From positions 1 to 35,996 of the forward strand of contig CALWXA010000094.1 in NCBI GenBank assembly GCA_944385395.1: 35,996 nt of DNA, read 5' to 3'. Below the pieces are notes generated by a model. It was not told where the DNA came from, ran no database searches, and was given only the letters and a program-made list of their open reading frames with translations. Positions 1-35,996 of this stretch are shown in pieces. Within the stretch, counting starts at the first letter, position 1, and every line of letters begins with the position of its first letter. The translations under genes and the position numbers were made by a program. The DNA comes from an uncultured Oscillospiraceae bacterium (GTDB taxonomy: Bacteria; Bacillota; Clostridia; Oscillospirales; Oscillospiraceae).

Positions 1-33
1 CACTACCAAATAAAGTTACAAGATATCGAAGCT

Positions 34-67
34 AAAAGCCCTCAAGATTGCAATCTTGAGGGCTTTT
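34..67 (-). terminator. Terminator of tRNA-Leu
   Basis: A perfect 34-bp palindrome with 17-base arms, GC-rich in the middle and ending in TTTT on the minus strand. It starts at the CCA end of tRNA-Leu. The A and T flanks are symmetrical, so it could also stop plus-strand transcription entering from the left. Confidence 0.85.
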
Positions 68-151
68 GGTGCGCCTGAAGGGACTCGAACCCACACGCAT
101 TGCTGCACGAGAACCTAAATCTCGCATGTCTACCAATTCCATCACAGGCGC
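67..151 (-). tRNA. tRNA-Leu, anticodon UAG
   Basis: The minus strand folds as a class II tRNA. The seven-base acceptor stem GCGCCTG pairs with CAGGCGC, the anticodon stem CGAGA/TCTCG encloses the loop TTTAGGT (anticodon TAG), there is a long variable arm, and the T-loop is TTCGAGT. Discriminator A and an encoded CCA follow at 67-70. The two outer pairs of the T-stem are not Watson-Crick, a small oddity. The tRNA reads CUA and, by wobble, other CUN leucine codons. Confidence 0.95.
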
Positions 152-196
152 CTATGCAGTTTTCTTGGAGGCGGTACAGGTGGCCTCTGGAATGAC

Positions 197-225
197 AGTA
201 TAGCATATCCTGGCCCGGTGCTCAA
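197..225 (-). promoter_or_regulatory. Sigma-A promoter for tRNA-Leu
   Basis: On the minus strand TTGAGC (-35) and TATACT (-10) are separated by 17 bases. The -10 box lies 46 bases before the mature tRNA 5' end, leaving a leader for RNase P removal. Confidence 0.8.
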
Positions 226-236
226 GCGAAAGAAAG

Positions 237-271
237 AAAAAACGGGCCGCAGCCATAGGCTACGGCCCGTT
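237..271 (-). terminator. Terminator of the P-loop protein gene
   Basis: A minus-strand hairpin with GC-rich arms (AACGGGCCGTAGCC against a near-perfect complement, loop TATG) followed by a run of T. It lies about ten bases after the stop codon. Confidence 0.9.
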
Positions 272-280
272 GATGAAGGA

Positions 281-691
281 TTACAGGAAGTGACGCATCA
301 CGTCGGTGGCCTGATCGGCATCGGCGCTGATGGTTACCGTGAACTTCACGCTGTTCTGCTCGCTGAACTTTTCCAGCCACAGCAGGAACTTCTCGATCTC
401 CTGCACATCATCACTCCGGGTGATCTTGCACAGGTTGTCCACATAAACATGAGAAATATCGTAATTGCCTGCATACAGGCCGCTGATGAAGCCCCGCAGA
501 CGCTCAAAAGAATTCAGATCACATTTGCTGGCATTGACCAAGCGGGCGTTATAGCTGATGTCGTACGTCATATCCGCACCGGGTTCGATGCAGACGACGC
601 TGCCCTTTTCCGACTCCACGGACACATGGATCAGCTCGATAAGCTGCTTGGTCTTTCCGGCGCCGGCAGCACCCATAATCAGTCTGACCAT
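281..691 (-). CDS. Small P-loop NTPase-like protein (PilT-annotated family)
   Basis: A 136-residue cytosolic protein of unknown job. Its start carries a Walker A motif, GAAGAGKT at residues 7-14, directly after a hydrophobic strand (VRLIM), as in P-loop nucleotide-binding folds. A later strand (HVYVDNL, about residue 80) is a plausible Walker B position. Relatives in Clostridia are often labelled 'twitching motility protein PilT', but the protein is far shorter than a PilT motor and no pilus gene is nearby, so that name should not be taken as function. The start is supported by AAAGGAGTG upstream. It is a single-gene unit with its own promoter and terminator. A plus-strand frame over the same region is an antisense shadow. 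Confidence 0.85.
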   Translation of the reverse strand: MVRLIMGAAGAGKTKQLIELIHVSVESEKGSVVCIEPGADMTYDISYNARLVNASKCDLNSFERLRGFISGLYAGNYDISHVYVDNLCKITRSDDVQEIEKFLLWLEKFSEQNSVKFTVTISADADQATDVMRHFL

Positions 692-742
692 AAGAAATCA
701 CTCCTTTGATAGATACGGTAACCAGTGGTTCCTATTATCAAT

Positions 743-771
743 AAGATAGCACATCACCGTAAGAATAGCAA
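743..771 (-). promoter_or_regulatory. Candidate promoter for the P-loop protein gene
   Basis: Minus strand TTGCTA, 17-base spacer, TATCTT, about 50 bases before the start codon. Confidence 0.55.
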
Positions 772-810
772 CGAGAAAATCCACCCTCTTTTTTGTGGAA
801 AAGGGCAAGG

Positions 811-2148
811 TCAACCCTGGAGCTTGCTCAGCAGCTCCTGGCGCAGCTCCTCATAGCCGGGCTTGCCCAGCAGAGCGAACATGTTCTTCTTATAGGCTTC
901 CACGCCGGGCTGGTCAAAGGGATTGACCTGCAGCAAATAGCCGCTGAGACCGCAGGAGTATTCGAAGAAATAGATGAGCTGGCCCAGTTCGAAAGCGTCG
1001 CAGCCGTCGGTGCTGACGATGATGTTGGGCACACCGCCGGCCACGTGGGCCAGGAGCGTACCGTCCATGGCCTGCTGACGGATGAAATCCATATCTTTGC
1101 CGGCCAGGAAGTTCAGACCGTCGCCATTGACCTCATCGAAGGGAACGATGTTGCAGGTCTTGGACTTGCCCAGACGCACCACGGTTTCGAAGAGGTGGCG
1201 CTCACCCTGCTGGATATACTGGCCCATGGAGTGCAGGTCTGCGGTGAACTCCACGCTGGCGGGGAACAGCCCCTTGCCGTCCTTGCCTTCGCTTTCGCCG
1301 TAGAGCTGCTTCCACCACTCGCACATAAAGCGGAAGTTGGGCTCATAGGCTGCCAGGATCTCGATCTTCTTGCCGGCCTGGTACAGAGCGAACCGGGCGG
1401 CGGCATACTGCCAAGCGGGGTTGGCGGCGGCATCGGCCACGGAGCAGGTCTCCATCATGGACTTGGCGCCGTCCATCAGAGCCTGGATATCCACGCCGGC
1501 CACGGCGATAGGCAGCAGGCCCACGGCGGTGAGGACGCTGAACCGTCCGCCCACGTCATCAGGCACCACGAAGGTCTCATAACCCGCCTGATCCGCCAGG
1601 GACTTCAGTGCGCCCCGGGCCCGGTCGGTGGTGGCATAGATGCGCTTGGCGGCTTCTTCCTTGCCGTACTTGTCCTCCAGCAGCTTCCGGAAGAACCGGA
1701 AGGCTACGGCAGGCTCGGTGGTGGTGCCGGACTTGGAGATGACATTGATGGAGAAGTCCTGGCCCTCCAGCAGCTGGGCCACTTCGCTCAGCTGGTCGGA
1801 AGAAAGACCGTTGCCGGTGAAATAGATGTTGGGGGTATTCTTTTTCTTCAGATTATAGTTGGCCGAGCACAGGCACTCGATGACGCCCCGGGCGCCCAGA
1901 TAGGACCCGCCGATGCCGATGACCACCAGGGCCTGGCTGTCAGACTGGATCTTGGCGGCAGCCTTCTGGATCCGGGCAAACTCCTCCCGGTCATAGTTGG
2001 CGGGCAGCTCCACCCAGCCGGTGAAATCGCTGCCCACACCGTCGTGGTGCTGCAGGTGCTCGTGCGCAGTACGGAGCTCCGAAGCCAGACGGGTCTGGAA
2101 CCCTTCTTCGGCAAAGGCCTGCATATTGGTCAGATTGACCTGAATCAT
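811..2148 (-). CDS. pgi: Glucose-6-phosphate isomerase
   Basis: Interconverts glucose 6-phosphate and fructose 6-phosphate in the cytosol, the second step of glycolysis. The 445-residue length matches the shorter bacterial form. Visible signatures are [11 protein letters not shown] (about 78-88), SKSGTTTEP (138-146), GGRFSVL (200-206), GESEGK with the catalytic glutamate (about 284-289), the histidine of DLHSMGQ (H306) and the lysine of QPGVEAYK (K420). The start follows AGGAGG by about nine bases. It is monocistronic behind a good sigma-A promoter. No convincing terminator was seen after the stop; only a weak five-pair hairpin lies near 770-790. Housekeeping identity is secure. Confidence 0.97.
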
Positions 2149-2193
2149 AGAGTATTCCTCCTGTCAAACGTATCTTTCGTAAGATGTCGTCCT

Positions 2194-2222
2194 ATTGTAC
2201 CTCTTTGTATCCGGAAATTCAA
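2194..2222 (-). promoter_or_regulatory. Sigma-A promoter for pgi
   Basis: Minus strand TTGAAT, 17-base spacer, TACAAT, about 46 bases before the pgi start. Confidence 0.75.
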
Positions 2223-2246
2223 GAAAAAACCATAGGAAAAACCATG

Positions 2247-2274
2247 AAAAAAGCAGCGAAAACGCTGCTTTTTT
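2247..2274 (-). terminator. Terminator of the carboxypeptidase gene
   Basis: AAAAAAGCAGCG, loop AAAA (read TTTT on minus), then the exact complement. The U-tract exists on both strands. It lies just beyond the carboxypeptidase stop. Confidence 0.93.
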
Positions 2275-2276
2275 CC

Positions 2277-3422
2277 TTATGTCAGCAAGAAGGTCTGGTC
2301 CAGGAGCCGCCAGAACATCTCGCTCCAGGTGAGATGTTCCACCGTTTCTGCCGCCTGGATGGGGACCTCCAGCACCACCGTCTCTCCGTCCAGCACCTGC
2401 AGCGTACCGACCTGCTGCCCCTTCTGGATGGGGGCTTCCGCCGCTTCGGGAAGCTGCACCGTCTGGGTGAGATTGGAGATCTGCCCCTTCTTTACCAGAG
2501 CCTGGCGGCCCTCCTCCGGCAGCTCCAGGGCCACGGTATCCGTCATGCCCAGCTTTACTGCCAGAGGCGTCAGGGGCTCCGTGGGCTCTGCCGTATACAG
2601 CCCATAGGTGGAAAAGCCGTAATTGAGCATGGTCTTGGCATCCTCAAAGCGCTGCTGGGAGGTACTGCCGTGGAGCACCACGGCAATGAGCTCCATGCCC
2701 TCCCGCTCCGCCGTGGCGCTGATGCAGTATCCGGCGGAGCTGGTGCTGCCGGTTTTCAGGCCGGTGGCGCCGTCATAAAAACGGATGAGCTTATTGGTGT
2801 TGGCCAGTTCGAAGGCACCGTCCCGGAGGGAATCCATCCAGATGGTGGTGAACTTCCGCAGCTCCGGGAAATTGAGGATCAGTTCCCGGCTCATCACGGC
2901 AATGTCCCAGGCGCTGGTCATATGGCCTTCCGCCGGCAGACCGGTACAGTTGATAAAGCAGGTATCCTGCATGCCCAGTTCCTTGGCCCGGTTGTTCATC
3001 TCCGCCACGAACAGCTCCGTCACACCGGAAATGTGCTCGGCCAGGGCTACGGAGGCATCGTTGGCCGAGGCTACGCACACCGCCTTGATGAGATCCTCCA
3101 CCGTCATCTGCTCGCCCTCTTCCAGGTACACGTTGCTGCCGCCCATGGAAGCGGCATAGGCACTGACCGTCACCACGTCGTCATAGGCGATGGCACCTTT
3201 CTCAATGGCTTCCATGGTCAAAAGCAGCGTCATCACTTTGGTGACGCTGGCGGGCTCGTAGGGCTGGTGCTCGTTTTTTGCGTAGAGCACCTCACCGGTG
3301 GTTTTTTCCATCAGCACCGCCGCCGGGGCTTCCAGATTCAATTCTACGCCCTCCGCTGCCAGGGCGTTTGCGGGCCACAGGGCACACAGCAGCAGTACCA
3401 GCAGGCAGATCCGTCGTTTCAT
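2277..3422 (-). CDS. D-alanyl-D-alanine carboxypeptidase (PBP5/6 type, S11)
   Basis: A secreted penicillin-binding protein that trims the terminal D-Ala from peptidoglycan pentapeptides. It has a signal peptide (MKRR, hydrophobic stretch, cleavage near ANALAA). The S11 motifs are in order: SVTK with catalytic serine at about 59-62, SAN at 119-121 and KTG at 223-225. A PBP5 C-terminal beta domain follows, and the protein ends in an amphipathic helix (WSEMFWRLLDQTF) of the kind that anchors this family to the outer membrane face. The frame stays open 28 codons upstream, but the start at 3422 is preferred: GGAGG lies nine bases before it and it begins the signal peptide. Length is 381 residues. 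It could be the sporulation-linked DacF paralogue or the vegetative enzyme; sequence alone does not decide. Confidence 0.95.
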   Translation of the reverse strand: MKRRICLLVLLLCALWPANALAAEGVELNLEAPAAVLMEKTTGEVLYAKNEHQPYEPASVTKVMTLLLTMEAIEKGAIAYDDVVTVSAYAASMGGSNVYLEEGEQMTVEDLIKAVCVASANDASVALAEHISGVTELFVAEMNNRAKELGMQDTCFINCTGLPAEGHMTSAWDIAVMSRELILNFPELRKFTTIWMDSLRDGAFELANTNKLIRFYDGATGLKTGSTSSAGYCISATAEREGMELIAVVLHGSTSQQRFEDAKTMLNYGFSTYGLYTAEPTEPLTPLAVKLGMTDTVALELPEEGRQALVKKGQISNLTQTVQLPEAAEAPIQKGQQVGTLQVLDGETVVLEVPIQAAETVEHLTWSEMFWRLLDQTFLLT

Positions 3423-3494
3423 GCCATCGCCTCCGTCGCTTTTTTTCTTACCGTATGCATCGGCGGAGCGATTCATGCCCGGCATTTTTCGCTC

Positions 3495-3523
3495 TTGCAA
3501 ATCCAAGGTGGCTCTGCTATAAT
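3495..3523 (+). promoter_or_regulatory. Strong sigma-A promoter for tRNA-Gly
   Basis: TTGCAA, 17-base spacer, TATAAT, with the tRNA 5' end 20 bases after the -10 box. The strongest stable-RNA promoter in the window. It lies just upstream of the divergent carboxypeptidase gene. Confidence 0.9.
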
Positions 3524-3543
3524 GGCTAAGTAAAATTTCACCT

Positions 3544-3617
3544 GCAGGGTTGGTATATCGGTATTACAGCGGCTTCCCAAGCCGTTAAGGCGGGTTCGAC
3601 TCCCGTACCCTGCTCCA
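3544..3617 (+). tRNA. tRNA-Gly, anticodon CCC
   Basis: Acceptor stem GCAGGGT pairs with ACCCTGC. The anticodon loop TTCCCAA gives CCC. T-arm GGCGGGTTCGACTCCCG is intact, and discriminator T plus encoded CCA follow. It reads GGG glycine codons. Confidence 0.95.
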
Positions 3618-3654
3618 AACAAAAAGGCACGCCGCAAGGCGTGTCTTTTTGTTT
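3618..3654 (+). terminator. Terminator of tRNA-Gly
   Basis: Hairpin AAAAAGGCACGCC, loop GCAA, GGCGTGTCTTTTT, starting one base after the tRNA CCA. Confidence 0.92.
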
Positions 3655-3925
3655 GGGAGCCGCAGGCTCATTTCAATGCTCGGGGTCGGCAAAGCCGCCC
3701 CTGCGCCAAGGTTTTGCCAAAGACAAAACGCTTGTACGGCGCAAAGGCGCCGCCCCACTGTGTGGGGCCCCAAGTCCTGCAGGCATCTATACTGTTTCGG
3801 TGATACATGTCGGAGCAAGCCTCATATCGCTTGCTCCGGCTTATTTTATAAGTCAGAGCGCACTCATTTTGCTGCATCGCCTCTCCCAATCGAACCCGCT
3901 GCGCTGGGCTTCGATTGGGTATAGT
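3655..3925. other. Stem-loop cluster with no gene
   Basis: Seven inverted repeats occur in about 260 bases: 3657-3669 (GAGCC/GGCTC), 3682-3701, 3711-3729 (GTTTTG/CAAAAC), 3738-3751, 3752-3768 (GCCCCAC/GTGGGGC, loop of three), 3811-3838 (ten-base perfect arms CGGAGCAAGC) and 3885-3919 (ten-base perfect arms CCCAATCGAA). No frame here has a ribosome site and a credible protein. It may be a structured RNA, REP-like sequence or mobile-element debris next to a tRNA. From 3926 to 4036 nothing recognisable is seen. Confidence 0.5.
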
Positions 3926-4036
3926 AATGAGTCTGGAAAGTGACGCCATCCGCATGTGCGCTGCGGGTTCTTTCGGCGTGACGGGAGGGATCTGCTGCGG
4001 CGAAAAAGAAAGAATATCTTCGGATAAGAACGAATC

Positions 4037-4672
4037 GTGGGAAAACCTGGCGGCGACAGCGATACCTATACCATCACCATCACTCTGGACGGCAAGGAAT
4101 ACAGCAGCAAGACCCTGCCTCTGCCTCCCACCGGCCACAACTGGGATCCATGGGCACATTGGGACTGGCAGATGGACGGCCAGGGTGTTGTGGTGGAGAT
4201 TTCCTGTCTGAACGACCGCAACCATACCCATATAGAGACGCCTCAGGTGACCTACAAGGTCCTTAGCGAGCCCACCTGTACCACCGACGGCAAGTTCCTC
4301 TCCAGCGCCTCCTTCGACTTTGGAGGCCGGACGTATGAGCGCACCTATGATAATATCATCCCCGCCACCGGCCACGGCGATCTGGAGCTGCGTAACGCCA
4401 AGGCGCCTACCTGCACCGCAGAAGGGTACAGCGGCGACGGGTACTGTGCCGTGTGCGGCCAGCTGGCAGAGCAGGGCAAGGTCCTGGCCAAGACGGCTCA
4501 CACCTATGAGAACGGCAAGTGCACCGCCTGCGGTGCTGCAGATCCCGACTATCAGCCTGAGACCCCGGATACCGGCGATACCAGCCACCTGACCCTGTGG
4601 GCGGCGCTGGTTCTGTGCACCGGCGGCGTGCTGGGTGCTCTGGCATACGGCAGACGTAAGAGAACCAAGTAA
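4037..4672 (+). pseudogene. 5'-truncated sortase-anchored surface protein
   Basis: The readable part is the C-terminal end of an extracellular protein: a beta-rich segment (DSDTYTITITLDGKEY), then paired cysteine motifs typical of short surface repeats (PTCTTDG, PTCTAEGY, CAVCG, CTACG), then a sortase-type tail PDTGDTSH, a hydrophobic span and positive end GRRKRTK. There is no signal peptide. The first possible start is a GTG at 4037 without a ribosome site, and an in-frame stop lies at 4025. The coding similarity therefore begins abruptly, next to the stem-loop cluster, suggesting deletion or rearrangement removed the promoter, signal peptide and most of the protein. A short intact secreted protein started elsewhere is unlikely. 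Its own terminator survives. Confidence 0.7.
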
Positions 4673-4690
4673 GCACCTTCCTCTCCCAGC

Positions 4691-4729
4691 GGGCCCGCCT
4701 CAGGCAATATGCCTGGGGCGGGCCCTTTT
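4691..4729 (+). terminator. Terminator of the surface-protein remnant
   Basis: A long GC-rich hairpin (GGGCCCGCC ... GGCGGGCCC with inner CAGGC/GCCTG, loop AATAT) followed by TTTTA. Confidence 0.9.
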
Positions 4730-4777
4730 ATCTGCCCAATGAGAATCTGGTATCAGGAGACAGCAGAAAACTGGCAA

Positions 4778-4806
4778 TTCCCATATGACCAGAAATGTGA
4801 TATAGT
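4778..4806 (+). promoter_or_regulatory. Candidate promoter for the pyridoxal/pyridoxamine kinase
   Basis: TTCCCA, 17-base spacer, TATAGT, about 40 bases before the start codon. The -35 box is weak. Confidence 0.45.
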
Positions 4807-4845
4807 AAGAAACACTACATTGCAGAAAGACCCGGGAGAAAGACC

Positions 4846-5691
4846 ATGAAACGTATTGTCAGCATTCAGGATATTTCCTGCCTGGGCCGCTGTTCTCTGA
4901 CGGTGGCTCTGCCGGTGATCTCCACCATGGGGGTGGAGTGCGCCGTGATCCCCACGGCGGTGCTCAGCGCCCACACCATGTTCCCTGATTTCACCTGCTG
5001 CGACCTCACCGACCAGATCCTGCCCATTGCCCGGCACTGGCAGCAGCAGAAGGTGGCGCTGGACGCCATCTATACCGGGTATCTTGCCTCCAAAGAGCAG
5101 GTGCAGCAGGTATGCACCTTCTTTGACATGATGAAAGGGCCCCAGACCGCCATCATCGTGGACCCGGCCATGGCCGACCACGGACGGCTGTACGCCGGGT
5201 TTCCGTCGGATTTTCCCGCCTATATGGCCCGGCTGCTGCCCTATGCCCATGTGGCCATTCCCAACATCACCGAGGCCTGCCTCATGACGGGTACGCCCTA
5301 TCGGGAGGAATACGATGCGGCCTATATCCGGCAGCTGCTGCTGGATCTCACCAGGCTGGGAGCCGGTCGGGCGGTGCTCACCGGCGTGTGCCTGGAGCCG
5401 GGACGGCTGGGGGCCATGAGCTATGACAGCGACACCGGCGCATACTTTTTCTACGACAACGAAAAGCTGCCCCACACCTTCCACGGCACCGGGGATATCT
5501 TTGCCGCCACCGTGTCCGGGGCTCTGACCCGGGGCCTCAGCCTGGAACAGGCCATGACCATGGCGGTGGACTTTACCCTGGAGTGCATCCGCTCCACGGA
5601 TACCCAGGAGATCTGGTACGGCGTGGAGTTTGAGAAGGCGCTGCCCTGGCTGTGGCAGCGCCTGGAAGCGCTGCTGAAGCAGCAGGGATGA
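4846..5691 (+). CDS. Pyridoxal/pyridoxamine kinase (PdxY/PdxK type)
   Basis: Phosphorylates the 5'-hydroxyl of B6 vitamers (salvage route to PLP) in the cytosol. The 281 residues fit the ribokinase-like PdxY/PdxK group. The start, RIVSIQDISCLGRCSL, is the family N-terminal strand; DAIYTGYL (about 75-82) and IIVDPAM (about 102-108) are conserved; HGTGDIFAATVSGAL (about 210-224) is the anion-hole and catalytic-aspartate motif. GGGAG lies eight bases before ATG. It is monocistronic and convergent with prfB. PLP supply would serve the YhfX-type enzyme at 27.4 kb, although no genetic link is visible. Confidence 0.9.
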   Translation: MKRIVSIQDISCLGRCSLTVALPVISTMGVECAVIPTAVLSAHTMFPDFTCCDLTDQILPIARHWQQQKVALDAIYTGYLASKEQVQQVCTFFDMMKGPQTAIIVDPAMADHGRLYAGFPSDFPAYMARLLPYAHVAIPNITEACLMTGTPYREEYDAAYIRQLLLDLTRLGAGRAVLTGVCLEPGRLGAMSYDSDTGAYFFYDNEKLPHTFHGTGDIFAATVSGALTRGLSLEQAMTMAVDFTLECIRSTDTQEIWYGVEFEKALPWLWQRLEALLKQQG

Positions 5692-5707
5692 AGATATAGA
5701 CAAAAAT

Positions 5708-5738
5708 AATCCCTGCAGTCCAAGGGACTGCGGGGATT
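5708..5738. terminator. Shared terminator between the kinase and prfB
   Basis: A hairpin with one mismatch in the stem (AATCCC-GCAGTCC, loop AAGG). On minus it is followed by ATTTTTG, ending prfB. On plus it is followed by TTGGTTT, ending the kinase gene. Confidence 0.85.
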
Positions 5739-5757
5739 TGGTTTAATAGCAGGGAAC

Positions 5758-6882
5758 TTACTTTTTCAGCTCGCCGTTGGCGGCGGCGGTGAGGTAGGCG
5801 TTGATGAAGCCGTCGATGTCGCCGTCCATCACTGCCTGGATGTTGCCCATTTCGTAGCCGGTACGGGTATCCTTGGCCAGGGTATAGGGCATGAACACGT
5901 AGGAGCGGATCTGGCTGCCCCACTCGATCTTCATCTGCACGCCCTTGATGTCGGAGATCTTCTCGGCGTTCTGCTGGATCTTCAGCTCCACCAGCTTGGC
6001 CTTAAGCATCTTCATGGCGTTGTCCCGGTTCTGGAACTGGCTGCGCTCCGTCTGGCAGAATACCACGATGCGGGTAGGCAGGTGGGTCAGACGAACGGCG
6101 GAAGGGGTCTTGTTGATGTGCTGGCCGCCGGCACCGGAGGAGCGGCAGGCCTGCATCTCGATCTCATCGGGCCGGATCTCGATGTCGCTGTCGTCCGGCA
6201 TCTCCGGCATCACTTCCACGGCGGCGAAGCTGGTCTGCCGCCGGGCGTTGGCATCGAAGGGGGAGACACGCACCAGACGGTGCACGCCGTTTTCGCTCTT
6301 CAGATAGCCATAAGCGTTCTCACCCTCAATGAGGATGGTGGCGCTCTTGATGCCCGCTTCTTCACCGGCTTCATAGTCCAGCAGCTGATAGGTATAGCCG
6401 TGACGCTCCGCCCAGCGGGTGTACATCCGGTAGAGCATCTCCGCCCAGTCCTGGGCCTCGGTGCCGCCGGCACCGGCGTGGAAGGTCAAAATGGCGTTGT
6501 TGGCATCGTACTCGCCGCTGAGCAGGGCTGCCAGCCGCCGTTCGTTCATCTCCGACTCCAACGTTTCATAGGCGGAGGTCACATCCGGCAGCAGAGAGGC
6601 GTCGTCTTCCTCCTGGGCCATTTCACACAGCACCACGGCGTCGTTCCAGTCCGAAACCAGCCGGTCATGCTTTTTTACCTTGTTTTCCAGACGCTTAATC
6701 TGCTGGGACACCTTCTGAGAACGCTGCAGATCGTTCCAGAATCCCTCCTGCTCCGTCTCCTTCTGCAGCGCCGCCAGTTCCTCCCGGGCCTTGGGAATAC
6801 CCAGGGCCTTTTCCAGATCCTGCAGCGCCGGCTCCAGAGCCAGGAGCTTTTGCTTATATTCATCGTATTCAATGACTGCCAT
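5758..6882 (-). CDS. prfB: Peptide chain release factor 2
   Basis: RF2 recognises UGA/UAA and triggers peptide release on the ribosome. The 374 residues include an N-terminal coiled domain (1-110), the tripeptide anticodon SPF at 207-209 and the catalytic GGQ at 252-254 in SSGAGGQHINKT. Many bacterial prfB genes need a programmed +1 frameshift at an early UGA (near codon 25). Here the reading frame is continuous: the segment KALGIPKAREELAAL occupies the usual shift position with no stop or slippery site. That autoregulatory device therefore appears absent. GGAG lies nine bases before ATG, behind a strong promoter. Confidence 0.97.
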   Translation of the reverse strand: MAVIEYDEYKQKLLALEPALQDLEKALGIPKAREELAALQKETEQEGFWNDLQRSQKVSQQIKRLENKVKKHDRLVSDWNDAVVLCEMAQEEDDASLLPDVTSAYETLESEMNERRLAALLSGEYDANNAILTFHAGAGGTEAQDWAEMLYRMYTRWAERHGYTYQLLDYEAGEEAGIKSATILIEGENAYGYLKSENGVHRLVRVSPFDANARRQTSFAAVEVMPEMPDDSDIEIRPDEIEMQACRSSGAGGQHINKTPSAVRLTHLPTRIVVFCQTERSQFQNRDNAMKMLKAKLVELKIQQNAEKISDIKGVQMKIEWGSQIRSYVFMPYTLAKDTRTGYEMGNIQAVMDGDIDGFINAYLTAAANGELKK

Positions 6883-6917
6883 ACCGCTGTCTCCTTCTTT
6901 ATCTACTCAACTACGTT

Positions 6918-6946
6918 ATTATATCCAAGAATCAGCGGCCTGTAAA
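6918..6946 (-). promoter_or_regulatory. Sigma-A promoter for prfB
   Basis: Minus strand TTTACA, 17-base spacer, TATAAT, 36 bases before the start codon. Confidence 0.85.
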
Positions 6947-6981
6947 GGGGCATTTGTACCGGATTTTTCCGTTTTCCCTGT

Positions 6982-7233
6982 TTATAACGGGGTAATCAGT
7001 ATGTCACATTTCCTGCAGCGCATACTTTCGAAGGGCCGCATATGCGGAAAGAACGGAATCGACCGACGTCCCAGGAGCTTCCCGCCGGACTCCTCCACCC
7101 GCTTGACGGACAGCAGCAAGGAGCCGGACGCTTCCCGAAGGTTCATCTGGTGCGGGAGCCAGAAGGCAGGGTGCCCTGCCTGGGTTTCGATGTGTCCCGG
7201 AACCATTTCTTCACCGCAATACGGACATTTCAT
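6982..7233 (-). CDS. Small zinc-ribbon protein (DUF6487-like)
   Basis: An 83-residue protein with two CxxC knuckles: MKCPYCGEEM at the N-terminus (C3, C6) and MRCRKCDIL near the C-terminus (C72, C75). They would bind one zinc and close the chain. The pattern MKCPYCGEEM-x-G-x-I resembles the DUF6487/PF20097 family of small Clostridial proteins of unknown role. It starts behind AGGAGTG. Immediately upstream on the same transcript are a strong terminator hairpin and a 19-codon ORF, so expression may depend on readthrough. No convincing terminator was seen after it. Confidence 0.8.
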   Translation of the reverse strand: MKCPYCGEEMVPGHIETQAGHPAFWLPHQMNLREASGSLLLSVKRVEESGGKLLGRRSIPFFPHMRPFESMRCRKCDILITPL

Positions 7234-7274
7234 GGCCCATCACTCCTTTCACAAAAGACCGGATTTTGGCATGG

Positions 7275-7314
7275 AAAAATGCGCATAAAGCTGCTGTTGT
7301 CAGCTTTGTGCGCA
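7275..7314 (-). terminator. Intrinsic terminator between leader ORF and zinc-ribbon gene
   Basis: On the minus strand TGCGCA-C-AAAGCTG pairs with CAGCTTT-A-TGCGCA, then TTTTT. The hairpin begins one base after the leader ORF stop codon and ends about 40 bases before the next start codon. This geometry is compatible with attenuation or simply with the end of a tiny gene. Confidence 0.9.
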
Positions 7315-7374
7315 TCAGAAAAGAAATTTTGGCTTGTCCTTCCACAAAGAGGGGGCATGGTGTCTGTACATCAT
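7315..7374 (-). CDS. 19-residue leader peptide or microprotein
   Basis: Reading from the first ATG gives MMYRHHAPSLWKDKPKFLF, then TGA. A ribosome site AGGTGG lies five bases before the first ATG and eight before the second. An excellent promoter begins 30 bases upstream, and the intrinsic terminator starts right after the stop. The promoter, ribosome site, short ORF and terminator form a complete expression unit, which supports translation. The peptide is basic and aromatic with two adjacent histidines and a tryptophan. No family is recognised. It may be an attenuation leader for the zinc-ribbon gene or an independent microprotein. Confidence 0.5.
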   Translation of the reverse strand: MMYRHHAPSLWKDKPKFLF

Positions 7375-7403
7375 GGAGACCACCTTTCGTAATGGTTATA
7401 TAT

Positions 7404-7432
7404 AGTATAATATATAAATTGGTGCAAATCAA
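7404..7432 (-). promoter_or_regulatory. Sigma-A promoter for leader ORF and zinc-ribbon gene
   Basis: Minus strand TTGATT, 17-base spacer, TATACT, in a notably AT-rich stretch. Confidence 0.85.
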
Positions 7433-7459
7433 CCGATCATTGGTTCATTCGGAGGGAGG

Positions 7460-7484
7460 CGCTTTTTGCCCTCAAGAAAAAGCG
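7460..7484. other. Isolated inverted repeat
   Basis: CGCTTTTT and AAAAAGCG flank a nine-base loop. It lies between the promoter at 7404-7432 and the lipoprotein terminator. No role is evident. Confidence 0.3.
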
Positions 7485-7510
7485 TTCCGGACATGACACA
7501 CAACGCCACA

Positions 7511-7537
7511 AAGCCCGGAGGTCAGGCCTCCGGGCTT
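7511..7537 (-). terminator. Hairpin ending the lipoprotein gene
   Basis: Perfect 11-base arms AAGCCCGGAGG/CCTCCGGGCTT with a five-base loop, just after the stop. The U-tract is poor, so termination efficiency is uncertain. Confidence 0.65.
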
Positions 7538-7541
7538 CTGG

Positions 7542-7808
7542 TCAGGGGGTAACGGAATTTTCGCCGTCGGTGAGGATGCCGTCCGAGTCGTGGACCCGGG
7601 CATTGCGCAGCATCTGCTCATAGCTGCTGCCCTTGATCTGCTCGTCGGCGCCGCCGGCGTGGCCGTCATCCACATTGGTGCCGTCCTCCAGGGTGTTGTC
7701 CCCCAGAATGCTGTTGTCATTGCCGCCGGTGCCGGTATCCTCCGAACATCCTGCTGCGCCCATGGCCAGAACCAGCGTCAGCAGCAGCATCGCAAAGGTT
7801 TTCCTCAT
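7542..7808 (-). CDS. Small secreted lipoprotein
   Basis: An 88-residue protein starting MRKTFAMLLLTLVLAMGAAGC, a type II signal with the lipobox cysteine at about residue 21. The mature part is acidic and low-complexity (SEDTGTGGNDN, DGHAGGADEQ), then a more regular stretch YEQMLRNARVHDSDGILTDGENS. It would sit on the outer face of the membrane. The frame is open for 71 more codons upstream, but AAGGAG nine bases before 7808 and the signal peptide define this start. No family or function is recognised. It is monocistronic and divergent from uridine phosphorylase. Confidence 0.8.
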   Translation of the reverse strand: MRKTFAMLLLTLVLAMGAAGCSEDTGTGGNDNSILGDNTLEDGTNVDDGHAGGADEQIKGSSYEQMLRNARVHDSDGILTDGENSVTP

Positions 7809-7933
7809 GAAAATCGCTCCTTTCTGCCGGAATACCATGTGTTCCTGTGCATCATCAGTATTTGCGTCCGGCGGAAATTTACAAGAAGAAACATCTGAAA
7901 ATGAAAGAGAATCCTGCCGCAGCAGGAAGATCA

Positions 7934-7962
7934 TTGCAAATTTTCCATAAATAAGGTATACT
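7934..7962 (+). promoter_or_regulatory. Sigma-A promoter for uridine phosphorylase
   Basis: TTGCAA, 17-base spacer, TATACT, 30 bases before the start codon. Confidence 0.85.
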
Positions 7963-7992
7963 GAAGCATCATAGGACAGGAGGGCAACCAAT

Positions 7993-8763
7993 ATGCAGAA
8001 GCTGGAAAAACAGTTCCACATCCACTGCGCACCAGGGGATGTAGGCCGCTATTGCATCCTGCCCGGCGACCCCGGCCGCTGTGAGGCCATCGCCCGGCAT
8101 TTTGACGATGCGGTGTTCGTTTCTCAAAACCGGGAATATACCATCTACACCGGCACGCTGCTGGGTGAGAAGGTCAGCGTCTGCTCCACCGGTATCGGCG
8201 GCCCCTCGGCTGCCATCGCCATGGAGGAGCTGCACAACATCGGCGCCGACACCTTCATCCGGGTGGGCACCTGCGGCGGCATCGATCTGGATGTCCGCTC
8301 CGGCGATGTGGTGGTGGCCACCGGCGCTGTGCGCTTTGAACATACCAGCATGGAATATGCGCCCATTGAATTCCCCGCTGTGGCGGATTTCCAGGTGACC
8401 ACGGCTCTGGTGCAGGCGGCCCGGAACCTGGGCAAGCCCTGCAAGACCGGCGTGGTGCAATGCAAGGACTCCTTCTACGGTCAGCATGACCCGGCCCGGA
8501 TGCCGGTAAGCTATGAGCTGCAGCAGAAGTGGGAGGCCTGGAAGCGTCTGGGCGTCAAGGCCAGCGAGATGGAGTCTGCGGCCCTGTTTGTGGTTTCTGC
8601 CGCTCTGGGCTGCCGGTGCGGTTCCTGCTTCCATGTGATCTGGAATCAGGAGCGGGAAGCCGCCGGACTGGATCAGGCTATGAGCGAGGACACCAGCTCC
8701 GCCGTTGCCGTGGGTGTGGAGGCGCTGAAGCTGCTCATCGCCGCCGACCGGGAACAGGCATAA
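7993..8763 (+). CDS. udp: Uridine phosphorylase
   Basis: Cleaves uridine with phosphate to uracil and ribose 1-phosphate (pyrimidine salvage, cytosol). The 256 residues match the NP-I family. Motifs: LPGDPGR for phosphate binding (about 23-29), [16 protein letters not shown] (67-82), RVGTCGG (about 90-96), CKDSFYGQH (about 157-165) and EMESAALF (about 192-199), whose glutamates hold the ribose hydroxyls. CAGGAGGG lies about nine bases before ATG. Other nucleoside phosphorylases of the family are possible, but the CKDSFY segment and overall pattern favour uridine. Confidence 0.9.
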
Positions 8764-8804
8764 AAAAGAACAGGCAGCCCCGGATCATTGCTGATCCGGG
8801 GCTG
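8762..8804. terminator. Shared terminator between udp and a small minus-strand gene
   Basis: Perfect 13-base arms CAGCCCCGGATCA/TGATCCGGGGCTG at 8775-8804. On minus the hairpin is followed by TTCTTTTTT, so it is a proper terminator for the gene at 8846-9031. On plus it directly follows udp but has a poor U-tract. Confidence 0.85.
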
Positions 8805-8845
8805 TACTATAGGAAATGATCCGCTTCTTGCAGGGGATAGGACCG

Positions 8846-9031
8846 TCAGGACTCCGGTGCCAGGGAGTGATCATCGTCACAGGAGGCAATATAGACCTCC
8901 TCAGCCTGATACATGGCCTGCTGCAGCAGGGCGCGGGCATCGGCGCATTCCCGGCAGCCTGACGGCATGCGGCTCAGGGCCTCATCGGCGGCCCGGCACA
9001 TGATCGTATACATCTTCCGCCAATCCGCCAT
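8846..9031 (-). CDS. Small conserved-looking hypothetical protein
   Basis: A 61-residue protein starting MADWRKMYTIMCRAADEAL and ending with an acidic tail (DDDHSLAPES). It has no signal peptide or membrane span. The mostly helical layout, with an N-terminal W/Y-rich helix and a later helix LLQQAMYQAEEVYI, resembles very short cytosolic proteins common in Clostridia and of unknown role; that resemblance is from memory, not a search. Two cysteines (CRECADA) sit in the middle. GGAGGGATGG before ATG, a promoter upstream and a terminator downstream make it a complete unit. Confidence 0.75.
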   Translation of the reverse strand: MADWRKMYTIMCRAADEALSRMPSGCRECADARALLQQAMYQAEEVYIASCDDDHSLAPES

Positions 9032-9075
9032 GATGCCATCCCTCCATACCCCGCAGATTATGATTATGCAAGTGG

Positions 9076-9105
9076 ATTATATCACGCTTAATATGCATAT
9101 TGCAA
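9076..9105 (-). promoter_or_regulatory. Sigma-A promoter for the small hypothetical gene
   Basis: Minus strand TTGCAA, 18-base spacer, TATAAT, 45 bases before the start codon. Confidence 0.75.
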
Positions 9106-9187
9106 CTTCTAATATAACAAAATTCATACTATGCGTTGTCGTATTGCGGCCGAAAAATCCATAAGCTATAAACAGGAGGTATAGCTT

Positions 9188-9412
9188 GTGGAACGGGAGC
9201 ATTTTGAAGAATACAAAAAACTGGGGCTGAACATCGCCTATTACCGGAAGGCACGGGGCTTGTCACAGATGCAGCTGGCGGATCAAATCGATATCAGCCG
9301 CACCCACATGTCCCGGATCGAAAACAATGACTGCGCCGTGTCGCTGGATGTGATCTTTCGCATTGCCAAGGCACTGGAGATCCCGGTATCCCGGCTGTTT
9401 GAGTTTCGATGA
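9188..9412 (+). CDS. XRE-family helix-turn-helix regulator
   Basis: A 74-residue single-domain DNA-binding protein. The HTH covers about residues 14-68: LGLNIAYYRKARGLSQMQLADQIDISRTHMSRIENN, with SQMQLADQI as helix 2 and SRTHMSRIE as recognition helix. The start is GTG, eight bases after AGGAGG. It is monocistronic. Its targets are unknown. The AT-rich 9060-9180 region between it and the divergent small gene is the obvious place for an operator, but no clear palindrome was found there. Confidence 0.9.
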   Translation: MEREHFEEYKKLGLNIAYYRKARGLSQMQLADQIDISRTHMSRIENNDCAVSLDVIFRIAKALEIPVSRLFEFR

Positions 9413-9414
9413 AT

Positions 9415-9445
9415 AAAAAAGAGACCCGATGGGGTCTCTTTTTTT
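9415..9445. terminator. Shared terminator between two HTH genes
   Basis: AAAAAAGAGACCC, loop GATG, GGGTCTCTTTTTTT. It has a U-tract on both strands, ending the convergent XRE gene and HTH-membrane gene. Confidence 0.93.
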
Positions 9446-9992
9446 ATTTCCGTTGATAGCGACCTTTCAGCTTTTTCAGCTGCCGCCGGAACAGCAGGAC
9501 CAGTCCTGCCGCCGTTACCAGCCACAGAAGTGCCGTCAGCAGCTCCAGGTGATAGGTGGCCAGAAACCACTTGTAGCTGTAGCCGGTGTGGTCACCGGTC
9601 CAGGTATACCATGTTTCGCCGCCGGCGTCATAGCTGATGATAGGCACCAGCACCGGCACGAAACGGGATGCGACATAGATGGCCAGATTCCCCAGGGCAC
9701 CCAGGGCCGCAGCGCAGATGCCCAGCACCGTCAAGCTCCGGCGATAGGGGACAGGGGGCTGACTGGGTTGGGGGGACTGGATGGGGTCGCTGTCCCATTC
9801 ATCGTGGAGCAGAAAGTCTGCCGATACCTCCAGCAGCCGGCTCAGCTGCAGCAGATTGCCGGCGTCCGGTGTGGCGCTGCCCAGCTCCCAGCGGGAAACT
9901 GCCTGGCGGGATACCCCCAGCTTCTGGGCCAGTTCCTCCTGGGATAAGCCGTGCTGCCGCCGCAGCTGCAGGATCTTTTCAGCGAGGGTCAT
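9444..9992 (-). CDS. HTH regulator with C-terminal membrane domain
   Basis: A 182-residue protein combining an N-terminal XRE HTH (1-60; KILQLRRQHGLSQEELAQKLGVSRQAVSRWELG) with a linker rich in Pro/Gln/Ser and two predicted membrane spans (SLTVLGICAAALGALGNLAIYV and LLTALLWLVTAAGLVLLF), ending in a basic tail. Between the spans is an aromatic segment (TWYTWTGDHTGYSYKW) that would face outside. Such architecture suggests a membrane-tethered regulator sensing an envelope signal; this is inference. The start at 9992 has AAGGAG nine bases upstream; an open upstream extension of 21 codons is not homologous. Its promoter overlaps palindromes that could be its own operator. Confidence 0.85.
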   Translation of the reverse strand: MTLAEKILQLRRQHGLSQEELAQKLGVSRQAVSRWELGSATPDAGNLLQLSRLLEVSADFLLHDEWDSDPIQSPQPSQPPVPYRRSLTVLGICAAALGALGNLAIYVASRFVPVLVPIISYDAGGETWYTWTGDHTGYSYKWFLATYHLELLTALLWLVTAAGLVLLFRRQLKKLKGRYQRK

Positions 9993-10025
9993 GTTGTAAA
10001 GCTCCTTTCCGGTTGTGGTGGCATG

Positions 10026-10056
10026 ATGATACCCCCAACCGGCGGTTGCATGCAAC
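10026..10056 (-). promoter_or_regulatory. Promoter with embedded palindromes for the HTH-membrane gene
   Basis: Minus strand TTGCAT (10050-10055), 18-base spacer, TATCAT (10026-10031). The perfect 12-bp palindrome GTTGCATGCAAC (10045-10056) covers the -35 box, and AACCG-x-CGGTT (10037-10047) fills the spacer. Both are candidate operators. Confidence 0.55.
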
Positions 10057-10087
10057 GACCCGAAGGCGGCAATGCCGCAACAAAAGG

Positions 10088-10594
10088 TTACACTTGCCCG
10101 TGGGCGGTGATTTTGCGGTAGGCGGCAGCTTCCGCCACATAGCCCCGGGCGCTGGCGCGGTTGGCGTCCATTTCCGCTGCTGTGACTTCCCGCCGGACCT
10201 TGCCGGGGCTGCCCATCACCAGAGATCCGGCGGGGATCACCGCATCCTGGGGGATCAGGGCGCCGGCGGCGATGATGCAGTTTTCGCCGATGACGGCGCC
10301 GTTGAGGACGATGGCGCCCATGCCCACCAGGGTATTGTCCCCGATGGTGCAGCTGTGGAGGATGGCCCCGTGGCCTACGGTGCAGCCCCGGCCGATGGTC
10401 ATGGGCAGACCGGGATCGGCGTGAAGCACGCAGTTATCCTGGATGTTGGTATCCGCCTCCACGGTGATGGTGACGAATTCCGAGCGGATCACCGCCCCGA
10501 AAAAGACGCTGGTGTTTTCCTCCAGCACCACATCCCCCAGCACCGTGGCATTGGGGGCCACAAAGGCGGTGGGATGGATCACAGGTGTTTGCAT
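10088..10594 (-). CDS. Gamma-carbonic anhydrase-like hexapeptide protein
   Basis: A 168-residue left-handed beta-helix protein of the YrdA/PaaY/CaiE group. Repeats of the hexapeptide type run from about residue 10 to 130 (ATVLGDVVLEENTSVFFGAVIRS, IGDNTLVGMGAIVLNGAVIGE). The three metal-ligand positions of gamma-carbonic anhydrases appear as VLHADPG and VGHGAILH, so zinc or iron binding is possible. Carbonic anhydrase activity is not established for many relatives. It is the last gene of a three-gene minus-strand unit, 12 bases after the GlsB-like gene. A small hairpin GCGGC-ATT-GCCGC at 10066-10078 follows without a U-tract. Confidence 0.85.
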   Translation of the reverse strand: MQTPVIHPTAFVAPNATVLGDVVLEENTSVFFGAVIRSEFVTITVEADTNIQDNCVLHADPGLPMTIGRGCTVGHGAILHSCTIGDNTLVGMGAIVLNGAVIGENCIIAAGALIPQDAVIPAGSLVMGSPGKVRREVTAAEMDANRASARGYVAEAAAYRKITAHGQV

Positions 10595-10606
10595 GGCTTC
10601 ACCTCG

Positions 10607-10837
10607 TCACTTGAACAGCCATCGGCATACCAGGATCAGCACGCAGCTGCCTGCCACACCGATGAGGATGGACCCGATGGTGCCGGTGGCGGCGATGCCT
10701 ACGGTGCCTGCCAGCCAGGAGCCTACAGCGCTGCCCACGATGCCCAGGATCACATTGCGGAGGATGCCGCCCCGGCTGTGCATCAGCTTGCCGGCGATCC
10801 AGCCGATGATACCGCCCAAAATCAAAGCTCCGATCAT
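10607..10837 (-). CDS. GlsB/YeaQ/YmgE-family membrane protein
   Basis: A 76-residue, strongly hydrophobic protein with glycine-rich membrane spans (IGALILGGIIGWIAGKLM, NVILGIVGSAVGSWLAG, GSILIGVAGSCVLILVCRWL). The start MIGALILGGIIGWIAGK and the central RGGILRNVILGIVGSAVG are the family pattern ('transglycosylase-associated', general stress). AAGGAG precedes ATG. It is sandwiched between mscS-like and hexapeptide genes with spacings of 12 bases on each side, so the three are probably co-transcribed; an envelope or osmotic-stress role is inferred. Confidence 0.92.
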   Translation of the reverse strand: MIGALILGGIIGWIAGKLMHSRGGILRNVILGIVGSAVGSWLAGTVGIAATGTIGSILIGVAGSCVLILVCRWLFK

Positions 10838-10849
10838 AGAAAAACTCCT

Positions 10850-11686
10850 TTATGCTTTGCTGTCCAGAATGTGGACATTGAGATGGTTATAGGTCATTTC
10901 CACACCATATTCCTCAAAGGCGGTGCGGATGTGCTCGGTGAGGGGGAAGAGCACGTCGCCGTAGTCCTGTGCCTTGCACCAGACCCGGACCTTATATTCA
11001 ATGCTGCTGTCGCCGTAATTGCTCACCACCATTTCCGGCGCAGGGTCCGGCAAGATCTTGTCCGTGGCGGCTACGGCACTGAGGCAGGCCTGCCGCACCG
11101 TCTGGGTGGGGGCGTCGTAGGAGGCGGTGACGGTGATGACCACCCGGCGCTTGCCCAGGGCGGTATAGTTGATGATCTTGTCGGCGGACAGGACGCTGTT
11201 GGGCACCACTACCCGCAGCCCGTCAAAGGTCTCCAGACAGGTGTTGTTGAGGTTGATATCCGTCACCGTGCCGGCGCCGCTGGCGGTTTCGATGTAATCC
11301 CCTTCCTGGAAGGGCTTGGTCAGCAGGATCACGATGCCGCCGGCAATATTGGCCAGTACCTTCTGTACTGCCAGGGATACGGCCAACGACAGAACGGAGA
11401 ACAGGGCCACCAGGGACGTGACGGGAATGCCCAGCTGGTCGGCCACAATGATGACCACCATGACCCACAGCACGGCCCGGATGGCGGCCAGAGCATATTT
11501 CCGGGGGCGGTCGTCGATCTTGGCTTTTTGCAGCAGCCGGCGGGATACGCTCATGACGATACGCAGACCGATGAGGCAGATCACCAGCGTAATGGCTGCG
11601 GCTGCCAGCCGCTCCAGCGTTACGGTGCCCAGGTTGAAGCCGCCCAGGTCCGAATTGATGCCCAGAGCGGTGAGAAAGTCTTTCAA
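10850..11686 (-). CDS. Small-conductance mechanosensitive channel (MscS family)
   Basis: A 278-residue inner-membrane channel that releases solutes on hypo-osmotic shock. Three N-terminal spans (about 22-45, 66-86, 92-125) lead into the pore helix SLAVSLAVQKVLANIAGGIVILLTKPFQEGDYIE, the MscS signature. A cytoplasmic beta domain follows (TVTDINLNNTCLETFDGLRVVVPNS) and an alpha-beta C-terminal domain. The start codon is TTG, seven bases after AAAGGAG. First gene of the unit behind a strong promoter. Confidence 0.95.
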   Translation of the reverse strand: MKDFLTALGINSDLGGFNLGTVTLERLAAAAITLVICLIGLRIVMSVSRRLLQKAKIDDRPRKYALAAIRAVLWVMVVIIVADQLGIPVTSLVALFSVLSLAVSLAVQKVLANIAGGIVILLTKPFQEGDYIETASGAGTVTDINLNNTCLETFDGLRVVVPNSVLSADKIINYTALGKRRVVITVTASYDAPTQTVRQACLSAVAATDKILPDPAPEMVVSNYGDSSIEYKVRVWCKAQDYGDVLFPLTEHIRTAFEEYGVEMTYNHLNVHILDSKA

Positions 11687-11720
11687 AGCTACCGCTCCTT
11701 TACCAGTTCATTCAGAATGG

Positions 11721-11749
11721 ATTATAGCTGACATTAGGAGATTTGACAA
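11721..11749 (-). promoter_or_regulatory. Sigma-A promoter for the mscS unit
   Basis: Minus strand TTGTCA, 17-base spacer, TATAAT, 35 bases before the TTG start. Confidence 0.87.
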
Positions 11750-11769
11750 GTCCAACCCCGCCGCCAGCC

Positions 11770-11798
11770 TTTACATCTGTCGGATCTTGTGGTAAATT
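11770..11798 (+). promoter_or_regulatory. Promoter for the NCS2 permease
   Basis: TTTACA, 17-base spacer, TAAATT. Expected transcription start is near 11805, only a few bases before the leader hairpin. Confidence 0.65.
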
Positions 11799-11810
11799 GA
11801 AAATCAGAGG

Positions 11811-11850
11811 AAGACGCAAAACTCATGGAACGGGTGACGTGTCTTTTTTA
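11811..11850 (+). terminator. Leader hairpin with U-tract before the permease gene
   Basis: AAGACGC (11811-11817) pairs with GTGTCTT (11839-11845), with an inner ACTC/GGGT helix, followed by a run of six T. It occupies the first 45 bases of the transcript and ends about 25 bases before the permease start. No purine-riboswitch core (three-way junction with its conserved loops) is present, and the leader is too short to hold one. Confidence 0.6.
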
Positions 11851-11874
11851 TTTTGAAAAGGAGAGAGTATCAAA

Positions 11875-13278
11875 ATGGATCGATTCTTTCATGTGACGGA
11901 GCGGGGGTCCACGGTTCGCCGGGAAATCGCTGCCGGTCTGACCACCTTTATGGCCATGGCCTATATTCTGATGGTCAACGCAGGGATGTTCGCCGAACTG
12001 GGCACCGTGTCCTATGGGGCGGTGTATATTGCCACAGCGATCTCGGCCATCATCGGTACCGTGCTCATCGGTCTGCTGGCCAACCTGCCTCTGGCCCAGG
12101 CTTCCGGCATGGGTCTGAACGCCTTCTTCGTATATACCGTCTGCTTCGGCTTCGGTCTGAGCTATGCCAACGCCCTGGTGCTGGTGCTCTTTGACGGCAT
12201 CGTCTTCGTGCTGCTCACTGTCACCGGCCTGCGCAAGCTGATCTTCGATGCCATCCCGCAGGGCGTCAAGACCGCCATTGCCTCCGGTATCGGTCTGTTC
12301 ATCGCTTTCATCGGTATGCAGAACGCCAAGATCGTGGTGGACGATGCCTCCACCCTGGTGAAGCTCACCTCCCTGAACCTGCTGAGCGAGGATGTCACCT
12401 GGGCCAGCGTGTTCCCGGTGCTGCTGACCCTCATCACCGTCTTTGCCATCGGTGCCATGTCTGCCAGAAAGGTGAAGGGCGCTGTGCTGTGGGGCATCCT
12501 GGGCGCTTCCGTGGTGTATTATGTGGTGGGCCTCATCACCGTGCCCGGCTTCTATGACACGGCTGTGGCTCCCAACCTGACCTCCGACTTCCTGGGCGCT
12601 TTCCGGGATTTTGCCACCCTGTCTTTCGGCAAGGTGTTCACCGAGGGTTTTGACTTCTCCGCCTACATCGCCGCCAACGGCATGGTGGACTTCGTCATCA
12701 TGTTCATCACTTCCGTGCTGGCTTTCTGCATGGTGGATATGTTCGATACCCTGGGCACCCTGTACGGTGCCTGCTCCGCCGGCAACCTGCTGACCAAGGA
12801 GGGCGATGTGCCCAACATGAACCGGGCCATGCTGGCTGACGCCGTGGCTACCTGCACCGGCGCCATCTGCGGTACTTCCACCGTTACCACCTTCGTGGAA
12901 TCCTCCGCCGGCGTGGCCGAGGGCGGCCGCACGGGTCTGACCTCCATGTCCACTGCATTCTTCTTCTTTGTGGCCATGTTCCTGGCTCCCGTGGCACAGC
13001 TGATCCCTACCTATGCCTGCGCCGCCGCCCTGATCTATGTGGGCGTGCTGATGATGAGCAATGTACGCAACATCGACTGGAGCGATACCGCCCTGGCTGT
13101 GTCTGCGTTCCTGACCATCGCCTGCATGACCCTGATGTACAACATCTCTTACGGTATTGCCCTGGGCCTGATCTCCTACATCTTTATCAAGGCCTTCTCC
13201 GGCAAGGCCAAGGAAGTCAAGGCCGGCACCTGGATCATCGGTATCCTCTTTGCCGTGATGTTCTTTGTCTCCCACTAA
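11875..13278 (+). CDS. NCS2 purine permease (AzgA/PbuG type)
   Basis: A 467-residue integral membrane transporter importing hypoxanthine, guanine or adenine with protons. It starts with the subgroup pattern RGSTVRREIAAGLTTFMAMAYIL. Further landmarks are QASGMGLNAFFVYT (about 75-88), DMFDTLGTLYG (about 290-300) and the substrate-site segment GTSTVTTFVESSAGVAEGGRTGL (split here as GTSTVTTFVES and AGVAEGGRTG, about 337-360). It has about 13 spans. AAGGAG lies 11 bases before ATG. The leader hairpin suggests control by transcription termination, with the ligand unknown. Xanthine/uracil-type members lack the AzgA pattern, so purine bases are the likely substrates. Confidence 0.93.
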   Translation: MDRFFHVTERGSTVRREIAAGLTTFMAMAYILMVNAGMFAELGTVSYGAVYIATAISAIIGTVLIGLLANLPLAQASGMGLNAFFVYTVCFGFGLSYANALVLVLFDGIVFVLLTVTGLRKLIFDAIPQGVKTAIASGIGLFIAFIGMQNAKIVVDDASTLVKLTSLNLLSEDVTWASVFPVLLTLITVFAIGAMSARKVKGAVLWGILGASVVYYVVGLITVPGFYDTAVAPNLTSDFLGAFRDFATLSFGKVFTEGFDFSAYIAANGMVDFVIMFITSVLAFCMVDMFDTLGTLYGACSAGNLLTKEGDVPNMNRAMLADAVATCTGAICGTSTVTTFVESSAGVAEGGRTGLTSMSTAFFFFVAMFLAPVAQLIPTYACAAALIYVGVLMMSNVRNIDWSDTALAVSAFLTIACMTLMYNISYGIALGLISYIFIKAFSGKAKEVKAGTWIIGILFAVMFFVSH

Positions 13279-13296
13279 AAGAGCCATTCAAAAAGC

Positions 13297-13330
13297 AAAA
13301 AAAGAAGAGCCATATGGCTCTTCTTTTTTT
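13297..13330. terminator. Bidirectional terminator after the NCS2 permease
   Basis: A-run, GAAGAGCC, loop ATAT, GGCTCTTC, T-run; symmetrical on both strands. It can also stop the minus-strand gene at 13399. Confidence 0.93.
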
Positions 13331-13398
13331 GCTATGCAGAAGCGTGATAAGAACTTCACATCCCGCAAGCCTTAGCCTGTTTTGGCAGTGCTGAAGCT

Positions 13399-13593
13399 TT
13401 ATTCCCGGTGTATGGGTGCATCGAAATCCCGGACGATCTGTCCCAGCTTCGTATCGTAGACGTAGACCACATTGGACTCCTCAAAAGCCAGACGCATGGC
13501 GAAATCCTTGGCTTCGCCGATGTCGTTGGTTTCATAAAAAGGGACAAACTCCGTGCCGGGCAGATCCCGGCGCCACATGATCTGGAAGCGCAT
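13399..13593 (-). CDS. Small hypothetical protein
   Basis: A 64-residue cytosolic protein, MRFQIMWRRDLPGTEFVPFY and on to DAPIHRE, with no signal or membrane segment. Alternating strand-like (VVYVYDTKLGQIV) and helix-like (GEAKDFAMRLAFEE) stretches suggest a compact alpha-beta fold. No family is recognised. AGGAGG lies seven bases before ATG and a textbook promoter lies upstream; the open extension above 13593 contains the promoter itself and is not coding. Confidence 0.75.
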   Translation of the reverse strand: MRFQIMWRRDLPGTEFVPFYETNDIGEAKDFAMRLAFEESNVVYVYDTKLGQIVRDFDAPIHRE

Positions 13594-13618
13594 GGTGTAC
13601 CTCCTGGTGTTTTTTCTC

Positions 13619-13647
13619 AGTATACCCTGCCGGAAGAGGAATGACAA
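13619..13647 (-). promoter_or_regulatory. Sigma-A promoter for the small hypothetical gene
   Basis: Minus strand TTGTCA, 17-base spacer, TATACT, 26 bases before the start codon. Confidence 0.87.
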
Positions 13648-13744
13648 TGGGAAAAGAAAAATCGGGAGAAAAAGCGCTTTTCTTCCGACGCCTTGTGCGC
13701 TATAATAAAAAAGTTGATGAACACCAGCGGAGGGGGAGTATCTC

Positions 13745-15229
13745 GTGAAGATCGGCTTTGACAATGATAAATACCTGCAGCTGCAGGCCCAGCATATTCA
13801 GGAGCGTGTGGTCCAGTTCGGCGGTAAGCTGTACCTGGAATTTGGCGGCAAGCTCTTTGATGACAACCATGCCTCCCGGGTACTGCCGGGCTTCCAGCCT
13901 GACAGCAAGATCCGGATGCTGGCCACCATGAAGGACGATGTGGAGATCGTCATGGCCATTTGCGCCGGCGATATCGAGAAGAGCAAGAAGCGGGGCGACC
14001 TGGGCATCCCCTACGATGAGGATGTGCTGCGCCTGCTGGACGTGTTCCGGGGCCTGGGCTTCTATGTGGGCAGCGTGGTCATCACCCAGTATGCCGGTCA
14101 GAGCGCAGCGGATGTCTTTATCAAGCGCCTCAATGCACTGGGGGTAAAGACGTATCTGCACTATCCCATTGCCGGCTATCCCTCCGATGTCAAGCATATC
14201 GTCAGCGATGAGGGTCTGGGAAAGAACGACTATGTGGAGACTTCCCGTCCCATCGTGGTGGTGACGGCACCCGGTCCCGGCAGCGGCAAGATGGCTACCT
14301 GCCTGAGCCAGCTGTACCACGAGCACAAGCGGGGGATCCGGGCCGGATACGCCAAGTATGAGACCTTCCCCATCTGGAACCTGCCGCTGAAGCATCCGGT
14401 GAACCTGGCCTATGAGGCCGCCACGGCAGACCTCAACGACGTGAATATGATCGACCCCTATCATCTGGAGGCCTACGGTGTCACCACGGTGAACTATAAC
14501 CGGGATGTGGAGATCTTCCCGGTGCTCAACGCCATGTTCCAGAAGATCCAGGGTGAATCCCCCTACCGTTCCCCCACGGATATGGGCGTGAATATGGCGG
14601 GCTTTGCCATTGTGGACGATGCGGTCTGCCAGGATGCCTCCCGCCGGGAGATCCTGCGGCGCTATTACGCCACCATGGTCAGCAAGACCCGGGGTGAATG
14701 TGACGAGAGCGAAGTCATCAAGCTGGAGCTGGTGATGCAGCAGGCGGATGTGACGCCGGAGATCTGCCCGGCGGTACAAGCCAGCCTGGACCGTGCCGCC
14801 GCCACCGGCGGTCCTGCCGGCGCCATGGTGCTGCCGGACGGCGCCGTGGTGACGGGTAAGACCTCCTCGCTGCTGGGGGCTTCGGCGGCGCTGCTGCTGA
14901 ACGCATTGAAGCATATGGCGGGTCTGGACGGTAAGCTGGAGCTGCTGCCGCCGTCGGTGATCGAGCCCATCAGCCGCCTGAAAACGGAGAACCTGGGCCA
15001 CCGCAACCCCCGGCTCCATTCCGATGAGGTGCTCATCGCCCTGGCCATCTCGGCCCTTACCAATCCCCTGGCTGCCCTGGTGCAGCAGCAGCTGAATCGG
15101 CTGCGGGACTGCGATGCCCACTTCTCCGTGGTGATCTCCCAGGAGGACATCAAGCTCTATCAGCGTCTGGGCATCAACGTCAGCTGTGAGCCCAAATACG
15201 AGTCCCACAAACTCTATCACAAAGCGTGA
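13745..15229 (+). CDS. DUF1846 protein
   Basis: A 494-residue cytosolic protein of a family conserved in Firmicutes whose reaction is not settled. The start KIGFDNDKYLQLQAQHIQ and the segment KLYLEFGGKLFDDNHASRVLPGF are characteristic. A glycine-rich loop resembling a nucleotide-binding turn, TAPGPGSGKMATCLSQLY, is at about residues 177-194, followed by the conserved KYETFPIWNLPLKHPVNLAYEAATADL region (about 210-236). The start is GTG after GGAGGGGGAG; a TATAAT at 13701-13706 is the likely -10, with no good -35. It is a single-gene unit upstream of tex. Confidence 0.92.
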   Translation: MKIGFDNDKYLQLQAQHIQERVVQFGGKLYLEFGGKLFDDNHASRVLPGFQPDSKIRMLATMKDDVEIVMAICAGDIEKSKKRGDLGIPYDEDVLRLLDVFRGLGFYVGSVVITQYAGQSAADVFIKRLNALGVKTYLHYPIAGYPSDVKHIVSDEGLGKNDYVETSRPIVVVTAPGPGSGKMATCLSQLYHEHKRGIRAGYAKYETFPIWNLPLKHPVNLAYEAATADLNDVNMIDPYHLEAYGVTTVNYNRDVEIFPVLNAMFQKIQGESPYRSPTDMGVNMAGFAIVDDAVCQDASRREILRRYYATMVSKTRGECDESEVIKLELVMQQADVTPEICPAVQASLDRAAATGGPAGAMVLPDGAVVTGKTSSLLGASAALLLNALKHMAGLDGKLELLPPSVIEPISRLKTENLGHRNPRLHSDEVLIALAISALTNPLAALVQQQLNRLRDCDAHFSVVISQEDIKLYQRLGINVSCEPKYESHKLYHKA

Positions 15230-15235
15230 ATACGG

Positions 15236-15263
15236 GAAGTGGCCGCCTTTTTGCGGCCACTTC
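15236..15263 (+). terminator. Terminator of the DUF1846 gene
   Basis: Perfect 11-base arms GAAGTGGCCGC/GCGGCCACTTC with loop CTTTTT, then TTCTGTC. It starts seven bases after the stop. The U-tract is interrupted. Confidence 0.75.
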
Positions 15264-15286
15264 TTCTGTCAGGAAAGGAAGAACCT

Positions 15287-17440
<2,154 letters not shown>

Positions 17441-17453
17441 ATCCAAACATGTC

Positions 17454-17490
17454 AAGAAGAGCGCCTTACATAGGCGCTCTTCTTTGCTTT
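17454..17490 (+). terminator. Terminator of tex
   Basis: Perfect 13-base arms AAGAAGAGCGCCT/AGGCGCTCTTCTT, loop TACAT, then TTGCTTTT. From here to 17590 nothing else is recognised. Confidence 0.87.
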
Positions 17491-17590
17491 TGGACCTTTC
17501 CACTTTTTACCAACGTGCATAAAAACAAGGGTGAAGCGTGTGTATGCTGGATATAAATTCAACAAAAAAGAAAAATATGAATATTTATAC

Positions 17591-17618
17591 TTTACAAATT
17601 GAATATTCATGCTATAAT
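17591..17618 (+). promoter_or_regulatory. Promoter for the C69 peptidase
   Basis: TTTACA, 16-base spacer, TATAAT, 35 bases before the start codon, in an AT-rich stretch. Confidence 0.7.
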
Positions 17619-17652
17619 GAATCCATCACATCAAAGGAATGGAGACGATCCC

Positions 17653-19380
17653 ATGAAAATCACGAAGAAACTGTTGTACGTCACACTGGCATTGGTGCTG
17701 GCGCTGTCCAGCATCTCCTCGGCCTTCGCCTGCACCGGACTGTATGTGGGCAGCGAGGTCAGCGCCAACGGCAGTACTTACATGGGACGATCTGAAGATT
17801 ACGGTGACCTGTACGGCAAGGTGTTCGGCGTAGAGCCCGCCAAGGACTGGGAAGAAGGGGCCATGTATACCGATGATGGCGGCTTTTCTATGCCCTATCC
17901 CAGCCACACCTATGCTTATACGTACGTGAGAGACTCCGTCAACTACGGTGAGGCAGTGACCGCCCCCGATGGAACCACCAGCATCGCCTATGCCGAGATC
18001 GGCCAGAACGAGAAGGGCGTGTCCGTCACCGCTACGGTTACCACCTACTGCAATGCGAATGTCTGGGCCACCGATCCCCTGGTGCCCACCGGCATCTGCG
18101 AGATCTCCGTTACCAGCATCCTGCTGGGCGGCGCCGCCACCGCCAAGGAAGCGGTGGACCTGCTGGCGGATGTCATCGATACCTATGGCGCCGGGGAGTG
18201 CAATTCCCTGATGATCAGCGACAGCAGCGAGACCTGGTACTTTGAGATCGTATCCGGCCACCAGTATGCCGCCATCAAGATGCCTGCCGATAAGGTGTCT
18301 GCCCAGCCCAACATCATGCTGCTGGGTGTCATCGATGTCACCGATACCGAGAATGTGGTGGTTTCTGAAAACCTGGTGAAGCTGGCGGAAGACAACGGCT
18401 TCCTGGTCACCGATGAAAACGGCAACATCAATGTGTCCAAGACCTATGGCGGTGTTTCCTCCGTCAGCAGCAGATACTGGCAGGGTGTGAACTATGTCAA
18501 TGAGGAGCTGGCTGCCAGCCTGACGGCAGAGGACGTAACGCTGCTCTTTGACTCCACCAAGAAGCTCACCACTCTGGATGTGCTGCAGTGGCTGGCTTAC
18601 CGGGGCGAAGGCAGTGCCATGGATTCCAATGCCAATCCCGGCATCGGCGCCATCGGCAACAACAGACAGACCGAGTGCCATGTAGTGGAGATCAGACCCA
18701 ATATGCCCGCCCAGCTGGCCACCATCCAGTGGCAGGCCATGGCTGACGCTGAGTTCTCCATCTATGTTCCCTACTACACCGCCCTCATCACTGAGGTGCA
18801 CGACGGTTATGACAGCGAGGTCATTCCTGCTGAGGGAACTGCCGCCGATTCCATCAACTACAACTTCCAACTCATCAATAACCTCTGCTACAATAACCGG
18901 GCGGATTATCCCAACCTGATCACTGCGGTGAAGGAATACTTTGAGGAGTATCAGCAGAGCCTCATCGACCAGCAGGCTCAGATCGACCAGCTGATGCTGG
19001 AGGTCTATGCCTACGATCCCGACCTGGCTGCCCAGAAGGCTACGGATCTGGGCAAGGATCTGGCTGGCCAGGTGCTGGAGATGAGCACCTCCGTCCTCGC
19101 TGAGATCCAGGCTTACCTGGCTGCCGGCGATGCTTCTGCCACCCTGACCCTGACGGCTGCTGCCAACGATGTGCTGCCGGTCTACAGCTTTGACAACATC
19201 GGCGGTACCGGCCTGCCGGCCCCCGAGGTGGACGACACCACCGACGATGAGAATGACGATGAGAATGAGTCCCTGGGCTCTCCCAACACCGGCGACGCCT
19301 TCCAGCCCCTGCTGCTGGGCACGGTAGCCCTGGTGTCCCTGGGCGGCGTGGTGTTCCTTACCAAGAAAAAGCATGCCTGA
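17653..19380 (+). CDS. Secreted C69-family dipeptidase with sortase-type tail
   Basis: A 575-residue exported N-terminal-nucleophile hydrolase (PepD-like). The signal peptide ends ...SAFA and the next residue is Cys27, beginning the CTGLYVG motif in which that cysteine is the C69 nucleophile. The downstream TYMGRSEDYG is the conserved substrate-pocket segment. After the catalytic region come a helical stretch (about 440-520), an acidic linker (DDTTDDENDDENES) and a cell-wall signal: SPNTGD, hydrophobic span, KKKHA. So it is probably sortase-anchored, or at least membrane-retained. GGAG lies before the ATG at 17653; an 18-codon upstream extension overlaps the promoter. It likely degrades dipeptides at the surface. 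Confidence 0.93.
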   Translation: MKITKKLLYVTLALVLALSSISSAFACTGLYVGSEVSANGSTYMGRSEDYGDLYGKVFGVEPAKDWEEGAMYTDDGGFSMPYPSHTYAYTYVRDSVNYGEAVTAPDGTTSIAYAEIGQNEKGVSVTATVTTYCNANVWATDPLVPTGICEISVTSILLGGAATAKEAVDLLADVIDTYGAGECNSLMISDSSETWYFEIVSGHQYAAIKMPADKVSAQPNIMLLGVIDVTDTENVVVSENLVKLAEDNGFLVTDENGNINVSKTYGGVSSVSSRYWQGVNYVNEELAASLTAEDVTLLFDSTKKLTTLDVLQWLAYRGEGSAMDSNANPGIGAIGNNRQTECHVVEIRPNMPAQLATIQWQAMADAEFSIYVPYYTALITEVHDGYDSEVIPAEGTAADSINYNFQLINNLCYNNRADYPNLITAVKEYFEEYQQSLIDQQAQIDQLMLEVYAYDPDLAAQKATDLGKDLAGQVLEMSTSVLAEIQAYLAAGDASATLTLTAAANDVLPVYSFDNIGGTGLPAPEVDDTTDDENDDENESLGSPNTGDAFQPLLLGTVALVSLGGVVFLTKKKHA

Positions 19381-19393
19381 GCCTTTCCTGTAT

Positions 19394-19432
19394 AAAAAAG
19401 AGAACTGCCCCAGCGGGGCAGTTCTCTTTTTT
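19394..19432. terminator. Shared terminator of the C69 gene and spoIIID
   Basis: A-run, GAGAACTGCCCC, loop AGC, exact complement, T-run. A U-tract is present in both directions. Confidence 0.94.
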
Positions 19433-19668
19433 CAGTTGCCCCGGTATTTCCGCCGGGTGGCCATGCCGCCCCGGATATGCCGCTGGGCCTTGTTTTCATC
19501 CAGGATCTCCTTGACCTGCAGATACAGGCTGCGGTTGAAATGCGGCAGCCGCTCGGAGATGTCCTTATGTACGGTGGATTTGCTGATGCCGAACTTCTTG
19601 GCGGCGCTGCGCACGGTGGTGCGGTTTTCAATGATGTAAAGGGCCAGCTCACAGGCCCGTTCTTCCAT
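19432..19668 (-). CDS. spoIIID: Sporulation transcription regulator SpoIIID
   Basis: A 78-residue DNA-binding protein that adjusts mother-cell gene expression during the sigma-E stage of endospore formation. The diagnostic segment is NRTTVRSAAKKFGISKSTVHKDISERL (HTH, about 16-41; quoted in parts as TTVRSAAKKFGISKSTVHKD), followed by the basic C-terminus RHIRGGMATRRKYRGN. These match the family closely. The start follows AAGGGG. Its presence implies a spore-forming organism. A sigma-E-like promoter lies about 45 bases upstream. Confidence 0.96.
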   Translation of the reverse strand: MEERACELALYIIENRTTVRSAAKKFGISKSTVHKDISERLPHFNRSLYLQVKEILDENKAQRHIRGGMATRRKYRGN

Positions 19669-19713
19669 GTTCCCCTTCAGATGGCAACACTCCCCTATCG
19701 GTTCTCATTGCTG

Positions 19714-19742
19714 AATATATGCCGGGGAGCGGGATGTTATGA
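19714..19742 (-). promoter_or_regulatory. Sigma-E-like promoter for spoIIID
   Basis: Minus strand TCATAAC, 14-base spacer, CATATATT, compared with the sigma-E pattern of an ATA-containing -35 and CATACANT at -10. In Bacillus spoIIID is sigma-E dependent. Assigned by eye. Confidence 0.45.
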
Positions 19743-19778
19743 ACAAACAACTTCTTGGTAAAACTTCTGTAAAGTCCG

Positions 19779-19807
19779 TTGACATCTGCCGCCAAACAAC
19801 ATAGGCT
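19779..19807 (+). promoter_or_regulatory. Candidate promoter for ppx-ppk1
   Basis: Perfect TTGACA, 17-base spacer, TAGGCT (weak -10). A leader hairpin CCCCAC-CTT-GTGGGG (19816-19830) follows, without a U-tract, 30 bases before the ppx start. Confidence 0.4.
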
Positions 19808-19859
19808 GTACAATGCCCCACCTTGTGGGGGGATCAGACCAACGAAAGAGGTGCCCAAT

Positions 19860-20768
19860 ATGAAATGCGGGATCGTGGATTTGGGATCCAATACCATTCG
19901 CCTGTCCATTTATCAATGGGAAGGGCGTCAATTCAAGATTTTGATGAATAAAAAGGAAATGGCCGGCCTGGCGGGTTATATACAGGACGGCGTTCTGACG
20001 GATAAGGGAATCGAAGTGGCCTGCCAGATCCTGGCGGCGTTCCGGCACCTGCTGGAAAATCTGGAGATCCGGCAGATGCATGTCTTTGCCACCGCCTCGC
20101 TGCGGAACATCGTCAATACCCAGGAGGCGTTGGACGCCATCTTTTCAGCCACCGGGCTGCAGGTACAGGTGCTTTCCGGCAGCCAGGAGGCGGAGCTTTC
20201 TTTCCTGGGGGCCACGGTGGGGGGCGGCGCACCGGCGGCAGGCCTGCTGGTGGATATCGGCGGCGGTTCCACGGAGCTGGTGGCCTATGACAACGGTAGC
20301 ATTACCTCCGGGTGCAGCCTGCCGGTGGGTTCACTGTCCCTGTACTCCCGGTATGTCACCGGCCTGTTCCCTACCAAGGAACAGCGCCACGCCATCCGCC
20401 GCCAGGTAGAGCAGCAGCTGGAGAGCGCCAAGACGGCGGGGCTGTGCTGCGCCCATCTGACGGGTGTGGGCGGTACCATCCGTGCTGCCGCCAAGCTGTG
20501 CCGTGCCCGGACGGGCGGGGAGCAGGGCATGGAGTTTGAGGCGGCCCAGCTGCGCAGACTGTACCGGGAGCTGAAAAAGGGAGATCAGGATACCCTGCGT
20601 CAGATCCTCCGGGTGGTGCCGGAGCGTGTGCATACCATCCTGCCGGGACTGATGATTCTCAACAGTGTCCTCAAGAGCTATCAGGTGGAACGTGTCACCG
20701 TCAGCACCTGCGGTGTCCGGGAGGGCTATCTGCTGCGGCATGTCATGGAGGTGGAGCAGGATGCATGA
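19860..20768 (+). CDS. Ppx/GppA phosphatase family protein
   Basis: A 302-residue protein of the ASKHA fold; members remove terminal phosphate from polyphosphate or convert pppGpp to ppGpp. GIVDLGSNTIRLSIY (4-18) is the phosphate-1 motif, ATASLRN (about 78-84) and LVDIGGGSTEL (about 127-137) the next two. At about 300 residues it is the short form lacking the C-terminal HD domain. The start at 19860 has AAAGAGGTG upstream and begins the domain. Its last eight bases overlap the ppk1 start, so the pair is translationally coupled; this favours exopolyphosphatase over a pure alarmone role. Confidence 0.92.
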   Translation: MKCGIVDLGSNTIRLSIYQWEGRQFKILMNKKEMAGLAGYIQDGVLTDKGIEVACQILAAFRHLLENLEIRQMHVFATASLRNIVNTQEALDAIFSATGLQVQVLSGSQEAELSFLGATVGGGAPAAGLLVDIGGGSTELVAYDNGSITSGCSLPVGSLSLYSRYVTGLFPTKEQRHAIRRQVEQQLESAKTAGLCCAHLTGVGGTIRAAAKLCRARTGGEQGMEFEAAQLRRLYRELKKGDQDTLRQILRVVPERVHTILPGLMILNSVLKSYQVERVTVSTCGVREGYLLRHVMEVEQDA

Positions 20769-22911
20769 TCCCATTGACACCCGGTACACCCAGGAGCGGG
20801 AACTCTCCTGGCTGCAGTTTGACCAGCGGGTGCTGGAGGAGGCACGGGATGAAAATGTCCCGCTCTTTGAGCGTTTGAAATTTGCCTCTATTTTCACCAG
20901 CAATCTGGACGAATTTTTTATGATCCGGGTGGGCTCCATCCATGACCTGGCTCTGGCCCGGGAGAACCATGTGGATTCCAAAAGCGGACTGACGCCGGCC
21001 CAGCAGCTGCAGGCCATCTGCCGGATGATGCCGGGGCTGTATAAGCAGCGGGACAAAACCGTTGCCCAGTTGGAAACGCGGCTGCGGGCCTGCAATATCT
21101 GTTCGCTGACGCCGGATGAGCTGGACGGCAAGGAGAAAAAGCAGGCGGAGCATTGGTTCCGGGACTATGTCTGCCCGGTACTCTCCCCCATGGTGGTGGA
21201 CGGCCACCATCCCTTCCCCCATCTCCCCAGCAAGAGCCTGAACATTGTGCTCATCCTTCGCCGGGAAGGGGAGAAGCGGCTGGGCATCATCCCCATTCCC
21301 AAGAGCCTGCCGCTGTTTTACCAGCTGCCGGAACGGGGCCTGCGGTATCTGCTGACGGAACAGGTGGTTCTGGCCTGGGCGGACGCCCTGTTCGGTTCGT
21401 ATCAGGTGGAGGAGAAATACGTGATGTCCGTCACCAGAAACGCTGATATCAGCCCCGAGGACGAGGACTACGAGGAGATGGAGGACTTCCGCACCCATAT
21501 GCAGAAGGTGCTGAAAAAGCGTGCCCGGCTGGCACCGGTGCGCCTGGAAATTCAGGGCCGACCCAGCCCGGCACTGGTGGAGCATCTGTGCCGGCAGCTG
21601 AACCTGCCTCAGGAGCACGTGTTCTGCTGCAAGGCGCCCCTGGCCATGGGTTATGTTTTTGCCCTGGAGAGCAAACTGCCTCCGGAAAGCGCCGGAGCGC
21701 TGTGCTATCCGCCCTTCCAGCCCCAGTGGCCTGCCGCCCTCCATCAGGGTGAGAAGCTGATCCCCCAGATCCTGAAGAAGGATGTTCTGCTCTTCTATCC
21801 CTACCACGCCATGACGCCGTTTTTGCATCTCATCCGGGAGGCGGCCAACGATCCGGCGGTGCTGGCCATTAAGATCACCATTTACCGCCTGGCTTCTACC
21901 GCCAAACTGGTGGAATATCTGGCTGCTGCAGCGGAAAACGGCAAGGATGTCACCGTCCTTATGGAGCTGCGTGCCCGGTTTGATGAGCAGAACAACATCG
22001 CCTGGGCCCAGCGTCTGGAAGAGGCCGGCTGCACGGTGCTCTACGGCTTTGAGCATTATAAGGTACACTCCAAGATCTGCCTCATCACCCGGCGGGATAA
22101 AGGCCGCATCCAGTACATCACCCAGATCGGCACCGGAAATTATAACGAAAAGACCGCCCGGATGTATACGGATCTGTGTCTCATGACTGCCAGTCAGACC
22201 CTGGGCCGTGACGCTGCATCCTTTTTCCAGAATATGTCCGTTTCCAACCTCCACGGAACCTATCAGCATCTGCTGGTAGCGCCCTATGGCCTCAAACCCG
22301 GGCTGCTGGAGCTGATGGACGGCGAAATAGAAAAAGCCCGGGCAGGCAAGCCCTGCGGCATCTTCATCAAGGTCAACTCCGTGACGGACCGGGAGCTGAT
22401 CGACAAGCTGGCCCAGGCCAGTCAGGCCGGAGTCCCGGTGACCATGAACGTCCGGGGCATCTGCTGCCTGCGCCCCGGTGTTCCCGGGCTGACGGACCGC
22501 ATCCGGGTGTTTTCCATTGTGGGCCGGTTCCTGGAACATTCCCGGATCTATGCCTTCGGTACCGGGGAGGAGACCCGGGTGTACATCGGTTCGGCGGATC
22601 TGATGACCCGCAATACCCAGCGCCGGGTGGAGATCGCCTGTCCGGTACTGGATGCCGCCGTGACCCGCCAGATCCTGCAGTATGTGGCGCTGTTCTGCCG
22701 GGACACGGTAAAAGCCCGTGACCTGCAGGCCGACGGCTCCTATGTGCTGCCCCCTGCCGGAGAGGGGGACGCTGTGGACGCCCAGGCGGCGCTGATGATC
22801 CAGGCCGTCCGGCTGAGCGATTCTGTTGCCGTTTCCGGTTCCTCAAAATCCAAAAAGCAGAAAAAATCTTCCCTCTGGCAGAAACTTTTCCGTCTGCCCT
22901 CCCGTCAATAA
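20761..22911 (+). CDS. ppk1: Polyphosphate kinase
   Basis: A 716-residue enzyme that reversibly transfers the gamma-phosphate of ATP to polyphosphate. The N-terminal domain shows RELSWLQFDQRVLEEA and TSNLDEFFMIRVGSI. The autophosphorylated histidine is H436 in HYKVHSKIC, and the second essential histidine is H593 in GRFLEHSRIYAFG. The C-terminal segment IGSADLMTRNTQRRVEIACP is typical. The start ATG lies inside the ppx stop region with GGAG seven bases upstream. A Lys/Ser-rich tail (KSKKQKKSSLWQK) extends beyond the usual end. Synthesis and breakdown genes in one operon suggest a polyphosphate energy or stress store. Confidence 0.97.
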   Translation: MHDPIDTRYTQERELSWLQFDQRVLEEARDENVPLFERLKFASIFTSNLDEFFMIRVGSIHDLALARENHVDSKSGLTPAQQLQAICRMMPGLYKQRDKTVAQLETRLRACNICSLTPDELDGKEKKQAEHWFRDYVCPVLSPMVVDGHHPFPHLPSKSLNIVLILRREGEKRLGIIPIPKSLPLFYQLPERGLRYLLTEQVVLAWADALFGSYQVEEKYVMSVTRNADISPEDEDYEEMEDFRTHMQKVLKKRARLAPVRLEIQGRPSPALVEHLCRQLNLPQEHVFCCKAPLAMGYVFALESKLPPESAGALCYPPFQPQWPAALHQGEKLIPQILKKDVLLFYPYHAMTPFLHLIREAANDPAVLAIKITIYRLASTAKLVEYLAAAAENGKDVTVLMELRARFDEQNNIAWAQRLEEAGCTVLYGFEHYKVHSKICLITRRDKGRIQYITQIGTGNYNEKTARMYTDLCLMTASQTLGRDAASFFQNMSVSNLHGTYQHLLVAPYGLKPGLLELMDGEIEKARAGKPCGIFIKVNSVTDRELIDKLAQASQAGVPVTMNVRGICCLRPGVPGLTDRIRVFSIVGRFLEHSRIYAFGTGEETRVYIGSADLMTRNTQRRVEIACPVLDAAVTRQILQYVALFCRDTVKARDLQADGSYVLPPAGEGDAVDAQAALMIQAVRLSDSVAVSGSSKSKKQKKSSLWQKLFRLPSRQ

Positions 22912-22919
22912 TCCGCCCA

Positions 22920-22951
22920 CCGGCCGCTGCTCCAAGGCAGCGGCCGGTTTT
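22920..22951 (+). terminator. Terminator of ppx-ppk1
   Basis: Perfect 11-base arms CCGGCCGCTGC/GCAGCGGCCGG, loop TCCAAG, then TTTT, nine bases after the ppk1 stop. Confidence 0.92.
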
Positions 22952-23025
22952 GCTGTGCCCGGAAAAGACCGCATTTCTGGTAAAAATACACAAAGTGAGA
23001 CAAGAGAAATCTAAAGAACTGTGAA

Positions 23026-23064
23026 TTGACCCCAACAAAGGGCTATGCTACCATATTAATTAAT
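23026..23064 (+). promoter_or_regulatory. Promoter and AT-rich palindrome before the ROK cassette
   Basis: TTGACC, 17-base spacer, TACCAT (23049-23054). The perfect palindrome ATTAATTAAT (23055-23064) follows at once, and a further ATTAAT lies about 20 bases on. The AT-rich block at the start point is a plausible operator for the encoded ROK regulator. Confidence 0.6.
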
Positions 23065-23112
23065 AAAGTTAAGAAATTAATCGTGGAACGAGCAGGAAGG
23101 TGGTGGCGCTGC

Positions 23113-24192
23113 ATGATGGTGGTGGGAAAGCCGCATCTGATGAAAAAATGCAACAGCGATATCATCTACAGCATGATCCGGGAACGGGGACCTATCTCCA
23201 AGCCCGCCCTGGCCACGGCCACCAAGCTGAGCCTGCCTACGGTGAACCGGCTGGTGGACGAGCTGGTGGAGCAGGGAATGGTCCGGGAAAACGGATCCCA
23301 GGGCACCGGTGCCGTAGGACGCCGGGCCAGAATGTATGTATCCAATGACGACGCCGGGTGCGTGATTTCCTTTTTCCATACAGGTCAGGGCTGGCTGGGG
23401 GGCGTGTGCAACCTGGCGGGGCAGTTTCGGAAGACCCGGCATTTTGCCATCACGGACCGCAGCCGCAGCGGGATGCTCTCGCAGCTGCAGGATGCTTACA
23501 GCCAGCTGTCCGGAGACTGCGGCGAGCAGGTGCTGGGCGTGGGTATGGGTATCCCCGGCGTGGTGCACGGCGGCACAGTCAGCAGCATCCCCCAGATTCC
23601 CTGCTGGGAAGGGGTACAGCTGCAGCAGGAGCTGCAGGAGTGCTTCGGCGTGCCGGTGTTTATCGAAAATGATGTGAAGCTGCTCACAGCCGGGTATTAC
23701 GCCCGGGAGTGTCCCAAATCCTGTGAGGACCTGCTGTTTCTGGTGGTGGGTCACGGCCTTGGCTCGGGTATGATCATCAACCGCAAGCTCTACAAAGGAG
23801 CGGGCTGCTTTGCCGGCGAATGCGGCTATATGATTCTGGACGGCCAGCGCTCCGGCACGGGAACGCCGGTGCTGGAGCAGCATCTGGCAGAGTTGGCCCG
23901 TCAGGTGGAAGCAGGGGACGGCGCTGCCCAGGCAGCGTATCTCCGGATCATTGCCCAGATCCTGGCCAATTTCATCACCGTCATCGATCCCCAGCGCATC
24001 GCACTGCAGGGAGTGGGCATCCGGGAAGAAACGGTGGCGGAGATCCGCCGGGAGCTGGAGCAGTATCTGCCCTGCGCCCTGCCTCCCATCATCCCGGTGG
24101 ATGACCGGGAACTGGGGCTGTATGGCGCCTACCGGCTGTGCGTTTCCAATACCACCACCCATATGCGTGTGGTGGAACAGCGGGGCATCTGA
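23113..24192 (+). CDS. ROK-family transcriptional regulator
   Basis: A 359-residue NagC/XylR-type regulator, probably a repressor released by a sugar or sugar phosphate. An N-terminal winged HTH (about 10-60; ERGPISKPALATATKLSLPT) precedes a ROK sugar-kinase-like domain (VGMGIPGVVHGG, GHGLGSGMI, GAGCFAGECGYM). The usual ROK zinc motif CxCGxxGC is missing: the segment after GECGYM reads ILDGQRSGTGTPVLEQH. The classic GE-x-GH signature has tyrosine instead of histidine, consistent with a non-catalytic ligand sensor. The start at 23113 is chosen from the purine-rich AGGAAGGTGG upstream; an open extension runs to 23026 inside the promoter. First gene of the cassette. Confidence 0.9.
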   Translation: MMVVGKPHLMKKCNSDIIYSMIRERGPISKPALATATKLSLPTVNRLVDELVEQGMVRENGSQGTGAVGRRARMYVSNDDAGCVISFFHTGQGWLGGVCNLAGQFRKTRHFAITDRSRSGMLSQLQDAYSQLSGDCGEQVLGVGMGIPGVVHGGTVSSIPQIPCWEGVQLQQELQECFGVPVFIENDVKLLTAGYYARECPKSCEDLLFLVVGHGLGSGMIINRKLYKGAGCFAGECGYMILDGQRSGTGTPVLEQHLAELARQVEAGDGAAQAAYLRIIAQILANFITVIDPQRIALQGVGIREETVAEIRRELEQYLPCALPPIIPVDDRELGLYGAYRLCVSNTTTHMRVVEQRGI

Positions 24193-24223
24193 TGGCCCCC
24201 AATCCATGCAGGAGAAGGAAAGA

Positions 24224-25165
24224 ATGACACAAGAACATTATTTGCTGGCGGTGGACGGCGGCGGTACCAAAACGGAGTTTTGTGCCCGCTGCGTGGAGAC
24301 CGGCCGCCAGTTTTCCAAGCGCTATGGCAGCGCCAATTATAAATCCAGTTCCGAGGAAACGGCTTACCGCAGCATTGTAGAGGGCTTTGAGGATTTTATC
24401 CGCTGCAGCGGTATCAACCGTGACCACATTACCAGCGCCGTATTCGGCTTTGCCGGGTGCGATACCCGGGAAGATATGGACTTCTATTGCCGCACGGTAT
24501 CCCGGATCGGCCTGGACCCCCGGCGCATCCATGTGTACAACGATTCGGAGATGGTGCTCCAGGCAGTGGTGGACCAGGGTATCTGCGTGGTGGCAGGCAC
24601 CGGCGCCATCGCCATGGGCATCACGGACTGCGGACGCAAGGAGCGGGTAGGCGGCTGGGGTATTCCCCTGTCGGACGAGGGCTCCGGCTGGTGGATCGGT
24701 GCCCGGGTGCTGCAGCATTATCTGCGCTGGTGTGACGGACTGGAAGGGGAGGACCCCTTTTTCTGCCATATTACCCGCTGGCTGGGTACGGAGGGCCCTG
24801 CGTCCCCGGCGGAACGGGTGATCCGGCTGAGCAACCGGGAGATCGCCTCCCTGGCCCGGGACGTGCTGGGCGCTGCCGGACAGGACAATGTGCTGTGCGG
24901 CCGGATCGTGGACGAGTCGGCCCACTGGATCGGCGCACTGGTAACTGCCGCCTATGAAAAGATGGGCTTTTCCCCCAGCCAGGAGATCCCGGTGGTGACA
25001 TTGGGCAGCCTTTTCTGTGATGAGCGGTATGCCGCTCTGGTGCGCCGGGAGATCCGGCGGAGCGGATTGACCAATCTGCGCTACATTATGCCGGAAGGCA
25101 CCCCGGCCAGCTATGGACTCCGTCTGGCGGAGAAGCTGTGGCGGCGGGAAGCAACCAAGTGTTAA
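24224..25165 (+). CDS. BadF/BadG/BcrA-type kinase, probably of a sugar or amino sugar
   Basis: A 313-residue ASKHA-fold protein of the group that includes N-acetylglucosamine kinases. LLAVDGGGTKTEF (6-18) is the phosphate-1 loop, FGFAGCD (about 73-79) and VVAGTGAIAMG (about 121-131) are the adenosine and phosphate-2 motifs, and GGWGIPLSDEGSGWWIG (about 145-161) is the kinase-type substrate loop. It lacks the iron-sulfur cysteines of 2-hydroxyacyl-CoA dehydratase activators, so a small-molecule kinase is preferred. Start 24224 follows AGGAGAAGGAAAG; an in-frame ATG at 24206 overlaps that site. It follows the ROK gene by 31 bases. Confidence 0.88.
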   Translation: MTQEHYLLAVDGGGTKTEFCARCVETGRQFSKRYGSANYKSSSEETAYRSIVEGFEDFIRCSGINRDHITSAVFGFAGCDTREDMDFYCRTVSRIGLDPRRIHVYNDSEMVLQAVVDQGICVVAGTGAIAMGITDCGRKERVGGWGIPLSDEGSGWWIGARVLQHYLRWCDGLEGEDPFFCHITRWLGTEGPASPAERVIRLSNREIASLARDVLGAAGQDNVLCGRIVDESAHWIGALVTAAYEKMGFSPSQEIPVVTLGSLFCDERYAALVRREIRRSGLTNLRYIMPEGTPASYGLRLAEKLWRREATKC

Positions 25166-25212
25166 GCGGTCATAAGACCGGTTAATAGAAAAGAACAAAA
25201 TTGGAGGTACGT

Positions 25213-26346
25213 ATGAAAAAGAAGTTGATGAGTATTCTTGCACTGGCACTGACTGTGTGCATGCTGTGCGCCTGCGGCAGCAGCGGCGAGGGGGGCTTGG
25301 ATTCCGAAACTTTGCTGAGCACTGTCCCCAACTATGACAATCCTCAGGGCACCTTTGCCAAGGGGCCCAACGGTGAGGATGCCGTGGGTGCCGATACGGT
25401 GGAGCTGACCCAGGAGCAGTACGACCAGCTCAATAGCATGAACCTGAAGGCTGCCCTGCTGTGGGCCGGCGCCGGTGAGTGGTACAACGCCATGACCGAC
25501 GGCGCCAAGGCCGAGTTTGAGAAGATGGGCATTGAGATCGTGGCCACTTCCGACGCCGCCTTCGATCCGGCCACCCAGGCCACCCAGATCGAAACGGCTC
25601 TGGCTCTGGACCCCGATATCATCCTGTCCCTGCCGGTGGACCCTGAGTCCGGCACCGCTGCTTTCCGTCCCGCTGTGGAGCAGGGCGTGAAGATCGTGTT
25701 TGCCGATAACGGCGTCAACAACTTTGCGGCTGGTCAGGACTATGTCAGCATCGTTACCGGCGATCAGTACGGCATGGGCCGTGCCTGCGCCGACCTGATG
25801 AACGAGGCTCTGGGCGGCAGCGGCAAGATCGGTGTCATCTATTACGATGCCGACTACACCGTCACCAACAACCGTGACAATGAGTTTATCCGCACCATCC
25901 TCAACGAGTATCCCGACATCGAGATCGTGGCCATCCAGGGCTTTGCTGAGGAAAGCGCTACCGGCGATGTGGCTTCCGCCATGCTGGCTCAGAATCCGGA
26001 TCTGGACGGTATCTATGTGTCCTGGGACGTGGCTGCTGAGCCCGTGCTGGCAGAAGTGCGCAGCGCCGGCATGACGGATCTGAAGATCGTCACCATGGAC
26101 CTGGGCGGCAACAACGACCTGGATATGGCCCAGGGCGGCAACATCTACGGTAAGGTGGCCGATATGCCCTATCAGATCGGCGGCACCATGGCCAAGCTGG
26201 CAGCTCTGAGCATCCTGGAGCAGGAGTGCCCCTCCTATGTGGTCAGCGAAGTGGTCCGTATGACCCGCGACAACATGGTGGAGGCCTGGAACACCTCTTT
26301 GAACAAGGATCCCGATCAGCAGGTGATCGACGCTTTGAGCAAGTAA
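25213..26346 (+). CDS. Sugar-type ABC transporter substrate-binding lipoprotein
   Basis: A 377-residue membrane-anchored binding protein of the periplasmic-binding-protein 4 class (ribose/autoinducer-2 type). It has a type II signal with lipobox LCAC, anchoring cysteine C21. The first lobe follows NLKAALLWAGAGEWYNAMTDGAKAEFEKMGIEIVAT, with Q-x-xQIETAL (about 122-128) and DIILSLPVDP typical of the class; hinge and second lobe GKIGVIYYDADY and YVSWDVAAEPVLAEV follow. GGAGG is five bases before ATG. It sits 47 bases after the kinase gene; a small CGGTC-ATAA-GACCG hairpin is in between. The ligand is unknown; ribose-like or amino-sugar ligands are guesses. Confidence 0.93.
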   Translation: MKKKLMSILALALTVCMLCACGSSGEGGLDSETLLSTVPNYDNPQGTFAKGPNGEDAVGADTVELTQEQYDQLNSMNLKAALLWAGAGEWYNAMTDGAKAEFEKMGIEIVATSDAAFDPATQATQIETALALDPDIILSLPVDPESGTAAFRPAVEQGVKIVFADNGVNNFAAGQDYVSIVTGDQYGMGRACADLMNEALGGSGKIGVIYYDADYTVTNNRDNEFIRTILNEYPDIEIVAIQGFAEESATGDVASAMLAQNPDLDGIYVSWDVAAEPVLAEVRSAGMTDLKIVTMDLGGNNDLDMAQGGNIYGKVADMPYQIGGTMAKLAALSILEQECPSYVVSEVVRMTRDNMVEAWNTSLNKDPDQQVIDALSK

Positions 26347-26362
26347 ACTGACAAAGGGAGCA

Positions 26363-26450
26363 GGGGCCGGCCGATACCGGCCGGCCCCGCTTCCGGGGCA
26401 GAACTGCTTTGACGAGCAGGCAGCGGCCTGCCGTAAGGCGGCCGTCGCCG
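26363..26450 (+). other. Hairpins between binding protein and permease genes
   Basis: GGGGCCGGCC/GGCCGGCCCC (26363-26388) is a very stable stem without a U-tract. A second, GCAGGC-AGCG-GCCTGC, is at 26416-26431. Such stems after binding-protein genes often protect the upstream mRNA and allow partial readthrough. AAGGCGGCCGTC at 26435-26446 equals the left arm of the 40-bp repeat at 30168. Confidence 0.65.
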
Positions 26451-26479
26451 TACCGTTATGTAAAAGGGAGCAAAAAAGA

Positions 26480-27427
26480 ATGCAGATTCTCAAAAAGATC
26501 AATTTCCGGGACTACATCGTGTACATCAGCTTCGCAGTAGTCTTTCTGGCCTTTTCCATCCTGGCATATGACAAGGGTTTTCTGAAGCCCTCCAACCTGA
26601 TGAATATCCTGCGCCAGACCTCCATGATTTCCGTGGCGGCGGTGGGCATGACCTTTGCCATTTCCGCAGGCCTCATTGACCTGTCCACCGGCGGCGTTAC
26701 CGCCATGTCCGCCCTGACGGCGGCTCTGGTGCTCAAGCACATGGACAATATTTTCCTGGCGGTAATCGCCGCCCTGGCCGTTGGCTTTATCAGCGGCATG
26801 CTCAACGGCCTGGTGATCGCCAAGGTGCGCATCCCTGCGTTCCTGGTGACCCTGGGTACCAGCGCCATCTTTACCGGTATCGCCCGTGTGATGACCAACC
26901 TGGAGGCGGTGCCCATCTCCAACAATACCTTCAACAACATCTTCGGTTCCGGGGACTTAGGTCCCATTTCTTCGCTCTTTATCTGGACCATTGTTGTGAC
27001 CGTTATGGGTCATATTTTGTATAAAAAGACGTCCTTCGGCCGTGCGGTGCTGGCTGTGGGCGGCAATGAGCCCGCCGCCCGCTACAGCGGCATCAAGACC
27101 CAGCGCATCAAGATGTGGGCCATGGTGATCTGCGCCCTGTGCGCCGCCTTCGCCGGCATCCTGTACGCCGGCCGTACCCACGGCGCCCGGTATACCCTGG
27201 GTGAGACGGACAGCATGAACATCATTGCCGCAGTGGTGATCGGCGGCACCAGCTTCAGCGGCGGCAAGGGCACCATCATCGGTGCCATCATCGGCTCCTG
27301 GGTCATCGGCATGCTCAATAACGGCCTGCTGCTGATGGGCCTGAGCGTGTCCGAGCAGATGATCGCCCGGGGCATCGTCATCATCATCGCCGTATCCCTG
27401 AGCCTTCGGGAAGCCAAGAACGACTAA
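26480..27427 (+). CDS. Sugar-type ABC transporter permease (RbsC-like)
   Basis: A 315-residue inner-membrane protein with about eight to ten spans. The family landmark is AISAGLIDLSTGGVTAMSAL (about 61-80), corresponding to the SGGIDLSVG motif of RbsC-type permeases. VRIPAFLVTLGT and FGRAVLAVGGNEPAARYSGI (about 189-208), the coupling segment that contacts the ATPase, are also present. GGGAG precedes ATG. Only one permease is encoded, so the transporter should be a homodimer. It is separated from its ATPase by the YhfX-type gene, an unusual order. Confidence 0.95.
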   Translation: MQILKKINFRDYIVYISFAVVFLAFSILAYDKGFLKPSNLMNILRQTSMISVAAVGMTFAISAGLIDLSTGGVTAMSALTAALVLKHMDNIFLAVIAALAVGFISGMLNGLVIAKVRIPAFLVTLGTSAIFTGIARVMTNLEAVPISNNTFNNIFGSGDLGPISSLFIWTIVVTVMGHILYKKTSFGRAVLAVGGNEPAARYSGIKTQRIKMWAMVICALCAAFAGILYAGRTHGARYTLGETDSMNIIAAVVIGGTSFSGGKGTIIGAIIGSWVIGMLNNGLLLMGLSVSEQMIARGIVIIIAVSLSLREAKND

Positions 27428-27440
27428 GGAGGGACGCACT

Positions 27441-28631
27441 ATGTTTCTTTCCAAAACCATTGCGCGCAATCCGGATCTGATCCGGACCGCTGTTACCCTG
27501 CATCAGCAGGGCCTGATCCCCGCCGGCAGCTACCTCATCGATCTGGATACCGTGGCCCAGAACGCCTGCCTGATGAAGGAAAAAGCCGATTCCCTGGGGC
27601 TGAAGATCTTTGCCATGACCAAGCAAATCGGCCGCAATCCCGCCGTGATTCGCACGCTGATGGATGCCGGTATCGACAGCGCCGTGTGCGTGGATATGGC
27701 CGACGCCCGGCGTGTCCATGAAGCCGGCATGAAGATCGGACATCTGGGCCATCTGGTGCAGGTGCCCATGGCCGAGACGGCTGCCGCCGTGGCCATGGAG
27801 CCGGAGTACTGGACGGTGTACAGCCTGGAGAAGGCACGCCAGATCTCCCAGGCCCTGCCGGCCGGCCGTGAGCAGAAGATCCTGCTGCGGGTATATGATG
27901 AAGGGGATACCTTCTATACCGGACATGAAGGCGGCTTCCCTGCCGGTGAGATCCGCCAGGTCATCGCCGAGATCCAAAAGCTGCCGGGACTGCGGTTTGC
28001 CGGTCTTTCCACTTTTCCCACCCAGCTCTTTGATCCGGAGACCGTTACCGTCCGGCATACCCACAACTATGAAACCCTGAAGAAGCTGAAGCAGGAGCTG
28101 GAGCAGGAGGGCTATGGCCCCCTGGAGATCAACGCTCCGGGCACCACCTCCTCCCACCTCTTTGAGGAGATGGCCGCCAGCGGCGCCACCCAGGTGGAGC
28201 CGGGCCACGGCCTCACCGGCACTACCCCCATCCACGCCCTGCGTGACATGGCGGAGAAGCCTGCCATGGTGTACGTCTCGGAGGTTTCCCATTTCTATAA
28301 GAATCGGGGCTATTGCTATGGCGGCGGCATGTATATCGACCCGGTGTTCCCGCCCTATGAGGTTCGCGCCTGCGTGGGGAAGGACCCCGACACGACCCTG
28401 CGCAATCTGGTGCCCTGCGATATTCCTGCTCCCTCGGCCATCGATTATTATGGTATCCTGGCCGCCAATGCGCCGGTGCAGGCCGACGATACGGTGGTGT
28501 TCGGCTTCCGGGCCCAGATCTTCGTCACCCGTGCCTTTGTGGTGCCGGTCTCCGGCATCGCCGACGGCAAGCCTGTGGTGCAGGGGATCTATGACTCCGA
28601 CGGAAAGAAAATGGGGTGGCCGCATTGCTGA
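27441..28631 (+). CDS. YhfX-type PLP enzyme (alanine racemase-like fold)
   Basis: A 396-residue fold-type III PLP protein. LIDLDTVAQNA (about 32-42) opens the barrel and FAMTKQIGRNP (57-67) holds the PLP lysine K61. GLSTFPTQLF, INAPGTTSSHLFEE and VEPGHGLTGTTPIHA correspond to phosphate and substrate positions of the YhfX group; a C-terminal beta domain follows. E. coli YhfX is itself uncharacterised. Such enzymes may racemise or epimerise an amino acid or amino sugar acid. AGGAGGG precedes ATG. Being inside a transporter operon, between permease and ATPase with a 16-base overlap into the latter, it presumably acts on the imported compound. Confidence 0.9.
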   Translation: MFLSKTIARNPDLIRTAVTLHQQGLIPAGSYLIDLDTVAQNACLMKEKADSLGLKIFAMTKQIGRNPAVIRTLMDAGIDSAVCVDMADARRVHEAGMKIGHLGHLVQVPMAETAAAVAMEPEYWTVYSLEKARQISQALPAGREQKILLRVYDEGDTFYTGHEGGFPAGEIRQVIAEIQKLPGLRFAGLSTFPTQLFDPETVTVRHTHNYETLKKLKQELEQEGYGPLEINAPGTTSSHLFEEMAASGATQVEPGHGLTGTTPIHALRDMAEKPAMVYVSEVSHFYKNRGYCYGGGMYIDPVFPPYEVRACVGKDPDTTLRNLVPCDIPAPSAIDYYGILAANAPVQADDTVVFGFRAQIFVTRAFVVPVSGIADGKPVVQGIYDSDGKKMGWPHC

Positions 28632-30133
28632 ATAACCAACCGTACGCACTGGAGATCGTAGACGTCCGGAAATCCTTCTTCCAGAACCCGGTGCTGCTGG
28701 GTGTTTCCTTCGGCCTGCGCCGTGGCGAGATTCTGGGCCTGCTGGGCGCCAACGGCGCCGGCAAATCCACCCTGATGAAGATCGTCAACGGCGTGTATAA
28801 GATGGACAGCGGCTCCATCCGCATCAACGGCCAGGAGGTCCGGATCCGTGACTCCGCCGACGCCCGGGGCAACGGCATTGCCATGGTCTACCAGGAGTTT
28901 TCCCTGATTCCCACCATGACGGTGGTGCAGAACCTGTTCCTGGCCCGGGAACACAAGAAAATGGGCCTCATCGACGAGAAAAAGTGCCGCCAGGAAGCCC
29001 TGGAGATCTTCGAAAAGCTGGGTATCCAGATCGACCCGGATGCGGTGGTGGGAGACCTCTCCATCGGCAACCAGCAGCTGGTGGAGATCGCCAAGGCCAT
29101 GATGCAGGACCCGTCGGTGCTGATTCTGGACGAGCCCACTGCATCCCTGACCCATGCCGAGATCGCGCTGCTCTTTGATTTTGTGGACCGGCTGCGGAAA
29201 AGCGGCATCGCCATCATTCTCATCACCCACCACATGCAGGAGATCATGGATGTGTGTGACCGGGCAGTGATCCTCCGGGAAGGCAAGGTGGAGATGGACG
29301 CCCAGGTGAAGGATGTGACCATCCGTGACATGGTGGAAGCCATGGTGGGCCGTTCGGTTTCCGCTGAAAAGCTGCCGCCTGCTCAGCCCATCAACTATCA
29401 GGAAGCGCCGCTGCTGCAGGTGTGCGGCCTCAGCTGCCTGCCAAAGGTCCAGGATGTTTCCTTCCAGGTCTATCCCCGGGAAGTGGTGGGCATCGCCGGC
29501 CTGCTGGGCAGCGGCCGGACGGAACTGCTGAAAACCATCTACGGTCTGCTCCATGCCGATGGCGGCAACGTCCAGCTGGACGGCACCATCCTGCCTGCCC
29601 GGCGTGACCCCGCCTGGTCCATTGACCACGGTATCTGCTTCGTGCCGGAAAACCGTCGTACCCACGGCATCGTGCCCATCCACTCGGTGTGCAGGAATAT
29701 GCTGCTGTCGGTGTGGAAGCATTACCGCAAAGGCGGATTGCTGGATGACCGCAAGGCCACGGCGGATACCACGGATATGATCGAAAAGCTGGCCGTCCGC
29801 TGCACCGGCCCGGAGCAGCTGCTGCAGAATCTCTCCGGCGGCAACCAGCAGAAGGTGGTGTTCGGTAAGAGCATCTTTACCAATCCCCGGGTGCTGCTGC
29901 TGGATGACCCCACCGTAGGCATCGACGTGGATGCCAAAAACCAGGTGGCGGCGGTGATCCGCGGCATTGCCGACGAAGGCAGCGCCGTGGTGCTGGTGTC
30001 CTCGGAGATCGAGTATCTGGAAAAGGTCTGTGACCGGGTGCTGATCCTCCGTGACGGCCGGATCGCCAAGGAACTGCGTTCCGGTGTGGATGACCTGTCC
30101 GAAACCGCCATCATCGACGCCATGCAGAGCTGA
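28616..30133 (+). CDS. Sugar-type ABC transporter ATPase (RbsA-like, two domains)
   Basis: A 505-residue fusion of two nucleotide-binding domains that drives the permease. Domain 1 has Walker A GANGAGKST (44-52), signature LSIGNQQLVEIAK and Walker B LILDEPTASLT. Domain 2 has the degenerate Walker A GLLGSGRTELLKT typical of RbsA, an intact signature LSGGNQQKVVFGK and LLLDDPTVGIDV. The start is GTG at 28616, 16 bases inside the YhfX-type gene, with only a weak purine-rich site; a TTG at 28625 preceded by GGGGTGG is an alternative. Last gene of the cassette, followed by a strong terminator. Confidence 0.95.
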   Translation: MAALLNNQPYALEIVDVRKSFFQNPVLLGVSFGLRRGEILGLLGANGAGKSTLMKIVNGVYKMDSGSIRINGQEVRIRDSADARGNGIAMVYQEFSLIPTMTVVQNLFLAREHKKMGLIDEKKCRQEALEIFEKLGIQIDPDAVVGDLSIGNQQLVEIAKAMMQDPSVLILDEPTASLTHAEIALLFDFVDRLRKSGIAIILITHHMQEIMDVCDRAVILREGKVEMDAQVKDVTIRDMVEAMVGRSVSAEKLPPAQPINYQEAPLLQVCGLSCLPKVQDVSFQVYPREVVGIAGLLGSGRTELLKTIYGLLHADGGNVQLDGTILPARRDPAWSIDHGICFVPENRRTHGIVPIHSVCRNMLLSVWKHYRKGGLLDDRKATADTTDMIEKLAVRCTGPEQLLQNLSGGNQQKVVFGKSIFTNPRVLLLDDPTVGIDVDAKNQVAAVIRGIADEGSAVVLVSSEIEYLEKVCDRVLILRDGRIAKELRSGVDDLSETAIIDAMQS

Positions 30134-30167
30134 ATAATGGAACCTTCATCCTCCTTTCAAATTGTAA

Positions 30168-30207
30168 GCAAGGCGGCCGTCCGTTTGGGACGGCCGCCTT
30201 GCTTTTG
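30168..30207 (+). terminator. Terminator of the ABC/YhfX cassette; left copy of 40-bp repeat
   Basis: Perfect 15-base arms beginning GCAAGGCGGCCGTCC, loop GTTTG, then TTTTG, 34 bases after the ATPase stop. The 40 bases 30168-30207 recur exactly, in the same orientation, at 31078-31117. Confidence 0.93.
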
Positions 30208-30253
30208 CCTGTGGGAATACTTTTTGACCAAAATGGACGGAGGGAAAGATTGT

Positions 30254-30376
30254 GTGAAAGAAAACCATCAGGAAGCATTTTGCCAAGATGATTTCTGCTT
30301 ATGCTATATAGAAAATAGTAATTTCCTTAATTTTATTATTATCAAGACAATCTTTTCCTACATAATAATCAAATAA
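30254..30376 (+). pseudogene. Possible truncated gene start
   Basis: GTG at 30254, with GGAGGG upstream, reads MKENHQEAFCQDDFCLCYIE before running into AT-rich sequence and stopping at 30376. The first 17 or so codons have normal composition; the rest is antisense to the end of the orphan gene. It may be the 5' remnant of a gene cut by the insert, or chance. Confidence 0.25.
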
Positions 30377-30988
30377 ATCAAGAACATTTTCCTTCTTAAA
30401 ATTTGGCAGCATATCTTTCAATTTTTTTGCTTTTGGATCTACTTTATATCGCTTATTTTTTTCAAGTTCATATTCACAGGGTAGCCCTCGTGTTTCTGGG
30501 CAATTCTTTATATTGTCCATAATTAAATAACTTGAAATCTTCCTTACTATTTTTCCGTTTTCTAATATTTTAAAATATCCTCCGGTATCATTTCCCATAA
30601 ACACATAACTCTTAACGTTTGAATAATGACGTTGCAGTATTGCGAAAACATCGGAAACTAAATGATTCGTAAAAATCAAGCTTCCCTTATTCTGTATCTC
30701 AACAACAACTATTTTTCCTTCTTTTATACATCTTAAGTAGAATTCTGTATTAAATTGAGCAGAGGTGATCTCTTCTTTATAAAGGGTCTTGTTTTGAACA
30801 TAATTGGGATAAGGATATTTCAAAAAAAATCCATCCTCAAATATGTGAAATAAAGGAAGAAACATGACATTGAAATTATCTTCCATCAGTTCGCTGATGT
30901 TGTTTTTGAATGCACATGAATGCATTTGTTTTGCTATTGCTGCATCAGGTCCAATTTCTTTTTTGCTGAAAATGTTTAACAATCCCAC
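30299..30988 (-). CDS. Orphan hypothetical protein in AT-rich insert
   Basis: A 229-residue cytosolic protein with no signal or membrane span and no recognised family. Codon use is strongly AT-biased, unlike every neighbour, indicating foreign origin. The middle looks strand-rich (KIVVVEIQNKGSLIFTNHL, VKSYVFMGND). The pattern GGYFKILENGKIVRKISSYL, then RGLPCEYELE, loosely recalls small antitoxin/immunity-type proteins, a low-confidence impression. The start is taken as GTG at 30988 because GGAGG lies eight bases upstream; a TTG at 30994 is possible but too close. A minus-strand TATAAT at 31030-31035 is the probable -10, without a clear -35. Confidence 0.75.
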   Translation of the reverse strand: MGLLNIFSKKEIGPDAAIAKQMHSCAFKNNISELMEDNFNVMFLPLFHIFEDGFFLKYPYPNYVQNKTLYKEEITSAQFNTEFYLRCIKEGKIVVVEIQNKGSLIFTNHLVSDVFAILQRHYSNVKSYVFMGNDTGGYFKILENGKIVRKISSYLIMDNIKNCPETRGLPCEYELEKNKRYKVDPKAKKLKDMLPNFKKENVLDLFDYYVGKDCLDNNKIKEITIFYIA

Positions 30989-31077
30989 AATCAAACCCTC
31001 CGCCTTACAAATTTCATTTTAATGCTCTCATTATATCATTTTTCACTGGTATTTCCTACCTTTATTCAACAAACTGC

Positions 31078-31117
31078 GCAAGGCGGCCGTCCGTTTGGGA
31101 CGGCCGCCTTGCTTTTG
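31078..31117 (+). repeat. Right copy of 40-bp terminator repeat
   Basis: Identical to 30168-30207 in sequence and orientation. Its U-tract points plus, but no plus-strand gene precedes it, so it is a duplicate and not the terminator of a local gene. It could weakly stop degV transcription on minus, where no U-tract follows. Confidence 0.95.
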
Positions 31118-31127
31118 GCAATGGCTG

Positions 31128-31970
31128 TTACTTCTTGAAAAAGGCTACGGCAATGGCGCCGGGACCGGCATGGGTGCCGATGACGCCGCAGATGGGGGTG
31201 ATGTTGAGCTGCTGAGCCTGCCCTTCCCACAGGTGTGCGCTGTCGGCGATGTCCTTGCGCAGCAGCTCGTCGCTGAGCCCGGAATAGCCCAGCAGGATGG
31301 GGGCGCTGAAATTGGCGCCTCCGGCCTTCTGGATCTCCGTAGCCAGCAGATTGTTGGCCTGCTTGGAGCCCCGGGCCTTGCCCAGCACCACGATCTCGCC
31401 CTTCTGCAGGGTGATCACCGGCTTGATGGACAGCAGCGCCCCGGCAAAGGCGGCGGTCTTGGACAGACGCCCGCCACGCTTCAGGAACTCCAGGGTATCC
31501 AGCATGGCCACCAGGCATACATCCTCCCGCCGCCGGGTCAGCTCTTCTGCGATCTGGGCGGCAGTCAGTCCCTGCCGGGCCAGCTCTACCGCCAGCTCTG
31601 CCAGAATGCCGCCGCCGATGGCAGCGGTCTGGGAATCCACCACGTGGACCATACCGGGGAAATCCATGGCGGCGATGCAGGCGCTCTGATATGTGCCCGA
31701 CAGCTTGGCGGCGATGGTCAGCACCACCACCTCTTCACCGGCCTCCTTCGCCTCACGGTATACCTGGGCAAAGGCCTCCGGCGTGGGCTGGCTGGTGGTG
31801 GGCAGCACGTCGCTTTCGATCAGCTTTTCGTAGAACTGCCGGTGGTTCATGGTGACGCCGTCTATGTATTCCTCTTCACCAAAATGCACGGTCAGGGGCA
31901 CCACGGTACACTGTGCCCGCACCTCCGGCGTTACATCCGATGTGGAATCAATGACGATCCGAACGTTCAT
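31128..31970 (-). CDS. DegV family fatty-acid-binding protein
   Basis: A 280-residue cytosolic protein; the family binds a fatty acid and, as FakB, presents it to fatty acid kinase for incorporation into phospholipid. IVIDSTSDVTPE (5-16), LPTTSQPTPEAF (about 56-67), LSGTYQSA (about 90-97) and LEFLKRGGRLSK (about 161-172) are the family motifs; the serine/threonine-rich TTSQP loop holds the lipid carboxylate. AAGGAG precedes ATG. It follows a MarR gene by 34 bases on the same strand, so the two are probably co-transcribed; a link between lipid status and the regulator is inferred. Confidence 0.95.
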   Translation of the reverse strand: MNVRIVIDSTSDVTPEVRAQCTVVPLTVHFGEEEYIDGVTMNHRQFYEKLIESDVLPTTSQPTPEAFAQVYREAKEAGEEVVVLTIAAKLSGTYQSACIAAMDFPGMVHVVDSQTAAIGGGILAELAVELARQGLTAAQIAEELTRRREDVCLVAMLDTLEFLKRGGRLSKTAAFAGALLSIKPVITLQKGEIVVLGKARGSKQANNLLATEIQKAGGANFSAPILLGYSGLSDELLRKDIADSAHLWEGQAQQLNITPICGVIGTHAGPGAIAVAFFKK

Positions 31971-32004
31971 ATCTGCTTCTCCTTATTATTGATGTGATGG
32001 CGCC

Positions 32005-32448
32005 TTACGGCTCCTCCGGCAGGCCGCTGCGGCAGATCTCCTGCAGCCGTCCTGCCACATGTTCCAATGCCTCATAAAGAGCTTTGCGCTGTCCCTCTTC
32101 CAGCCCGCCGCCTGCCAGCTCCACGGCAGCCACCGCCCGCCGGCGCACAAAGGCCGCCGCCTGCTGCCCGGCTTCCGTCAGCTGCAGTACCGCCCGGTAG
32201 GAACTGCCCCGGCGTACCACCAGTCCTTTTTCCTCCATCTCCGTTACTACCCGGGAAACAGCAGCCTTATCCTTTTCGCACAGCTCGCACAGCTCTGCCG
32301 CTGTGACCTCCCGGCCATCCATGGCCAGCAGATACTGGGCAAAGGCTCCCTTGAGTCCGTATTTGCTCATTTCTTCCCGTTCCAGCTTCTGAATGTACCG
32401 GTAAATGGCGGAAATAGCGCCTGTAAACTGCTCAAATCTCTCGATCAT
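32005..32448 (-). CDS. MarR-family transcriptional regulator
   Basis: A 147-residue winged-HTH dimeric regulator. The N-terminal dimer helix (IERFEQFTGAISAIYRYIQKL) is followed by the HTH VTAAELCELCEKDKAAVSRVVTEMEEKGLV (about 48-77) and the wing RRGSSYRAVLQLTEAG. Cysteines occur in the HTH (ELCELCEKD). AAGGAG precedes ATG. It leads the marR-degV unit, divergent from the metal-efflux operon. Palindromes at its own promoter suggest autorepression. Confidence 0.92.
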   Translation of the reverse strand: MIERFEQFTGAISAIYRYIQKLEREEMSKYGLKGAFAQYLLAMDGREVTAAELCELCEKDKAAVSRVVTEMEEKGLVVRRGSSYRAVLQLTEAGQQAAAFVRRRAVAAVELAGGGLEEGQRKALYEALEHVAGRLQEICRSGLPEEP

Positions 32449-32476
32449 GGGGCATCTCCTTCCGTGGGATCAAGAA

Positions 32477-32490
32477 GTTGACGAATCAAC
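32477..32490. promoter_or_regulatory. Candidate MarR operator
   Basis: GTTGA-CGAA-TCAAC, an inverted repeat with five-base arms just downstream of the expected start of marR transcription. A related GTTGTCAAC at 32519-32527 overlaps the -35 box, so one dimer at each could block the promoter. Confidence 0.55.
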
Positions 32491-32497
32491 GACTGAG

Positions 32498-32526
32498 ATT
32501 ATATCCAAGAAAAGTTGCGTTGTCAA
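32498..32526 (-). promoter_or_regulatory. Consensus sigma-A promoter for marR-degV
   Basis: Minus strand perfect TTGACA, 17-base spacer, perfect TATAAT. A promoter this strong usually implies tight repression. Confidence 0.92.
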
Positions 32527-32552
32527 CAATTACTTTATTTTCGGAAAAGGCC

Positions 32553-32580
32553 TTGACATAGGAAAGAGCAGTGCTATAAT
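32553..32580 (+). promoter_or_regulatory. Sigma-A promoter for the metal-efflux operon
   Basis: Perfect TTGACA, 16-base spacer, perfect TATAAT, 52 bases before the HMA gene. Confidence 0.9.
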
Positions 32581-32590
32581 ACAGTTAAAC

Positions 32591-32610
32591 AATTAAACAA
32601 TCGTTTAATT
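32591..32610 (+). promoter_or_regulatory. ArsR/SmtB-type operator
   Basis: AATTAAAC-AATC-GTTTAATT, perfect eight-base arms, covering the expected transcription start. An extra TTAAAC half-site precedes it (32585-32590). This matches the AT-rich imperfect 12-2-12 sites of ArsR/SmtB repressors, and such a regulator is encoded at the end of the operon. Confidence 0.75.
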
Positions 32611-32632
32611 ATAAGAGAGGAGCGATGCTGCT

Positions 32633-32851
32633 ATGAAAAAGACGTATGCCATTGAGGTGGATTGTGCCAACTGCGCCAACGCCATGGAGGTGGCGGCCAA
32701 TAAGGTTCCGGGGGTAGAGCATGCCGTGGTGAATTTCATGACCCAGCGCATGACGGTGGAGCTGGCGGAAGGACAGCAGGAGCAGGAAGTGATGCAGCAG
32801 GTGCTGAAGGCCTGCCGTAAGATCGAGCGGCACTGCCGCATTGAGTTTTAA
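32633..32851 (+). CDS. Stand-alone HMA metal-binding protein
   Basis: A 72-residue ferredoxin-like heavy-metal-associated domain. YAIEVDCANCANAMEVAA holds the CxxC metal site (C11, C14) in the usual first loop, preceded by an aspartate as in Zn/Cd-binding rather than Cu-binding (MxCxxC) domains. Second-strand segment VEHAVVNFMTQRMTVEL is canonical. A GAGGAG site lies before ATG. It is encoded 12 bases before an ATPase that lacks its own N-terminal HMA domain, so it probably supplies that function in trans. Confidence 0.92.
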   Translation: MKKTYAIEVDCANCANAMEVAANKVPGVEHAVVNFMTQRMTVELAEGQQEQEVMQQVLKACRKIERHCRIEF

Positions 32852-32863
32852 GGGGGCAGCGGT

Positions 32864-34762
32864 ATGACGGCCAGGCAAAAGCGGATGCTGCTGCGCATCG
32901 GCGTGAGTGCCGTGCTGCTTCTGGCGCTGCAGCTGATCCCGTCCACGGGAGCCGTGCGGTTTGTGCTGTATATGATCCCGTATCTCATCATCGGCTATGA
33001 TATTCTGGCCGAAGCGGCGGTGGGTGTGGTATCCGGCCAGGTGTTTGACGAGAATTTCCTCATGGCGGTGGCCACGGTAGGCGCTCTGGTGCTGGGCCTT
33101 ATGGGCAGCGGCGACTATACGGAGGCCGTGGCGGTGATGCTGTTTTATCAGATCGGCGAGTGGTTCCAGGGCTATGCCGTGGGCAAGAGCCGCCGCAGCA
33201 TTGGCGATCTGATGGACATCCGTCCCGATACCGCCCGGCTGGAGCAGGACGGCACCACGGTGGAGATAGATCCCCAGGAGGTGCCTGCGGGCAGCATCAT
33301 CGTGGTGCAGCCCGGTGAGCGGGTGCCCATTGACGGTGTGGTGCGCTCCGGCAGTTCCAGCCTGGATACATCTTCCCTTACCGGCGAGAGCGTTCCCCGG
33401 GATGTAGGGGAGGGGGACGCGGTGATCAGCGGGTGCATCAACCTCACCGGTGTGCTGCGCCTGGAGACCACCCGGGTCTATGCCGAATCCACGGTGGCCC
33501 GGATCCTGGAGCTGGTGGAAAGTGCCGGTGCCCGGAAGGCCCGGTCTGAGCAGTTCATCTCCAGGTTTGCCCGGGGGTATACCCCGGCGGTATGCCTGGC
33601 GGCTTTGGCCCTGGCGCTGCTGCCTCCGGTGGTGAGCCTGCTGCTGCAGCTGCCGCCCCAGTGGACCACCTGGCTGTACCGGGCCCTGACCTTCCTGGTG
33701 GTCAGCTGCCCCTGCGCACTGGTCATCAGCATCCCCCTGACCTTCTTTGCCGGTATCGGCGGCGCCGGCCGGATGGGCGTGCTGGTGAAGGGCGCCAACT
33801 ATCTGGAGACTCTGGCCCAGACCGACTGCGTGGTGATGGATAAGACTGGCACCCTGACTCAGGGCAGCTTCTCCGTCACCGGCGTATACCCGGAAGGCAT
33901 CACCCAGGAGCGGCTGGTGGAGCTGGCGGCTTTGGCGGAGAGCGCCTCGTCCCATCCCATCAGCCTGGGCCTGCGCCGTGCCTGGGGCGGTACGCCCCGC
34001 CCCGGTCAGGTGACGGATATCCGGGAGGAGAGCGGCCACGGTGTGGTGGCAAAGGTGGACGGCATTACGGTGGCTGTAGGCAGCAGCCGTCTGATGGATG
34101 AAGTCCACGCCGCCTGGCAAAGCCCTGCCCAGGCGGGCACAGTGGTCCACGTGGCAGTGGACGGCGTGTGGGCTGGCTATATCGTATTGTCTGATGCCCT
34201 GAAGCCCGGTGCGGCGGAAGCCGTGGCGGCTCTGAAGACCATGGGCGTCAAGGAGACGGTGATGCTTACCGGCGACGGCGAGGAAACCGCCCGCCAGGTG
34301 GCCGCCGCCGTAGGCGTAGACCGGTACGTCAGCGGCCTGCTGCCCCAGGACAAGGTGGGGCAGGTGGAGCAGATGCTGGAAAACCGTCAGGGCGGCAAGC
34401 TGGCCTTTGTGGGTGACGGCGTCAATGACGCACCGGTGCTGACCCGGGCGGACGTGGGCATCGCCATGGGCGCCCTGGGCTCCGACGCCGCCATTGAAGC
34501 GGCGGACGTGGTGCTGATGGATGACGACCCCGCCAAGATCCCTGCCGCCATGGGCCTTGCCCGGAAATGTCTGGCCATCGTCCGGCAGAACATTGTCTTT
34601 GCCCTGACGGTGAAGGGCCTGTGCCTGCTGCTGGTGGCGGTGGGCCGGGCCAATATGTGGCTGGCGGTATTCGCCGACGTAGGCGTGATGGTGCTGGCGG
34701 TACTCAACGCCATGCGTGCCCTGCACGTGGAAAAAGGAGGAACCAGGAATGTCTCTGAATAA
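32864..34762 (+). CDS. cadA: Heavy-metal P1B-type ATPase (Zn/Cd/Pb efflux)
   Basis: A 632-residue inner-membrane pump exporting divalent soft metals with ATP. Motifs: TGES (173-176), transmembrane CPC (282-284), phosphorylated D326 in DKTGT, HP at 364-365 of SSHPISL, and GDGVNDAP (517-524). The last span has D605 in VFADVGVMVLAVLNAMR, a position typical of the ZntA/CadA subgroup. No N-terminal HMA domain is present: the protein starts directly before the first span. GGGGG precedes ATG. The end overlaps the arsR start by 14 bases. Confidence 0.95.
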   Translation: MTARQKRMLLRIGVSAVLLLALQLIPSTGAVRFVLYMIPYLIIGYDILAEAAVGVVSGQVFDENFLMAVATVGALVLGLMGSGDYTEAVAVMLFYQIGEWFQGYAVGKSRRSIGDLMDIRPDTARLEQDGTTVEIDPQEVPAGSIIVVQPGERVPIDGVVRSGSSSLDTSSLTGESVPRDVGEGDAVISGCINLTGVLRLETTRVYAESTVARILELVESAGARKARSEQFISRFARGYTPAVCLAALALALLPPVVSLLLQLPPQWTTWLYRALTFLVVSCPCALVISIPLTFFAGIGGAGRMGVLVKGANYLETLAQTDCVVMDKTGTLTQGSFSVTGVYPEGITQERLVELAALAESASSHPISLGLRRAWGGTPRPGQVTDIREESGHGVVAKVDGITVAVGSSRLMDEVHAAWQSPAQAGTVVHVAVDGVWAGYIVLSDALKPGAAEAVAALKTMGVKETVMLTGDGEETARQVAAAVGVDRYVSGLLPQDKVGQVEQMLENRQGGKLAFVGDGVNDAPVLTRADVGIAMGALGSDAAIEAADVVLMDDDPAKIPAAMGLARKCLAIVRQNIVFALTVKGLCLLLVAVGRANMWLAVFADVGVMVLAVLNAMRALHVEKGGTRNVSE

Positions 34763-35120
34763 GCTGCCCCACGACCACGGCCCGGCAGGCGGCCATGCAG
34801 CGGCCCATATGCCCTCTGCCCAGGCGCTGTTCCCGGTGTCCCAGACGCTGCGGCTGCTGGGGGACGCCACCCGTCTGCGGATCTTCTGGCTGCTGTGCCA
34901 TTGCCGGGAGTGCGTAGTGAATATCTCCGCCATCATGGACATGAGCAGTCCGGCGGTGTCCCATCACCTCAAGCAGCTGCGGGATGCCGGACTCATCGTC
35001 AGCAGCCGCCAGGGCAAGGAGGTCTACTATGCCGCCGCCGATACCCAGACGGCCCGTCTGCTCCACGACATGATGGAACAGCTGCTGGATATGAGCTGCC
35101 CCGGTGAGAACGGAATATGA
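34749..35120 (+). CDS. ArsR/SmtB-family metal-sensing repressor
   Basis: A 123-residue winged-HTH repressor expected to release DNA on binding Zn, Cd or Pb. A His-rich N-terminus (HDHGPAGGHAAAH) and the cysteines of LLCHCRECVVNISAIMDM around helix 3 are candidate metal ligands. The recognition helix is SSPAVSHHLKQLRDAG, and the wing SSRQGKEVYYAA. The start at 34749 has AAGGAGG eight bases upstream and overlaps the end of the ATPase gene, so the proteins are coupled. It probably binds the operator at 32591-32610. An upstream in-frame start at 34716 is less likely. Confidence 0.93.
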   Translation: MSLNKLPHDHGPAGGHAAAHMPSAQALFPVSQTLRLLGDATRLRIFWLLCHCRECVVNISAIMDMSSPAVSHHLKQLRDAGLIVSSRQGKEVYYAAADTQTARLLHDMMEQLLDMSCPGENGI

Positions 35121-35124
35121 CAGC

Positions 35125-35143
35125 AAAAAAGCGGACGTGCTCC
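35125..35143 (+). terminator. Left half of an interrupted terminator
   Basis: AAAAAAGCGGACGTGCTCC has exactly the form of the left arm of the bidirectional terminators used elsewhere in the window (A-run then GC-rich arm). No complement follows because the IS element begins at the next base. The missing arm is predicted on the far side of the IS, outside the window. Confidence 0.5.
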
Positions 35144-35590
35144 TGAACTGCACCCCATTTGTTAGACAGTATGATATACTGGATAACAAGTGGGGTGCTT
35201 TATTATGCCAAAAGGAATACCAAACAAGCGATACACACCAGAATTTAAGAAACTAGTGATTGAAACGATGATGGCGGAAAAGCTGAGCTACCGCGAAACA
35301 GCAAGACGGTTTGAAGTAAGCAGCGATACTCGAATCAAGGACTGGGAGCGAATATACCTAACGGAAGGACCGGAAGGCTTTGCAGTAGAGCGACGTGGCC
35401 GTGGAAGTAAGGGTCGTCGTCCCAAGAAACTGCCCACAGCTGTGGAAAAGGACTTACTGGCCGAGGTGCAGCGGCTGCGTGCGGAGAATGAATACCTAAA
35501 AAACTTGCAAGCCTTGGTTTTTGAGAGAGAGCGGCGCCGGGAGAACCCCAGAGTAGTCCAAAAACTAATGTCAGAATTTGCTTTGTCTCT
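35144..35590 (+). mobile_element. IS3-type insertion sequence, left part
   Basis: The left end starts TGAACTGCACCCCA, the usual TG... terminal repeat style of this family, 24 bases after the arsR stop. The transposase OrfA-like frame begins at 35205. The right end is not in the window. The similarity seems to fade at about 35585, before the tandem repeats, so the element may be broken or itself interrupted. Confidence 0.75.
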
Positions 35591-35996
35591 TATTCTTGCT
35601 TTTTGGGGGCACTTCATGATTATCCAGTTTTTTTCTCCTGCGCTTTTTTATCTCGATCAAGCATTGGCTTTTGATTTATTTGGCGTTTTACGGTACGCTA
35701 AAATGAAATCTTGCGCTTATGAGCCGCTATTTTTGCGGGCGTTAAAGTCATGCGCTTTGGCTTTATTTGGCGTTTTACGGTGCGCCAAAAGAAAAGATTT
35801 GCGCTTACGAGCCGCTATTTTTGCGGGCGTTAAAGTCATGCTCTTTGGCTTTATTTGGCGTTTTACGGTACGCCAAAAGAAAAGATTTGCGCTTATGAGC
35901 CGCTGTTTTTCTGTAGGCGTTAAAGTCATGCGCTTTGGCTTTATTTGGCGTTTTACGGTGCGCCAAAAGAAAAGATTTGCGCTTATGAGCCGCTGT
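35205..35996 (+). CDS. IS3 transposase OrfA fused in frame to tandem repeats (partial)
   Basis: Residues 1-115 or so are OrfA-like: MPKGIPNKRYTPEFKKLVIE, an HTH (KLSYRETARRFEVSSDTRIKDW), a basic linker (GRGSKGRRPKK) and the leucine-zipper-like VEKDLLAEVQRLRAENEYLK. Then RENPRVVQKL looks like the start of the OrfB-type region, but the expected RSTFYY segment does not follow. The frame stays open for all 264 codons to the window edge, the last 110 inside the 87-90 bp repeats. The repeat-encoded part (for example RFTVRQKKRFALMSR) resembles no transposase. Likely a disrupted gene; translation of the fusion is unproven. Confidence 0.65.
   Translation, partial: MPKGIPNKRYTPEFKKLVIETMMAEKLSYRETARRFEVSSDTRIKDWERIYLTEGPEGFAVERRGRGSKGRRPKKLPTAVEKDLLAEVQRLRAENEYLKNLQALVFERERRRENPRVVQKLMSEFALSLILAFWGHFMIIQFFSPALFYLDQALAFDLFGVLRYAKMKSCAYEPLFLRALKSCALALFGVLRCAKRKDLRLRAAIFAGVKVMLFGFIWRFTVRQKKRFALMSRCFSVGVKVMRFGFIWRFTVRQKKRFALMSRC
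35664..35996. repeat. 87-90 bp tandem repeat array
   Basis: The anchor TTTGGCGTTTTACGG starts at 35679, 35766, 35854 and 35944, giving periods of 87, 88 and 90. The first copy is the most diverged, and the last is cut by the window end. Each unit contains TTTGGCG...CGCCAAA and CCGC...GCGG, two small stem-loops, and the invariant GGCGTTAAAGTCATGC. There are no unique spacers, so it is not a CRISPR array. Both strands have long open frames through it. Confidence 0.92.

Follow-up and report, generated by a model that had tools for sequence, protein, structure and literature searches.

An AT-rich insert, probably a cargo-bearing element with IS1182-type ends that entered a single hairpin and duplicated it whole

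The 870 nt of AT-rich DNA that separate two identical hairpins in a 35,996-nt contig of an uncultured Oscillospiraceae bacterium (the window, by which we mean this whole stretch; GCA_944385395.1, CALWXA010000094.1) are very probably a non-autonomous, cargo-bearing element with IS1182-type ends, which entered a single hairpin and duplicated it whole, presumably by means of a transposase supplied in trans. We establish here that elements with shared ends lie at duplicated hairpins over many loci and species, that the duplications are centred on the dyad of the hairpin, and that an IS1182 transposase is encoded between ends of the same kind at one such duplicated hairpin. The chances seem about even that, in the Oscillospirales, IS1182-type elements and MITEs form a large class that behaves in this way, attacking the 5' feet of an extruded cruciform so that the hairpin rather than a fixed stagger sets the length of the duplication, the neighbouring genes keeping working stops and the carriage of cargo being possible. 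The features of the insert and its surroundings are as follows.

28616..30133, plus strand: ABC transporter ATPase gene, the left neighbour, named by eye from its translation
30168..30207, plus strand: hairpin copy 1, the left half of the target duplication, which follows the stop of the ABC ATPase gene at a distance of 34 nt
30206..30219, plus strand: left end, with a weak likeness to the family terminal repeat (PWM score -4.1)
30208..31077, no strand assigned: element body between the hairpin copies, 870 nt long, with a GC content of about 30%
30237..30272, plus strand: conserved left block, ACGGAGGGAAAGATTGTGTGAAAGAAAACCATCAGG, common to dispersed short elements
30299..30994, minus strand: putative cargo ORF, 231 aa from a TTG, the sole long ORF between the hairpin copies
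31062..31075, minus strand: right end, AGTTTGTTGAATAA read inwards, resembling the family terminal repeat (PWM score 7.7)
31078..31117, no strand assigned: hairpin copy 2, the right half of the target duplication, separated by 10 nt from the stop of the degV-like gene
31128..31970, minus strand: degV-like gene, the convergent neighbour on the right, its name given by eye following the sequence-only reading

As that reading had pointed out, the 40-mer at 30168-30207 recurs exactly and in the same orientation at 31078-31117, the two copies starting 910 nt apart. Each copy forms a stem of 15+15 nt with a 5-nt loop, for which RNA folding gives -36.6 to -39 kcal/mol (z -5.2 to -9.6). The different composition of the insert is confirmed (GC about 0.30 between the hairpin copies against about 0.60 in the flanks), as is the presence of one orphan gene, the single long ORF on the minus strand, which matches no recognised family. 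The insert encodes no transposase of its own, its sole long ORF being this 231-aa orphan, and a search of its genome (92.8% complete, 104 contigs) for an IS1182 transposase returned no match; hence we refer to it as non-autonomous and not as an IS. The right end is the fourth-best PWM position in the window on both strands, with three unrelated places scoring higher, and the score of the left end falls between the 99th and the 99.9th percentile of window positions. In the interior, the 36-nt block is the only part held in common with the family. The insert could be pictured as an old composite, in which a MITE fragment came to lie next to an unrelated imported AT-rich gene and the duplication was made by the MITE alone; the confinement of strong conservation to the left block and the degenerate left end would fit such a history, but all 870 nt are directly bracketed by the hairpin copies, and beside copy 2 there is a right end similar to the family terminal repeat; we regard the composite as unlikely.

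The insertion site lies between convergent genes, the ABC ATPase gene on the plus strand and the degV-like gene on the minus strand. The hairpin had been called an operon terminator, of which the second copy was said to have no plus-strand gene to terminate. This overlooks the degV-like gene: its stop lies on the minus strand 10 nt away and copy 2 is listed on that strand by a terminator scan, so that copy 2, next to which this convergent gene ends, does have a gene to serve. Copy 1, however, is absent from the listing on both strands, so that its role as a terminator is suggested by where it lies, by its stem and by a short TTTT.

The 36-nt block at 30237-30272 has 35 further matches in the same genome, several of them at contig ends (a few of the 35 may be two halves of a single copy), and it is found in at least 109 stretches of contigs from other genomes. 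By title, the hosts among the matches listed are Acutalibacter, Flavonifractor, Pseudoflavonifractor, Galloscillospira, uncultured Oscillospiraceae and unnamed Clostridia or Bacillota. The copies in the window's own genome are short elements, with 158 to 205 nt between the repeats in the ten that have clear repeats, and many are flanked by a hairpin that is the same on both sides of a locus and different from locus to locus. Flanking repeats were scored with +1 for a match and -3 for a mismatch, with a threshold of at least 15, and mismatched pairings of left and right sides served as the control. With the window excluded, 10 of the 17 uncut copies in this genome reach 15 and one more scores 13, whereas none of 272 mismatched pairings reaches 15 (highest score, 12). 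Ten own-genome copies show their left side only, because the contig ends inside the element; four of these find a single partner contig start with the same hairpin (scores of 26-30, next best at most 10), a fifth scores 17 and the remaining five have none above 12. The 80 loci listed from other genomes contain 58 usable copies, 30 of which are at or above the threshold, against 0 of 398 controls; three of the 30 (L114, L164 and L186) are other repeats and were dropped from the final set. When both sources are pooled, the matches listed comprise 145 distinct copies, 44 cut and 101 uncut, and 53 of the uncut copies are at the direct-repeat threshold. Six of the 53 (the three just named, with L190, L197 and L210) were dropped as other dispersed or internal repeats, which leaves 47 duplications, 11 of them from the own genome including the window. 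The other 54 uncut copies among the matches listed, 48 below the threshold and six with other repeats, have no hairpin duplication, which may be a matter of age, of rearrangement or of another mode of insertion.

These counts bear on both origins that had been offered for the insert from its sequence. That of a mobile cassette integrating at the hairpin is supported, the second copy being a target-site duplication, but not the specificity for this 40-mer: since 10 of the 17 other uncut copies have a flanking duplication of their own, and four of the ten contig-end copies a partner, targeting is not tied to one sequence. The other origin was homologous recombination between two terminator copies that already existed, which would have brought in the AT-rich gene; a variant of it has the hairpin copied by gene conversion. 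The two window copies are identical, as expected of a recent event. However, an exact search of the 1.985-Mb assembly, one of the checks suggested at the time, finds the stem-loop at two places only, the two window copies, so that it is not a common terminator of this genome; elements whose ends are fixed show this pattern at many loci, each time with another hairpin; and the repeats match within a locus and not between loci (10/17 and 30/58 as against 0/272 and 0/398). Recombination between pre-existing copies, like gene conversion, is, we conclude, very unlikely.

Three observations on individual copies may be added. Two own-genome copies (L062 and L063) have the block followed by a different, GC-rich interior, which stops at the contig end, and possibly represent a longer member of the element family. 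The right hairpin of L060 and the left hairpin of L068 differ by what resembles, by eye, a compensated base pair. The conserved block is also present in three viral contigs (L348-L350), and the elements may therefore also ride on phages.

A comparison of the ATPase-degV junction with relatives lacking the insert had likewise been suggested, and it produced no exact empty site. Of 60 relatives searched with the DNA of the ABC-degV region, 31 have matches, and none of the matches listed spans both flanks. The 3' sides of the degV matches L011, L012 and L013, when read by eye, have different neighbours and lack the block; each shows one or two hairpins, which are unrelated. At a second locus, that of the F. 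plautii copy L188, the block is absent within about 260 nt of the gene concerned in 11 relatives (L337-L347), eight of which (L337-L341, L343, L345 and L346) have there one or more hairpins with a minimum of 12 pairs; the sequence of these is a different one, and so this is no exact empty site either. In one of these relatives, L339, there is in addition a smaller hairpin that resembles the one at the right end of the element, possibly a decayed element copy.

The length of the target duplications made by DDE transposons is normally fixed by the transposase. The 47 duplications are 15-48 nt long (median 28), and their length is correlated with that of the hairpin, measured around the dyad (Spearman 0.47, p 0.0008, n = 47). 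Their midpoint lies at most 1 nt from the hairpin dyad in 39 of 47 cases and at most 2 nt from it in 41, as compared with 11 and 18, respectively, of 188 random intervals of the same lengths at the same loci; a hairpin score of at least 18 is reached by 40 of the 47 duplications and by 4 of the 188 random intervals. The window duplication, which extends 5 nt beyond the stem, is among the 8 of 47 that lie more than 1 nt off the dyad. A T tract after the hairpin, or an A tract before it, accompanies 41 of the 47 (raw count). Repeats of variable length that equal the hairpin and are centred on its dyad are hard to reconcile with a fixed staggered cut; they fit an attack at both 5' feet of an extruded cruciform followed by gap repair. 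The direct repeats that reference tables list for IS1182 vary widely in length, and the compilers of these tables may have seen such cases.

A scan that started from hairpins instead, over 830 kb of retrieved loci, returned 35 duplicated hairpin pairs within 5 kb. The block is enclosed by 27 of them, including the dropped repeats L190 and L197; the other eight are accounted for by a tandem array in the window, by other repeats (L203, L210) and by internal hairpins of two neighbouring element copies (L132, L175). This is not an independent sample, because most of the loci had been retrieved via the block. A 2-kb hairpin pair in L197 that resembled an autonomous copy was rejected as another dispersed repeat. 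In L203, from Flavonifractor An10, a stretch of 4.2 kb contains three copies of a 20-nt hairpin, GGCGGGGGC..GCCCCCGCC (at about 3449, 6772 and 7617). A tandem array with an 88-bp period and about 3.7 copies occupies 35668-35994 of the window, reaching the contig end, and a short transposase-like ORF (by eye) adjoins it.

Like its relatives, the window insert lies at a hairpin that is duplicated. The original site would have held one hairpin between the convergent ABC operon and the degV-like gene. A transposase of the IS1182 type, acting in trans, would recognise this hairpin as an extruded cruciform, one end of the element would be joined to each strand, at the 5' feet of the stem-loop, and gap repair would copy the whole hairpin to both sides. 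Each neighbour would thereby be left with a complete hairpin, and the insertion may have been nearly harmless.

The element group is defined by its ends rather than by its interior. The left end is near CAGNCTGTC(A/G)AAAA and the right end near TTTT(T/C)GACANGCTG. In three of the genomes that contain such elements, namely those of L135, L114 and An10, similar ends surround interiors that are unrelated and measure about 200 to 325 nt, and here too the hairpin is duplicated. Of the complete elements of about 160 nt, 42 of 46 have a second hairpin of at least 7 pairs, with 28 distinct arms, and 43 of 46 a hairpin of at least 6 pairs at the right end, with 23 distinct arms (raw counts); this richness in hairpins hints at selection on structure. 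Within one element copy from Flavonifractor An10 (L222, about 1356-2406) there is an insertion sequence with the ends TGTAGG...CCTACA. A stretch of about 26 nt from the region at the right end of the element is repeated on both sides of it, and the 315-aa open frame of the insertion sequence weakly matches NF033594, which we take to be the NCBIfam model nearest to IS1202.

An autonomous relative was found in Flavonifractor An10 (L308). It is about 1.57 kb long and codes for a 465-aa protein of the IS1182 transposase family (370 bits with the NCBIfam model NF033551, for which the cut-off is 270), with Pfam matches to DDE_Tnp_1_6, DUF772 and DDE_Tnp_1. It has terminal inverted repeats at both ends, CAGCCTGTCGAGAAA ... 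TTTTTCGACAGCCTG, the right one reading CAGGCTGTCGAAAAA inwards, and sits inside a duplicated hairpin of 36 nt, the copies of which are 2 differences apart. In the genome of L135, a second gene of the IS1182 type (362 bits) has an end, CAGACTGTCAAAAA, that directly abuts a hairpin and that is also found in short elements of the same genome; its other end is lost at the contig end. A search for IS1182 in 13 genomes gave any match in five and a match over the cut-off in three. At four IS1182 genes of the An10 and L114 genomes (L320, L323, L324 and L327), family ends and a hairpin duplication were absent from the retrieved stretches; L320 and L324 sit at contig ends.

Other kinds of element must be weighed against an IS1182-type origin. 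A different hairpin-seeking element (a group IIC intron, a member of IS200/IS605 or a REP-like sequence) might have inserted alongside the first hairpin, carrying the second with it; group IIC introns do insert after terminators. However, the only matches in the window at the Rfam gathering score are two tRNAs, those near the insert being sub-threshold, and six element loci gave no Rfam match above the gathering score. Within the insert there is no Rfam intron match that would point to a group II intron of class C, and the long ORF matches no reverse transcriptase family. Moreover, the sequence of the hairpin changes with the locus and, thus, the hairpin is not carried by the element. This makes an alongside insertion the least likely of the readings considered. 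A DDE element of the IS1202 type is an extremely unlikely source of the duplication: NF033594 is over its cut-off in none of 22 element-bearing genomes (weak matches in six), the own genome has no match, and the transposase found between family ends is that of IS1182. What recommends it is that one IS1202 subgroup makes unusually long duplications, of 16-28 bp, for which, in the excerpt available, the authors found no target (PMC10132070); the likeness to the elements described here thus lies in the long target duplications of that subgroup, and the difference in the transposase family.

Turning to the IS1182 family itself, for which the published work is taken here from excerpts of each source, IS1272 and TnSha1 target hairpins, several of them confirmed terminators, with no primary sequence preference, and may have a passenger gene (Furi 2016, PMC4923244). 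The elements described here resemble them in the IS1182-family transposase, the hairpin target and the passenger gene; however, IS1272 and TnSha1 partly delete the hairpin and make no target duplication, whereas here the whole hairpin is duplicated (PMC4923244). In the cruciform-based 'inverted repeat-replacing' model, IS1272 is assigned to the branch in which the hairpin is replaced, and pathway b, in which the 5' feet are attacked and the hairpin is duplicated, is given as a possibility without examples (Wan 2017, PMC5678879). Many copies of the elements described here fit pathway b, while IS1272 as treated there loses the hairpin. They also differ from ISCaa15 (PMC3196728) and ISPse1 (PMC3281130), both members of IS1182 by their authors' classification, which have direct repeats of 4 bp. 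A 2025 paper has IS1182 elements acting with or without target duplication or deletion (PMC12056078), and in a survey IS1182 is one of the families with an excess of insertions between convergent genes (PMC9208149), as would be expected of terminator targeting. In the excerpts of the open-licence literature at hand we met no description of whole-terminator duplication as an observed outcome for this family. The length of the duplication here follows DNA structure, which the published model allows without examples (PMC5678879), and dozens of natural insertions make the mechanism directly testable. Terminators would offer mobile DNA landing sites defined by structure, and insertions into hairpins suggest a way for it to enter near genes at little cost; duplication of the hairpin looks like a little-described route by which it settles beside them.

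The 231-aa ORF is called cargo here in a putative sense. An alternative start is the GTG at 30988, which is preceded by what looks by eye like a GGAGGG-like site and would give 229 aa. An extended -10-like sequence, TGATATAAT, can be made out by eye at about 31030-31038, and a promoter scan of the ORF's strand (minus) found no promoter. The protein has nothing convincing in Pfam, NCBIfam, PHROGs, PADLOC, PDB sequences or viral contigs, and single-sequence AlphaFold gives a mean pLDDT of 36. In 394 genomes of the order, no homologue was found besides the protein itself; 2 of 198 other genomes have homologues, of about 40% identity. In the retrieved stretch around these homologues there are no direct repeats with a score of at least 16. 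In the two relatives concerned (L077 and L078, at about 1450-2120), the homologue comes after an rpoD-like gene (by eye).
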